Shown here piece after piece: positions 1 through 64,000 of a DNA stretch of 64,000 nucleotides. This DNA comes from Entophlyctis helioformis (lineage: Eukaryota > Chytridiomycota > Chytridiomycetes > Chytridiales > Chytriomycetaceae): positions 244,412 through 308,411 of the forward strand of contig JAHLKH010000003.1 of assembly GCA_025526915.1 (NCBI GenBank), given 5' to 3'. Position 1 is the first letter of the stretch. Each line of letters opens with the position of its first letter. A model generated the notes under the pieces. It saw only the letters and a list, made by a program, of their open reading frames with translations. It was not told where the DNA came from and ran no database searches. The translations under genes and the position numbers were made by a program.

Positions 1-649
1 GACTTGTCGCGGGCAAACTGGGTGCTGTGCATGCGGATGCCGGACTCGATCAGCAGCAGATCCTTGGCGTCGCCGCGCGAGAACTTGAACAGGTACGTTT
101 TCTGGTTGAGGTCGTAGACTGCAATGCGTGTGTTGCGGAGGATGCAGTTGGTGTCGATGGTGCCGTGGGTGCCGTGGGTCGGAGTAGGCGGTTCAAGGAT
201 CGAGCAGCGAGCCGTGCGTTAGTCGAGTGATCGGATGACGTGTGTGAGACAGACGGCAGGTGGAGCGGCGTGGCCGGCATGTGCTGCTGATGAGGTGCGG
301 CGAGGGGCGGTGCGGCGGTCGCAGCGGGCGGCTGAGCTGCATGCGGCGGGCAGAGGCTGCACAGGCTGCTCGCTCTCCTGCTGCTCGCTCTGCTGCTGCC
401 CGCCTGCCCGCTGCGAGCCAGGGTGTCGCTTGTCTCACAGCCGTCCCGCCAGCTCGCCATCCCGCTTTCCCGCCAGCCAGCCGCACGACTCGCAGGCTCC
501 GCAAGTGCCGCAGACGCCTCTGACCGGTCGGGCCACAGCGGCCACGCAGACGCCAGGCACGCACCGTTCTGCAGACGCATGCCCGCCAGCCGAGGGCTGA
601 GCTCGGCCACCGACGCCGAGACGTCCAGAGCCGAGAATCGCTGCTTCAT
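1..649 (-). CDS. NEMF: NEMF/Rqc2 (Tae2) ribosome quality control factor, 5' end only
   Basis: Partial gene running off the left edge. The exon from 649 to 565 starts MKQRFSALDV and ends MRLQN; a GTGCGT donor opens an intron (564-119) that closes with GCAG, and the next exon (118-1) continues VYDLNQKTYLFKFS and then LLLIESGIRMHSTQF. The joined text matches the start of NEMF/Rqc2/Tae2, whose members begin MK.RFS.lD and carry N-VYD-...-KTYL and LLLESGIR at the same spacing. In the known family this protein binds 60S subunits carrying stalled peptidyl-tRNA, recruits the Ltn1 ligase and directs CAT-tailing. Only about 67 codons are present, so the central coiled coil and C-terminal domain cannot be examined. 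It is divergent from the snapin-like gene at 738, with 88 bp between start codons. Confidence 0.85.
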
Positions 650-737
650 CGAAACGCCGGTGGTTGGATCTAGTGATGGTTACCGTTGGAAGCACGAAGG
701 CCTGCCTCGCCGCCGCTCAACTGCAAGCACGCACGCC

Positions 738-1283
738 ATGGACCCGCTGCCGCGCTCGCCCGTGCAGGCGGCTCCGGCCGTGCAGGCCGCGCACCTCTCG
801 CAGGCGCTGGTGACGCAGCTGGTGCCCGTGCTGCAGGCCCTGGACATGGGCATTATCGCCGCCGTGCGCTCGCAGGCCGACCTGCACGTCGACATGGAGC
901 GTCTCGCGGCCGGTGCGTCCATCGGCATCGCCCTTGTCTGGCTGTCTGGCTGTCTGGCTGTCTGAATGACTGTCTGACTGGCTGTCTGGCTGTCTGGCTG
1001 TCTGGCTGTCTGGCCCCTCTCCGCCTGGTACTGACGCTGACGCTGATGCTGATGCTGATGCTTCCGAGCAGAGCTGCAGCTCGTGTCGGCGACGCTCGAG
1101 CCGCAGCACGACACCGAGATGGCCGTCGCCCGGCTGGTCGCAGCGCGCCGCCGCATCATGGCTCTTCAGAAGAAGCTGCGGCTGCTCGAGGACTCGGTGC
1201 ACCGCATTGCCGCCCATCTGGCATCTGCCTCTGCTGCCTCTGCTGCAAGGGCAGCCCCGCCGAGTGCATCTGGACGCGAATGA
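738..1283 (+). CDS. SNAPIN: Snapin-like BLOC-1/BORC subunit
   Basis: Two exons, 738-912 and 1072-1283, joined at a phase-1 GTGCGT...GCAG intron; 128 residues, close to the usual snapin length of about 136. The product is almost entirely helical. Its first helix reads LQALDMGIIAAVRSQADL then LAAELQLV, which lines up with the snapin QQLDSHVHAVRESQVEL / LATELCRI stretch, and the second helix carries VAARRRIMAL opposite snapin NARRRVVLV. Snapin is a small coiled-coil subunit shared by BLOC-1 and BORC, which act on endosome and lysosome trafficking and positioning. The C-terminal Ala/Ser tail is not conserved. The intron holds a run of ctggctgt repeats. The assignment rests on this residue-by-residue comparison from memory. 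A different BLOC-1 coiled-coil subunit is the main alternative. Confidence 0.68.
930..1062 (+). repeat. CTGGCTGT-type tandem repeat in the snapin intron
   Basis: Imperfect tandem copies of ctggctgt/ctgactgt, followed by gacgctgatgct repeats, fill most of the intron between 913 and 1071. Related ggct-rich runs recur near 1420-1460 and 7560-7650. Confidence 0.8.
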
Positions 1284-1600
1284 ACACGCTTGCACGCGTC
1301 GTTTGGTAGATCCACAGGGTGGATGGGATGGACGGTGCATTGCATCAGACGCTTGGCATGTCGGGTTATCATTGAAAAAAACAATTAAAGTAGATGGATG
1401 GGTTGATGGGTAGATGGGTTGATGGCTGGCTGGCTGGCTGGCTGATCAGTTGGTTGGTTGGTTGGCTACTTGGGTGATGGTGCAGTGGGAGTTGGCCCGG
1501 TGAGTGGCGGGTCGGGGCATATGGTCAATCGATCGAGAAATAGAGACAAGGGATGCACTGGGATGATGTGCAGCCAGGACGAGTGGGACGAGTGGATGCC
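1284..1600. other. Intergenic, convergent 3' ends
   Basis: This lies between the snapin-like stop (1283) and the Pumilio stop (1601, minus). It contains gatggatgggttgatgg and ggctggctggctggctg runs around 1390-1475. No coding pattern or RNA gene is visible. Confidence 0.6.
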
Positions 1601-4600
1601 TCAGTATCCGGCAGTGCCATCGTTAAATGAGGGCCGGAACACGGGATTATCGCTGCCACTGTTGACGCCGGCGCCGTTGCCTGGGTGCTGGCCAGCCTGT
1701 GGGAAGGCATGAAGCGGCGAGCCGCCCATGGCCGACGTGTTGGCGAGCCCAAGCATCGGTGCAAAGTATCCGCCTTGATCTTGGGTTGGCTGGCGTGCAT
1801 ACGGAGACATGAACGGTGCCTGCGAAGGTGGCTGGTGGACACCGTGTTGCTGCTGCTGCTGCTGTGCTGCTGTCTGCTGCTGGAACTGAGCCTGTTGAGC
1901 AAACGACATGGACGCAACATTCATCGCTGCCTGGTGTATCTGCTGCTGTTGCTGCTGCTGGAAGTATTGGTGCTGCTGGTGCACGTGCATCTGCTGCATG
2001 GCATGTGCATACATGCCACTGTTCGATGGTGGGCCAAGGAACGACACATGCTGCATATGCGACGAAGAGGCAGCAGACGACAGCGCGGACTGGAGCACGG
2101 CAGACTGCAGCAGCTGCGGTGGCGGCGACTGCGATGGCGTCGGAATGTGATCCTGGCCGCCTACGTAGTGGCCATACCCCGCAGACGTGGCGGATGGTGC
2201 ACCGCCTGCATACAGGGCACTGGATGCTGTCGCAACTGGCTCGTCCATGAACAGCGGGGCTGACGGCTGGCGCATGGGCGATGGGTTGGCTCCACCAGTC
2301 GCCGTGGCTGCAGCTGGCCCTGATCCAGATCCAGGTGTCGACTGCGATGTCGAGAAAAAGGGGGCGTGCGGCGTGAGGGGCGAAACAACGTCGTCGATGC
2401 GAGCACCGTCAAGCGCTGCGCCTGACATCTGCGTGCTGTGCTGGCCAGACGGAATGACCGAGAGCTCTTCCATAAGCCGCTTGTATCCTGGCTGGTTATC
2501 GGGCGAGTCGTGGATGCGCAACAAAACACGGCGAGTCGCATCAGCCAGCCGCATGCGCTCATCAGTGGATGCGCATCCAGAGGCGAGGATCTTTTGCACG
2601 ACAGCAACGCCATGCACAGGGTCAGAGAGCACATGCGCCAGGTTGGCAGGGTTGTTGAACAGCTCGTTGAGGACCGCATCGCGAGCATCTAGCTCAAAGC
2701 GCTGGTTGACTGCAGTCATGGTTGCACATGCCGCTCAAGGTCAGATTGCATGCAAGGATAGAATAGGATGGCAGCAAGGCGGCACACAAGGAGACAAGAG
2801 ACACAAACGTACCCAGCTTGAGAACGCAGGTAGATGCCAGCTTGTGCGTGCATAGACTGGTCAAATGCGGCAGCATGGCCGGGGCCAGGACACGGTACCG
2901 TCCGGGCAATGTCGACATGTCCATGAGCCACGTCACCAGAATGGCACCGTTGGGGTTCATGGCAAGCTGCGGCGCGTGCTGGACAATCGCAATCGACACC
3001 TGCTTCTGCTGGCGCTTGACGGTGTACTGGCTTTCGAGACACGCACGCATGGCACGTGCTCCAAAGCGGCCCTGTCCCAGCTCCCAGCACTTGGCGGCCA
3101 TGGCGTCAAAGATGAACTGGTTGTGGTTGATGCCGAGACGAAGACAGCACTGGACGACGTAGTTGCCAAACTGGTCAAGAAGCAGCGGCGGTGTGTAGGG
3201 CCGAATGCCTTGAATGACCGCCTGGGCCTGCCCGGGGGTGCGAGCGCAGTCGATGATCTTCTGGACGGCCCAAGTGCCGTTCTTGTGGATGCCCAGCGCA
3301 GCAAGATAGGGGGCGACTTTCTCGATGAGCACCTGTCGGTTCTGGTCGTTGCATCGCTCGACAATCTTTTGAATGACCACGTTGCCAATGTAGTCGGCGC
3401 ACAGCTCAGGCGAGTCCTCGATGATCTCGTGGAAGATCAATTCGATATCGCGCTGTGGGGGGTGCCCCTCGAGTTTCTTGCGGATCTCTCGAAGACGGCT
3501 TTGATCGACGCGGCGGTTGGGGCTTGGCTCTGGGATCGGCGGGATCGTCATGGAGTACATGTCGTCAGGAAAGTACGGCATGCCTCCACGAGCCTGCTGC
3601 TGGTGCTGGTGGTGCTGTTGCTGATGGTGCTGATGGTGGTGGTGGTGGTGGTGGTGGTAGTGGTGGCCGTGCACGTGGTTGGGAGAGTCGGCAGGTGTGG
3701 CCAGTGAATCAGCAAACACAGAGGGCAGCATTGCGGCCGACGGGGTCCGTGGCGCCGCCTCGACGAGCATAGTCGGGCTGGTGTGCGCCGTGGTCATGGA
3801 CGGTGCAAAGCGCGCAGGGCTGAACGTTGGCGACGGGCCAATGCCCGAGCCCGGCTGCATGGGGCCATTCCAAGGAGACGACGCGGCAGTCGGATAAGGG
3901 AAGCCGGCCGTCGCGGTGCCGAGAGCCAAGGGCACCACTGCATCCAGGTGCATCGAGGGCGACGGCAGCGTCATGGCGAGTGCGGATGGCGAGATGGGGG
4001 CCGACGCCGCATGTCCGAGTAATCCGGAGCTGCCGGTCAGGCCAGCACTCGCACCACTCGCACCACTCGCACCACTCGCACCAGTCGAGCCCAAGGCCGA
4101 GCTCGAGGCAGCCGCGGACTCGGTCTTTGGCGGCGGCACCTTTGCGTAGCCGATCTTGACGGTCGAGCCGCCCACGTCCTTGCCGTTGAGGCCGGTGCGC
4201 GCGGTGATGGCGTCCTCGAGCGAGACAAAGTTGACAAAGCCGCAGTTCTTGTGGCTGAGCACGCGGGCCGACTCGACGGCGCCGTAGGCCGAGAACACAC
4301 GCTCCAGCTCGAGCGGCGTGGTGGTGGGCGAGATGTTGCCGATCCCTGCGCGTGCGGCGGCGGCAGCAGCAGCAGCAGAGCAAGGGGGGCCGTGAGACAC
4401 GGTCATGAGGTGCATCATCGATGCATGATTGATGCATCATCGATGCATTATGGATGCATTATGGATGCACAGTCGATGCACAGTCGATGCAGGATTGGTG
4501 CATAGTCGATGCGTCAGTCGGTGAGCGTGGGAAAGCGAGACAGCACAGGCAGATCAAGGCGGGCGGGCAGATCAAGACAGGCAGATCAAGGCAGGCAGAC

Positions 4601-4601
4601 G

Positions 4602-4634
<33 letters not shown>

Positions 4635-5726
4635 TAGAGACTTGGTGGGCAGCATGGCGGGATTCTCGTGCGTCGCATCCACCTTGCCGTAGCCGATGCG
4701 CACGATGCAGTGGCCCACGCGGCCGCCCTGCATCTGCTGCCGGCCGGCCACCGCGTCCTCGAGGCGGGCGTAGTTGATAAACGCGCACTCTCGCTCGGGC
4801 AGCATGCGGATCGACTCGATTGTTCCAAACGCCGAGAACACGGAAAGCAGGTCGCCCTGCCCGAGGCTCGAGTCGATGTTGCCCACCCACAGCGATCGCG
4901 ACGGCGACTGGTGCTCGTGGCCGGGCGAGTCGCTCTGCGACCGATCCACCGCGCCTGCCTCGTCCTTGGACGTGGGGCTGGTGCCTGATCCTGCACTCGG
5001 CGCAGTTGTGCCGGTGGTTGCATGTGCAGATCCAGCAGCGAGCGCGGTTACGCTAGCCACCTGTTGCTGCTGCTGCTGCTTCTGCTGAGAGTGAGGCTGG
5101 GAGTGGGGCTGAGAGTGCTTGCTATGATTATCGCGATTAGACTGATTATGGTTGTGTGACAGAGGTGTTGGCTGTGGCTGTGGCTGGACATGCGGCTGGG
5201 CGAGTGGCTGTCCCTGCTGCTGAACGAGCAGCTGCGGATGTCGGACAAGCTCATCCCACACGAGCTCGCTCGAGTGATTAAAGTCAGACGACAGCATGGG
5301 TGCCGTCGTGCTCGTGGGGGTCGGACCGGGAAGGAGAAAGTACGGATTGGCATGCCCCTGCTGTCCCTGCTGTCCCTGCTGCCCCTGCCCCTGTTGGTAT
5401 GGTTGCCGAGGTCGCGGATGGCCGGTCATGAATCCAAGGGTATCGATAGGGTCCAGGCCATTGGCGCTTTCCAGATACGCAATGGTCGACGATCGAGGAC
5501 GGCCCTGCGTTGCCATGGGCGGACGCGCAGACGTCATGGGCGACGACGACGGTACCGGGATGGCAACCGAGAGCCCGTCGCTCATGCCGTGCCCGCCATT
5601 GGAAAAGCTGACAGACACGGAGCGTGCGCGGTGGCCATTCTTGCGTGATCCATCGTGGCTGGAATTGCTCGTGCTGCTGCCGCGACGGTGACGCGGGATG
5701 AACGGTGACGACTGCATATTCGGAGC

Positions 5727-5765
<39 letters not shown>

Positions 5766-6237
5766 ATTATAGAACGTATGCTGCTGCTGCTGTTGCTGCT
5801 GTTGCTGCTCGTATTGCTGTTGGGTGTGGCGCATGACGTCAGATGCATCGCTGGAAGGAATGGGATCGTCGAGACCCAGATAGTCCAGTGTGCGCTCGAG
5901 CATCGACGTGTCTGGCGTGCCAAACTCATCTTGGCCGGCCATTCCGGGCGTTGCCAATCCAGACATGTTGGCCGAGGCCAGACTCGCAGCCATACTGCCC
6001 ACACTCGGCGTCAGTCCAGCAGATCCAAGTGAGGCTGACGGCAGCGATGGAGGGCCGACGCTCTTGGCACTGGATGCCGTGTCCATGCTGGGCGGCATCG
6101 AGTGGCCTACGCCAGCATGTGCCGATGCTGGTGCTGCTGTCGGCTCCCATCCCGACACAAACAGCGATGGGCCAAATGCGTCCGAGATGGAGTGCTTGGG
6201 GAGCGACAGCGATCCAGTGCGACGGTACCGGCTGTTG

Positions 6238-6269
<32 letters not shown>

Positions 6270-6965
6270 GTGCTGCTGAAGCTGGAGAAGCTGCTGCTGG
6301 TGCTGAGACAACGGACCATCGGCGAGGATCTGCGCCATGGTGGCAGCATCAAGAGGAGACGAAAACGTCGAAAACGTCTCTGCACGAGCGCGGCGATTCA
6401 TCGAGGTGCCGATCAGATCTAACATCTGCTGCTGCTGCTGCGGGCCCTGCTGTCCGTGGGCCTGCTGCTGCTGCTGGGGCGGTGGATTGAAGAAGGGATG
6501 CTGCTGCATCTGGGCCATCTGGTGCGACTGCTGGCTGTGCTGGCTGTGGTGACTGTGTTGCTGGCGTTGGTTGTGCATGGACGCCATGCGTTGCTGGGCA
6601 AACATCTGCGCGTGGAGCATGGTGTTGACCGAGTCGGAGGTGGGCGGCGAGATGGAGGCCAGGAGCGACTCGGCCACGTCGACGGCCAGATCCGAGGACG
6701 ACATGTTGTCGCCATCGGCGCCAGCAAGCGTGCTCGCGCCAAAGTCGTTCAGGGGGCGGTAAAACGTGGTGGGGAAGTCGATGCTGCTGGGGATGGCGGC
6801 CGCGATGGACGAGACGGGCGTCCGCGGTGGCTGCATGCCGGAGGGGTGTTGCGGTGCTGACGAGGCAATGCTGTCGACTGCTGCTGTGCTTCCATCAGCA
6901 ACCGCTGTGGTGGCTGATGACAGAGCAGCTGGCGCAGCGGCGCGGGACCCTGGGGCTGTTGTCAT
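1601..6965 (-). CDS. RRM-RRM-Pumilio (PUF) RNA-binding protein, Jsn1/Puf2-like
   Basis: Three exons, 6965-4634, 4345-2813 and 2709-1601, give 1657 residues with all junctions in phase 1. RRM1 lies at about residues 690-770 (SLWVGNIDSSLG, then ECAFINYARLEDA); RRM2 starts at the first splice, where joining creates SLWIGNIS, followed by NCGFVNFVSLEDA. PUF helical repeats run from about 1054 to 1350, with repeat-core motifs such as GNVVIQKIVERC, NGTWAVQKIID, FGNYVVQCCLR and HGVAVVQKIL. Long polyQ and polyH tracts occupy the N-terminal 600 residues and the C-terminal 250. Fungal PUF proteins with RRMs bind 3' UTRs and control mRNA decay or localisation; that role here is by family. The first intron contains a CA repeat and a minisatellite. 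An upstream in-frame Met at 7262 exists, but the frame before 6965 is His-repeat and low complexity, so 6965 is preferred. Confidence 0.88.
4400..4632. repeat. Intronic minisatellite and (CA)n tract
   Basis: Inside the first Pumilio intron, about ten degenerate copies of a gatgcat(cat/tat)(c/g) unit run from about 4402 to 4516, and an uninterrupted CA dinucleotide tract of about 15 units spans 4600-4630, ending a few bases from the splice donor. Confidence 0.85.
5730..6560 (-). repeat. CAG-type trinucleotide repeats encoding polyglutamine
   Basis: Several uninterrupted or near-uninterrupted CAG runs (GCTGCT... on the plus strand) at about 5728-5765, 5780-5820, 6238-6300 and 6425-6480 encode glutamine tracts of the Pumilio N-terminal region. 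The plus-strand leucine-rich reading frames over them are shadows. Confidence 0.85.
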
Positions 6966-7017
6966 GGGATCGATGCTGCTGTGGACGGGCAGAACAGGCC
7001 GGCTGCTGCTGTGGTGG

Positions 7018-7048
<31 letters not shown>

Positions 7049-7889
7049 GGTAGTAGTTGGCGATGCTGGAAGGGCGGCGGGAGTGGCGGCGGTTATGGTG
7101 GTGGTGACAGGGGTAGGGACAGCGACAACGGCAGGGGCGGGGGCAGACGTGTGAGTACAAGACAATGCTTTGTTGATGGCTGGCGAGCCGGTGCAGTGCA
7201 CCGTGGCGTGGCAGCGAAGCCATGCCCGGACCCCGGGGGTAAACAGCCCGGTCGCCTGCCAAGCAGACAACACGGCGGCGGCAGCGGCCTCACGCCAGCG
7301 AGTGCAGCGACCCTGGAGAGCCCAGCCCCTAGCACAGTCCAGCCCCCAAGAGGCCGCGGCGCATGCACACGCCGTTCACACACACGCACTCACGGCACAC
7401 AGCACACACACGAACGCACACGCACCTGGCTGGGCAGGACCCTAGTCAGATTTCCCAGGAGCCTCGGTCTTGTGGCTGCGGTGCCTGTGGCTGCGGTGCA
7501 GATGCGGCTGGTTGCCTGCGTGTGTCGAGGCTGCCTGCCGAGTCTGTTGTCCTTGCTGGCTTGCTGGTCTGCCTGCTGGCTGGCTGGCTGGCGGGCTGGC
7601 TGGCGGGCTGGCTGGCTAACTGGCTGACTGGCTGACTATCGAGCTGGCTGACTATCGAGCTGGCCGTGGCTTTGCAGAGGCAAGTCAAAGTGGGCGAGCG
7701 TCAGCGATACACGACCGTTGGAGCTTGCAGCAGGCCGACGGCAGACCAACGGCAGCCGTGCAGCTCCATCGCATGGCTGGCGCTCTGTCCGGCAGCCCAC
7801 TTACCAACAACGATGCGGCCCGCTTCAGTCTCGGGAAAGCTAGTGTTTATTGTGCGTTGCCAGGGCAATGCCGCCTGCACAATGCCGTG
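6966..7889. other. 5' region of the Pumilio gene, no coding sequence recognised
   Basis: It holds a (GGT)n run at about 7011-7045, a cacacg-rich stretch near 7360-7430 and a ggctggctggcggg array at about 7555-7640. The region probably contains the Pumilio promoter and leader and the 3' end of the next minus-strand gene. No conserved open frame is seen on either strand. Confidence 0.6.
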
Positions 7890-9335
7890 TCAACACGGAA
7901 GATGATCCGGCACCGTGCTCGACAATGCAAGGGCCGCGAGGAGGTCGGTTGGCGACGGCGTGCGACGCAGAGGGCGTCGCTGCTGGTGCTGGTGCTGCTG
8001 CTGGTCGTGGTGGTGCACGTCGTAGTGCACGTCGTAGTGCTGGTCCTCGTGGCCCAGGGGATCGGGCTTGCGGCCGAACCCCAGATCGTTCAGCGAGAGG
8101 CCGCCTGGCCGCAGACGTGGCTCTGGCTGTGCAGTGATGGCCACCGGCGCCGGGCCGTCCAGGTCAATGCTCTCCCACGCAGACGGCAGGGTGAGCGGCG
8201 TGCAAGACAGCGACTCGAGACCGGCGATGCCCAGCACCGATCCCAGCACGGCCAGCTGCACACGGTGCTTGGCCAGCATGCCGCAGCTGCCGTGGCTGCC
8301 GCCCAGCTGGTCTTCTTGGCATTCCGCAAACTCGGCGCGCAGTCCAAAGTCGACTGCCCACGGCACCCAGTCGAGCCGATCCGTCGATGTTGGGGTCGTC
8401 CATGCCGCAGGTATTGCTGGTACTGCTGGTATCGATGGCGGCGCTGGAGACGCTGGAGACGATAGAGACGATAGAGACGATAGAGACGGGGATGCCCAGG
8501 CGGCCTGCGATGCCGTGCGACCCGTGCCGACCGACGGCAGCGACAGCCGCTGGCATCCAACGGCCCGGCTGCGATTGACGGCCACGGCAACTGCTTGCCG
8601 GGATCTGCCGCTGGGTGGCACAGCGGGCACGCGCACAAACACCTGTGGGTTCTCGGCCAGCAGCGACTCGAACGCACGCACGGTGTTGCCTGCCAGCCTG
8701 AAGAATGCGGCCGCTCCAGGCCCCTCGGGCAGATACAGTTGCTCGTACGCCTGCCGCTGCTCGCTGCTCTTGGCGGCGTCGCTCAGCGCTGCATCGACGC
8801 CGGAGTCCCGCCGCGAAGTGTCGGTCTTGCCAATGCGCGGCTGCAGCATGATCTCATCGCCTTCGTCGTCGTCATTGCCGCCGCCGTCGTCATTGCCGTC
8901 GTCGTCGTCAACTCCGCTGTCGCAGTCCACACTGTGCATCTGCAGGACGAGCAAGTCGTCTGTCCGTGTGCCGTGGCCATCGCCGATAGGCCAGCGAAGG
9001 ATGTGGCCATTGCTGCTGCTGTCCGAGGTAAACGGCGTGACCAGGTCAGTGCCGTCCAACGCAGCCGGCCACTCGCACACACAACCGCACGACGACTCCT
9101 CGTTGGCAATGGCAACCAGCGCATGTCCCGACTCAAAGACGGCGCAGATGTTGCGGATGTCGACGTTGCAGATGCGCTGGTTGCGCACATTCAGCAGCGG
9201 GAGCGCCTTGCCTGCACCTGCACCTGCACCAGGACCTGCTGCCGGTGGCGGTACGGCAGAGGTCGAGACTGCAGGCTGCGGTGCCAGTGCCGCCAGCGAT
9301 GTCGTGCGGGTCTTGAACTTTCGTGCCTGTGTCAT
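7890..9335 (-). CDS. Unrecognised 481-residue protein with acidic linker
   Basis: Single open frame from ATG 9335 (MTQARKFKTRTTSL) to a stop at 7890. I do not recognise a family. A compact segment at about residues 50-120 (LLNVRNQRICNVDIRNICAV, then SGHALVAIANEE) looks folded. An Asp/Gly-rich stretch follows, then a second possibly folded segment (YLPEGPGAAAFFRLAGNTV). Ser-rich repeats encoded by gatagagac units and a His-rich tail complete it. It lies 152 bp downstream of the VPS11 stop on the same strand. Long uninterrupted frame and amino-acid composition favour a real gene; introns could be hidden in the low-complexity parts. No function is proposed. Confidence 0.5.
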   Translation of the reverse strand: MTQARKFKTRTTSLAALAPQPAVSTSAVPPPAAGPGAGAGAGKALPLLNVRNQRICNVDIRNICAVFESGHALVAIANEESSCGCVCEWPAALDGTDLVTPFTSDSSSNGHILRWPIGDGHGTRTDDLLVLQMHSVDCDSGVDDDDGNDDGGGNDDDEGDEIMLQPRIGKTDTSRRDSGVDAALSDAAKSSEQRQAYEQLYLPEGPGAAAFFRLAGNTVRAFESLLAENPQVFVRVPAVPPSGRSRQAVAVAVNRSRAVGCQRLSLPSVGTGRTASQAAWASPSLSSLSSLSSPASPAPPSIPAVPAIPAAWTTPTSTDRLDWVPWAVDFGLRAEFAECQEDQLGGSHGSCGMLAKHRVQLAVLGSVLGIAGLESLSCTPLTLPSAWESIDLDGPAPVAITAQPEPRLRPGGLSLNDLGFGRKPDPLGHEDQHYDVHYDVHHHDQQQHQHQQRRPLRRTPSPTDLLAALALSSTVPDHLPC

Positions 9336-9486
9336 GCCTGGGCAAGTCTGATTTGGATGGACTGCATCGCCGGCCAATCTGTGTGGCTGTGTTCCAGCAT
9401 TGTGCCTCAAACGGACGCACAGCAATGAACGCTCTGTCGGCGACGGAAATGTTCATTGCAAGGTGGATGGCATGCGGCCCACTCGG

Positions 9487-12400
9487 TCAGGCCGCAAAGA
9501 CATTCTTGGAAAAGTAGTCTGCAATGATACCGAACTTGTCCTCGTGCTCTGACCCTTCCACAAGCTGCAGTCCCAGACACAGTCAGCTGCACATCCAGCG
9601 CGACGCAGTGCAGACCGTGGGCTTCCCACGCGCATCTCGATACCTTTTTCACAAACAGATCGTGGCGCTGTGCATTCACGCGCTGCGACTTGACCAGCTC
9701 TTGGATCAGTCGGTGCTCTGGTGCGCATCTTGGGCATTCCTTGTCGGCATCGCCCAGACACCTGCATGACGCACACGGGACGAATCAGAGTCGGGCCACC
9801 TCCGCCATCGCAGACGCTGGCAGACACGCAAGACTCACCGGTGGTGGTACGCATGCTTGCAGTAAAAATGGACTGTCGGCAGCTCAAGTGGCTGTCGGCA
9901 TAACTCGCACCGTGTCGCTTGGAACGTCAAGGATCTGCTTGCCACCAACCGTCTGCCGTCAGTCGCAATGGCCACAGATGGATGGACGCGTCATGCCAAA
10001 CACACCCTTGCTCCAGCTCCTGGATCTGCTGCCGCATCTTGGCCGTCTCTTCCTGGTAGCTGGCAATCAACTGCCGAGACTAGACCGCCCTGCACTGTCA
10101 GCCAGCGGCATTCCTGGCATCATCAACCAAACCAGCCGTCTTGCTACGCACCTCATCAATAGACGCGACATCCGTCTCGATGCGCTTGATCAGATAGTCG
10201 CGCACCATGCCAAGCGTCACAGCAGAGTTCTTGGACAGAAGCTGCACAACCTGCAGCTGTGACAGCAGCTTGCGCTTCTCGATCTGATCGAGCACCTTGA
10301 CGAGATTGTCGCGAGTCTCTTGCTGCTGCGCCGACGTCCCCGTGCCATCTGCACCAGGAGACGTCGCGCTGGACTCGCGGACGCCCTTTTCGACAAAGAA
10401 GATGAGCGCCTTGGTCCACAGCGATGGGTCGTTGTCACTGGTGGTTTGCCGCCCCAAAGCGTCATTGTCAGTCCAAGCGATCGACTGTCCACGCCGCGCC
10501 AGCGCACCACTCACCCAAACATCTGGCACGTCTGCAGCACCAGGCTGTACTCTTCACGCTCCATGTGGTACTCGAGATAGTCATGGTACCTTGGCGTTCT
10601 GCTGTCAGCACAACAGAACAAACCCCAGCCAGCCAGCCAAGCCAACCATCGAGCCCAGCAAAACCCACAATCGGAGCTGCTTGTAGAGATACAGCACGCC
10701 CTCCTCGAACCGATGCGTCTTGCACAAGACCAGCGCCTGATCCAGATCATAGTTGGCCTTGGGATTCTGCAGCAGCGTCATGATCTTCTTGGCCCAGTTG
10801 TGCTTGGGCCCAGTCATCTTCTCGGACGGGTCGCCAATCGAGCTGCGCGGACTCGACGCCCCGCCGCTGTTGCCGCCGCTAGCGCTGCCAGAAGCCGATG
10901 CAGACTGGTCAATCTGGACCAAGTAAAGCTCAAGCAGCGCATCCCAGAGTGCCTGCCGCATCTGCGTGTCCGCCTCGATCTTGTGCGGGTCCTTGGACGG
11001 CGACACGGGCAATGTCGTCGGTGTCTGGTCGCTGCCACTGTCCTTGGTGAGGCCCCACCGCTTGCGCAGCACGTTCTCGATAAACGCAACGCACCACGAC
11101 GGCTGGTTGACAAAGAAGCACAAAAAGTCTTGGGGGCGAGCGAGCTCGGCCTCGGGGTCCTTGGACGCCGCAATCGCCAGCGCAGATGCCGACAACGACG
11201 AAGCCCCCTGTGCAGATGGTTGCTCGACAGGGGGCCAACTGTCTGCAGAGACCGAGTTGCGCGCGCTGAGTGCGGCAATCTCCTGCTTGCTGAACGTGCA
11301 CGCACGCACAAGCATTTCCGTGGCAGGCTTGGGCCGGTGCTTAACAAGCACATGCCCATAGTGCGTCAATGCCTTGTACACCTGCTGTCTCGGCAGCCGC
11401 GCAAGGTAGGTCACGGCGTCGTCGTATCCTTGCAGATCCTCAATCTGCACGCGGAGGTACCACTCGTGCTGCTCAAAGCGTGATGCAAGGCGCAGTGCTT
11501 GCTGGTAGTATCCCGACAGTCGGCACACACGAATGGCCGTGTCAAAGTCAAACACCGCCTCGGTGTTGTCAACGAACGCATCAAGACGGCTCGTGTCCTT
11601 GAGCTTGGTGTAGCAGTTGAGAAGCAGCGTCGTGTGGTTGGGGTTGGCAAGACCCTGGTCGTGGAGAGCCTGCAGGTACGACGTCAGGTTGTAGATGCGC
11701 TGGGCGTCAAGGAACTTGCGGATGACATAGGACGGCTCAAGGTTGCCAATGGTCTTGATGTACTGCTTCATGGACGCGTCAAAGTCGCCGCGGCCGTACA
11801 GGTAGTCGCCGTGTCGCCGGTAAATGTCCATGATGACAAGCCGAGTGGACTCGTCGACCTTGGGGAGACCAGAGGCGTCTGTGGCTGCTGCTGCACCGGC
11901 AGCACCGGCAGCCAAGAGGTAATCGTTGCGTGCAGCTACGCTATACATGGCCGAGGCAGGGTGTACCATGATGCTCACGGCGAGATTGTACAGGTTCTTG
12001 GAGTGCAGCAGCTCGAGCTTGGAGTCGAGATCGAACTCGCGGAGTCGGAACATTTTGTTTTCCTTGGTCACCACAAACAGCTCGCCCCACTCGGCCAAAA
12101 CATGCTTGATGGGCTCGCCACAGCAGTGCCGACACTGGCATCAAAGCGCCGAGTGCCGAATGAGCCGCGGTAGGCAATAAACTTGCTCTTGAGATCGTAG
12201 ATGGTGAGCACATGGCCAGGAGTCGGTCCACCAGACGGCCATGAGCGCGACAAGGCAGAGTCTGCATCGGGCGAGAATGCCGACTCGCTCGCATTGCCAA
12301 ACTCTGTCAGGACATTGGCGCGGAGTGGCATTTCCTTGGACACGAGGACAAGGTAGCCGCGGAACCACGTCATGTGCGACTTTTCGCCTGCGATCAGCAC

Positions 12401-13864
12401 ACGCCATGCCACGCCATGCCATGTCATGTCATGCATGGCATCAGCCAGTCAGTCGGATCAACAGCCGCAAAGCAGAAGCCGCAATGGCAATCGTTGCAAC
12501 CATGAATGCAACAAACCGTCAATGATGAAGCAGGGCCCGCGGCCGTCTGGGCCGTAAAAGTAAACAGCCTCGTTGCGTGCCATGGCCATTTCCTGGTCGC
12601 GCTCATACGGCGTGGCCAGCGACAGCCCAATCTCGGTTCCCTGCTCCTCAAGGATGTTTTGCTGATGGCGGGCCGGACATGCCGAGTCAGTGACCGTGAT
12701 AGCTGGCTGTCCTTTTGCAGTAGACGCGATACAACGTACCTTGACATCCTTGCCCGTCGTCACGCATCCCAAGATGCGCGCCAACGTGACAATGTAGAGC
12801 GTCGTTTCCATGCCATCCTCATGGAAGCCAAGCCCGTGACAGTCTCGCTACCCTCGTGAACAACAACTGTCTTGGAGTGTCTCGGACGAGACAGATCGCC
12901 GCGATAGAGAATCACAATGCCGTTTTCCAATCCGACTGCAACCTGCGTCATGTTCTCCAGGCCGCAAAAGCTGTGACCGGAAACACCTTGGCTTTGTGCG
13001 TGATCTTCTTGTGCTGCACAAGCACGGGTCCTTTGTTCTTCTCGACGACGTCCTTGTCCACGCTCCAGATCTTGAGTGTGGGTGTTGCTGTTTCGTCTTC
13101 CTGGAGCACAGCCGATCGCAGTTCAGTGTCGAGTGCGTTTGGTCAAAGGGCGATGCAGGGAGAGCGAAGCAGGGACTGACGCCAATGGTAAAGAGGATGC
13201 CCTTGCGGCGCATCTGCTTGACATGCGTGACTCTGTCCGTGTGTGCCTTGAAAGACGTGATCGCCGTCAACCCCTGGCCAAAGATGTGCACAAACCCGTG
13301 GTCATGTAATCAAGCAGTCAAGAAGCACCACCATCCTGCCTCCGGCATCTTGGCCACACTTGTGTCATGGCGCATTGGCAGGCTGAAGCGCCAGCCAGAC
13401 GCAGGCAAGGCAACACATGCAAGGGTGGCACAGCAACGGTCGTCATATGAGGTGAAAAGGATATCTCCAAAGACCAGGTATCCGCGGCCGCTGGTGCTGC
13501 TGCATATCTTGGTGGTCTGTGCAAGCGGCGATGTGCATCAGCCGGCCGTTCAAGTGCCCGGCAGATAGCAGTGGGCAGATGGGCAGTGGCAGTTGGGCAG
13601 TCTGCCCGGACGCACCTGCAGCCAGGCAGCCAAAGCAGTGCTGTCGGAGACGGGTGCCGACGTCGCTTCGAGCACATCCTCCTTGTCAAAGAAGGTGAGC
13701 TTCCGCCACTGGGCACCGCCGCCTGTTGCAGTGGGTTTGGCAGTTGCTGGTGGTGCTGGTGCTGCTGCTGCGGGCGAGGCGCCTGTGTTTGTGGCAGCGG
13801 CCTGAGCGGCCCGCACAGGCGCTTGCGCAGCACTCGGGCCCAAGCCAGGAACAAGCAGCGGCAT
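9487..13864 (-). CDS. VPS11: VPS11, class C core subunit of HOPS/CORVET
   Basis: Twelve exons (13864-13616, 13516-13465, 13305-13181, 13100-12740, 12661-12517, 12387-10669, 10589-10515, 10437-10152, about 10079-10006, 9934-9839, 9761-9644, 9564-9487), about 1127 residues. N-terminal beta-propeller markers include WRKLTFFDKEDV, RGYLVFGD, LKIWSVDK, GRGPCFIIDG and WFRGYLVLVS. The alpha-solenoid has GNLEPSYVIRKFLDAQRIYN and HTTLLLNCYTKLKD. The C-terminal RING-H2 reads CELC...ELPTVHFYCKHAYHH...CPRC, and the protein ends IIADYFSKNVF. VPS11 scaffolds HOPS and CORVET tethers at endosomes and the vacuole. Intron 2 is a likely U12 AT-AC intron. Three single-base deletions break the frame (near 12967, 12825 and 12118); adding one base at each restores colinearity with the family. 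The start of the ninth exon (10079 or 10070) is uncertain. Confidence 0.92.
13306..13464 (-). other. Probable U12-type AT-AC intron in VPS11
   Basis: On the minus strand the intron begins ATATCCTTTTC directly after ...GTCTTTGGAG and ends ...GATTAC before ATGACCACGGG. The donor matches the U12 consensus ATATCCTTT at every position. TTCTTGAC, close to the TCCTTRAC branch element, lies with its adenosine 12 nt before the terminal AC. Splicing gives VFGD-DHGF, which aligns with the family without a gap. No GT-AG pair in the interval restores this alignment. Confidence 0.8.
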
Positions 13865-13930
13865 CGTTCGTTTCGTGGCCAAGTTACCCTCGCGACTGCC
13901 CACCAAGATCAGCCAACGACGAGCCGAGCC

Positions 13931-16470
13931 ATGAGCGACAAGCCAGCCGGCCCTGACGGCACACCGTCGGCACCGTCGGCGACACAGCGGGCCCCGCACA
14001 TACCCCTGCAGCGGCGGCAGCCATGCCAGCACCGGCCACGCCTACACCCGCAGCTGGCGCCAACCCGAAGAAGCGTCCGCTCGAGCACGCGCCAGCAGCA
14101 CCTGCAGCCGCCACCAACCCAACAGACCCGTCGTCGGCACCGTCTGCTGGCGCGGCGGCGCGGCGGGTTCGGCCGGCGCTGCTGGAACACCCGCGCATCC
14201 CGCTGCAGGCCCTGCCAGCACCCTCTTGCTCCAGCTGTCGCCGGTGCAGCCGCAGCAGCCGCACTCGCGTCATCGTTGGGCCAGCCAGATACCAAACGGA
14301 CCCGCCTCGACAGCGACACTGCAAGCCCTCCGGCACAGTCACTTGCACAGGCAGCGACGGCCAGCAAAGTCGCGTCGAATGCGGCCAGTGCTGCATGCTG
14401 CTGCTGCTGCTGCTTCTGGCACACAGGCGACAGCTATGGACGTTGACGGCAGCCAGAGTGAAACACTGCTGCAAGCAAGGCTTCCCGGCCCAGTGCCCAC
14501 GCCAATGCCCGTGCCAACGCAGATGGTGCATCTGCAACCGCGGCTGGATCGGCCAATGGATCCGCGACACTCGCACCTCCACAACAGCATCAACAACGGC
14601 AGCAGACGCGGACAAGTCCCGCCGCAAAAGCAAGACAGAGGAGACGCTTGACCGCATGCATTTGGGCAGGTGCAGCGTCGGTCATCACGCAGCTGATTGA
14701 AGAGGCCAAGCTGGCCAAGAAGCCCGGCGACGTGATTGTTGTCAACGATGCGCGTCTCCTGGCCGTGCCGCCGGCCGCCGACGGGTCCGTGCCGCCGCCC
14801 GTGTTTCTGGGGCATGTCGTGTACACGGGGGCCCGCTCTCGCAACCCGCACTCGAACCGCGCAGCCGACCTGCAGCTGTTTCTGCTGCCGCAGTTCACGG
14901 CCAAGCAGCACTACGCGACCATCGAGGTGCGCGTGCCTGCCGAGTTCCTGACGTACCGCGGCAACATTGCCGTCCGCAAGTCTGCGCTGTGGGGCACCGA
15001 CATTTACACCGACGATCGGACGTGGTTGCCAGTTGAGTGTCTGCGTGGATGCTTTGCTGTGCTGTCGCACTCTGGTCTGCTTCTGTTTGGCATCAATGTC
15101 TTACTCTGCACCTGCCTCTATGCAGTGATTATTCATTCGGGCCACTACCGTCCAGTGGATGCCCCAGATCCCGCGCCTGAAGAAAAGAAAGCTCCAGCCG
15201 CTGCTGCGTCGGCGCCGGTCTCGGCCTCGGCGTCGGGAAATGCAGCTGCAACGTCTGCAACGGGCCAGCCAGCCGCGGCACCCGACGGCGCGCTGTTGAG
15301 ACGCCGGAGTAGTCTTGGCCCCATCGTCAGCCCGATCGAACCGCTTGTTGCCGTGCCGGACCCAGGCACGTTGTCACATACCATGCAGGTTCCAGACCAC
15401 GATCTGCACGTGACGCTCCGCATCCTGCCCAAGCTCGTCAAGTACACCGGCTCGACACGGTATGACCTCGACTCGCGCGGCTGGGGTGCGTCTCACGACG
15501 GCGAAAGTGTGCAGGTGGAGTCGGTCTACAAGGTCGAGCGCGGCTCGGTTGGACGCAAGGGCCGCAAGGTGTTCTCGAAGCGCTGGGGCGAGCTTGCCAA
15601 GACAGTGACCAAGGAAGATGACTTTCTTGTCTTTGATGGCAGCGCCGTTGAGCGACACCCCGACACGGACGTTGACGACGAGGCTGGCGATGTGACGGTC
15701 GTGTTTTCGCGGTTTGATGGCGCGCCGTGCATCAAGTATATGCCCAAGATCATGGTGGACTGGCCCTCGCATCTGCTGAACACCATCATCGAGGTCAAGC
15801 AGTCGATTGGACGGAGAAGATCGTCGACTGTGAATACGCATGTGCTGCTGCCTGCCGCCTGCTGCTGCCGCCGCCGCCGCTGCGGCTTCGGCCTCAACTG
15901 CAGATGCGGCGATGGGCGTAACCAACAACAGCGTGATTGCTCCTCCCGCTGCCGCCAGACCTGGGCAGACGGGGGCTGTCTCAACACTGGCTGGCCAAGA
16001 CGAGACAGAGTCCCATTTCACAAAGAAGGAGCTCGAGGCGATGAGCGACTGGCCATATTGGCGCGTCAAGCTGTCCAAGTACACGTGTTACATTGAAGGC
16101 GAGGACGGTACTAGGTGAGTCTGAGTGAGCCTGCTGTGAGTGGCGGTTGAACAGGATGGGCTGACGGCGGCGTGGCAAACAATGCAGGCACGAGCTGCGC
16201 CGTGCAGACCCGGCCAACCTGGCGTACCATCTCATCAAGCTTGAACGCGTGCCTCGAGACAAGACGGTGCCAGGCAGCAAGAGCAGCGTCAGAGAAACGG
16301 CAGTCTTTTCGCTTCTGCGGCCGCAAGCGATTACATGGACCGAGAGCGGGCTGAGCATTCAGCTCGAAGGCAGTGCTCCGTTGGCGCCACACCCCCTGCC
16401 GATTGCCATTCCCGTGAGCAAGGTGTACTGGTCGAAAACGGCTGCTGGCGGACAGACGCATTCTCGCTAA
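13931..16470 (+). CDS. RXT3-like subunit of the Rpd3L histone deacetylase complex
   Basis: The diagnostic segment reads SALWGTDIYTDD and, after an intron at about 15045-15127, VIIHSGHYRP; WGTD(I/V)YTDDSD...HSG is the signature of the Rxt3 family. It is preceded by VFLGHVVYTG and FTAKQHYATIEVRVPAEFL, resembling the family's beta-rich domain. A C-terminal exon (16188-16470) follows a clean GTGAGT...GCAG intron (16115-16187) and ends with VYWSKTAAGGQTHSR. Rxt3 is a non-catalytic subunit of the large Rpd3 deacetylase complex. The reading frame jumps repeatedly in the Ala/Pro-rich N-terminal part (13931-14650) and near 15800-15850; each piece looks coding, so base-call indels are suspected. The start at 13931 (MSDKPAGPDG) is the first ATG, 66 bp from the divergent VPS11 start. 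Exact exon structure before 14700 is unresolved. Confidence 0.62.
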
Positions 16471-17598
16471 AGGGCCGCGAGGCATACATTTCCACCGACC
16501 GGACGACGACCACGTTCTGACTCATGCACGGGCCTGTCTGCATTTCACTCCCCACAACAACAAAGCCAATGTCACTGCGTTTGAGCGAGCCGTGAGCTGG
16601 TTGCGGATCCAGAGCGGGAAGAGAGCCCGCCGCCAAGGTCGTGCGACCTGCAGCCGTGGCTGAGTTTGTGACCGCTGTGCATTGCCAGCGGAAAGCATAT
16701 TGTGCACAAGCTGCCATCGGCGCTGGGTGGGTGGTGCACACGATACAGAGTACGATAGCAGAGGTTTTGAGTGAGCCCAGCTGTGGCAGTTGTGGCAGCA
16801 GTGGCAGCGCCTCGATAAGGATGGTTGTGTCGTTCGGCCCCGTTATCCGCGGGTCCAATGGCTGGGAGACAGACACACGGCGCCATCGACATCGAGATGA
16901 GCTCAAAGGGCTTGGCCCGTTCGGCAGCGAGCCCACGCGCACGACGCCGGCCAGCTTGCCGGGCAGGGCCGAGCCCGACGCCGTATTGAGGCGGGTCTCG
17001 ACTCGCTGAGCGGCAACCTCCGACCGTCACGCTCGATTGAGCGAGAGCGGCCGAGGGAGAAACACGGGGTCAGCAGATCTGGCGGGCAGGCGGCGTGTTG
17101 TTGTTCGTGCTGAGATGCGTGCTGCGTGCTGCGTGGTGGAGCAAGCGGGCGCACAGCGGCAGACACAAACTCGGCGCAAGCCATGGAGCGACGGTGCCGT
17201 CGCCTTGTGTGCCCATTGTTTTCGACGCCGAGCCCGCCTTGAAGCCAGCCGAGACGCCAGCCGAGACGCCAGCCGAGACGCTTGCGCTGTGCACCGCGAG
17301 AGCACCGCTGCCCGACACAAGGTGAGGGCGAGAGGGCGAGAGGGCGAGAGGGCGAGAGGGCGAGAGGGCGAGAGGGCGAGAGGCGTGACTGCGGACTGGT
17401 GCACAGGCTGCGCAGACACCGCAGACACCGCCAAAAGCTGACGCTCGATTGCCGTGCTGCCCGCGTCGCTGCTCGCCGTGATTGCCTTCCTCTCAGCGCA
17501 CTCCGCTCCTGGCCACGAAACCCGCACAACCCGCACAACCCACACAACCCACACACCGACCAGCCCTCCGCCCACCGCACCCAGGCCTGGCACCCCCC
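16471..17598. other. Intergenic region between RXT3-like and Zn2Cys6 genes
   Basis: About 1.1 kb. A minus-strand open stretch around 16560-17000 (ITGPNDTTILIEALPLLPQL) looks partly protein-like, but it has no clear start, continuing exon or family match. The second half is C-rich and carries an 8-bp repeat array. Presumed to contain the promoter of the downstream transcription factor. Confidence 0.5.
17325..17385. repeat. 8-bp tandem repeat (GAGGGCGA)n
   Basis: About seven and a half near-perfect copies of an 8-bp unit lie some 215 bp upstream of the transcription-factor start codon. The repeat produces Arg/Glu/Gly-type and Leu/Ser/Pro shadow frames. Confidence 0.9.
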
Positions 17599-20500
17599 AT
17601 GTCCAGCCCCATGTCCAGCCCCACGTCCAGCCGCATGTCGGCGACGGCCGCCGCTGCCCGTGGCTCAACGCCCGCCCCGCCGCCCGCCGCCCGCCCGCCA
17701 GTCCGCGCATCGAGCGGACCTCCGCCATCTTCCGCCCCGGCAGAAGCAGCAGCAGGAGCAGTGGTCTCGGCGGCAGGAGCAGCAACCTCCGCACCTTCCC
17801 CCGCTCCTTCTCCAGCTCTGCACAAGATGCAGCCTGTGCAACGGCTGCTGGCCAAGGCAGCGAGCTCCGCTCCGCACCCGCACGCCAGCCACGCTGCCAC
17901 AAACCCGTCGGAGCACCACCACCACCACCACGGCCACCACGACCAGTTCTCCTACCAGCAGCAGCACCACGGCCAGCAGCAGCGTCGCCAACACGGCAAT
18001 GTTGCTGGCACATCACCCGCCGACGCCGACCCTGACGCTGATGCAGCTGCGCACACACACACGCACACGCCCGCACACACGTCCACTCCGACGCTGACGC
18101 CCGCTGCACAGGCCGCCCTCTCCATGCACAACAGGAGCAAGCGCTCGCAGGTCAAGCGTGCCTGTGGTGGGTCCCGCCCCTCCCCTCTGCGCGTGTGCAC
18201 CTCCTGCCCTGTCCTGCCCTGTCCTGCCTGCCCCCGCTTCGCCACGGTCGCTCTTGGCGCCGCCCGCCCATCCATCCATCCCGCGACATTGCACCGTCGC
18301 AAACTCCATCACTCCGACCGTGCCGATCGCACGACCCGCTTGCTTGCTTCCGCCGCTGCCGACTGCCTGCCTGCCTGCCTGCCTACTGCCTGCCTGCCCA
18401 CTGTCCCCCTCGCTTACATGCGTGAGTCCATACTGACCCTCACAACCAACCACGCTCATCCACAGTCAACTGCCAGCGGGCGTGCAAAAAGTGCGACGAC
18501 GGTCGGCCGTGTGGCAGGTGCACCCGCCTCGGCCTGGAGCTGTCATGTGCCGACTCGGCCCGCAAGGAGCGGGCTCGCCTCCCATGTACGCCAATATGCT
18601 TTGCTTTGTGGGACCAGCCACTCTTGCCCCCCGCCTGCCCCCCCCCCCGCTTGCCCTGCCTGCCCGCCCGCCTGCTCATGAGCCACACGCTGAACTCACA
18701 CACGGACCCGCCTGCTTGTGTATTGCCGCCCGCTTAAACGCCGACACGGCGCGCTGCTCCTTGTCACATGAACGGCCGCGCGGCTGTTGTCCGATCTCGT
18801 GTGCCAACTCCGATGCCAATCAGCCAAGAAGCACCAGCCGCCGCCTGCTCCAACGCCTGTCCACCAACAACCAGCGCAAGAACCGCCTCGTCAGCAATCG
18901 TCACCACCACCACCACTCGGCCAAGCACCGGCGTCGCTGCCACTGGTGTCGCTGCCACTCGCGCAAGCACCGGCAATGCCGGCTGTCGGCGCCGCAGTCT
19001 ACGCCGCTACTGCTGCCCAAAGTTCCGCCCAATACGCAGGGTCGGCTGTCTCTGCCCAGGTCCCTGCTCTGCCTCTGGACTCGTCGTCGTCGGTTGGTCT
19101 CGAACTGCCGCACGCGGACTCGCCAACGGCTGCGGCTCCTGCCCCCCTCCCGATCGCCCGCGACACTCTCGCACCCATTCACCAAGCATCTCGGCACTTG
19201 TCGCTGCCGCCGGGGTCTGCAGACCAGCCAGCCGGCAGCCAGCACCCCCAGCATCCCACGCCAAAGCCGTCCGTGTCGCACAACTATTCCTCGTCTCTCC
19301 TCCCGCCCTTCTCGGGCGCCAATCTGCCTCCCCAGTCCGACTGTAACCAGAAGCGCTCCCACGACGACAAGGAGGAGGACGTGGAGATCTCTGTACATTC
19401 CGCAGCCGCCATCCATGACGTGCTGTCCTCTCTGCCACGGCACGATGCTCAGCAGCAATACCAACCACATACCTTTGCGGCAATGCCCGTCGCAACCAAC
19501 AGCAGCAGCAGCAGCAACAACAACAACGACCTGCGGTGCACCAACGGCGCCATGGACGTCGATGTTCCTCAAGACACGCTGTCCGAGACGGCACGGCATT
19601 TGCCTCGCGTGTCGCTCTCGCGCTTCACAGAGTTTGGCCACCACAGAAGTGCAAGTGGCGCGAGCGCTTTTTCCGTGTTATCCAACAATGCCACGGCCGA
19701 CCATGACCTGGAGAGCGACACTGCCGATGTCAGCAGTACCGGCCCTCAGATCGCCCCCCTCCAGAGCAGCCACAGGCGAACAAGAACCAGCCAAGGCAAT
19801 GCGGGCAGCAGCAACGGCCATCTCGTCGCCCACGGCATGGCTCCCCGCGTGAGGACGATGGATCTCGACAGACGGCTTTCTGGCCCATCGTCGGCAACCT
19901 TTCCAGGCATGGACCAGTCTCCATCCAGGCTGCTTGAAGCTGATCCATGGCGCTACGACCCCAGCCGTGCACCAGCCGTCTGCGACGGCAACAATGACAC
20001 GGGCGGCCATCTGGTTGGCTGCAGCTGCGACCGCTCAGCCGATACGGTCCATTCGGCCACCAGCAGCGGTGGCGATGCAGGCACCTACGACGACCGCAAG
20101 CTGGGTCGCATCAACAGCGAGAAACGCCGCCGCACCTTATCCAAGCTGGACATTCTGTCGCGCCTCTGCGATGTGGTGCTCACAAAGTCGCCAACTGCAG
20201 ATGCAGTCGAAGAGCCGGCCGTTTCGCGTTCGTCGGTCCCGCGTCTCAATCTGCAGCGCAACTTCCAAGACAGCGCCGCCCCCACAAGTGGCGAGAATGG
20301 CATGCGCTCTGGCAGCGGCGTCGCCCAGCCTTCGCTTCCGCCGCGCATTCCGTCCATACAAGCCGCCAGCGATGCCCCTGCCATGGCGGCAAGTCGTCAG
20401 CAGCCATACGCAGCCCTGCCCGGCACGCTGACGTGGGTGTCTGCCCGCGACGATCCCCGCGATGTGACCGATTTTGAAATACCCCCGGTCCACGTGCACG

Positions 20501-21687
20501 CCCCCGTCCGCGAGTATGTGCGTCCCGACCCGTCTGGATCGCCATCGACAAGCGGCCCCCCTCCGTCGATCTTGTCCAATCCCTCCGCCACGCCCGGCGC
20601 GGCTGTCCACGAGGCGTTGGTCTCGTCCAGCACGGGCGTCTCACGCTCCGTCGAGACGCAGACAGACGACTATCTTCTTGATGCGTTGATTTCGTCAAGA
20701 GTCGCTGCTCTCGTGGCCACCTCGGCCAGGGCAAACGCCACCGGTGCCGTTGAGCTGTCGCCATCTTCGCGGCAATACCGCTACAAGACCGAGCCGGGGC
20801 TTGTGGACATGCGTCCCTCGGTGTCTCGCCAAGACCGCGCCAGCAACCCACGTGCCTGGTTTGGCGACTTTGACGACCGTGGCGCAGATCACGCTGCTGT
20901 CGTGTACGGCGTACCAGCGATGGAAGTCGACTCGGCATTGCACATGCCTTCCAACGGCAGATGGGCCTCTGGCCGCAGACCGTCCTTGGCATCGTCCGAG
21001 TCGTCGACCACGTCTGTTCCTGGGTCGACATCGTCCATCATGACGATGTCCCGTGCAGAAATGGTCACTGCTCCTCCCGATACCGCCCAGTATGTCCTGC
21101 CGGCATCTGCATCACTTGCTGCTGCACCTATCGACTCTGTCGGAATGGGTGCCCAGCAGCAACTGCGGTCATCACTGTCGCAGCAATCCTGCTCCATGCC
21201 CATGGATGCAACGACCATGGTTGCTTCTCACGTCCCCGCATCGTCTGTTTTGACGCCGCCGCTCTCGTCCGCGTCTGTTTTGTCGGCCGCATTGCCACCG
21301 TCCGTGCCGGTTTCCTCTCACGACTCCACGTCAAGCGCTCACGCCATCAAGACAGCCGGAGCGCAGGCTCTGGAATCCTTCCACTACCACCAGCTCCGCG
21401 CCGACCCTGGCGCCACGACCCTCTCGCCTGCTGCCGGCATGGACTGCCAGCGCAGCGACGCGCACGATCGCAACGTGCAATACCACAATCACGCGAAGCC
21501 TTTGCAAGAGCCGCAGCAGTCGCATTCACAGTGCCATCCGATGAAGCATGTCCGATCGCAGTTGCTCGCAACGAAGTCTGCCTCAGACGCTCAGCCTGAG
21601 TTCAAGCCACTGCCGCTGTCCCAGCAGCAGACTCTTCCCAGCATCTATAGATCCGACACGCTGCCTCCCCGCATGGGCTCGCCCTGA
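17599..21687 (+). CDS. Zn(2)-Cys(6) binuclear cluster transcription factor
   Basis: Three exons, 17599-18166, 18466-18585 and 18824-21687, both introns in phase 1; 1183 residues. The cluster spans the first junction: ...KRAC then VNCQRACKKCDDGRPCGRC, with the sixth cysteine in LGLELSC (residues about 188-217). This is the C-x2-C-x6-C-x5-to-6-C-x2-C-x6-to-8-C pattern of the fungal-specific GAL4-type domain, followed by a basic KERARLPSKKHQ linker. The long C-terminal exon is Ser/Pro/Gln-rich with one ordered-looking helix near INSEKRRRTLSKLDILSRL (about residue 620). No fungal-TF middle homology domain is evident. Expected to be a nuclear DNA-binding regulator; targets unknown. An in-frame upstream ATG at 17482 is possible but would add only low-complexity residues. 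Confidence 0.85.
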
Positions 21688-21811
21688 TCTTGCCATCCAC
21701 CATGTACGCTCCCCCACACCTTACCTCACCCTTACCTTTTTTGCTTGAAAAATGAACACTTTGCTTTATCTCCACTACTGATTTTTCTGTTTTTCGGCGC
21801 TTTGGACACCC

Positions 21812-22659
21812 ATGTCGTACAACCCACACCATGCGCCGAGGGCGAGTGTGTTCCGGCCACTTCTGTTCACGCCGCCCCCTGCTGCGTCGTTGGGAGGGCT
21901 TCCCCTGCAGCAGACGCTGCGCAACAACACCAATGCGAGCGGCCCTCGTCTGTCCTCGTAAGTGCGTCGTCGTGGTGTCCGCGCTTCCCTTTCGGACACT
22001 TGAACTCACGAGACCGTGGGCGGACAGCAGCCATGCGACCAATGCGGCCAAACCGCCTGCACAGGCAGCTGCCGACTCTGCCGCGTCGCACCTGCTCGGC
22101 ATGCCGCTGCCGTGCCCGCCACCCGCCAGTCTTCCGCCAGACGTGCTGCAACGCATGTACAGCCTCTTGCATGGCTCTTGGCCGCCTTGTGGTTTGAGCG
22201 ATCTGGGCAGCAGCCACCTGCATGGGCAGCCACCGAGCCATGCTCGTGTCGAGGCAATCTTGTACGCATCCATGACTCCACCTTCTCTTCGTCATCGTCC
22301 TCGTCCGTCGTCGTCGTCGTCTGTCGTCGCGGCAAGGACAGCCGCACATGTACCCAACGGATGCTGCTCCAGCTGCTGGTCAGATGGCTGGGAGATCGGC
22401 AGCGACTGGCCGACATGCGCCACTCTCCTATCAACGGCACGCACCAGTGCAAGCAGAGCCGCGCAAGCAGAGACAGCTGGGCATGAGCCGGCCGGCTGCC
22501 GACCGCAAACGACAGAGACAGACCACGCTGAACGAGTATGGTACGCGTGTGCTGGACCGACGGCGGCAGGCGACTGATCTCACGGCTGCCAGCGAGCCGC
22601 CCAGCCTGGAAAATGACCAGGTGATTGTCATCTCGTCCGACGCTGAAGATGGCGGCTGA
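21812..22659 (+). CDS. Hypothetical protein with C-terminal SUMO-interaction-like motif
   Basis: Tentative spliced gene. A first exon from ATG 21812 (MSYNPHHAPRASVFRPLLF) reaches a GTAAGT donor after residue 49 (near 21959). A middle exon beginning after GGACAGCAG at about 22031 reads AAKPPAQAAADSAASHLL then LPPDVLQRMYSLLHG. A final exon ends DQVIVISSDAEDGG at 22659. The VIVISSDAE end resembles a SUMO-interacting motif (hydrophobic core followed by Ser/Asp/Glu), and RQTTLNEYG upstream loosely recalls a PIP-box. The family is not recognised and the second intron (about 22250-22335) is not firmly placed. Confidence is low that all three pieces belong together. Confidence 0.3.
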
Positions 22660-22876
22660 TGCAGACGGCGCGTGGACACGGCCGCAGCGTATTTATGAAT
22701 AGACTGATTGATAGTTTAAGCCGCGCCAGTTCTTTATAGGTCGTGTGGCGGGTTTTGAACACGGGGTGGTGCAAAGACGACAAAGGATCACAAGGAAGAA
22801 GAGGAAGAAGAAGAAAAGGGAGAGGGATAGGGAGACGGAGACGGAGATGGAGACGGAAGCTGGAAAGACGCCGGGC

Positions 22877-25800
22877 CTACTTGTGTGCATCAGTAAGATC
22901 CGTGGAGCTGGATGCGCCGCCACCGGCTGTTGGTGACGTGTGGGCAATCGGAGCCCGCTTGACGCTCAGCGAGTTGGACAGACTGCCGCCGCCGCCCGAG
23001 ATCGCCGCTCCGAGACTGCCCTTGCTGATGGCCATCGACTTGAGCCGCTCGAGATCCTCGGTCATGGCACGACGTTCCTCGGGGTCTTCGACGCTCTCCG
23101 AGATGGACTTTTCGATAAAGTCCAGAAACTGCTTCTCGAGGACCATGCCAACCTTGATGTCCGTGCCCAGCATGCGGCGCAGCTTGTTGAGACGCGCTTG
23201 CCGCGCGCGTTTGGCCTGCTCGTCCGCAAACTCGTCGTCCATGTCAAACGAGTCGGATGTCTGCGACACGATCGGTGGAGGGATGTTGGACGATACGTTG
23301 AGGCCGGGCGAAAAGGGCAGCTGGCCATTCAGACTCTGCGAGTATCCAACCATGTCTGTCGTTGGACAGTCGGTGGCGGTGAGTGTCGGGCGGTTTGGAT
23401 GCTTAGCAACACCATCATAGTCGCAGTGGACAAGGCAAGACTCAAGAAGAGCTGGTTCACTTACTGGGAGACATGGGCGAGCCTGGCTCAAGACCGTCGC
23501 TGCTGGTCCATCCTGCAGTCTCCTGCACATCAACACCTGGAGCAGCGCCGCTTCGTCGACCGCCCTCGCCTTCGTCATCCGAAGACGTTGAATAGTGGAC
23601 AATCGCCTGTGCAGGGACAGTGGATCCAAGCATCCGCTCCAGCTTGGTGGATCGCTTCTGGTACGTCTTCTTCTCAGTGACAGTCAGCGGTCTTGCTGCA
23701 GGCGGCGACTTTGGCGCGTTGGCGATCGCCTCTTGAATGTCCGTCTCTGAGATGCGATGGCCAAGGAAATGAGACAACTTGTCGTACCGCTGCTTGAGTG
23801 CAAGCCGGTTCGAGTCGCCACCCACGAGATCGCTGTCGTCGCTGGTCATGCCGCTGACCTGGCTTGGACGACCGCCCATCGTCAGAGTCACGCCTGTTGA
23901 CGCGTTCAGGCCGCCGTCATCGAGCAGGTTGGTGCTTCCGGCCAACGCTAGATTATCGGTGCTGCTTTTGTTGATGCTCTCCCAGGTGAGCTCGTCGGTC
24001 GACGCGGCCTTTTGCAGCACAACAGGCAGCGTGACCTTGTCCGACACCGTGCGCTCGTCCAGCGTCTCGCCAAGAACGGTGCGCAGCTTGCGTGCACGGC
24101 GGTTGAGCGCGCGCCGCTCCTCGATGGTGAGCTCGTTCTGGGTGCCCAGCACGGGCCCGTCCTCCTCTTCCACCGGGTTCATGTCCGCGCCGTCGTCCTC
24201 GTCGTATTCGTCACCGTCGGTCACGGGGCCAGCCGCAGTGTGGTCGTGCAAGTCGCCCGAAGCACCGAGCTGCTTCTGCATCTTCTTGACAGGCAGGCGG
24301 GATTCGCCAAAGAAGCCTGCGAGCTTCTCGGCCTTTTTGCGGCGCGTCGGGTCCAGCTGGTGAGTGTCGTCCTCTCCGCCAGATTCACCCTCCCCTGATG
24401 CGCTAGGATGGCCGCCAGCACCCAATCCGCTAGGGCCGCCACGCGATGCCTTGGCCGCGCCGTTGCCACCAACAAATTCCGAGTCGAGACTGCTCGTGCT
24501 GGCCTTGTCAAACACCGACTGCTGCATCATGTGCTCGGTCGTTGGCCGCTGTCCAAAGAACTTGGTGAGCTTCTTCTCCTTTTGTATGCGCTTCTGTCGG
24601 TCCGAGAACTGGCTGCGGTTGGCCTGGTTAAAGTAGCCGCGGATCACGGGGCTGACGAGCGGGAAGTAGCGGCCAATGATGCCGCCAAGCACGCGCTGGC
24701 GGAAGTAGATGGACGCAATGGACGGGAACTTGCCGTTGCCAAAGTTTTCGAGAGCCTTTTGGGCATCGGGCGAGCTCGGCTCTGAGAGAATGCTCACCAC
24801 ACCGTCAATCTCGTTCACTCGCTCTGCGTGGGGTGCAATCATGGTGTCAAACGACCACACAACGCGGCCTTGGATGTACGTGTACCGGTCTGCAGGCGTG
24901 CACAGAGCGAGGGATGCCCGCGTTGGTCAGTCGTCAGTTGCAGCATGCATCGACGCAGCGGTGCACACTGCAGACATTGCCATGATAAGCGGACTTGCCT
25001 GCAAGCTTAAACTCGAGAAACTTTTCAAAGATCTGGCTCTTTTCGTACCGCGAGTACGCATGGCCCTTGATCATGGCGTACGTGTGGTCCTGTGCCTCGT
25101 CAAAGATGCGGACGTCGGGATCCTCTGTCATGGGCCACGGAATGTCCTTGCGCACCTCATCCGAGATGTTGACACCGAGCGGGGCATTCTCCACGGCCAG
25201 ATACGTGAGGTAGATGTAGCTGCCAAACAGCTGGCGCTGGAGAGGGTCGCTGATGGACTTGAAGATCTCAACCTCGATCCAAAAGAGCGTCTTTTCGACC
25301 GAGTATTCCTGCAGACAAAACTCGTTGAAGAACTGCATCGAGATGATGTTGTGGAGCACCGACATGAGACGGTCGTCAAGCGTGGACGACTTGACCGTGT
25401 GGCTGCGCACAAGGGGTCTGGGCTGATCGCCCGCGTCGTTCTTGCGCTGCTTGTTGTACTTGATGTCGTGGAGCTCAAACACCGAGCCCGCCAGCTTTGA
25501 GTTGCTGTTGGCTGTGCTGTCTTGCCCTGTTGCGACAGACTCGGCTTCTTCCTCCTCGTCGTCTGGCACAACTGCGCAGCGCAAGAATGGTCACCATACA
25601 ATGAGCGTGCACAGTCCGCCGAGACCCATAGAGTCAGTCAATGGATCACTAGGACGCAAGCACATGCCGCAGACTCACTGTCTTCCGTGCCAACGGCCGT
25701 CACGACATCGTCAAACGCCAGCAGATCGCCGACGCGTGACGAGAACGGCATGGCAAGGTTGCCCGCGTCGTACAGCTGGGTAATCTGTCGCAGCGGCTCG

Positions 25801-26291
25801 TCTCCGGCAAACGACAGAATCGACGAGAGCAGATCCGCCTCAGAAAACATCTGGTTCGGCTGATCGGGGCGCCGCTTCGAGTCGAAAATGTACCGAATCG
25901 CATACTCGGCCTCGATCTGCCGGGCGACGTACTCGATGGTTTGCGTGCGGTCGACCGTGAGCGGGAAGCGGTGCGAGCGGTAGTCGACAAACACGCGAAT
26001 GAACGAGTTGATATGTTTGGTCACTCGCTCCTTGCCAATGAGGATCGAGCCCTTGCGGCGGCGACGGAGGGACTGCAGGCGAGCGTGCAATTCGGGCTCG
26101 TTTGGGTTGCCGCTGCCGCTGCCGCCGCTGCTGATGCTGCCGTTGCCCAGTGGCGAGACGGGGCTTTTGCCGCCGCCGCCGCCGCCGCCGACGCGAAACG
26201 AGCTTGTGCTGGGGATGTTGAGGCTTACGCTCAGGTCTCTGATCACATCAGAGGACTTTGCACGCTCTGAAAGGGGTGCCCTGTCGGACAT
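22877..26291 (-). CDS. RGS-domain protein with ubiquitin-like N-terminal domain and six LxxhhG repeats
   Basis: Four exons, 26291-25679, 25571-24999, 24889-23465 and 23355-22877; 1029 residues, junctions in phase 1. Residues about 85-195 (SFIRVFVDYRSHRFPLTVD...) look like a ubiquitin-like or Ras-binding-type fold. An RGS domain spans about 260-400, with VLHNIISMQFFNEFCLQEY, KTLFWIEVEIFK and GHAYSRYEKSQIFEKFLEF. The C-terminal half carries six spaced copies of a short motif with consensus (K/R)xx(K/R)Lxx-h-h-G, for example KKLTKFFG, EKLAGFFG, RKLRTVLG, DKLSHFLG, TKLERMLG and NKLRRMLG. RGS domains accelerate GTP hydrolysis by heterotrimeric G-alpha subunits. The second intron uses a GC donor (GCAAGT). 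The gene is divergent from the chitin deacetylase at 26935. Confidence 0.85.
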
Positions 26292-26934
26292 GGTTGTGCA
26301 GCTCGCGAACCTGGACTGCAAGGCATGTGTTAGCAGAGCTATTGTTTGTGGGACCGGAATCGCTGCCGATCCATGCGAGCACGATGCATACAGGGCGGGA
26401 TGGCAGGGCAATGCGGGGAGTGGCAGGGCAGGGAATCGCAGGGTTGGGAATAGCAGGGCAGGTCAGAGCAGAGCAGGGCATGCGTGGCGGGTGACTCGAT
26501 TGCCGGCAGATTGGCCAGGATGCTCGGCGAGCAGGCTGGATCTGGAATGCAGACACCGTGCAGCACAACAGCGGCGGCAGTCTGATTGCACACGACCGAC
26601 CTCTTTGTTGTTCGCTTTTGTTTGCTGGACAAAGACGTCGACGACGATGTGTCGAAATTCGCATCCTCGCCACAAAGCTCCACGAGCGCAAAGGGCCGAA
26701 GGGTGTGTGCCCGTCGCGTCCAAACGACGCGTGCCACAGCTCGAATCTGGCACGAATGTCCGACAGTCTGCGTGGCGGGCAGGGTGATGAGTGGTGGCGT
26801 TGACCGTCAAGATGACGTTGGCCGGCGGATGGTGGCACTCTTGCACAGCAGTGGCTGCAAGCGTCGCCTCGAGCATAAGAAGCGGCGGGCATCCTTCCCT
26901 CGGCCACGCCCCGGCTCTGTACATCTCTGTCTCT
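26292..26934. other. Divergent promoter region between RGS and chitin deacetylase genes
   Basis: 643 bp between two outward-facing start codons. It contains degenerate gcagggaat/gcagggcag repeats at about 26400-26470. No coding signal is seen. Confidence 0.6.
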
Positions 26935-28400
26935 ATGCATTACTGTTCACTCGCTGTTGTCCTTCTTGCCATACTGTCCTCGGCTCCGCTGTCGCAAGCG
27001 TACCCGCAAGCTCCGCCCGGGCAGTCGGCTGCACCTGCACCTGCACCTGAACCCGTCTCCGTATCCGCACCTGCTCCATCCGCATCTGCTCCTGCTGCTG
27101 GCCCCGCTCCTGCACCAACAGCCAGTCCTCCGCTTATCAAGTTCGGATACGACTTCTCGCAGTATCCCAAACAAGATGCACCCCCAGTCATCAACGCAAC
27201 GTGGGTCGATACGTTTGGCATTCGCTCTGTAAGTCACCGTCACTCGTCTCGCATCGTGAACCTTGAATGCCTGTGCATTCGGCCTTGTCTCGATGGTGCC
27301 CCCGAGAGTTTGCCATGTGCTCACACAGCCCAACTTCAATCGGCCACACAGATCAACTCCAACGTCCCACAGAAGCTGCCGGCCAACGCCATTGAGTACC
27401 CTGCCTGTCCAGCCACGCAGGACACGTGCGACTGGTCCTGCTACAAGTGCACTCTTCCAACCGACGACCTGTTCTGCCCGTCGCGTGATGTCTGGGCACT
27501 CACGTACGATGATGGTCCGAGCGAGGAGACTCCAGCGCTGCTTGACGCGCTCAAGGCCATCAACGCCAAGGCGACCTTTTGCGTGGTGGGATCTCGCGTG
27601 ATTGACCGTCCGCAGATCCTCCGCCGTATCTTTGAAGAGGGACACCAGATCTGGTAAGCTGCTGCTGGCTGCTGATACTTGACGATGGACAAGGATGCCT
27701 GACGATGTACAAGGATGACTGACTGGCATGATGGCTGCCATGCAACCTCGCCAGCTCTCACACGTGGAGCCACCGGTTCCTGACGTCGCAGAGCAACGAG
27801 CAGATCATGGCCGAGTTTGAGTGGACCAATCTGATCATCCAGCAAGTGACTGGCGCACGTCCGGCATACGCAAGACCGCCGTTTGGCGACATTGACAACC
27901 GAGTGCGCGCCGTGATCGAGAAGATGGGCATGAAGACGCTGCTGTGGAACCGCGACACTCTCGACTGGAACCTGGCCAACCCGACGACCACGTTCCAGTC
28001 GTCGTGGGTGCTGGGCAACTTTACGCAGTGGATTGCAGAGTCCAAGACGTCCAGCACAGGCTTCATGTCGCTTGAGCACGATCTGTACCGCGTGTCGGCG
28101 GCGCAGGCTCTCCTGGCCGTCAAGCTGGTCGCGGACGCCAAGTTTCGTTTGCAGACTGCGGCCGAATGCTTTGGGCAGCGACCGTATCTGTCCGTCGTCG
28201 CTGTTCCAGTCCCCAACATCCCGCCCGAGGTTGGGTTTGGCTCAGTGTCTCCGATCCCGCTCCCGACGTCTGGCCCGATTGGCGGCAACGTCGCCAGCAC
28301 CAACGGGGGCAGCAGCGTCTCGGTTGGATCGCTTGCAGCTGTTGTAGCCACTGCAGTCACTGCTGCCGCCGCCGCCGCCGCCGCTCTCCTTGTTGCGTGA
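26935..28400 (+). CDS. Chitin deacetylase (NodB polysaccharide deacetylase), secreted and likely GPI-anchored
   Basis: Three exons, 26935-27228, 27352-27653 and 27755-28400; 413 residues. The start MHYCSLAVVLLAILSSAP is a signal peptide, followed by a Pro/Ala-rich linker. The NodB catalytic motifs are all present: TYDDGPSEE (motif 1, with the base and metal Asp), SHTWSH (metal-binding His pair, created at the second splice), RPPFGDIDNRV (motif 3) and LWNRDTLDWN (motif 4). A Cys-rich segment CPATQDTCDWSCYKC precedes the domain. The tail is Gly/Ser-rich and ends in a hydrophobic Val/Ala run, as expected for GPI attachment. These enzymes de-N-acetylate chitin to chitosan at the cell surface. The first intron is in-frame read-through (123 nt), but its GTAAGT donor and CAG acceptor fit splicing. 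Confidence 0.92.
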
Positions 28401-29031
28401 TCTGGCCTTGCGCCACCGATGTCGCAATGAAGTCCACGTGGTTGACGTTGAGCACGTGGGATTTCGATTGAACCCTGTTCCGCCGACCAGCGTGCAGCGC
28501 TGGGCAGAAAGGCCGCATGCGGCGGGTGTCGGCCCAGACGGCTGGCCAGTAAGCAAGCAAGCAAGCAAGGCGTGGTCAGGGATGCTCTGTGGTGGAGAGC
28601 GCCATCCAACAGACGCTTGCTTGCCGTCGCTGCTCTTGCAGTCCAGCCGTGGCGGCGGCCGCGAGCACAGCACAGTAGAGTGCAGCACAACGGTGCACAG
28701 TGCAACACGCAACACAACGCACCACATCCGGGCACAGCGCCGTCGGAATCGCCTTTGCTCCTGCGGCTTTGACACCGCCTCGGTCGGCGTGCGTCGGCCA
28801 CTTGTGCACGTTCACGCACAAATTTTCTGGCGTCTTGCCGTCAGCTGGCCATTCAACAAACGCCCGAACGTCGCTCGGCCGGCCTGCCACCTTCCACTCC
28901 ATCCACTCCCTCCGCCTTCACCTTGCGCACACACCCACTGCCACAGCCCCTCAGCCAGCCTACCAACCAACCAACCAACCAGCCTACCAGCCAACCAACC
29001 AGCAAGCCATCCCACATCCACTATAATCACC
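28401..29031. other. Promoter and leader of the bHLH gene
   Basis: 631 bp with aagc, acaacgc and ccaaccaa short repeats (ccaaccaaccaaccagcc near 28968-28985, 46 bp before the bHLH start codon). No coding pattern is seen. Confidence 0.55.
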
Positions 29032-30968
29032 ATGACGACGGGCGTTCAAGCAGCCCCCGCGGCAAAGCAATCCCGCACGTCCGCAGGCGGTGTCAGCAAA
29101 AAAGTGGCCGCCGCTCAGTCGCTGTCAATGTCGTCGTCGTCGTCGTCGTCGCCGTCAGCCGCCGGCATTGCCGCTCTCGCTGCAGTGTCGCAATCCGCCC
29201 TGCTGATGGCACCATCGTCGTCGCTGTCGTTATCGCTGTCGACCCTCCCTGCATCGCCAGCATCGTCGTCGGCAGCCTCGGGTGCAGCCTCTGCCCAGCA
29301 CGGCACCTGCGCATCTGGCTTCTCGGCGTCCATGACTGCTGCGGCCGTCACGGCCTCGTTTGTTGCCTCGCAGGCGGACGCAGAAGCGCCGCAGGACAAG
29401 GAGGCCATCCGCCGGGTGGTGCACTGCGCCGTCGAGCGTGAGCGCCGCGAGCGGATCAAGACCAAGCTCGAGACGCTCAAGGCCCTCGTGCCGTCATGTG
29501 CCAACGTCCCCAACACACAGAAGCTGGTTGTGCTCGAGCATGCCATCACGTACATTGCCAGCCTGCAGTCGCTCGTGCGTGACCTCGAGGCACGAGTCGC
29601 CAGAGCATCAGCTGGACACCCGATGGATCACGGGGCTGCCGGTGGTGCCGGCACTGGCCACACCGGCTTGGGCTTGGGCAGCACAAGCGACCCCTCCGCC
29701 GCCGCTGCTCACGCTTCCCACCACCACGCCTCCGCCCATGCACACAACGGCCATGTCGCCATGCCCGTGTCGGCTGACATGTCCCGTGACACAAAGCCCG
29801 TCTTCCATCCGTCTGTGCCTGCCGCCGCTCATGCCCACAGCGTTCATGTTCCATCCAAGTCGTCGTCCCCCACCTCGTACCACTACCATCTGCAGTCACA
29901 GCAGCAGCAGCAGCACCAACAGCACCAGCAGCACCAACAGCACCAACAGCAGGCGCCTCCTGCCATTAGTTTTTATCGCCACCCGACGCCACACTCGCTC
30001 GACCACGCAAAGTCGAGCTCGATGAGAGCCGCTCACGCCATCTACCCCGTCTTTGACAGCCGCCAGCACCAGTACGACTACGATAGCCATCCAGCCAACA
30101 GCAGCCAGCAGCAACCAGCAGCAATCGCATCCACAGCAACGTCCTCTGCCGAGCCTCGCCATGTCCAGAGAGGTCTCGTCGGCGTCATCTGCCACTGCCA
30201 CACCCTTTGCTTCAAAACCAAGGACGCCGACGCCGCCTGCCACGATGGACCACAGCTCGTCGCTCAGTGTTCTGACAAACGCTGCTGCCGCCATTGCCGC
30301 TGCGTCGGAGCCGCTGGCCCACACCTCTGCACGCCGTCTGTCACTCGCACCGCTCGACGCACGTGTGCACATGGGCTCGTCCCCTCTCCCGCCCATCCAC
30401 TCGATGAAGCGGTCGGACAGCAGCACAGGCTCGAGCAGCGCCACGCTGCTGCATCAGGCAGCACAAGTGCGCCGTGCATGCCTTCCTCAAAGCCAAGCGA
30501 CTACGACTACTACCACGGCTCATTTGCTCACCACGGCCACGCCGATCATGTGCAGCACCACAACCACCACCAACAGTCGCCCTTCTTCCCTCCTCCCCCG
30601 AGCGCCATCGGCGCTGCATCTGCCGGACCCTGCTCCAACTCGTCGTCATCCGGTAGCAACACCAACAGCACCAAGCATACTTATTACGACCCGGCGCACC
30701 AGCAGCATTTCCAGCACGACGACCAGCACCAGCTGTTCTTCCAGAAGCAGCAGGGCTATCCTAAACACTCTAAACACGCCAAGACTGCCAAGCGGACCAC
30801 CCTTCTGCGACGCTGGAAGCCAACACCAACACATCCCTTGCCACCGCACACCAGGACTCGACCGCAGTCTCTTCCTCTGCGTCTGCTGCATCCGCGTCTG
30901 CTGCTGCCAGCACCTCTGGTCGCCGTCTTTCCTCCTCCATGTCTGTTGGCAGCCTTCTGAGCAGCTGA
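29032..30968 (+). CDS. bHLH transcription factor with Gln/His-rich tail
   Basis: Starts at ATG 29032 (MTTGVQAAPAAKQSR). A basic helix-loop-helix domain at about residues 130-185 reads HCAVERERRERIKTKLETLK, then LVPSCAN, then KLVVLEHAITYIASLQSLV; the ERERR basic core contacts E-box DNA in the family. The rest is Ser/Ala, His and Gln rich. Coding character moves between frames: frame of the start to about 30110, another frame (SASSATATPFASKPRTPTPP) to about 30450, back to the first, then a third frame ending SGRRLSSSMSVGSLLSS with a stop at 30966-30968. If the first frame were simply read through it would stop at 30960 in unlike sequence. Small base-call indels or unrecognised introns explain this. 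The bHLH itself is unaffected. Targets unknown. Confidence 0.75.
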
Positions 30969-31968
30969 GCAGCAGCCGTCCTTTGATAGTCTCCTTCTTC
31001 CTTGACACTTTTATTTCTGCTATTATCAGCCAATACATTATTGCGTCGCCGTGATCCTTTTCTTGTCGCTCCACAGACTTGCACGGGCAGTCCGCCCATC
31101 TGTTTCGTCGCACGCGATTCGCACGCGATTTGCACGCGACCCGCACGCGTTGCCAGTGCAACCGCTGACGCGCAACAGGTGTTGACAGGGTTCAACTTGC
31201 CCATCACGCGACATCACGTGACTCTGGTTTTTCTTTCGTTCAAGATTGCCGGCGCCGCAGAGGGTTGCCTGCCCACACTCCAACTCTCTGGTAGGGCTGC
31301 CATGCTGCCGCTGCTCGCCACGGACTGTTGAGCGTCACTGCTCTGCGCTGCGTCTGTGCAGGCTCTGCGGTTTGCTGCTGCCGCATGTCGGTTAGCGCCG
31401 GTTAGCGCCGGTTAGCGCCGGTCGCAGCTTTCTGCGGTGCTTGTCCAGTCCAGTCTCAGTCCCTGCCGACACCAGCCAGCGATTCAACACAAGAGGCGCA
31501 TGCTGCCGGCAGTCTCCCGTCGCAGCGCTGTCTGTGTCGGGGTGCTCTGGCGCTTGCTGCTGCTGCTGCTTTCTCTCCTTTGGCAACACCTGACGGATAT
31601 GCAACCGCTGGACAACAGTCGCACACTGGACCTGTTGTCCGCTGCACCTGCTTCCCGAATCCCTCGTCTGCTCGTGCGCTGTGTGGGCATCCTGCCGGCG
31701 CTCGGGCTGGCTTGGCGACACTCGTGTTGAGCAGCCTTTTCTTCTGCGCAGGCGTGCTGGCTGGCGGCGGTGCACTCTTGGACACCGCCGCCGCTGCCGC
31801 CGCGCTCTAGAAACTCTTATGAATCACTCTGGGGTCTGCAGGCGACTCGCACTCTGTGCGACGAGACTGTCTGGGCTTCGCTTCAGTGACACTCATACAG
31901 AGTCCTGTTCGGGGATCTCTCGCTTGCTGCGTGCATGTTGCTCACCTTGCCTCTCTGCCACAGTCAAC
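30969..31968. other. Upstream region of the uS8 gene; no firm gene
   Basis: It contains a cluster of acgcga/acgcgt-like elements at about 31108-31150 (gcacgcgattcgcacgcga) and three tandem copies of ggttagcgcc at about 31391-31420. A plus-strand frame ending at 31810 has a hydrophobic segment ([18 protein letters not shown]) but no supported start. Probably ribosomal-protein promoter sequence. Confidence 0.5.
31391..31422. repeat. Three tandem copies of a 10-bp unit (GGTTAGCGCC)
   Basis: Three perfect adjacent copies, about 550 bp upstream of the uS8 start codon, with a partial fourth (ggtcgc). Possible transcription-factor binding array; no factor can be named. Confidence 0.8.
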
Positions 31969-32675
31969 ATGGTTCGCGTCTCTGTCCTCGCTGACTGCCT
32001 CAAGACCATCGTCAACGCCGAGAAGGCCGGCAAGCGCCAGGTCCTCATCCGCCCCTCGTCCAAGGTCATTGTCAAGTTCCTCTCTGTCATGCAGAAGCAC
32101 GGTACGTGCCAGCGCACGATCCTCGAACGTCGCCTGCCTGCTGTCCCTCTCTTGCCTGCTCTGCACCGCACTGCCTTCCCCCAAAGATATAACTGGACAC
32201 TGTCGGACGTGCTCCACTCTTCGTGGGCGTCATTGGGCATCCGTTTTTTAAGTCTTTGGCAGATCCTTGTGCACTCTTACATCCCTACAGCGTCTTCCCG
32301 TCGCTGTCGGGTTTTAAAGTTTCACCACATTTCCCTCTTGCCCCCCACCCCACTCTTCTCCCTTTGCCATGCTCTTCTTTTTGCTGACACTGGCGACGCA
32401 TCTGCTGCTGTGTAGGCTACATTGGCGAGTTTGAGATCGTCGACGACCACCGCTCTGGCAAGATTGTTGTCCAGCTCATTGGTCGCCTCAACAAGTGCGG
32501 TGTTATCTCGCCCCGCTTCAACGTCAAGCAGAAGGACATTGAGACCTGGATCAACAACCTCCTCCCCTCGCGTCAGTTCGGCTTCATCGTCCTCACCACC
32601 TCTGCTGGTATCATGGACCACGAGGAGGCCCGTCGCAAGAAGACTGGTGGCAAGATCCTTGGTTTCTTCTACTAA
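31969..32675 (+). CDS. RPS22: 40S ribosomal protein uS8 (S15a/S22)
   Basis: Two exons, 31969-32101 and 32416-32675, split in phase 1 by a 314-nt GTACGT...TAG intron; 130 residues, exactly the family length. It starts [19 protein letters not shown], contains [19 protein letters not shown] (created at the splice) and ends [11 protein letters not shown], the conserved uS8 C-terminus. uS8 binds 18S rRNA in the small-subunit body and is needed early in 40S assembly. The intron is long for this window and pyrimidine-rich near its end; no snoRNA boxes could be supported in it. Confidence 0.97.
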
Positions 32676-32760
32676 ACAACTCGCCCCTCTCTTTGAGTGC
32701 GCGGCACTTGTCCACTACTTTCGTTCTTTTCCAGTTCTCTCTTGCCACAACCTGACCAAC

Positions 32761-33739
32761 ATGCTGGACTTTCTCAGACCGCTGTTCAGAACCAACCCAC
32801 GCCAAGTGAGTTGCCACCTGCTGAACGGCAGGGCCAGCTTGCTGCTGTCCATCTGCTCCACGCTTGCAGACAGCACCACCGCACCGCACCGCACCACCAC
32901 TCACAGCACACGCAACGCCACAGCTCGCTGCACAGTTCCTGCAGTTTGTGCTGATTGTGTCGTCGGCCTTGGCTATCTGGAAGGGCATGGCCGTTGCCTT
33001 CAACACCGAGTCGCCCATTGTCGTGGTGCTCAGGTGCGTTCAACCGTCCCTCTTTGGCTGGCTGGCCGTCTGCTTGCCTGGCTGTCTGGCTGTCTGTCTG
33101 GCGCATGTGTGAACAGCCCAACACACCGGCTTGCTTACCAACCCCCACCAACAGTGAGAGCATGGAGCCGGCCTTCCAGCGCGGCGACCTGCTGTTCCTC
33201 GCCATGACCAAGCAGCCGCTGCGGGTTGGCGACATCTGTGTGTACAAGGTCAAGGGCAAGGACATTCCCATTGTGCACCGCATCCTGGAAACACACATTG
33301 AGTGAGCGACCAGCCATCAACGGCGGCTTGAGCTGCATCTCGCTTGGATCAGACGCGCTTGGCATGCAACACTCACGCCGTGCCGTGCTGTGTCGTGCCG
33401 TGCCGTGTTCGTATCGTGCGTGTCCAGGAACGGAACAGACAAGGCGTACATGCTCACAAAGGGCGACAACAACCCCGTCGACGATCGTGGGCTGTACAAT
33501 CGCGGCCAGCTGTGGATCGAGCCCGAGGACGTTGTGGGCCGCGTTGTCGGGTGAGTTGGGCTGGCTTCTGTGCGCCATCTCGTGGTCTGGCTGGCGCCAC
33601 TGACGCACTGACTGCACTTCCGCTCAGCCACCTGCCGTACATGGGCATGGTCACCATCCTGCTCAACGACTACCCGTATCTCAAGTTTGGCATGCTGGCG
33701 TTCCTGGCCGTGTCGATGCTGTTGACACAAGAGAGCTAG
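32761..33739 (+). CDS. SEC11: Signal peptidase complex catalytic subunit Sec11
   Basis: Five exons, 32761-32805, 32924-33033, 33155-33301, 33428-33550 and 33628-33739; 178 residues, the normal Sec11 size. One N-terminal membrane segment ([20 protein letters not shown]) leads to the S26 peptidase box SESMEPAF (catalytic Ser, completed by splicing), then IPIVHRILE (catalytic His), and [13 protein letters not shown] (conserved Asp region); the end [20 protein letters not shown] is typical of Sec11. It cleaves signal peptides in the ER lumen. Introns are 77-121 nt. The start codon lies 85 bp after the uS8 stop on the same strand. Confidence 0.95.
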
Positions 33740-34079
33740 CCGGCATCGGCTGGCCGGTGGGGATGTCTGCCAGGTGGGATCGGCTGGCAGGTGGATCGGC
33801 TGCAGGTCTGGCTTGGTCGTGCCAATGAACATACAGAAGGATCGGGCTGGTTTCCGTGCAAGCCAGCAACTGGAGCCATGAAGTTTTCGCATTCGATCCA
33901 GTTGAATGCCTCGCCCGAGTGGCGAGACAAGTACATGTGAGTGCCTGCTGCCCGCTGCCTGTTGCGCATCTCTTTGCGTCCAACTTGGTTCAACGATTCA
34001 ACATCAATGCCGGATAATCGAGCAGCAGCATTCATTTGCTGCACTCCGCCTTCAACAATAAGCTTGATTGAATGAGCGG
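33740..34079. other. Interval between SEC11 and GH16 3' ends
   Basis: Apart from the SPX-like exon at 33878-33936, only short cggctggcaggtgg repeats near 33745-33800 are seen. Confidence 0.6.
33878..33936 (+). pseudogene. Orphan first exon of an SPX-domain protein
   Basis: ATG 33878 opens MKFSHSIQLNASPEWRDKYM, the highly conserved start of SPX-domain proteins (M-K-F-S-x-x-L-x-x-x-x-x-P-E-W-x-x-x-Y-I), and runs straight into a good GTGAGT donor at 33937. Proteins of this family (phosphate transporters, VTC subunits and signalling proteins) continue with a Y-x-x-L-K-K segment. No such continuation is found in the 140 bp before the next gene's 3' end (34080, opposite strand), nor further on the plus strand. 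It looks like a fragment left after rearrangement, or the rest is missing from the assembly. Confidence 0.55.
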
Positions 34080-35441
34080 CTAGCCCATCAGCATCGACGC
34101 AAGGATGGCAATGACGAGAGAGATAAACGTAGACGGCATAGCGCCGCCCATGGAGGCACCCGACTTCTGGCTGCTGTCAAACCCGCCAGTTGTGGTGGTG
34201 TTTGACGCGCCAGAGCCAAAGCCAGCGCGTGCAGCATCGCCAGACACTTGGGTGCCCTTGTCCGACGCGCTCTGTGCATTGCTTGTCGGCTGTGTGGGGA
34301 GTGCATCGCGACGATCCGGGTTGGCTGCATCTGCCGGCCACTTGGCGACTGGCTCGTCCTTGTCGTTGTAGCACTGGATCTCGATGTACTCAAACTGCGT
34401 TGAAAGCGTCGTGTTGCTGCCCCATGCAATCGGGCCGCCTGCCCAGTTGCGCGTGCCGCGCTCGTCGATGAGCCGCCATCCCAGACGGAGAACTGGATCT
34501 GTATAAGGCGATGCACGGCAGGTTAGATGCAGCACGCGGGACTCATCGCGAGCACGGCGGCTTACCAGGCTGGCTGTGGACGGGAACCATCTCTCGCCTG
34601 GCGGCGTCAGTGGAGAGACCGATGTCTCGCGCTGCAGTGTGCGCACGATCTTCGAGTCGATGCCCCAGCTGAGACTGTGTGCTTCCAGTCGATAACATAG
34701 CTTGATGCTCTTGTCAGCCGGTCTCTTGCCAGACACTGCCGAACGCGACGCGTCAGAGACATGCACAGACACCGACTTACTCGTGCATGGCACCGGTGCC
34801 ACCAGCCCCGACATCCTCGGTCGTGCCATGGATGCCAAACTCTGGAATGCCCTTGTAAAACACGTTGGTCTGCGCAGTCGTGGTCGACTTGCCGACAATC
34901 TCCCTGCATGGTATCCAGTCAGTCGGCATTGCATCGAGTTTGCCGCCTGGCAGGGACGCATGGGCATGCATGTGCACGAGTAAACACAAGTGGTCAAGCG
35001 GCCGGCCACACACCAATCAATCTCGTCGTGGCGGTCGGACATGGTGATGAAAGCCGTCACGGCTCCAGGCACGGGAATGGACGCAAACCTGGCGGTGATG
35101 CGGGCGTAGAGCACGTAGCGAGCCAGCGACACACGGATGCCATCCGCAGCACTCGCATCGGCCTTTTTGACGAGCTGGAGCTCAACGCCGCGCGGCTCGA
35201 GGAACTTGACATGCGAGGCGCCGTAGTCGACAATGGCGTCGTATCGACTGACATCGAGCGGGGCGAGTGGCGTGCCTGGATGGTAGTTGAGAAAGGTGCG
35301 CAGCGGATCAAAGGTGATGCGGCCCGAGACGCAGTTGGAGGTCACATTGGGCTGAGCGTTTGAAAGCGACGCTGCTGCCAGCAGGAGCAATGCAGCCGTG
35401 GTAATGGTGGGCATGGATGTTGTGTTGGAGGGAAGGGACAT
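34080..35441 (-). CDS. GH16 CRH-type cell-wall transglycosylase, copy A (frame-broken)
   Basis: Four exons, 35441-35014, 34903-34781, 34700-34566 and 34498-34080; about 368 residues. A signal peptide lies around TITTAALLLLAAASLSNAQ. The GH16 catalytic motif DEIDWE is completed at the first splice (nucleophile and acid/base Glu with the intervening Asp). It is followed by AQTNVFYKGIPEFGIHG, VSPLTPPGERWFP and WAGGPIAWG, and the end GGAMPSTFISLVIAILASML suits a GPI anchor. CRH enzymes link chitin to beta-glucan in fungal walls. The paralogue at 35590-37108 has the same exon structure. Two single-base deletions (near 34674 and 34471) break the frame; one added base at each restores alignment with the paralogue. 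A start at 35414 is an alternative. Confidence 0.85.
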   Translation of the reverse strand: MSLPSNTTSMPTITTAALLLLAAASLSNAQPNVTSNCVSGRITFDPLRTFLNYHPGTPLAPLDVSRYDAIVDYGASHVKFLEPRGVELQLVKKADASAADGIRVSLARYVLYARITARFASIPVPGAVTAFITMSDRHDEIDWCVAGRLTTCVYSCTCMPMRPCQAANSMQCRLTGYHAGRLSASRPRLRRPTCFTRAFQSLASMARPRMSGLVAPVPCTSKSVSVHVSDASRSAVSGKRPADKSIKLCYRLEAHSLSWGIDSKIVRTLQRETSVSPLTPPGERWFPSTASLVSRRARDESRVLHLTCRASPYTDPVLRLGWRLIDERGTRNWAGGPIAWGSNTTLSTQFEYIEIQCYNDKDEPVAKWPADAANPDRRDALPTQPTSNAQSASDKGTQVSGDAARAGFGSGASNTTTTGGFDSSQKSGASMGGAMPSTFISLVIAILASMLMG

Positions 35442-35589
35442 TTGGTCAAGTGGCCCATCGCCTATCTTGCAAACAATGCACAAATGGGCACAAATGGGCA
35501 CAAATGGACACAATGGGCACAATGGGAACAAGGTGGCTTCGCGTCAACGCGAATGATGATAATGATGCATTTATAGGGGCAATAACAGA

Positions 35590-37108
35590 CTAAACGATAG
35601 AGCCAAACACAGACACGACACCAGCAATGGCAACGCCGACACTGAGCGTCAGGAGCGACAGACCGGTGGCCTTGGCAGAGTTGGTCGTGGCAGGCTTGGT
35701 TGTGATTGGAGCAGGCGCCGACGTGGTCTGGACGGGTGCGCTTGTGGTTGTGATGGGAGCAACAGGGCCAACAACGCGGTCGGGGTTGGAGGGGCCGGCA
35801 GGCCACTTCGCAACAGGCTCGTCCTGGCTGTTGTAGCACTGGACATCAATGTACTGGTAGTCTGTCTCGAGGCGAGTGCGGGAACCCCAAGGAATCGGCG
35901 CGCCACTCCACTCTCTTGTGCCCTGGCTGCCAAAGCCGCCGTCCCAGACAGCGAATTGGATGCTGCAGACATGTGCGAGCTAGGCGTCAGCCAGCACGCA
36001 CAAGAGGACGAGCATGATGACGATGGCGAGACACTTACAGCGAGGCATCCTCAGGGTACCAGCGCTTGCCAGGGGGAGTCATGGGGCTGACGTTGGTCTC
36101 CTTCACGACAGTGCGCACAACCTGGCCGTCAATCTCAAAGACGAGACGGTCTCTCTTCCAGTCGATCGTGTAGCTGCAAGGGCACATGTCAGCTGCTGCT
36201 CGACTTGGGCAGGGAGGCCGCCGGCACACTTTGAATGCACACTCACTTGTGGTATTCGGCAATGCTGGACTGCAGGTTGTGCGTGCGGCCGTGGACACCG
36301 TACTCGGCAATGCCCTTGTAGAACACATTGGTCTGGATCGAGTTTGGCTCCTTGCCGACGGTCTCAAAGTCGATCTCGTCCTTCGAGTCGGACATGGTGA
36401 TGAACGTGGTCACGACGCCGGGGACGTCGATGGCACGCATGCGGGCAGTGATGCGAGCATACTGCACGTAGCGGGTGAGCGACACGCGGGTGCCCTGCGC
36501 GACACCGCCGGTGGCGTTGCGGGTGAGCGCAAGGCCGATGCCGCCGCCTGGAAGGTACTGTCATACACGTCAGCCACTCGGTCGGGAGCATCAGGGACAA
36601 GATTGGGATGCGGCGGCGCACGTGGCGGCGGCGGCGGCGGCGGCATCAAAATGATTTTGAAACAACGCCAAGCAGCTCTTGAGCAGCTGCGGGTGCCGTT
36701 CATGCGGGTTTTGGTGGGTGGGTGGGCAGGGCGGAGGCAAGGACAGGCCAGGCAAGCAGGCATGCAGGCAGGCAGGACAGCCGTGCGAGTGTGCACACTT
36801 ACGGCAATGTTGTCAAAGCCGTAGTCGACGGTGGCGTCGATTCTGCTGACGTCGATGTTGGCGTTGGGGCCAAGGTTGGCCACACGGGACGGCTCAAAGG
36901 TCACTCGGCCAGAGACGCAGTTGCCAACGACATTGGGGCCGGTGCCTGTTGGGCCGGCGGGAGCGGCCGGTGCAGCAGGTGCAGCGGGAGCGGAAGGAGC
37001 GGAAGGGGCGGTGGGGCCAGCCGTGCCGTTGACGCTGGGCCCAGCGATGCCCTGTGCGTTGGCGACTGCAGCAAGCGAAACGAGGGCGGCGACCGAGGCA
37101 ATCATCAT
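35590..37108 (-). CDS. GH16 CRH-type cell-wall transglycosylase, copy B
   Basis: Four exons, 37108-36803, 36557-36247, 36173-36039 and 35962-35590; 374 residues with an intact frame. MMIASVAALVSLAAVANAQ is a signal peptide, followed by a Pro/Ala linker. The catalytic motif reads SKDEIDFETVG, with NVFYKGIAEYGVHGRTH, YTIDWKRDRLVFEIDGQVV, VSPMTPPGKRWYP, FAVWDGGFGSQGTREWSG and YIDVQCYN. The C-terminal Ser/Thr-rich stalk and hydrophobic end (VGVAIAGVVSVFGSIV) indicate GPI anchoring. By family it is a chitin-glucan crosslinking transglycosylase at the wall. It sits head-to-tail with copy A and shares intron positions and phases, so the pair arose by tandem duplication. Confidence 0.92.
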
Positions 37109-37600
37109 GGGCAAGTCCGCCAGCAAAGGCGCCAAAGCGCATTTAAGGCCCGGCGCCGTGCTGCTTGGCTTGCAGAGGCAAAATTGCTGCTGACGAAATT
37201 CCGCAAGGTGTGCACAGCGAGGCACAGCGGCTTGGACGGCGGTGACAACAGGTGTGTCAGTGGCTGCGGGGACCCGGCGTGCTGCTGAGTCGGGGACGGG
37301 CACTGCCTCGTGCGGCGGTGACTGCAGCAGGCGGAGCGAGCGGGCGTCTGGCATTCGCACACCGGCAGCCGCTGGACAGACAGAGCCGAGTGCGTCGTGG
37401 CATCAAAGGGGCAGACAAGGCAGCATGCCTGCACAGACCAGCCAATGGCCAGCCAATGGCCAGCCAATGGCCAGCGCGATCCTTGCAGACGGTGGCATCG
37501 CGGCCAGCGCTTGCGACGCAGCGACAATCGCGATCTCGTTTCCACCTCTGATGACACTGATCAACCTCCGGCTCCGATCTTTCGTCGGAACCGGCCAATC
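37109..37600. other. Divergent promoter region with CCAAT array
   Basis: 492 bp between the start codons of GH16 copy B (minus) and the FMN-oxidase-like gene (plus), containing three tandem CCAAT-bearing units at 37440-37472. No coding sequence is seen. Confidence 0.6.
37440..37472. promoter_or_regulatory. Three tandem CCAAT-containing 11-bp units
   Basis: Perfect head-to-tail copies of agccaatggcc, about 130 bp upstream of the plus-strand start (37601) and 330 bp from the minus-strand start (37108). CCAAT is the binding core of the fungal HAP/NF-Y complex; use as a bidirectional element is inference. Confidence 0.45.
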
Positions 37601-38395
37601 ATGACGCTCCAGTGGCCAGCCCGTCTCCAGGCCAGTCTCGCAGCCAACGCCAAGCATGTGGGTGAGCACGGCTGTCCTGCCGCTCAGCGTCTTGACGCTG
37701 ACCACAGCGTGCCTGCAGTGTCTCGCTGGCCGAGTCTGGCCACAGTCCGCCAGAACGGGAGCCCCGCTGTGCGCATGCTGTCGTTTCGGGGGCTCTTGTG
37801 CGAGGCTGTCGGCCAGCCACAGCAGAGCGCCGACTCGAGCATCATGAATGCGCTGGCGTTCGTGACAGACTCTCGCAGCGACAAGGTCCAAGAGCTGCTG
37901 CACGCACCGGCCGTCGAGCTGTCGTGGTACTTTCCAGAAACCCGCCAGCAGTTCAGAATCGCTGGCTCGGCCATCCTCCTCTTGCCCAGATCCAGCAGTC
38001 ACCTTGCTGGATCGGTCGCGCCAGCGGGATCGGCAGCATCGGCAGCGTTGAGTGCCGCGCTATCGTCTGCAGGGTCATCGCCAGAAGACATCCGTGCTCA
38101 CATGTGGCAGCAACTGACGCCAAATGCCCGCGCTCAGTTCATCTGGCCGCTCGCCAAACACAACACGCCTGGAATGCCAAAAGACGCCGTGCTGGCCCTC
38201 CCACTCGCGCCAGACTTTTCACCCCTGTCGACAGCATCAACCACAGGACCACCAGACGGCAGCGTCGACTTGCTGCGGCTGAACCGCGAAGGGTTTGCCA
38301 ACTTTGCGGTCCTGCTGGTCGTTGCCGAAACGGTCGAGATTCTTGACCTGTTTCAGCAACCGTTTGGCCTCTGGACCGAGACGGCTTCCCTGTAA
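37601..38395 (+). CDS. Pyridoxamine-phosphate-oxidase-like FMN-binding protein (Alr4036 type)
   Basis: Two exons, 37601-37661 and 37719-38395; 245 residues. The joined N-terminus reads LAANAKHVVSRWPSLATVRQ, then VRMLSFRG, FVTDSRSDKVQEL, VELSWYFPETRQQFRIAG and, at the end, NREGFANFAVLLV. The pattern SR..SLATV, FRG, TD.RS.K...L and WYFP.TR.QFRI.G is characteristic of the Alr4036/PPOX split-barrel flavoprotein family. A role in pyridoxal-phosphate or related flavin-dependent oxidation is possible, but the substrate is not known. The 57-nt intron is a multiple of three and the frame stays open through it, so a longer 264-residue retained form is possible; the spliced form aligns better. Confidence 0.78.
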   Translation: MTLQWPARLQASLAANAKHVGEHGCPAAQRLDADHSVPAVSRWPSLATVRQNGSPAVRMLSFRGLLCEAVGQPQQSADSSIMNALAFVTDSRSDKVQELLHAPAVELSWYFPETRQQFRIAGSAILLLPRSSSHLAGSVAPAGSAASAALSAALSSAGSSPEDIRAHMWQQLTPNARAQFIWPLAKHNTPGMPKDAVLALPLAPDFSPLSTASTTGPPDGSVDLLRLNREGFANFAVLLVVAETVEILDLFQQPFGLWTETASL

Positions 38396-38479
38396 CTTGA
38401 TCCTTGCTATAAACGCTGCCTGGCCATTACATCCTTTGCAAAGTCTATCTAGCTTTCATTGGTCACGCGCAGTCGCAGT

Positions 38480-39974
38480 TTACACAACCTCGCGTGCGCG
38501 CTGCCGCGTTGGCTTGGACGGCGGAAACACCCACACATAGAGCAGGTGCACAACCGTCATAAGCTTGGCACGAAGACCAAACGGGCTCCGAAACTTTAGC
38601 TTTGATCCGAAGCCGCACAGGTGAGACGTCCGCTTTCCTCTGCTCAGCACCACGCACAGCACGGCAATGGAGGCGACCACGAGTCCGACTGCTCCAACAA
38701 TCGCACCGATAAGCAGTGCCTGGTTGCCACCAAACGGTTGTGCCAACTGTGCCCATCGCGACAAGCGCGGTTTGGCGACGACCAGCCTGCGGAACGAGCT
38801 GCGTGGCGATAAGCCGTACGTCCCCGAATGGAACACGCTTCCTGTGGAGTTGCCTGCTTGCTCGGCTGTATCTTGACTGGACGGCGTGTCTGCGTGCATC
38901 AGCGTCGTTGGCACGCATCTTCCCGTTTGCTCGTGCATCGCAAGGACGGCATGCGAAAACGGCACATCTCGACAGACTTTGGATGAGCACGACCTTGCCC
39001 AGCACAGCTGCTGCCGAACCGAGAATCCAGAGACACGATCGACTGCTCGTTCTTGCTGTGCAGGCGCAACTGACGATCCAGACGATCCAGGCGATCCAGG
39101 CGATCCAGACGATCCTGCCAACGCCGGGGGCGCTGGGATCGTAAACAGCTTGGGCTCAAAGGTCGTGTACACGTACTGGCGGGCCGTGAACCGCCTGCAC
39201 TGCTCAAAGTAGTAGAGCAAATGCGTCATCACCGGAACGCCTTGGCAGTTCGCGTTGCGGTCAAAGATGAGCTGGTACGAATAGCTGCTGCCTGCCAGAT
39301 ACCACAAGCCCCATGGCCGCCCATACGCCTGAATGTCGCTGTCGATGGATAGATGCCATGCATTGGCCGACCGGTGCAGTGCACATGTGAGCCAAGATCC
39401 AGCGTGCGATCGAGGGCAGGCTGGCCCACTTACCGTGCTCGCTGCCCTTGCGCACGGGAAGCAGACGGAACCGATGGCCGCAGTACGACGACGGCGTCTG
39501 ATCGAGGGCATAGAATGTGCGGCCATGCCGGCAGCCATCTGTGCAAGTCGCCTCGGGGCACGTCAACTCGTCGAGCAGCATTCCGTCGTCTGACAGCTCG
39601 TATGCGACGTACATGCGAGTGCCGTTGGGACGGCCGCTGGCACCCGGACTGGCACTCCCAGTGACTGGAATGCAGTGGCGCTTGGAAGGCAGGTGCCCGC
39701 TCAGCGTCGCCCGTGCGATAATGTCATACTCGGACAGGTCAGAGACTGCAAACGGCTCTTCGGTGCACAGCGGCGAGGTGGATGTCTGGAACCACAAGGT
39801 GCCCTCGTCGTCGAGAAGTTGATACGGCACTGTGCGCCGATAGAGGCTGCTCGAGTGGCTGTGGGGGTGTCCTGACACTGCGTCTGCATCTACCGCAGGC
39901 TGCATGGCTGCTGACGGCATGGACGCCGACAGCAGCGCACCAACAAAGAGCAGTGCTGCTGTGAGCGCTGGCAT
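38480..39974 (-). CDS. Secreted or type I membrane protein of unknown family
   Basis: The first exon starts at 39974 (MPALTAALLFVGALLSASMP, a signal peptide) and ends near 39434 at a GTAAGT donor. It contains several cysteines (LTCPEATCTDGCRHG) and a YDIIARATLSGHLPSKRHC segment. Downstream coding resumes at about 39340 (SIDSDIQAYGRPWGLWYLAG) and stays open to the stop at 38480. A transmembrane helix near the end (LLIGAIVGAVGLVVASIAVL) is followed by a basic cytoplasmic tail of about 55 residues. No family recognised. No acceptor in the expected phase joins the two parts, so a base-call indel near 39340-39434 or an alternative splice is likely. It is convergent with the FMN-oxidase-like gene. 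Confidence 0.6.
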
Positions 39975-40028
39975 TGAAGGTCTTTATCGTTGATGTATCG
40001 TGCCGTGGATGTGTAAAGGGCCACGTTT

Positions 40029-42339
40029 TTATGGACTTTGGCAAACCATGAAGAGCTGCGGCTCCTGTGGAGACAACCAATGGGTGAGTCTGAGCACCAG
40101 AGCCAGTGGTGCAACTCGAGCAGCTGGACGAGCACGCTTACTCTGCATATCAGTCCGGGTATCAGATCGTGCACATTGTGGCGAATCGCTGAGATGGAGG
40201 CGTTAGGGTCGGAAAGACGCAGCGCAGCAGCGCAGACGTGCCCTGTGAGCGGAGACTCGGTCGTCAGGAGCAGCGCGCCGCCGTGATGCTTGTTGATGCG
40301 CATGTCCGTGATGACTGGGAATGAATCCACGGTAGACGCCAGTGCGGATGGCGCATAGGTGTGGCAAGAAAGCAGCTTGCCGGTCGTGATGTTCCAGACG
40401 TGAACCTGCAAGCACAACCCCGCGTCAGTCATAATGCCCCAGCCCATCCGCGAGATTGAAAACCTAACAGCTCAGCAGCGTACTTGGTTGCAGTGATTGC
40501 CAATCGTGTACAGAAAGTCGCCATAGACGGCAATGTTTCCTCTGAATCCAACGTCTTCAAGACCCTTGGGTAGCTTTGGGCGAGACTGCTCAAGCAAGTG
40601 CGTGACCGCACCTTGCTTGATGTTGTAGACTGCAAAGAGCGTGTCCTGCGGCCGCAGAGCGCATCGGATCAATCAAGACAATCTGGCACATTATGAACAC
40701 TTGACGGCACATCAGAGTCTCTGATATGCATGCCACTTACATTGAAGCCTACAACGACAAAGTGACCCCATACGGAAATGGCCACGTCTTGGTTGAGATG
40801 CCATGGATGCACGCCAACCGACAGCAGATCAATGCGCGATTGCTCCTCAACGTCAACGGCAACCAGACTTGGCAAGCCGCCATCACGGTCGTTTGCAACA
40901 GCATCTTGTGGAGGCAGATTGCGGACGACGACAGTCCAGACACGGATGACGTTGTCATTGTCATAGGCGACCACGGTGCGCTCATGGACATCCACTTCGA
41001 CGATTGCTGTTTCGCCCAAAACAAAGACGGGCTGGCTTAATGCAGAGCCTCGGAGAGGCGAGAGAAGCCAGACACACACACGCATCGATGTGATGGAGGC
41101 TCCAACAACGAGGTCTATTGCATTGGTTGCCAGCGACGACACGGACATGGCTGGAGCCAGGACAGCGTGTTGGCCGAGCTGCAAGATGTGGCTAGAGTCC
41201 GCCATGTCTGCGGGCACATTGCTGCCGGCCGTGCCGATAGGTGCCAGTGACGATGCAGACGAGCAGAGAGTGGGTCCAGACGCTGTGGCTGATGGCGTGA
41301 CTCGAAATTCCGATTCCGCGTCGATGGGTGTGAGCATCGATCCAATGTCGCATCTCATGTTGTGACCATACATGAAAAGCCGGAGCTGTGCGCCATTGTG
41401 GATCACGAAGTACGGGCCGCACAATCGTGCAGGCAGGTTGATGGTCGACTCGTGCGTGTCTTTGAGGAGGTTGCCGATAATCGTGAGGTAGCTCTGCGAC
41501 GATTCGTCGACAGTCGAGCCAGCTCCAAATACCGTCGTGTTCAGACCGGCAGCCTGATAAAAGGTTGTGAATGGAGATATGGTGGGGGTCGGGGGTTTGA
41601 GAGACTCGCGATCGAATTCTGGCGACGGAAGATCTTCCGGCGCGGTATGCATGTCACGGCTCTCACTCAGCCAGGGGTTGATCGTGGGCATCGACGCCAT
41701 GGCCGTCGAGAGCAAAGCCGTGGATGTCCCATAATACTGCGTCGAAGAAGTGGTGGCTTCTGCCGTGTGCAGGGAAAGCACGTCGTGGCAGTCGCGCTGA
41801 TCACCGCTTCTGCGGCGGGCTCCCTGCGGCGGAGCACGGACCGATCGCGAATTCAGGCGAGTGGCACGTTTCGCGATGTCAAACCAGTCGACTGGCTGGT
41901 TGCGTGCAGGTCCAGTTGCATGGCTGCCAAGAGGAGCATGCGGCTGGCGTACGGCATCTCCAGGTGTGGTCGGGTATGCTGTTGTTGGAACAGGAGTTGC
42001 CGCTGAAACGTCTGGTCGTGTACCAGCCACATCACGACTATCGGCAGTTGACAAGTCCGTAGCCGGAACATCTGATGCCGTTCTCGGCGAGCTGGTCAGT
42101 CGGCGAATCGAGACCGACAGGGCTGGTGCCGTGCCGAACAAGTTTGGGAACCAGGCCTTGACACAGCCCCGCCAGATCAGGTTGATGTTGGCCGTGTAGA
42201 AACGGTGCAGATGGCGCGAGGCACAGGACAGACGGCCGACGGCCGATACGTCGAGCAGCGAGAATACCTCCAGGAGGATGTCCAGCGGCAGGTCTGTCAA
42301 GGCGATTGCACAGGCTGAGCCACTTCTGCTTGTTTCCAT
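40029..42339 (-). CDS. F-box protein with possible beta-propeller C-terminal half
   Basis: Four exons, 42339-40741, 40645-40484, 40405-40142 and 40064-40029, all junctions in phase 0; 686 residues. An F-box occupies residues about 13-60 (LTDLPLDILLEVFSLLDVSA, then LSCASRHLHRFY and IWRGCV). The middle is Ser/Thr/Pro-rich. The C-terminal third has short beta-type repeats such as VVAYDNDNVIRVWTVVVRN, DTLFAVYNIKQGAV, VYGDFLYTIGNH and VHVWNITTGKLLSC, resembling degenerate WD or PQQ blades. F-box proteins recruit substrates to SCF ubiquitin ligases through Skp1; the substrate is unknown. The last exon encodes only EPQLFMVCQSP. Divergent from the BLOC1S2-like gene, with 82 bp between start codons. 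Confidence 0.75.
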
Positions 42340-42421
42340 GCAGCAGTTCCTTTTTATGTTTGGTGGTCATAGCCAGATCCGGCTTTCTCACCGCCAAACA
42401 ACAGACAACGGACAACAGACA

Positions 42422-42909
42422 ATGGACATCATGGCGGCTTCTGCCATACAGACTCAGCAGGCACAGGATGTCGTTGGACCGCTGCTAGCAGAGTACTCGT
42501 GTGGGTTGAATGCTCGCCTGGTCGCAATGAATGCCGAGCAGAGAGGAGGCGGCGTGCTGATACGCCGCTGTGCTCGGCGTGGCGGGCCTCAGCTGTGCAG
42601 GACGACTTTCGCACGCTCGAGGTGCTCAACGTTGCTGCAAAGGAGCGCTACGTGGGCATGGGCCACAGCGCACAAAAGCTTGTTTCCCACACAGCCATAC
42701 TGCAGCGCGGAAGTAAGTGGCTCAGATCTGGACAAGTGGCTCGCATAGACTCTGCTGCTGACGGTCTCGGTGCACGGGCAGACGATGCCCTGGCGGTGCG
42801 CATCAAGCAGATTGGAGAGCTCGAGTCTGCCATCACGCAGCTCGAAGCCCTTGTGAAGGACCTGGCTGGGTTCACCAAGCGAATCCTTGACACTTTAAAA
42901 ATTTCTTGA
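42422..42909 (+). CDS. BLOC1S2: BLOC1S2-like BLOC-1/BORC subunit
   Basis: Three exons, about 42422-42553, 42601-42712 and 42782-42909; 123 residues. DDFRTLEVLNVAAKERYVGM lines up with the BLOC1S2 stretch DYRLLESMNKTAYVKYKEM, and RIKQIGELESAITQLEALV with the later coiled coil (QIDVIEQQVTALEQ). BLOC1S2 is a small helical subunit shared by BLOC-1 and BORC in endolysosomal trafficking. The second intron (42713-42781) has a clear GTAAGT donor. The first would be only 47 nt with a GTGCTG donor, unusually short here; a base-call indel is an alternative. Start MDIMAASAIQTQQ is the first ATG. Confidence 0.65.
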
Positions 42910-43404
42910 AATTTGCAGATTGAATATGGCATGGTCACGTGACCTGGATCACTTTTTCGAAAGAGATTGTATGGCGCGCGGCGGCCTGGTTTCCACCACG
43001 CATCAAATTCACATCAATGGCAAGTGCAGTGCATCGACTTGCGCAGCAGCAGCAGCGACAGCAGCAGCAGCAGCACGGGTCGGCAGCCAACGAAGCAGAG
43101 CCTGGAGTCGGCAACCAGTAGCTGGACATCCACAAGCTCTGCGGCCATCCCTGTGCTGGATGTGTGCATCCCCATGCTGCATTGGATGGGATGGGATGGG
43201 ATGGCACCGATGGGATGGACGGACTTGGCGAGTCGGCGGCAACTCAACTGCGAGACGATTCCGATTCGCTGCTGCTGCTGCTGCTGCCTGCGACTGCTGT
43301 AGACGGCGCACCAACCTCAGGACCGGCAGTGACTAACGCTCTCCACTGCACTGCTACTCTGTCTGTCTGTTCGGCTCGCCCACTCGATTGTGTTCCACCC
43401 CTAG

Positions 43405-43898
43405 GCCGGCGCAAAGAAGGTACGGGCCGCACGCTGCGTGGGCCGACTTGGCTGTTGAATGTGGCACTGACAATCCTCTCCCTGCGGGCTCTGCCGAGTA
43501 CAGAAGTGGTCCAAGGGCAGAGTCAAGGACAAGGCCAACAACGCCGTTGTCTTTGACAAGCCCACCTACGAGAAGCTCTACAAGGAGGTTCCCACCTACA
43601 AGCTTGTCACGACCTCTGTTCTCGTTGACCGTCTCCGTATCAACGGCTCGCTTGCCCGTGCTGCCATCAGAGAGCTCGAGGCCAAGGGTCTGATCCGCGT
43701 CGTCTCTGCCCACGGCTCCCAGGCCATCTACACCCGCGCCACCAAGGTGCGATCCTGCTGCACTGACTAGAGCTGGATGCCCCAGCCGTGCTGGATAACC
43801 AACTGACCAGTGTTTGTGGTCAACAACAGGGCGACGAGGAGGAGGAGGTCAAGGCGCCCAAGAAGAAGGCCGCCGCCGAGGAGGAGGACGACGAGTAA
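43405..43898 (+). CDS. RPS25: 40S ribosomal protein eS25
   Basis: Exons 43504-43746 and 43830-43898 encode [20 protein letters not shown], then [39 protein letters not shown] and QAIYTRATK, the full eS25 core, with an acidic/basic tail ending AAAEEEDDE. eS25 lies near the E site and supports IRES and reinitiation. A 15-nt exon (43405-43419, GAKK-type, between TAG and GTACGG) probably precedes it in phase 0. The initiator exon is not proven; one candidate is an ATG at 43017 followed directly by a GC-type donor (ATG|GCAAGT), which would give MAGAKKKWSKG. The listed start is therefore the first supported exon, not the start codon. Confidence 0.9.
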
Positions 43899-44231
43899 AT
43901 CTTGTCCTTCGATGTGCAATCTATTCCTTTCAACCATCTGGCAATTACTTTTACATTCAGTACACCGCGTTCATCGCGCTGCTTTTTACACAATCGTTCA
44001 GTCAGATTTTCGCGGTGGGAATCGTGTGAGACGAGACGTTTGGCTGCTACGTAATGCAGTGTTTACAGACGCAGCCGTTTTGGTAGCCCCTCGTGACAGC
44101 GCACATTTGTACCGAAGATCTTGCGTTTCATTGTCCGCATGTGACATAATGTTACAGCCGCAACCATTGCCGCGTTGGAGGCACTATAAAGCAGGTGGCT
44201 TTCGACAATCTTCCGCAACTGTAAACACATC
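43899..44231. other. Interval between eS25 and thioredoxin reductase
   Basis: 333 bp, AT-richer than its surroundings, holding the eS25 3' end and the thioredoxin reductase promoter. A cactataaagc stretch about 45 bp upstream of the start codon at 44232 is a plausible TATA element. Confidence 0.5.
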
Positions 44232-46259
44232 ATGGGTGGTGAGCACAGCAAGCTGAGCAAGTCGAGCAAGTCGAGCAGCAAGTCGGCACTTCCTGCCGCT
44301 GCGCCTGTCGCCGCCGTCTCTGCTCCCTCGTCGGCATCGACCGCCGTCGTGCACGAGTCGTTTGCTCCCGATGCCGTTGCTGTGTCCGAGCCAATCCCCA
44401 AGGCAGCGAGTGCCGATGCAGCCGCCCCTCTGGCCGTCCAAGCCGTCGCATCAACCGTTGCCGTCGCCGAGGCTGTCGACGCCGAGGTTTCTGAAACACC
44501 CGCTGCTCCTCAAAAGGCGGCCGAGGCAACTGCCGATCTTTCCCCAATCCTCGCAACACCTTCTGCAACACCTCCAGCAATGACCCCCGCCGCCCACCAC
44601 AAGGTCGTCATCATTGGCTCTGGCCCCGCTGGCCACACCGCCGCCATCTACCTCGCCCGTGCCAACCTCAACCCCGTCATGTACGAGGGCTTCCTCGCTG
44701 CCGGTGCGTTTGCCACGGCTTGGCGATACTGCCGCTGGTGTCTCCTTGCATGCCTGCCGTGCCGCCTCTGTTTGTTGGACTGACATGTGCCTGCCCTCTC
44801 GTCGCTGCTTGCGTGTCTGCTGCACAGGCATTGCTGCCGGCGGCCAGCTCACCACCACCACCGAGGTCGAGAACTGTAAGCATACGCTGCATGTGCTGCA
44901 TGTGCTGCTGGCTGCCGTTGTCCGTCTTGGCACTGCTGCCCGTCCACCACTGCGGCCGTCTGCCGTGCCCATCACCTGCTGACCCTCTCGACCGCTTTGA
45001 TCTCCATGGCTTCGCGTGCCGCTGCCTGTGACGCTCGCCTGCGCTGCTGCGTGAACATCCACATCGACCCACGGCCATGTGCACACAGTCCCTGGCTTCC
45101 CGGCTGGTCTCTCTGGCACCGAGCTCATGGACCGCGTAAGTCTCTCTCTCCCATACCGTCTCCCCGTCTCTCCTCCCATGCCGTCTGTCTGCAGCGGCGT
45201 GGTGTGCACATCCCGCAGCGGCCGCCACACATTGCTGCGTTTTTATTGTCCCAATTGTTCCGCGTCCGCACCATGCTCACATTCTTCCGCTTCCGCGTGC
45301 CGTGCCGTGCCACTCTGCAGATGAAGGAGCAGTCCATCAAGTTCGGCACCACGATCATCACCGAGACCATCTCCAAGGTCGACTTCTCCCAGCGCCCCTT
45401 CAAGCTCTGGCGTGAGGACAACGAGGAGGAGAAGGACGTCATCTTCGCCGACTCGGTCGTCATCGCCACTGGTGCTACCGCCAAGCGCGTAAGTCGCCGC
45501 CTGCCGCCCATGGCCGTCTGATCCTTTACCGACCACCCAGCACTCACGCCATGCATACTCCTGTCGTTTGCAGCTCTTCATCGAGGGCGAGGACACATTC
45601 TGGCAGTCCGGCATCTCTGCCTGTGCCGTCTGCGACGGTGCTGTTCCCATCTTCCGCAACAAGCGTAAGCCGTTGCTTCGCACACTGCACCACATGCGCT
45701 CGCAATCCATCTGACCACATCCCCCCCCCCCCCCCCCCCCTTTGTCTCGCCCGCAGCCCTTGTTGTCGTTGGTGGCGGCGACTCGGCCTCTGAGGAGGCT
45801 ACTTTCCTCACAAAGTACGCGTCCAAGGTGTACCTCCTTGTTCGTCGCGACAAGCTCCGTGCCTCCAAGGTCATGGCCGACCGTGTCATGAAGCACCCCA
45901 AGGTCGAGATCCTCTGGAACAAGGTTCCCGTCAAGGCCGAGGGCGACAGCCTCCTCAACAACCTCGTCATCGAGGACACCGTCACTGGCGAGCGCACCAA
46001 CCTTGCCGTCAACGGCCTCTTCTACGCCATTGGCCACACCCCCAACACCGCCGTGTTCAAGGGCCAGGTCGACCTCCACGACAACGGATACATCAAGGTC
46101 AAGGAGAACAACAACGTCGCGTCGTCGTACACCAGCGTCGAGGGTGTCTTTGCTTGCGGTGACGTCCAGGACTTTACCTACCGCCAGGCCGTCACTGCTG
46201 CGGGCTCTGGCTGCATGGCCGCTCTTGACTGTGAGCGCTGGCTCGAGGGCCAGGAGTAA
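44232..46259 (+). CDS. TRR1: Thioredoxin reductase with N-terminal extension and myristoylation-type start
   Basis: Six exons, 44232-44703, 44828-44875, 45089-45135, 45321-45488, 45574-45664 and 45757-46259; 442 residues against about 320 for a usual low-molecular-weight enzyme. The FAD motif [20 protein letters not shown], redox-active CAVC (Cys262 and Cys265), NADPH motif [16 protein letters not shown] and the FACGDVQD end motif are intact. It reduces thioredoxin with NADPH. The extra 116 residues are Ala/Ser-rich and begin MGGEHSKL, a good N-myristoylation sequence (Gly2, Ser6, Lys7). A second in-frame ATG at 44580 ([13 protein letters not shown]) would give the ordinary cytosolic enzyme. 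Intron 5 contains a run of about 20 C. Confidence 0.95.
45719..45741. repeat. Poly(C) homopolymer in thioredoxin reductase intron 5
   Basis: About 21 consecutive C residues ending 15 nt before the CAG acceptor, serving as an extreme pyrimidine tract. The exact length is unlikely to be reliable. Confidence 0.9.
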
Positions 46260-46432
46260 AGGCTTACTCCTGTCGCTTGGCCTGTCACGCCGCCTCCTCT
46301 TGACAGCGGAGATGGCTGCACTCGCCCAACGGTGCACTCGCCCGTTCTTCGTCTCTTTATTGTCACCATCTCCCCTTTCCATGGTCTGTCCGATATAATC
46401 AGAAGCACATCCATCTCATCCATCTGATCCCT

Positions 46433-48039
46433 TCATTCATCACTATTATCCTCAAAGCAGTATCGCAATAGCCGCTGCTCGAGCAGCATGTCCAAGCGCG
46501 CTCGGATTGCCAGCACAGGAAACAGCCGATCATGCTCAATGGCAGCCGGCTTGGGTAGCACCAGCTGCACATAATGCAGTGCTTCGGTTGCGGTCGCATA
46601 GTTGTGTAGCACATTGATCCTGCCCAGACACTCGGCCATGAGTTTCCACCACGACAGGCTCTTGCTCAGAGGTGTTCCCCGAATATCCTTGACTGGCGCG
46701 TGTCCGGTTCCGCGGACTAGCTTGATGCCCAGCAAGCCAGCCGATGTGCCCAGACCGCCAGCAAGAGAATGGGCATTGTGCGGCGTTCCAGCGGCCGTCA
46801 GTGCACCCTGCACCACAAGCGTCGTGCCGTGCTGGAACCGGCCAAAGGCGTCCTGCAGCAGCTCGGCCACGTGCTCAAAGGCTGGCTCGAAACAAGATCG
46901 TCTGCCTTGCCGGATCCCTGCCACGACCTGCCTGCGTATCTGGTGTGTGACATTGAGCTCGAAAACCGAGTCGCTGCTCATGTACAGCGCGTACAGGTCT
47001 TGCGCCGCGTTCTGGCACATCTCGGCCGACCCAAACTCTGTTCCCGCAAACGCCTCGACATCAATGAGGAAGAACTGGTTGCCGACGCTGCTGGATGAGC
47101 CGTCGGTCTGCTTCGCGTTTTGGCATAGCGAGGTGCCATTCTTTTACAAGCGCTTACCAGGTTCTCGATAGTCTGCTCTTGGAGGAGGTGGCCGATGAAA
47201 AAGCAAAGAGGCAGCGAGCTCATGAGGAGTGCCGGGAGGCCGTGCTTCTGGATGTCGCGGACGCTGACATCGACTGGATCGTCTGCGTACACGGCTTCGT
47301 TGAGACGCAGTGTCTCGTCATTAGTGGACAGCTGTGCTGCCAGATGGATGGACCGATGGACCTGGCTGATCAGCGTGCATGGATGCGGCCTGCTGTTGCT
47401 CTTGCTGGCTTTTCCGGCAGGTTTGCTGCTACTACTGCTAGTCATCGCTGGTTTGCTGCCAAGACTGAGTCCAGCAAACGCAGAAGAGACAGTCTCGAGT
47501 CCTATGCTTGGCTGCGAGTGCTGACTGTCAAGCGATGCCCCCGCCTGATCCGTGGTGCTGCTTCTGCTACTGCTACTGCTGCTGCTGCTGCTGGATCTCG
47601 AAGTCGACGCGCCACCGTCGGATGAATCCTCCGTTGATGTGGGCAGATCTCGCGCCAGATCCGAGGCAGGCAGCGTCACAGGAACGGAGGCCGAGGCGGA
47701 GGAAGACGACGAGGGCAGCTGTCCGTCAGCAGGTGCAAACTGCTCGACTCGAAACTCTGAGGCTGCCAGTGTCAGCATGGACACCGCTGACGGCTCGATG
47801 GGCAGGAATAACGGCAGATGAGCACGTTTTACGAGGCTCGACAGCGACATGGTTTGTGCGTGAACAGACTTGCTGCGTAGGCGAAGAGTCTGCACACTTG
47901 TCGGCTGCCTTGCGGGCTCTGAGGGCATCTCCACATGCTTTGCGGTTGCACCTGTGGATGATGGTGCTACAGATGCAATGCTCGATGGGTCTGAAGGTGC
48001 AGACGGTTTCGACTTGTACCCAAAGCCAAGCAGCGACAT
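46433..48039 (-). CDS. RGS-domain protein, tandem copy 1
   Basis: Two exons, 48039-47158 and 47074-46433; 507 residues. The first half is Ser-rich and disordered. The RGS-like domain spans about residues 265-385: VSVRDIQKHGLPALLMSSLP, LCFFIGHLLQEQTIEN, then after the splice FFLIDVEAFAGTEFG, AQDLYALYMSSDSVFELNV, IRRQVVAGIR and LLQDAFGRFQHG. About 120 further residues follow, ending AIRARLDMLLEQRLLRYCF. RGS domains stimulate G-alpha GTPase activity; key contact residues cannot be judged from memory. The neighbouring gene at 48357-50426 has the same order, splice position and phase, so these are tandem duplicates. Convergent with thioredoxin reductase. Confidence 0.82.
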
Positions 48040-48356
48040 GGCAGGCTGTGTGGAGGGCTGTTCAGCAAAGTGTGAATGTCTTGGAGCACTTGTGTCTGCA
48101 CCTGTTCAGCTCAGTGGAACAACAGTGGGTTGGCCAGACTGAACACTCGCGCCACCACAAACTCCGCTTGCGGCCAAGAGTACCTCGATGAACGGATCTG
48201 CATGACGCAAACGCGGCATATCTGGTCACAAAGCGACACAGCGATACAGCGGCTCAAAGCGTCGCAGGCTCGAGCAACAAAAAGAAAACATCATTCATTC
48301 ATGGCTGGCAGAATGTTTGGACAGACAAGCGGTTGTTTGGTGGGCTTGAACAAGGG
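48040..48356. other. Intergenic between tandem RGS genes
   Basis: 317 bp serving as 3' flank of copy 2 and promoter of copy 1. No coding sequence or repeats stand out. Confidence 0.6.
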
Positions 48357-50426
48357 CTATGCGCGGGATCCACTGACAAAGTAAGGCGTGAGACGGTCCT
48401 CGACAAGAATGTCGAGGCGGGCACGGATGGCCCACACTTGCTTGCGGCGGTAGTCATCGAGCGAAGGGCTGTCTCTTGGGACAGCATCACGGAGCAGCTC
48501 GACGACACGGCGGGCCGCAGGCTCAGAGTGCACGACCGCGTGAAGACCAAGATCCTCCGCCATCATGCTGTAGTATGGTGTAGCCTTGAAGCGTCCATAC
48601 GCATCCTCCAGCAGCGACGCCATTTCTTGCAGTGCGCGACGGAAGCATGCAAGCGAAAAGGACTGGATGCCGTCGGCGACTGCGCGACGAACCTTGTGGG
48701 ACACATTGATCTCAAACAGGGCGTCCTTGGCGAGGTACAGAGCAAACAGGTCTTGGGCCGCACGCTGCAGATCCTCGTTGCTCTCAAAGACGGTCTGCTC
48801 AAAGTCGTGCGCATCGAGAACAAAAAACTGTGCATGGACAGATCAGACAGTCGGCACACGGGCGGATGGTTAGCTAATCCAGCCGTGATGGACCGCAGGA
48901 GTCGTCAGTCGAGTTACCAGAATCTCAGGGACTTGCTCCTTGAGAAGGTTGAGCGTAAAGTAACACAGTGGCAGGTTGCTCATGAGCATCGCCCACAGAC
49001 CGTCGCGACGGATCTGCTGGACGGGCACGTCAACTGGGCACGCCTCGCCAAAGATGGCAGAGATCTTGCGCAGCGATCCGCTGGACATGAGGATCGGCTG
49101 TGAAATGGCTGCAGCGCCATGGCTCGTGGAGGTTGATCCTCTGCGGAGCGAGTCTCGAGAAAAGATGGACATGCTGCTGATGGCGCTCATCACACTCATC
49201 CGTGCATTCGACCGGGTGGTTCCTACACTGGACCGGTTGTCTTTGTTGCTGTTGCTGCTGCTGTTCATGCTGTGGCGGATGTTGATGTTGCTGCCGCTGC
49301 TGCCGTTGGCGCTCACCTGCACGTTCTCGTTCTCCTCTTCGGAAATGCTCATGCCGGCTCTGCCCGACATGGAGGACGACTCGGACGAAGGGGCAGCTGC
49401 CACAATAGACAGGGCAGCGTGGCTTTGTGCACGCGACAGGAGCGAGTCGACGGACATGGGCCGCGGCTTGCGCTTGAATGTCTGTGAGATGGACTCGGCC
49501 TTGGCAGCCTGTGCAGGCGTTGCGGTGCCCGAGTGCTGGATCTCCTGGAGCCAAGTGAGCCAGCCAATGTCGGCCTCGCTGGGGTCCCGCGCAGAGCTGA
49601 CGCTTCCATGCGACCCGCGCCGCTTCCACGCCTCTGGCGTCAGATTCGCGCCTGTTGCGATGCTGCGCGAGGTAGTGATGGCCGCCTGTAGCTGGCCGCA
49701 GGGCGACTGCGGCTCGGTGGGCGACAGCAAGAGGGCTTCGGTGAGCGAGTTCTTGGAGATGCTCAGGTGGCTCGGCCGCTTGACCTGCGTGCTGTGTCCC
49801 TGGCCGCTTACGTCGTCGTCGTCGTCGATCGTGTGGATTCCCTGCGGGGGAGCCGTCGCGTTCAGAGCCTGAATGTTGGCGCTGCTCAGCTCGTGGCTCA
49901 GCGTCGAGGTCGAGTCTGCGTGGCCCCATTCGCCGCCTTTGAAGCCGAGCGCAGCATCCAGCGACGCGGACTTGGCATGGCGGGCACGGCCACTGGCATT
50001 GCCTGCAGCAGCCATGGCCGCCGGACGCAGGCCGCCCTCGGAAGGCACGCCCGAGACTGCTTCCGTTGCAGCCTTGGCACCCAAGGTGGCGCCGTAAAAC
50101 ATTCCGACCTTGGACGCCGAGCCAGCGCCGACCAGAATAGGAATGCGGTGCTCGCCAAAGAAGCGCATGCACTTTTCCTTTGAGCGGGAGTCCCGGGCCT
50201 GGAAGGTTGTGTTGAGGTCGACAGGCACCTTGCGGTTCTCCTTGGGCGGCATCGGCAGCAGCGTCGCCGTGGACGACGACGCCCCGTTGGCGAATGCGAG
50301 CGAGTGCGCATGGCCAACGCCATTCATGCCACTGGCGTACGAGTGGGCGAGAAGCCCCATCGAGCTGTGGGCGGTGTCGGTCGGGGACGTGGGCGAGCTG
50401 GCCGTGAACGAGTCGTTGAGGCCCAT
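48357..50426 (-). CDS. RGS-domain protein, tandem copy 2
   Basis: Two exons, 50426-48918 and 48827-48357; 659 residues. The long N-terminal region is Ser-rich, with KEKCMRFFGEHRIP near residue 80 and LRKISAIFGEACPVDV just before the domain; both resemble the LxxhhG motif of the RGS protein at 22877-26291. The RGS-like domain reads VQQIRRDGLWAMLMSNLPLC, YFTLNLLKEQVPEIL, FFVLDAHDFEQTVFE, AAQDLFALYLAKDALFEINV, VRRAVADGIQ and LLEDAYGRFKATPYY. The tail ends VWAIRARLDILVEDRLTPYF, matching copy 1. Role by family: regulator of heterotrimeric G-protein signalling. It is divergent from calcineurin A. Confidence 0.85.
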
Positions 50427-50858
50427 GGCTTGTCTGGCAAAGTGTGTGTGTGGCTTTGGTTGTGTGGCAAAGTGGAAGGTACCAAAGTGAGCGCACAAGA
50501 CTGAACGGAGACTGAAAGGTCCGCGACTTTGTGGCTGAGCGAGATGGAACAGTTTCAGAAGGCGGGCCGCAGACCGTGTTTCAGACACCAACGTGAGGGC
50601 GGGCGGACTGGCGTGCGCCTCTTGGACTGGCTGTCTGGCTGGCTGGCTGGCGCGTGGGAGATCAGCAGGGCGGTCCAGAGCCGCAACGGACGGCCAGCCG
50701 CCGCCAGCCGTTGCCAGCCACGGCAAGCACGGCAAGTGCGGCAAGCACGGCAAGTGCGGCAAGTGCGGCAAGCACGGCAAGTGCGGCAAGTGCGGCATGC
50801 GCGACGTGCAGCCCGCGTTTACAGCTATTTTGCTGCCATCTCAGAAACGCAACACGAA
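50427..50858. other. Divergent promoter between RGS copy 2 and calcineurin A
   Basis: 432 bp containing ctggctgtctggctggctgg (near 50627-50652) and a 9-bp repeat array at 50720-50798. No coding pattern is seen. Confidence 0.6.
50720..50798. repeat. 9-bp tandem repeat CGGCAAG(CA/TG)
   Basis: Eight or nine copies alternating between cggcaagca and cggcaagtg, ending 60 bp before the calcineurin A start codon. Confidence 0.9.
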
Positions 50859-54016
<3,158 letters not shown>

Positions 54017-54372
54017 TCTCCCTCCAGCTGATATCCCGGCAGCTGCTCCCTTCCTTTTTCGCCACCCATGTCTACCGCCATTTATCCCCTCCGCCTTACT
54101 CCCGTTCCATGGTGCCTTTTATCCGTCTGTCTCTCCTGTTTCGCTTCGAAATGCACGTTGCGTTCGACTATCTTTTCTCGGTTACTTTTCTTGCATATTG
54201 TTTGTCGCGTCGCAAAGAGTCGCGTCTCAAAGAGTCGCGTCTCAAAGAGTCGCGTCGCAAAGAGTCGCGTCGCAAAGAGTCGCGTCGCAAACAGCTGCAT
54301 CGGCAAACCGTGGATGCGAGTCTCGTCACACCCTCTCTTCCGAAGCCCAGGCTTACCGCAATCGCAATAATC
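54017..54372. other. Leader and promoter of the coiled-coil protein gene
   Basis: 356 bp between the calcineurin stop and the next start codon on the same strand. It is pyrimidine-rich up to about 54180 and then holds a 15-bp repeat array (54204-54295). An upstream ATG at 54109 is in frame with the downstream gene but would read through the array (KESRLKESR repeats); less likely to be the start. Confidence 0.6.
54204..54295. repeat. 15-bp tandem repeat GTCGCGTC(G/T)CAAAGA
   Basis: Six near-perfect copies ending about 77 bp upstream of the start codon at 54373. The position immediately upstream suggests a 5'-UTR or binding-site array. Confidence 0.92.
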
Positions 54373-56724
54373 ATGTCCGTGGTGCAGAACAGCCTAGACG
54401 GGTACACGGCTGTTGCAGGTGGCTTCAAGGGCAATGACTCGTCGGCGGCTGCAGTCGCACCTGCACAAGATGCGCTTCGTCCGCGAACGTCGCATGTTCA
54501 CCCTGCTTTTGCTGACCCATCCGGCCCGTCGCCGGATCCTGCGAGCAGCCAGAATCAGCCAGTACAGCAGTCATCACTCCTTTCCACGGCTTGGGCTCCT
54601 GCAGGTGCTCTTGCTGCAAACGCCACAGAAGGTCAGGCCAGCGTCGCCAGCAACAGCAACGCAGGTGCAAACAGCCCGTCTCTGCCACCGCTCGATCGCA
54701 AGCCTCGTCGCGGCCAGTCGTTTGGCGCCAGTCCGTCACCGACACCCTCCCGCTCGTCTGCAATCTTTGCCACGCCTGCGTTGCTGGCTCCGGTCTCTGC
54801 GGATCCGCAGACGTCCCAAGCCAAGCAGGCCGACAAGGAAATCAAGGATCCATTTGCTGACCAGCCGCCGTCGCCCGATGGGTCGAGAGTCTCGCCGACA
54901 GATGCCGCACCAGCCGTTGTGCTCCATCCTGATCACACCCAGCACGCATGGGCCGATCCGCAGCCAGCCAGCAGCCAACACGAGCACGAGCAGCAGGCTG
55001 CACGCAGTCTGCAGCAAGTTGTTGTCCAGGTTGTTCCGCAAACAAGCGACGTGGATCTTGAAGCGCAGAGCGGCCGCAACTCCATTCTCGCGCCCCTGCC
55101 AACAGCGGCCGCTCGACCTGCAGTAGCGACATCGGGCTGGATCCAACCAGGCGACTCTGTGCATGCCTCTGACGACCAAGACCAGCCCGATACGGCTCCA
55201 AGTGCACACATTGCACAATCAAATGCACCGGCATCGCCAGCATCGTCGTCATCGGGCCAACCACCAGCGCTGCCTTCCCGCACAGCCAAGCATGGAGACC
55301 GCATCAAAAGCTCTGCCATGCGTGCCGTCCAAGGCAATCTCTCGGCCGACGACATCCTCGTCGAGGAAAAGGAAAACAACGAGTATGTCGAGGTCAATGT
55401 GGGCAACCGACGCCGCATGTCGTCCAAGGACTTTTCGCGTCGCAAGAGCGTCATGGCGTTTATCAAGAAGGCCATGAACACGGCTGTGCACGGCTCGGCT
55501 TTGCGCAACGACGAGCGCGCAGGGTCTAGCGGGTCACTCAAGAGTGATGAAGAGGCTGCTGAAGACCATGACACGTACGCAGCTGGCGGCAGTGAGGCGG
55601 GCTCGCCGTCAAGGGGCGGCCCTTCATCAGCAGGATCGGCTCATGCAGCGGCTATGGCGGCGGCAGCTGCAACGTCTGCCATGCTGTCGACTGGCGATCA
55701 GACTCTATCCTCGCGTGCCGAAGCACCCAAGAAGCGAAAGTCGATCTTTGCAGCACTTGTTGGCACCACCATGTCGGGATCAAGAGAAAACGTTCGCAGC
55801 ATGTCCATCTCTGGACCGTCGCACCTCATGCCAACGACGACCCCGCTCACATCATCTGCAAGTCGGCTGGCGCCTGCCACGGATACAGCCACATCGCCCG
55901 ACTCGCTGTCGCCGTTGATCCCATCGGCTGCTGCCGCGTCTGCTGCAGCTGCTGCATCGGCTGCTGCACTTGCACCTGCATTTCCTCAGTCATCAGCTGC
56001 GTCGCCGTCGGCTGGAATATCCGGCCCACCACCACCACCACCATCTGCATCCACGCGTCCATTATCCATGCAGCTCAGCGGTCCCTCTGCCGCAATGCTT
56101 GCCATGGCTGCCATCGCAGCCGCGTCATCCCAACAGCAACAGCAGCAGCAAACATCAGCAAGCAACCGGATCTCACTGCAGGATTTCCCGTCGTCTCGTC
56201 CACGCACTCGCCAGTCATCCATCTCCACCTCTGGCTCGGGCGCTGGCAGTCGGCCACCTGCGATGAAGCGCCACGGCTCAGACGTCACGTCCAGCACCGT
56301 TGCACAAAACACCTCCGTCATCCAGCCGAGTCTCCAGGGAGTCCCACCCCCACCACCGCACCACGCTGTATCCGCAGGAAGCACCACCGATCCTGCCACG
56401 TCTGGACAGCAGACCGCCCACGACTCGCCCACACCGGTTCGCGTCGAAAAGCTGCAGAGGCGGCGGTCCACCAAGTCGGGCGATGTGGTCATGAAACGCG
56501 TCGAGCGGCTCGAGGAGACGGTGCGCTTGATGCAAGAGCAGGTCGATGGGCTTATCAAGTCACAGGAAGAGACTCTGAAGATGCTGCACGAAGAGCGTGC
56601 GGCTCGGTCCAAGCTCGAGCGCGAGGTGGATGCATTGCGCATGCGGTCGTCGCAAGTCTCGAGCCAATCTGCACAGCAAGAACAGCAAGAACAGCAACAA
56701 CCAGAGCAGCACGTTGACGAGTAG
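54373..56724 (+). CDS. Low-complexity protein with C-terminal coiled coil, family not recognised
   Basis: Uninterrupted 783-codon frame from ATG 54373 (MSVVQNSLDGYTAVAGG). Most is Ser/Pro/Ala-rich and predicted disordered. A basic, ordered-looking segment lies at about residues 330-375 (DDILVEEKENNEYVEVNVGN, then RRRMSSKDFSRRKSVMAFIK and KAMNTAVHG), and a coiled coil at about 695-760 (MKRVERLEETVRLMQEQVDG, then LIKSQEETLKMLHEERAARS), with a Gln/Glu tail. The RRMSS and RRKS sites resemble basophilic kinase targets, which fits a signalling scaffold; that is only inference. It follows calcineurin A by 356 bp on the same strand. Confidence 0.7.
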   Translation: MSVVQNSLDGYTAVAGGFKGNDSSAAAVAPAQDALRPRTSHVHPAFADPSGPSPDPASSQNQPVQQSSLLSTAWAPAGALAANATEGQASVASNSNAGANSPSLPPLDRKPRRGQSFGASPSPTPSRSSAIFATPALLAPVSADPQTSQAKQADKEIKDPFADQPPSPDGSRVSPTDAAPAVVLHPDHTQHAWADPQPASSQHEHEQQAARSLQQVVVQVVPQTSDVDLEAQSGRNSILAPLPTAAARPAVATSGWIQPGDSVHASDDQDQPDTAPSAHIAQSNAPASPASSSSGQPPALPSRTAKHGDRIKSSAMRAVQGNLSADDILVEEKENNEYVEVNVGNRRRMSSKDFSRRKSVMAFIKKAMNTAVHGSALRNDERAGSSGSLKSDEEAAEDHDTYAAGGSEAGSPSRGGPSSAGSAHAAAMAAAAATSAMLSTGDQTLSSRAEAPKKRKSIFAALVGTTMSGSRENVRSMSISGPSHLMPTTTPLTSSASRLAPATDTATSPDSLSPLIPSAAAASAAAAASAAALAPAFPQSSAASPSAGISGPPPPPPSASTRPLSMQLSGPSAAMLAMAAIAAASSQQQQQQQTSASNRISLQDFPSSRPRTRQSSISTSGSGAGSRPPAMKRHGSDVTSSTVAQNTSVIQPSLQGVPPPPPHHAVSAGSTTDPATSGQQTAHDSPTPVRVEKLQRRRSTKSGDVVMKRVERLEETVRLMQEQVDGLIKSQEETLKMLHEERAARSKLEREVDALRMRSSQVSSQSAQQEQQEQQQPEQHVDE

Positions 56725-56859
56725 GACAAGCGTGTCTGACCAACTTATAGCTACTTGCTCGATCCCTCAGACACCGATTGTGCCTGCTCTCTTCTAGAAA
56801 GATCAATACAGCCATAAACTGCTCCAATGCGATCACCCGCCCCTCATTCATTCATTCAT

Positions 56860-58746
56860 TCATTCATCAATCGGAAACGACAGACAGAACTTGTCCTTGT
56901 CCGTCAGCACCAGACTCCGGCCGTCGGGGTTCCATTCGAGGCCCGTGATCTGAAAGTCCATGGCAGGCACTTCAATCGACTCGCAGCCCAGGTCGGCCTG
57001 CCAGAAATAGATGAATCCGGTGCCGCAGCAAAAGGCCAGACGGTCGGGCTGGCGTGGGTTCCACCGCACTTGGCGGATCGGTGTCTGCTGCATGATGAGT
57101 GCCTTTTGATGCAGACTGGACACGTCCCAGATCCAGAGACACGTGGGCATGTTGTCTGGGCGGGGACGTGGATTAGCGATGCGTGTGAACGTGATGGATC
57201 GGGCAGGCTGGAGTGACGTACCATTGCGCGTTGCAAGGTACCGGCCTGTGCAGCTAAACTCGGCGACACCGACCCCCATGCGCGGATTGGCCTTTTCCGG
57301 ATCGGCTCTGACCTGCGGGATGGTTACAGGAGGCTGGATGGCCTTGTCTGTCTCGACATTGCGGCACGTCAGACATCAGGCTTCATGCCGAGACTTGGCG
57401 CATGGCTTACACAACAGCTTGGGTCTGACTATGGATGTGGCGGTCCATGCTGCAACATCGCGCTCGTCGGAAATGTTGACTTCCTTATAGACAGTCTGTT
57501 TGTCCACACACTTGTCAGCAGTCTGCACGGATGGGCTGCATGTCATGTCGCTTACAATATCCCGAAAAGGAAGATTGGTAGGATGCGTCAGCTCAATAAG
57601 TGGCTTCCACGTGTAGTAGTTGAGCAGACGACACTGTCCAATGCAACGGCTGTCAGAAATGCCATACAGCGAGTGCACGCATGTATGCATGCATGCCACG
57701 AAGCAGACCTTTTGATCGTAGCTGCCTACTGCCAGAAACTGTCCAGATGGCGACCAGCGCACAGTCTTGATGCCGAGACCCATGTCGTATGCAGAGTAGT
57801 TGTGCACGAGACGGCCGTCGGGGTGGTAGATAAACACGTTGTACTGTTGCATGCAACTGCTCGTTAGCGATGGACAGCGACGGTTTGTGGGCAGTCTGTG
57901 CAAGCAGAAGCCAACCTCCAGACACGGCTCCCAGACCGCAATGAAGCGGCCATCTGGCGACCACGCGATGCCGTCCAGATCCTTGGTCGCGACTGGCCAT
58001 CTCTGTTTGCGACCCGTCAGCCAGCCAGACCCATGCTTGAGCGCAGCAAGCAATGCAAGCAATGCATACCTTGAGCAGAGTCCAGTCTTCGCATTCGTAG
58101 ATGCTGACAAAGTCCTTGGCGTCTGTTCGTTCTGCCAATGCAAAGTACTTGCCGTCGTTTCTGAAGCCGAATCCTGTCCGCATGAATGCAAGCAGAGTGA
58201 GCGTGGCTGCTGCTGCTGCATGGATGCACGTACACTCTGCACGATGGCATACCTCTGTCTGAGAACTTTGGGTACTGGATGTATGTTGCGTCCTTTGTGC
58301 ACAGCGACCATATGGTGATGCGCAGCTGTGGCGGAATGGCGTAAGCGAACCATGCAAGTCAGACAGACAGAGGCAGGCAGACAGGCAGCGCAGCACAACC
58401 GCACCTGAAAGTCCGAGAAGCTCATGAGATGCCTGCCGTCGGGCGTCCAGCGCACGGCCACGCAGCCGGCGATACCCTCGTCTATCTGCGCCGTCCACGA
58501 CTCGTCCGACAGCGAAAACACCTGGATGGTCGCCAGGCGGAACGACGCACAGAACAGGTACTGGCCGTCGGCCGACCAGCCAAAGTCCTGGATGTTGTCG
58601 ATGCACTTGAACAGGGCAACGAGCTGCAGAGTCTCTGTGCTGCGCACAAACAGCCGGTGCTCGAGCACAATGGCCAGGTGGTCGCCGTCTGGAGAGAAGC
58701 GGCACAGCGAGTTGCTGAGCTTGAACACGTCTGTGAAATCGGCCAT
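56860..58746 (-). CDS. WRAP73: WRAP73/WDR8 WD-repeat protein
   Basis: Nine exons, 58746-58405, 58325-58253, 58173-58070, 58002-57916, 57843-57709, 57633-57556, 57522-57411, 57347-57222 and 57155-56860; 450 residues, near the family length of 460. Recognisable stretches are FTDVFKLSNSLCRFSPDG, VRWTPDGRHLMSFSDFQ, LRITIWSLCTKDATYIQYPK, DLDGIAWSPDGRFIAVWEP, YSAYDMGLGIKTVRWSPSGQ, FLAVGSYDQK and RYLATRNDNMP, each in family order. WDR8/WRAP73 works at the centrosome or spindle pole body with a SSX2IP/Msd1-type partner in microtubule anchoring. All junctions keep the frame. The acceptor of exon 7 could instead lie at 57514. Confidence 0.93.
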
Positions 58747-58992
58747 GGTGGAGGGGTGGGCAATAGGGCGAGGGAATGCCGGCAGTTGCCGGCAAAATGC
58801 CCGACATCCAAACAATTACCAAGAATCATTGAATTAAATTGGACGCGAGAGGCGTCGAATGTAAGGCAAGCATAACACACGATGGAAGGTTCGAGTCAGC
58901 AACGAGCATGCGACGACAGACAGGCGAGGCACACCAGCGAGATGCTTACCTTCGTAAAGTGACCCTATTGGTCGATCGGGAGGTGCCCCGAT

Positions 58993-61900
58993 TCATATTG
59001 TGCTGGAAGTCACAGCACGTGGAGTTGCATGTGCCTTGCTGGCTTGTGACCCGCGGACAGACCGTGTCCGTGGTGGAGGCGGCAGGACGATGGGCGGATC
59101 GGGTGGTCTTGGAGGCCGCTGGTTGACAGGCAGCTCAGGTACTGGAAGCTGCTGGACGACAGGCTGACTGGCCTTTGTGTGCGTCAAGTAGAGCGGCCGC
59201 TCTCCATCGAGCAAATGCCCCAGTGCGACCATTCCGATGTTGGTGGCTCCAAGCACGTCTCGGTGGTAGACGGCCTTGCAGTCTGTGCACTCGTAGCGTC
59301 GCAGGTTGGTGCGGTTCTTGTATGGGATCCGCTGCTTGCACTGCGGGCACATCTGGCTGGTCAGGTTCTCGTTGCAGCGGTAGATCTGTGTGTGTGAGTG
59401 CATGATCGTGTGGTCAGTTGGTGCACAGATGGATAGATGGATGACATCAGACGCACATAGGCATATCCAGACGACCGCAGATGCCTGATGAGAAACTTCT
59501 CAAACACTGCATGCCGGCCACCCTCGCCAGTAAAGTCGATGCCCAATGCCCAGACAACTGGGATGTTGTCCTCTGCCAACTTTTTTGGATCGAAGGGCAG
59601 GCCTTGAGACGCAGGAGATGCGCGCTTGCCAGTGGTCGATCCTGCCAGCTTCATGATGCCCTCAAGAGCATGTCCGCGAAAAGACATGCTGTTGCTGCGC
59701 ATGGAAAAACGCTCGGCCTTGACCTTCTGTGGAATGCCATGCCATGCCACTCAATGCAATCAGCAGGCGATCAAGCAGCATGGCGATCATGCCGATATGC
59801 ATTCAGAAGCAGAGAAAACATACCTTTGCATTCAGGAATGTCGAGCAGTACGCCAAGCAGCGAAGATCCCAAAACGCTCGCTCACCTGCCGAGACTGTCG
59901 GATCGGCATGCTTTGCCATCTTGAAGGCAATCGCCTCATGGATGTCGGCTGCCTTGGCATATCGGCCATTGAACCTGGCACAAGAGACAGGCGCTGTGAG
60001 TTGATCTACCAAGAGTGCACAGAGTCATTGCATACATACCATCGCAGAAGTTCGCGCTCAGCTTGAAATAAGCCAGAGGAGAGCACATAGTTGGACTCGT
60101 GCGTGTATGTGCCGGTATTGACGTTGAGCAGCATGCTGGACGCGCCAAACAGGTACCGCTGGCCCCAGTCTAGACTGACAACGCGAACAGTCTCATAGCC
60201 CTTTTCGGCGAGCAGCTTGTTGGCATCAGCAACATCAGGTAGTCGCTGGGATGCATTGAAGTTGCGCTTGGCCTGTCATGCCATGGCATGAGTGAGGGAT
60301 GTGCAATGCATGTGCACCAATGTGTGAGTTTAGCATGCAAGTGACATACAAGGTTTGGCACTTTTGGCTTGGCAGCTGTGGATGGCATGTCAGTTGGTGT
60401 GGACAGCAAGTACGCGTCTGGATTGGCACAGCAACTCACATTCGCCGTTGAGGTAATCAGGCACACAATCAGCCTCATTGGCAAGACTGGGAAGCTCGCA
60501 TGAAGACGCCGTGTCGGGACCTGCGAAGCAAGGCGGCGGTTAGAATTGATGTGTGCACCAAAGCATCCAAGCACGGCACATACTGCAAGGCGACTCTGGA
60601 CGGTCTGTGCGATAATCGCGAACCAACTGGCCGACGCTGTATCCGTTCGAGATGATGCTACTCATCCGTGTCCGTTTGGTTGGTCTCGCTGGGGGTAGAG
60701 CATCAACCGCAGCCTGGATGAAGTCCTTGCGCTCCTTGCCAACCAGACTCTGCTTGTTGGCCGCTCGCGTCGCCTTGGCTTTGGCCACTTTCTTTGCCTT
60801 GGTGTTGGCTGCCTCCATTTCCGCTTCGGCTTCTGCCGGCGTTTGATACCGGCCTTTCTTGGGGCGGAGGCCGGGAAGCAGGACGTCCATGACGCAATTC
60901 TCGCGACTGAGCTGAATGCCTTCTTGATCTCGCTGTCGGTTGACTTGAGTTCAACTTTTTCGAGCCAGGCTCTTTGAGAAAGGTGGATTGTTAGTATCAA
61001 ATCATAAAAAGATGGCACAAACAGGCAGTGCAACTTACTGATCGCAGCAAGTAGCTCCTTTCGCAGTGCTTGCAAAGCAGGATCCTGCCCCTTGCTGTCG
61101 CGCTCCTTCTTTGTCCCCATCACAGACCAAAAGAGTGTCCTCTCTGTGATGAGAACGAAAGGGTCGCAGCTTGCCGGCTGCGGGCAAAGCTTGATGCTCT
61201 GTCTCCCAGCGAGATCGCGCAGCGCATGGAACTTGCCGGGATGCGACAGCGACTCACTGAGCACAATCGCAGCGAGCTCGTCTAGCTCTGGAGGTAGCAC
61301 GACAACGGCCTTGCCCTCTGTGGCTGAGGAAGAGCTGGATGCTGCGGCCTTCTTGCTGCGTGGCTTCTTTGGTGCGTCCTTGCCCTCCGTGGCTGGCGAT
61401 GGGCTCGGCGCCGCGCTCTCGGTGGTGGCAGCCTTCCCGACACATGGCTTCTTGGCATCCTTGGCACGGCGGCCTTAGCAACGCGTGGCTTCTTGGCTAC
61501 GCCGCCCTTGTCGGTGATTGAAGTGCTGGACGCGGTCCGCTGTGGGTTGGCGCGGGTCCTTGCCGACGCGTACCTTCTTGGCTACGCCGCCCTTGTCGGT
61601 GATTGAAGTGCTGGACGCGGTCCGCTTGTGGGTTGGCACGGCGTCCTCAGTGGCAGCCTTCCCAACGCGTGGCTTCTTGGTGGCTATGGCAGCAGCAAGC
61701 CTGGCGTCCCTGGTGGCTTTGGCAGCTGCATCCCTGACGGCTTTGGCAGCTGCACGCTCGGCGTCCCTGGCGGCTTTGGTAGCTGCACGCTCAGCGTCCC
61801 TGGCGGCTTTGGCAGCTGCACGCTCGGCGTCCTTGGCAGCTTTGGCAGCTGCGCGCTTGGCGTCCCTGACGGCTTTGGCAGCTGCGCGCTTGGCGTCCCT

Positions 61901-63341
61901 GGCGGCGTTGGCAGCTACACGCTTGGGATCCTTGGCGTCTGCGGCGTCCTTGGCAGCTTTGGCAGCAGCGCGCTTGGCGGCGTTGGCAGCAGCACGCTTG
62001 GCGGTCTCAGCATCCCTGGCTTTCTTGATCAGGTACGTAGTCCACGCCGTCGCTTGCTTGGGAGTTGAACCGCGCACAAGCTTGAGGCATGCTGCAAACA
62101 CCAGGTCGGACTGGCTTCCAATGTAGTGCTGCGCCAGCATGGCACACACACTCTTGGCGAGGTTGCTGAAGATATCATTCGCAGCTTCCGCGCAGAGGCT
62201 GCCGTCAAGCCTGTCTGGTAGAGCCGGCTCCTGCGCGACGGCTGGCGGCATTTTGGGCTGTGGTATGCCTTTCTTGATCGCATTGGCGTGCACCATGCCT
62301 CGCGTCCATGACCGGTGCATCATCAGCTGCATGGCCGTGACGAGCCATGCGTTGATCGTGCTCATATTGAGACCCGGCTGGGCCATCTGCTTGCCACTGA
62401 AAATGTACGACAGGTGGCGCAGCATACAGGCCATGGACGTCTCGCCGCCAGAAGCGCTGCTGATGATTTCCGTGAGCAGCTGGTTCGCTGTTGGCACCGC
62501 CGGTGCTGCTCCTGGCTGCTCAGACTCGTCGGCGTCCTCGGCGTCCTCAGACTCGTCGGCGTCCTCAGACTCGTCGGCGTCCTCATACTCGTCGGCGTCC
62601 TCGCTGTCCTTTGACTTCTTGACCCTCTCGTGCAGACATATCTCGAGTCTCGTGCCCGTGGCGAGTGGCACCGGATCGCCAAAGCGAGGATCGCTGCTCT
62701 CTGGGTTGTACAAACTTGAGCCATACATGATCCACGCGTCGATGCCCTTTCTGAGCGTAAATCGGCCGGACAGGAAATCCTCCCTTGACACGCCACCGGG
62801 GCGGTTGGTGCTGTCTGAGTTGCTGGGATCGTCGAGGGCTCGGATATCATCGTTGCTCAAGAAGCAGAACCCGGTCTGCTTTTCTTGGAACCACTGGTAA
62901 ACGTGGTATTTTGGCGGGAGGGGCGCGTCTTGAACGATCTCGAGGAGCTCTTCAAGGACGGCACCAATGACGATAAGGCCGGCCTGCCGAGTACCGATGG
63001 TGAACGAGTACACACGGGTAAACTTGTCCTCGACAATCAGATCCCGCGTCCATGTCTCTGGCGTCTTCCTGCCATGAAGGCCATGGAATCTGACGCGCAA
63101 TGGATCACTCGAGGTAAGGTCCTGCACACCGCGCCAAGCTGCCAGTCAGTACATGCATCGCCATGCATGCAGGCAGAATGGCGATCCTAAATCGTACCTC
63201 GTATAGCACTCTCATGCCACAACGATCAGCCGCGTCCACAGCGGGTCGATCGGTCGCGTCCACAGCGGGTAGATTGGTTGCGCCTCCTTTTGATTGCCGC
63301 ACCTTGTCGCCGATTGTAACGAGCTGCAATGTGTCTCTCAT
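58993..63341 (-). CDS. Fanzor (eukaryotic TnpB-like RNA-guided nuclease) with long N-terminal extension
   Basis: Spliced minus-strand gene: 63341-63198, 63121-61039, about 60988-60584, 60520-60440, 60375-60350, 60272-60040, 59974-59824, 59726-59457 and 59385-58993. The C-terminal half has the Fanzor/TnpB layout: RuvC-I with SLDWGQRYLFGAS, a region around WALGIDFTGEGG (RuvC-II candidate Glu), a zinc finger CPQCKQ...YECTDC and RuvC-III HRDVLGATNIGMVALG. Fanzors are known RNA-guided DNA nucleases of eukaryotes, including one from the chytrid Spizellomyces. The N-terminal part (63341-61300) has MRDTLQLVTIGDKVRQ, an acidic DEDA repeat and a long KAAKDA repeat; whether it belongs to the same protein is inference. 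Single-base deletions near 61540, 61468 and 60915 break the frame. All RuvC and zinc-finger residues named are intact. Confidence 0.8.
61489..61637. repeat. 63-bp direct duplication inside the Fanzor gene
   Basis: Two copies, 61489-61551 and 61574-61637, encode TASSTSITDKGGVAKK. They differ by one missing base at 61540-61541 (cgctgtggg against cgcttgtggg), which throws the downstream copy out of frame. Confidence 0.9.
61660..62020 (-). repeat. Degenerate 27- to 36-bp repeats encoding K(A)AAKA(A/V)(K/R)DA units
   Basis: About ten copies of a unit reading RAAAKAAKDAE/RAAAKAVRDAK on the minus strand, predicted as a long charged single helix within the Fanzor N-terminal extension. Confidence 0.85.
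62520..62605 (-). repeat. Acidic repeat (DADESE)n in the Fanzor extension
   Basis: Tandem tcctcagactcgtcggcg units on the plus strand encode about five DADESED-type units on the minus strand. Confidence 0.85.
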
Positions 63342-63434
63342 TGTGCACTGATGCCGCGTGCCAATGGCTGCATGGGCATTATTGGAACGCGCCTTCTGCC
63401 AGCGGTCGATGCACCAGACTTGCCCCAGCTGTCG

Positions 63435-63524
63435 TCTTGTGCATCCAACCGCAGGTACCCTCCATCTCCCCTGCCTGTCTCTGATACTGGTCTGACAATG
63501 AATATCTTGTGCATCCAACCGCAG
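63435..63524. repeat. Pair of 20-bp direct repeats upstream of the Fanzor start
   Basis: TCTTGTGCATCCAACCGCAG occurs at 63435-63454 and 63505-63524, exactly 70 bp apart, between the Fanzor start codon (63341) and the next gene (63593). Confidence 0.85.
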
Positions 63525-63592
63525 TACTTCCGTCTCCTCACACGACAGCTCTCATACAAGTAGTGACCGACACCCGACTGAGCAGCAACGCC

Positions 63593-64000
63593 ATGCCCTC
63601 TGGCGGCCCAGGCCAGCCAGGCGGCATCAACCAGCAGCAGCAGCTCACCACTGCCGCCACCAACAAACAGATCCAGCAGCTTCAGGCGACTGCCAGCAGC
63701 CTCCGGCAGGAGCTGTGCCTGGCCCGCCAGCAGCTGCGCACCACCAGACTCGACCATGACGACTGCCTGCTCGCCATCCAGCAGCTGACAGCCTGGCGCA
63801 CAGAGGCGTTTGCAGAGATGCACATCATCCGCCGCGCCTGCTTCAGCCCTCCAACGCCAACCGGCCGCCTCCGCTACGAGCAGGCTGCCGCGGCCTTGCG
63901 GGAGGGCGTGGCCAGGCTGGACAGCCTCCAGCTGGAGCGGCAGCAGCTCGAGCAGATGATCGGCGACCTGCGTGCAGCCATCCAGCACAAACAGGCCGCC
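63593..64000 (+). CDS. Coiled-coil protein, 5' end only
   Basis: Open frame from ATG 63593 (MPSGGPGQPGGINQQQQ) to the right edge without a stop, 136 codons. After a short Gly/Pro/Gln leader the sequence is strongly heptad-patterned (KQIQQLQATASSLRQEL, LRTTRLDHDDCLLAIQQL, LDSLQLERQQLEQMIGDL), predicting coiled coil, interrupted by CFSPPTPTGRLRYEQ. Family not recognised from this fragment. It is divergent from the Fanzor gene, with 252 bp between start codons. Confidence 0.6.
   Translation, partial: MPSGGPGQPGGINQQQQLTTAATNKQIQQLQATASSLRQELCLARQQLRTTRLDHDDCLLAIQQLTAWRTEAFAEMHIIRRACFSPPTPTGRLRYEQAAAALREGVARLDSLQLERQQLEQMIGDLRAAIQHKQAA

Follow-up and report, generated by a model that had tools for sequence, protein, structure and literature searches.

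The last few kilobases of a 64,000-nucleotide stretch of the chytrid Entophlyctis helioformis (here called the window; contig JAHLKH010000003.1, positions 244,412 to 308,411) were described in a first-pass annotation as an intron-rich Fanzor nuclease gene with a possible guide RNA at its 3' end. This raises the question of what kind of nuclease is encoded, whether it belongs to the host or to a mobile element, and whether a guide RNA lies beside it. The locus probably represents an abundant terminal-inverted-repeat (TIR) transposon carrying a TnpB/Fanzor-type nuclease, in a copy that is decayed and truncated at its 5' end; the 3' block would be the source of an omega RNA. The following features were delimited.

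58743..58750, minus strand: first 8 nt past the right end, expected to be a target-duplication copy as inferred from other copies (its partner is lost in the window copy)
58751..63314, minus strand: surviving part of the Fanzor transposon, from comparison with other copies
58751..58994, minus strand: conserved 3' noncoding block up to the right end of the element, candidate guide (omega) RNA scaffold, from conservation across copies
58945..58949, minus strand: splice-donor-like GTAAG inside the 3' block; the next AG comes only at 58732
58993-58995, minus strand: stop codon of the last coding exon, from sequence
58993..59385, minus strand: last coding exon with the alternative catalytic Glu (CNENLTS), zinc finger, RuvC-III and a proline-rich tail, from sequence, Pfam TNB and splicing
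59457..59726, minus strand: exon between RuvC-I and zinc finger, ALGIDFTGEGG region, from splicing across copies
59824..59974, minus strand: exon between RuvC-I and zinc finger, from splicing across copies
60040..60272, minus strand: RuvC-I exon (SLDWGQRY), from splicing across copies
60350..60375, minus strand: small exon (AKPKVPNL), by eye, in analogy with copy L017
60440..60520, minus strand: small exon, by eye, in analogy with copy L017
60584..60971, minus strand: exon LLPGL...KERKDF with broken frame, from alignment, limits by eye
61039..63111, minus strand: long N-terminal exon with charged and Ala-rich repeats, from sequence and homologous exons in other copies
63315..64000, plus strand: LTR-like element (TG...CA, terminal direct repeat of ~228 nt) that interrupts the Fanzor element; the contig ends inside it

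Identity of the nuclease

The RuvC half of the gene (58993-60272, minus strand) comprises four exons, in which RuvC-I (SLDWGQRYLF), a zinc finger (CPQC...CTDC) and RuvC-III (HRDVLGATNI) follow one another in the order first proposed, with GT-AG introns between them. The profile search suggested at that stage bore out the family, Pfam TNB (PF07282) matching the window copy with E 4.4e-11 and 43.2 bits against a cut-off of 26.3. Six copies were aligned for the test of catalytic residues, and the D-E-D residues D35, E224 and D261 (numbered on the window RuvC half) were invariant. The whole RuvC half is open with the same residues kept in 12 of the 21 copies, so it is not a chance reading frame. 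D-W-G, ExxxxxxCxxC, the zinc finger and the final D are present in all 12, as is the rearranged glutamate Ealt (ENLTSQMCPQC, six residues before the first zinc-finger Cys; 12/12), which is defined for Fanzors in the accessible part of PMC10711439. Median dN/dS of the RuvC half was 0.52 (66 pairs, 12 open copies) and ranged from 0.34 to 0.47 between the window copy and the 11 other open copies, in a sample from which broken-frame copies were excluded, which favours a low value.

The TNB domain, the Ealt arrangement and the D-E-D residues thus support the window gene as a TnpB/Fanzor-type nuclease, and the annotation's call of such a nuclease holds. RuvC-I reads DWG in 18/18 copies with that exon read (3 of the 21 were unread there), and DPG, found at this place "near exclusively" in Fanzors according to the same part of PMC10711439, is lacking in these copies; a canonical Fanzor placement is therefore not established. 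A six-copy profile run against solved structures found no Fanzor or TnpB chain, and a designed RNA-guided nuclease appeared at just E 0.71.

Decay of the window copy

The gene start had been placed near 63341, which falls inside the LTR-like element; sequence common to other copies starts at 63314, and the repeat at 63315-64000 also interrupts copy L026. Compared with nine other aligned copies, exon 60584-60971 lacks one nucleotide at each of two separate places, and an in-frame TAA lies at 61475-61477, within a repeated stretch of the long exon. The window copy is, on its sequence, decayed and 5'-truncated without an intact gene, and can no longer give the full protein.

The mobile unit

At least 150 TNB matches were counted in the 29.6-Mb genome. 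The mobile unit is a TIR transposon, mostly 7.2-9.8 kb long, with TIRs of ~23 bp (GGCCCG) and 8-bp target duplications (TSDs). At up to one mismatch the TIR pattern occurred at 178 places and the reversed-pattern control at none. A fitting right end was found within 20 kb for 35 of 68 left ends, and 23 of these 35 pairs were spaced 7.2-9.8 kb apart. Twenty paired intervals were read for TSDs: eight had an exact 8-bp duplication, three had one mismatch (two of these with common flanks) and the other nine had two or more. The duplication favours C-A-R-A at its first four positions, and no clear fixed motif, as a TAM would be, was seen to its left in 27 left flanks, whose duplications are not all confirmed. 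From TIRs, TSDs and end pairing, the nuclease is encoded in a eukaryotic transposon, as expected of a Fanzor; the transposon linkage proposed in the annotation is supported.

The right end of the window copy is a B-type terminus. The B end motif was found at 78 places genome-wide, and when a B-type left TIR was sought in seven B-type copies the motif occurred once in each, at the right end only; no such end was seen either on inspection further left in L018, L027 and L024.

Many introns and a RuvC-half dN/dS below 1 could also be read as signs that a Fanzor-derived gene was domesticated by the host and took on a new function, which is highly improbable in view of the number of TNB matches, the TIRs and TSDs, and the broken frame of the window copy. 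The suggestion of long host residence or fusion to a host-like domain is likewise not supported, the locus being a multicopy mobile element whose long N-terminal part is common to other copies.

Upstream exons and transposase search

Structure prediction of the N-terminal exon gave a mean pLDDT of 48.7, too low for interpretation. Fuller copies have extra upstream exons with putative XPG/FEN-like motifs; in the XPG/Rad2 profile test these reached E 0.0038 and 17.2 bits with XPG_I_2, under the cut-off of 24.2, and no solved XPG chain was matched up to E 10. Residues 330-830 of the spliced L017 product were also compared with a protein database, where none of 7989 scored candidates reached E<=0.001.

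No transposase was recognised within the Fanzor element. KDZ transposase remnants were found on contigs C334, C271 and C396, with Fanzor element ends ~8-10 kb away on C334 and C396. For KDZ as a candidate transposase source, no element TIR was found in C334:2001-10000, the 8 kb read around one of the three remnants. A search for hAT transposases gave no match, but neither did its controls.

The 3' block

A noncoding block of ~200 nt precedes the right end in 19/21 copies, and the flanks that follow differ in each of the 19. This position and abrupt end are as expected of a Fanzor guide RNA running into the flank, and the block, lying just 3' of the ORF, is a candidate guide RNA by its sequence features. 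The guide RNA had been predicted at 58850-59100, roughly right as a candidate place; the conserved block itself occupies 58751-58994. If the RNA runs into the flank, the genomic guide would fall at 58743..58750 and further 3'. In RNAalifold the right TIR paired with the block's 5' part, much as TIR pairing in Fanzor1 reRNA is described in the available text of PMC10711439, and no compensatory base changes were seen. The window block folded just 1.57 sd below shuffles. For the third hairpin 19 variants were extracted (one extraction empty), of which several long ones outfolded most shuffles; the window variant had no fold.

The block may instead be no more than a terminal region bound by the transposase, together with 3' UTR, with no guide RNA and a nuclease that works otherwise or is inert. 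Conservation beside a TIR is expected of any transposon end, and the lack of covariation, together with an Rfam search that returned nothing relevant, agrees with this. We nevertheless consider it unlikely: the left ends read carry short tandem repeats after the TIR and not the 3' block, whose position and sharp end match the SpuFz1 guide RNA in the consulted part of PMC10432273, although the block is longer than the 75-nt SpuFz1 scaffold reported there.

A terminal intron

Another reading, somewhat less improbable, places the guide RNA in a terminal intron, for which the element would give a GTRAG donor, TGCTGAC as a branch-point-like motif and a tract free of AG, and host DNA the acceptor AG; splicing or its avoidance would then shape the guide RNA and join mRNA to host sequence. 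GTRAG is retained in 95/97 ends read, with A or G at +3, and the 147-nt consensus after it has no AG (P(0)=0.00045 by base shuffling). AG-creating substitutions after GTRAG numbered 4 against 10.9 expected in 57 copies, 3 against 9.9 in a replication on 38 new copies, and 5 against 13.4 in all 94 (z -2.95, with none of the 16 dinucleotides more depleted). Control coding exons (L009-L028 and the window copy; 19-21 copies) showed no AG depletion (10 vs 10.7, 19 vs 10.9, 13 vs 14.2). The 97 tails hold nine AGs, six of them close to the branch-like A, a few nt away at most.

These figures have to be set against several others. One control exon reached z +2.9, so such z-scores are over-dispersed, and the copies entering the substitution counts are related by ancestry. 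From the branch-like A to the element end alone is more than 100 nt, and the first flank AG often lies 2-5 nt out (median 5, n=59), which if used would leave too short a guide. In some variants AAGGT lies at the foot of a predicted hairpin, and RNAalifold pairs it with a downstream ACCU, so structure may account for its conservation. AG-free runs of at least 147 nt number 13 on the two strands of the window, this one included; the B-type extension shows no AG depletion (2 vs 2.0, 42 copies), and the left end is partly AG-poor too. A broader version is doubtful: a single ~9-kb unit would encode a DWG-type Fanzor and, on the same strand and perhaps within the same gene, a flap nuclease of XPG/FEN-like type, and its guide RNA would occupy a terminal half-intron whose donor and branch point belong to the element while the acceptor comes from the host DNA at the insertion site.

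Proposed mechanism

Returning to the transposon with a guide RNA from its 3' block, the anatomy of the copies points to movement by cut and paste, which would create the 8-bp target duplications, and the domain and motifs show that a multi-exon transposon gene encodes the RuvC/zinc-finger nuclease. Transcription of the 3' block on into the first part of the flanking host DNA would give an omega RNA guided by the host sequence just outside the element, a step suggested by position, conservation and published Fanzor1 guide RNAs. If the nuclease acts as TnpB and SpuFz1 do, it would cut alleles of each insertion site that lack the element, whether never occupied or vacated, and repair would restore the element by copying. 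Such a cycle would agree with the high copy number.

The family bears on what Fanzors do for their transposons. It offers a natural experiment, with many copies that have clear ends and TSDs, derivatives both open and deleted, and candidate guide RNAs next to most of the copies read; the guide predicted for a copy from its flank could be set against empty sites. Should the pattern of splice donor and AG avoidance be confirmed, the production of guide RNAs would be linked to splicing in eukaryotes.

Comparison with known Fanzor elements

As described in the accessible parts of PMC3627910 and PMC10432273, SPu-1/SpuFz1 of the chytrid Spizellomyces punctatus is likewise a fungal TIR transposon with a Fanzor ORF and many copies, and its noncoding RNA lies between the stop codon and right inverted repeat and extends into the flank, the place of the candidate block here. 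SPu-1 is ~2.1 kb long with a single ORF, 30-33-bp inverted repeats and a putative TA TSD, whereas the present element is mostly 7.2-9.8 kb with many introns, a ~23-bp TIR and an 8-bp TSD; for SPu-1, 42 loci are given that hold a complete or partial Fz gene, against at least 150 TNB matches here. DWG, the ~200-nt block and the extra upstream exons are, relative to that description, this family's own. The MuDR-like fungal Fanzor1 elements ROr-4, PBl-3 and MCi-4, in the same portion of PMC3627910, also combine TIRs and Fanzor without their own transposase, but have a 9-bp TSD and MuDR-like TIRs in place of an 8-bp TSD and GGCCCG TIRs. For the SfAV Fanzor1 element the available part of PMC10711439 proposes the TIR (and TSD) as part of the guide-RNA scaffold, as may be the case here; that element is non-autonomous, sits in an insect virus in two copies and has guide-RNA expression shown, whereas the block here is a candidate guide RNA. 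CMe-1A of Cyanidioschyzon merolae (PMC3627910, as far as accessible) is a similarly amplified and diverged family of about 150 Fanzor copies, ~3 kb long with no TIR and an undetermined TSD, while the family described here has a TIR, an 8-bp TSD and a length of mostly 7.2-9.8 kb.

Nuclease half and window copy

After splicing, positions 58993-60272 (-) encoded the C-terminal half of a TnpB/Fanzor-type nuclease in four exons separated by GT-AG introns, and the RuvC core and zinc finger read there by the first-pass annotation were upheld. In the profile search it had proposed, Pfam TNB matched the window copy with 43.2 bits (cut-off 26.3; E 4.4e-11), and the NCBIfam TnpB family gave E 1.4e-6 and 27.8 bits, under its cut-off of 100. 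The catalytic Asp, Glu and Asp were all present, with the Glu six residues ahead of the zinc finger (‘Ealt’), an arrangement typical of Fanzors according to the available text of PMC10711439. Because these residues and this arrangement are present, the nuclease should work like a Fanzor. The RuvC-I motif was DWG in 18/18 copies read, whereas DPG is near exclusive among Fanzors in the same text (PMC10711439). No solved Fanzor or TnpB chain was found with a profile built from six copies, the nearest solved chain of the RNA-guided kind being a designed RNA-guided nuclease (E 0.71). Judged from its sequence, the nuclease is a divergent Fanzor relative.

Features of the window around the Fanzor element
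53986-56724 (+): open frame of 912 codons, low-complexity in appearance, without Pfam match at E≤0.001
56860-58746 (-): WD40 gene resembling WRAP73, with solved relative 9qzc (E 8.8e-17)
58751-58994 (-): conserved noncoding block between stop codon and right end
58993-60272 (-): RuvC half of the nuclease
63315-64000: end of LTR-like element (complete in joined L026 stretch 672-2952), ~228-nt direct terminal repeats, TG...CA ends

Sequence common to other copies started at 63314. Beyond it, up to the contig end, lay the end of a 2.28-kb LTR-like element that is complete in copy L026, with an apparent 5-bp duplication and one 694-residue open frame; no Pfam family exceeded the cut-off for its window part. 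The ATG assigned as gene start by the first-pass annotation falls inside this LTR-like element and was not confirmed as the start. Two 1-nt deletions break the frame of exon 60584-60971, and a TAA (61475-61477) breaks that of the long exon, which makes the window copy a pseudogene whose RuvC half is still open. The ATG of the WRAP73-like gene (58746-58744) is 4 nt past the Fanzor right end on the same strand, and the element occupies the expected place of its 5' UTR.

Copies, ends and target sites in the genome

The genome (29.6 Mb, 482 contigs) contained at least 150 TNB matches, every listed one exceeding the cut-off; 150 of 205 candidates were scored. Insertions are slightly overcounted since some contigs repeat the same one, e.g. 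C67 and C297. Twenty other copies (L009-L028) were taken, most of them because an extended open frame surrounded the TNB match. Eighteen shared 72-80% identity with the window copy over aligned stretches of 1.6-2.9 kb; L010 and L013 aligned over 459 and 269 nt only.

The RuvC half was open through all four exons in 12/21 copies, including the window copy. In six of the remaining nine, splicing gave a premature stop or a broken frame; L015 was not spliced and L010 and L013 were without the exons, placing all three outside the open set. Pairwise dN/dS among the 12 open halves had a median of 0.52 (range 0.28-0.93, 66 pairs) and was 0.34-0.47 for the window copy (11 pairs), in a set biased toward low values by the exclusion of broken copies; this suggests that the protein mattered while the family spread. 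The C-terminal 920 residues of L017 formed an open frame after splicing. RuvC halves of L022, L026 and others resembled mosaics of one another, which suggests recombination or gene conversion between elements.

Left ends read GGCCCGGTTCTCATACCATTACC, and reverse-complementing GGCCCGATATTCATACAATTACC gives the sequence of the right ends. The two combined in one pattern had 178 genome-wide matches at ≤1 mismatch (reversed control 0). Searched separately, the two end types numbered 68 left and 81 right, and 35 of the 68 left ends had a correctly oriented right end ≤20 kb away. These paired intervals, which need not always equal one single element, measured 7.2-9.8 kb in 23/35 cases and 11.6-15.9 kb in 9/35, at least one of the latter (L026) holding a nested insertion. 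Three short intervals look like internal-deletion derivatives, and those on C35 and C436 appear to retain the 3' end and the exon that encodes the zinc finger.

Short intervals with both TIRs
G000:C35:164492-165480: 0.99 kb, TNB match retained
G000:C436:7860-8911: 1.05 kb, TNB match retained
G000:C199:20580-22748: 2.17 kb

Among 20 paired intervals with flanks read, an 8-bp target duplication was exact in eight, had one mismatch in three (two being one insertion on two contigs) and two or more in nine. Target bases 1-4 preferred C-A-R-A (27 left flanks). A second right-end type (B-type), 48 nt longer than the A-type, gave 78 matches at ≤3 mismatches (control 0) and is that of the window copy; no left TIR for it was found in the B-type copies searched.

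Stretches of ~5.4 kb at C294:14333-19760 and C407:6509-11948 (G000), which may be one region found on both contigs, lay between outward-facing left-type ends whose first base was T, not G. At G000:C141 and C176, the flanks of two Fanzor insertions shared sequence in inverted order; insertion into two copies of one repeat, or recombination, could produce this.

Candidate guide RNA

The noncoding block of ~200 nt directly 3' of the stop codon was conserved in 19/21 copies and stopped sharply at the right end of the element, beyond which the flank differed for each of the 19. With 80 further ends, selected by match to the block or right end, 97/101 were readable, at least two pairs being assembly duplicates. 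When 57 aligned blocks were folded with RNAalifold, CCCGAU near the block start paired in nearly every one with AUCGGG in the right TIR, in agreement with Fanzor1 guide RNAs, whose scaffolds have been proposed to include the TIR (PMC10711439, available text). No compensatory base changes were found among the 57, so the predicted fold is weakly supported. The block is longer than the 75-nt SpuFz1 scaffold, beyond which the guide is 14-15 nt (PMC10432273, in part); omega-RNA length is described as varying considerably between species (PMC11423790, in part). The putative guide would come from the flank, beginning at 58750 in the window. TG-creating changes were in excess in the block alignments, and CA-creating ones too in one of these alignments, as CpG decay would give.

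Splice-like signature

AAG/GTRAG was present inside the block in 95/97 ends, with TTGCTGAC ~50 nt downstream of GTRAG. The consensus was free of AG over the 147 nt between GTRAG and the A-type end (shuffle P 0.00045); the 97 tails held nine AGs, six at one place a few nt past the branch-like A. AG-creating substitutions numbered 4 against 10.9 expected in 57 copies and 3 against 9.9 in 38 new ones, whereas no depletion was seen in three coding exons compared across L009-L028 and the window copy (10 vs 10.7, 19 vs 10.9, 13 vs 14.2). This pattern is suggestive of a terminal intron with its acceptor in host DNA, or of guide RNAs being selected to escape splicing, a reading that we consider unlikely. 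Against it, one control exon reached z +2.9 in the opposite direction, so z-scores are over-dispersed, and the copies compared share ancestry. The B extension had no AG depletion, the left end was also AG-poor in parts, and 13 AG-free runs this long occurred on the two window strands together, the block's own counted. Often the nearest flank AG was so close (median 5 nt) that no room would remain for a guide.

Upstream exons and transposase

Fuller copies carried a chain of exons upstream of the Fanzor part on the same strand, the two forming either one gene or two. Hand-read exons of L019 and L018 contained HVD...IK..H..RAL, VCWCxxEADVCIAR, V(S/C)NDSDL and TD(F/Y), in what we take to be the motif order of XPG/FEN nucleases. 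Their best family, Pfam XPG_I_2 (E 0.0038), was below cut-off and they matched no XPG chain among solved structures, so ‘XPG-like’ is kept as a lead. No DDE transposase was found in the parts of the element scanned. KDZ transposase remnants occurred on three contigs, and the Fanzor-element TIR was absent from the 8 kb around the one remnant read. On G000:C334 and C396, KDZ remnants lay ~8-10 kb from Fanzor-element ends.

Comparison with known Fanzor transposons

Searches on Fanzor in fungi or chytrids, XPG and flap endonuclease, covering mostly open-access literature and not Repbase, returned no title or abstract describing the E. helioformis family. We could not match its combination of 8-bp duplications, 7-10 kb length, DWG, upstream XPG-like exons and an AG-poor candidate guide-RNA block. 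Fungal Fanzor transposons as such are already known, among them a Spizellomyces family with intact ORFs (PMC3627910; PMC10432273, both in part), and the available text of PMC3627910 reports a red-alga family with ~150 copies.
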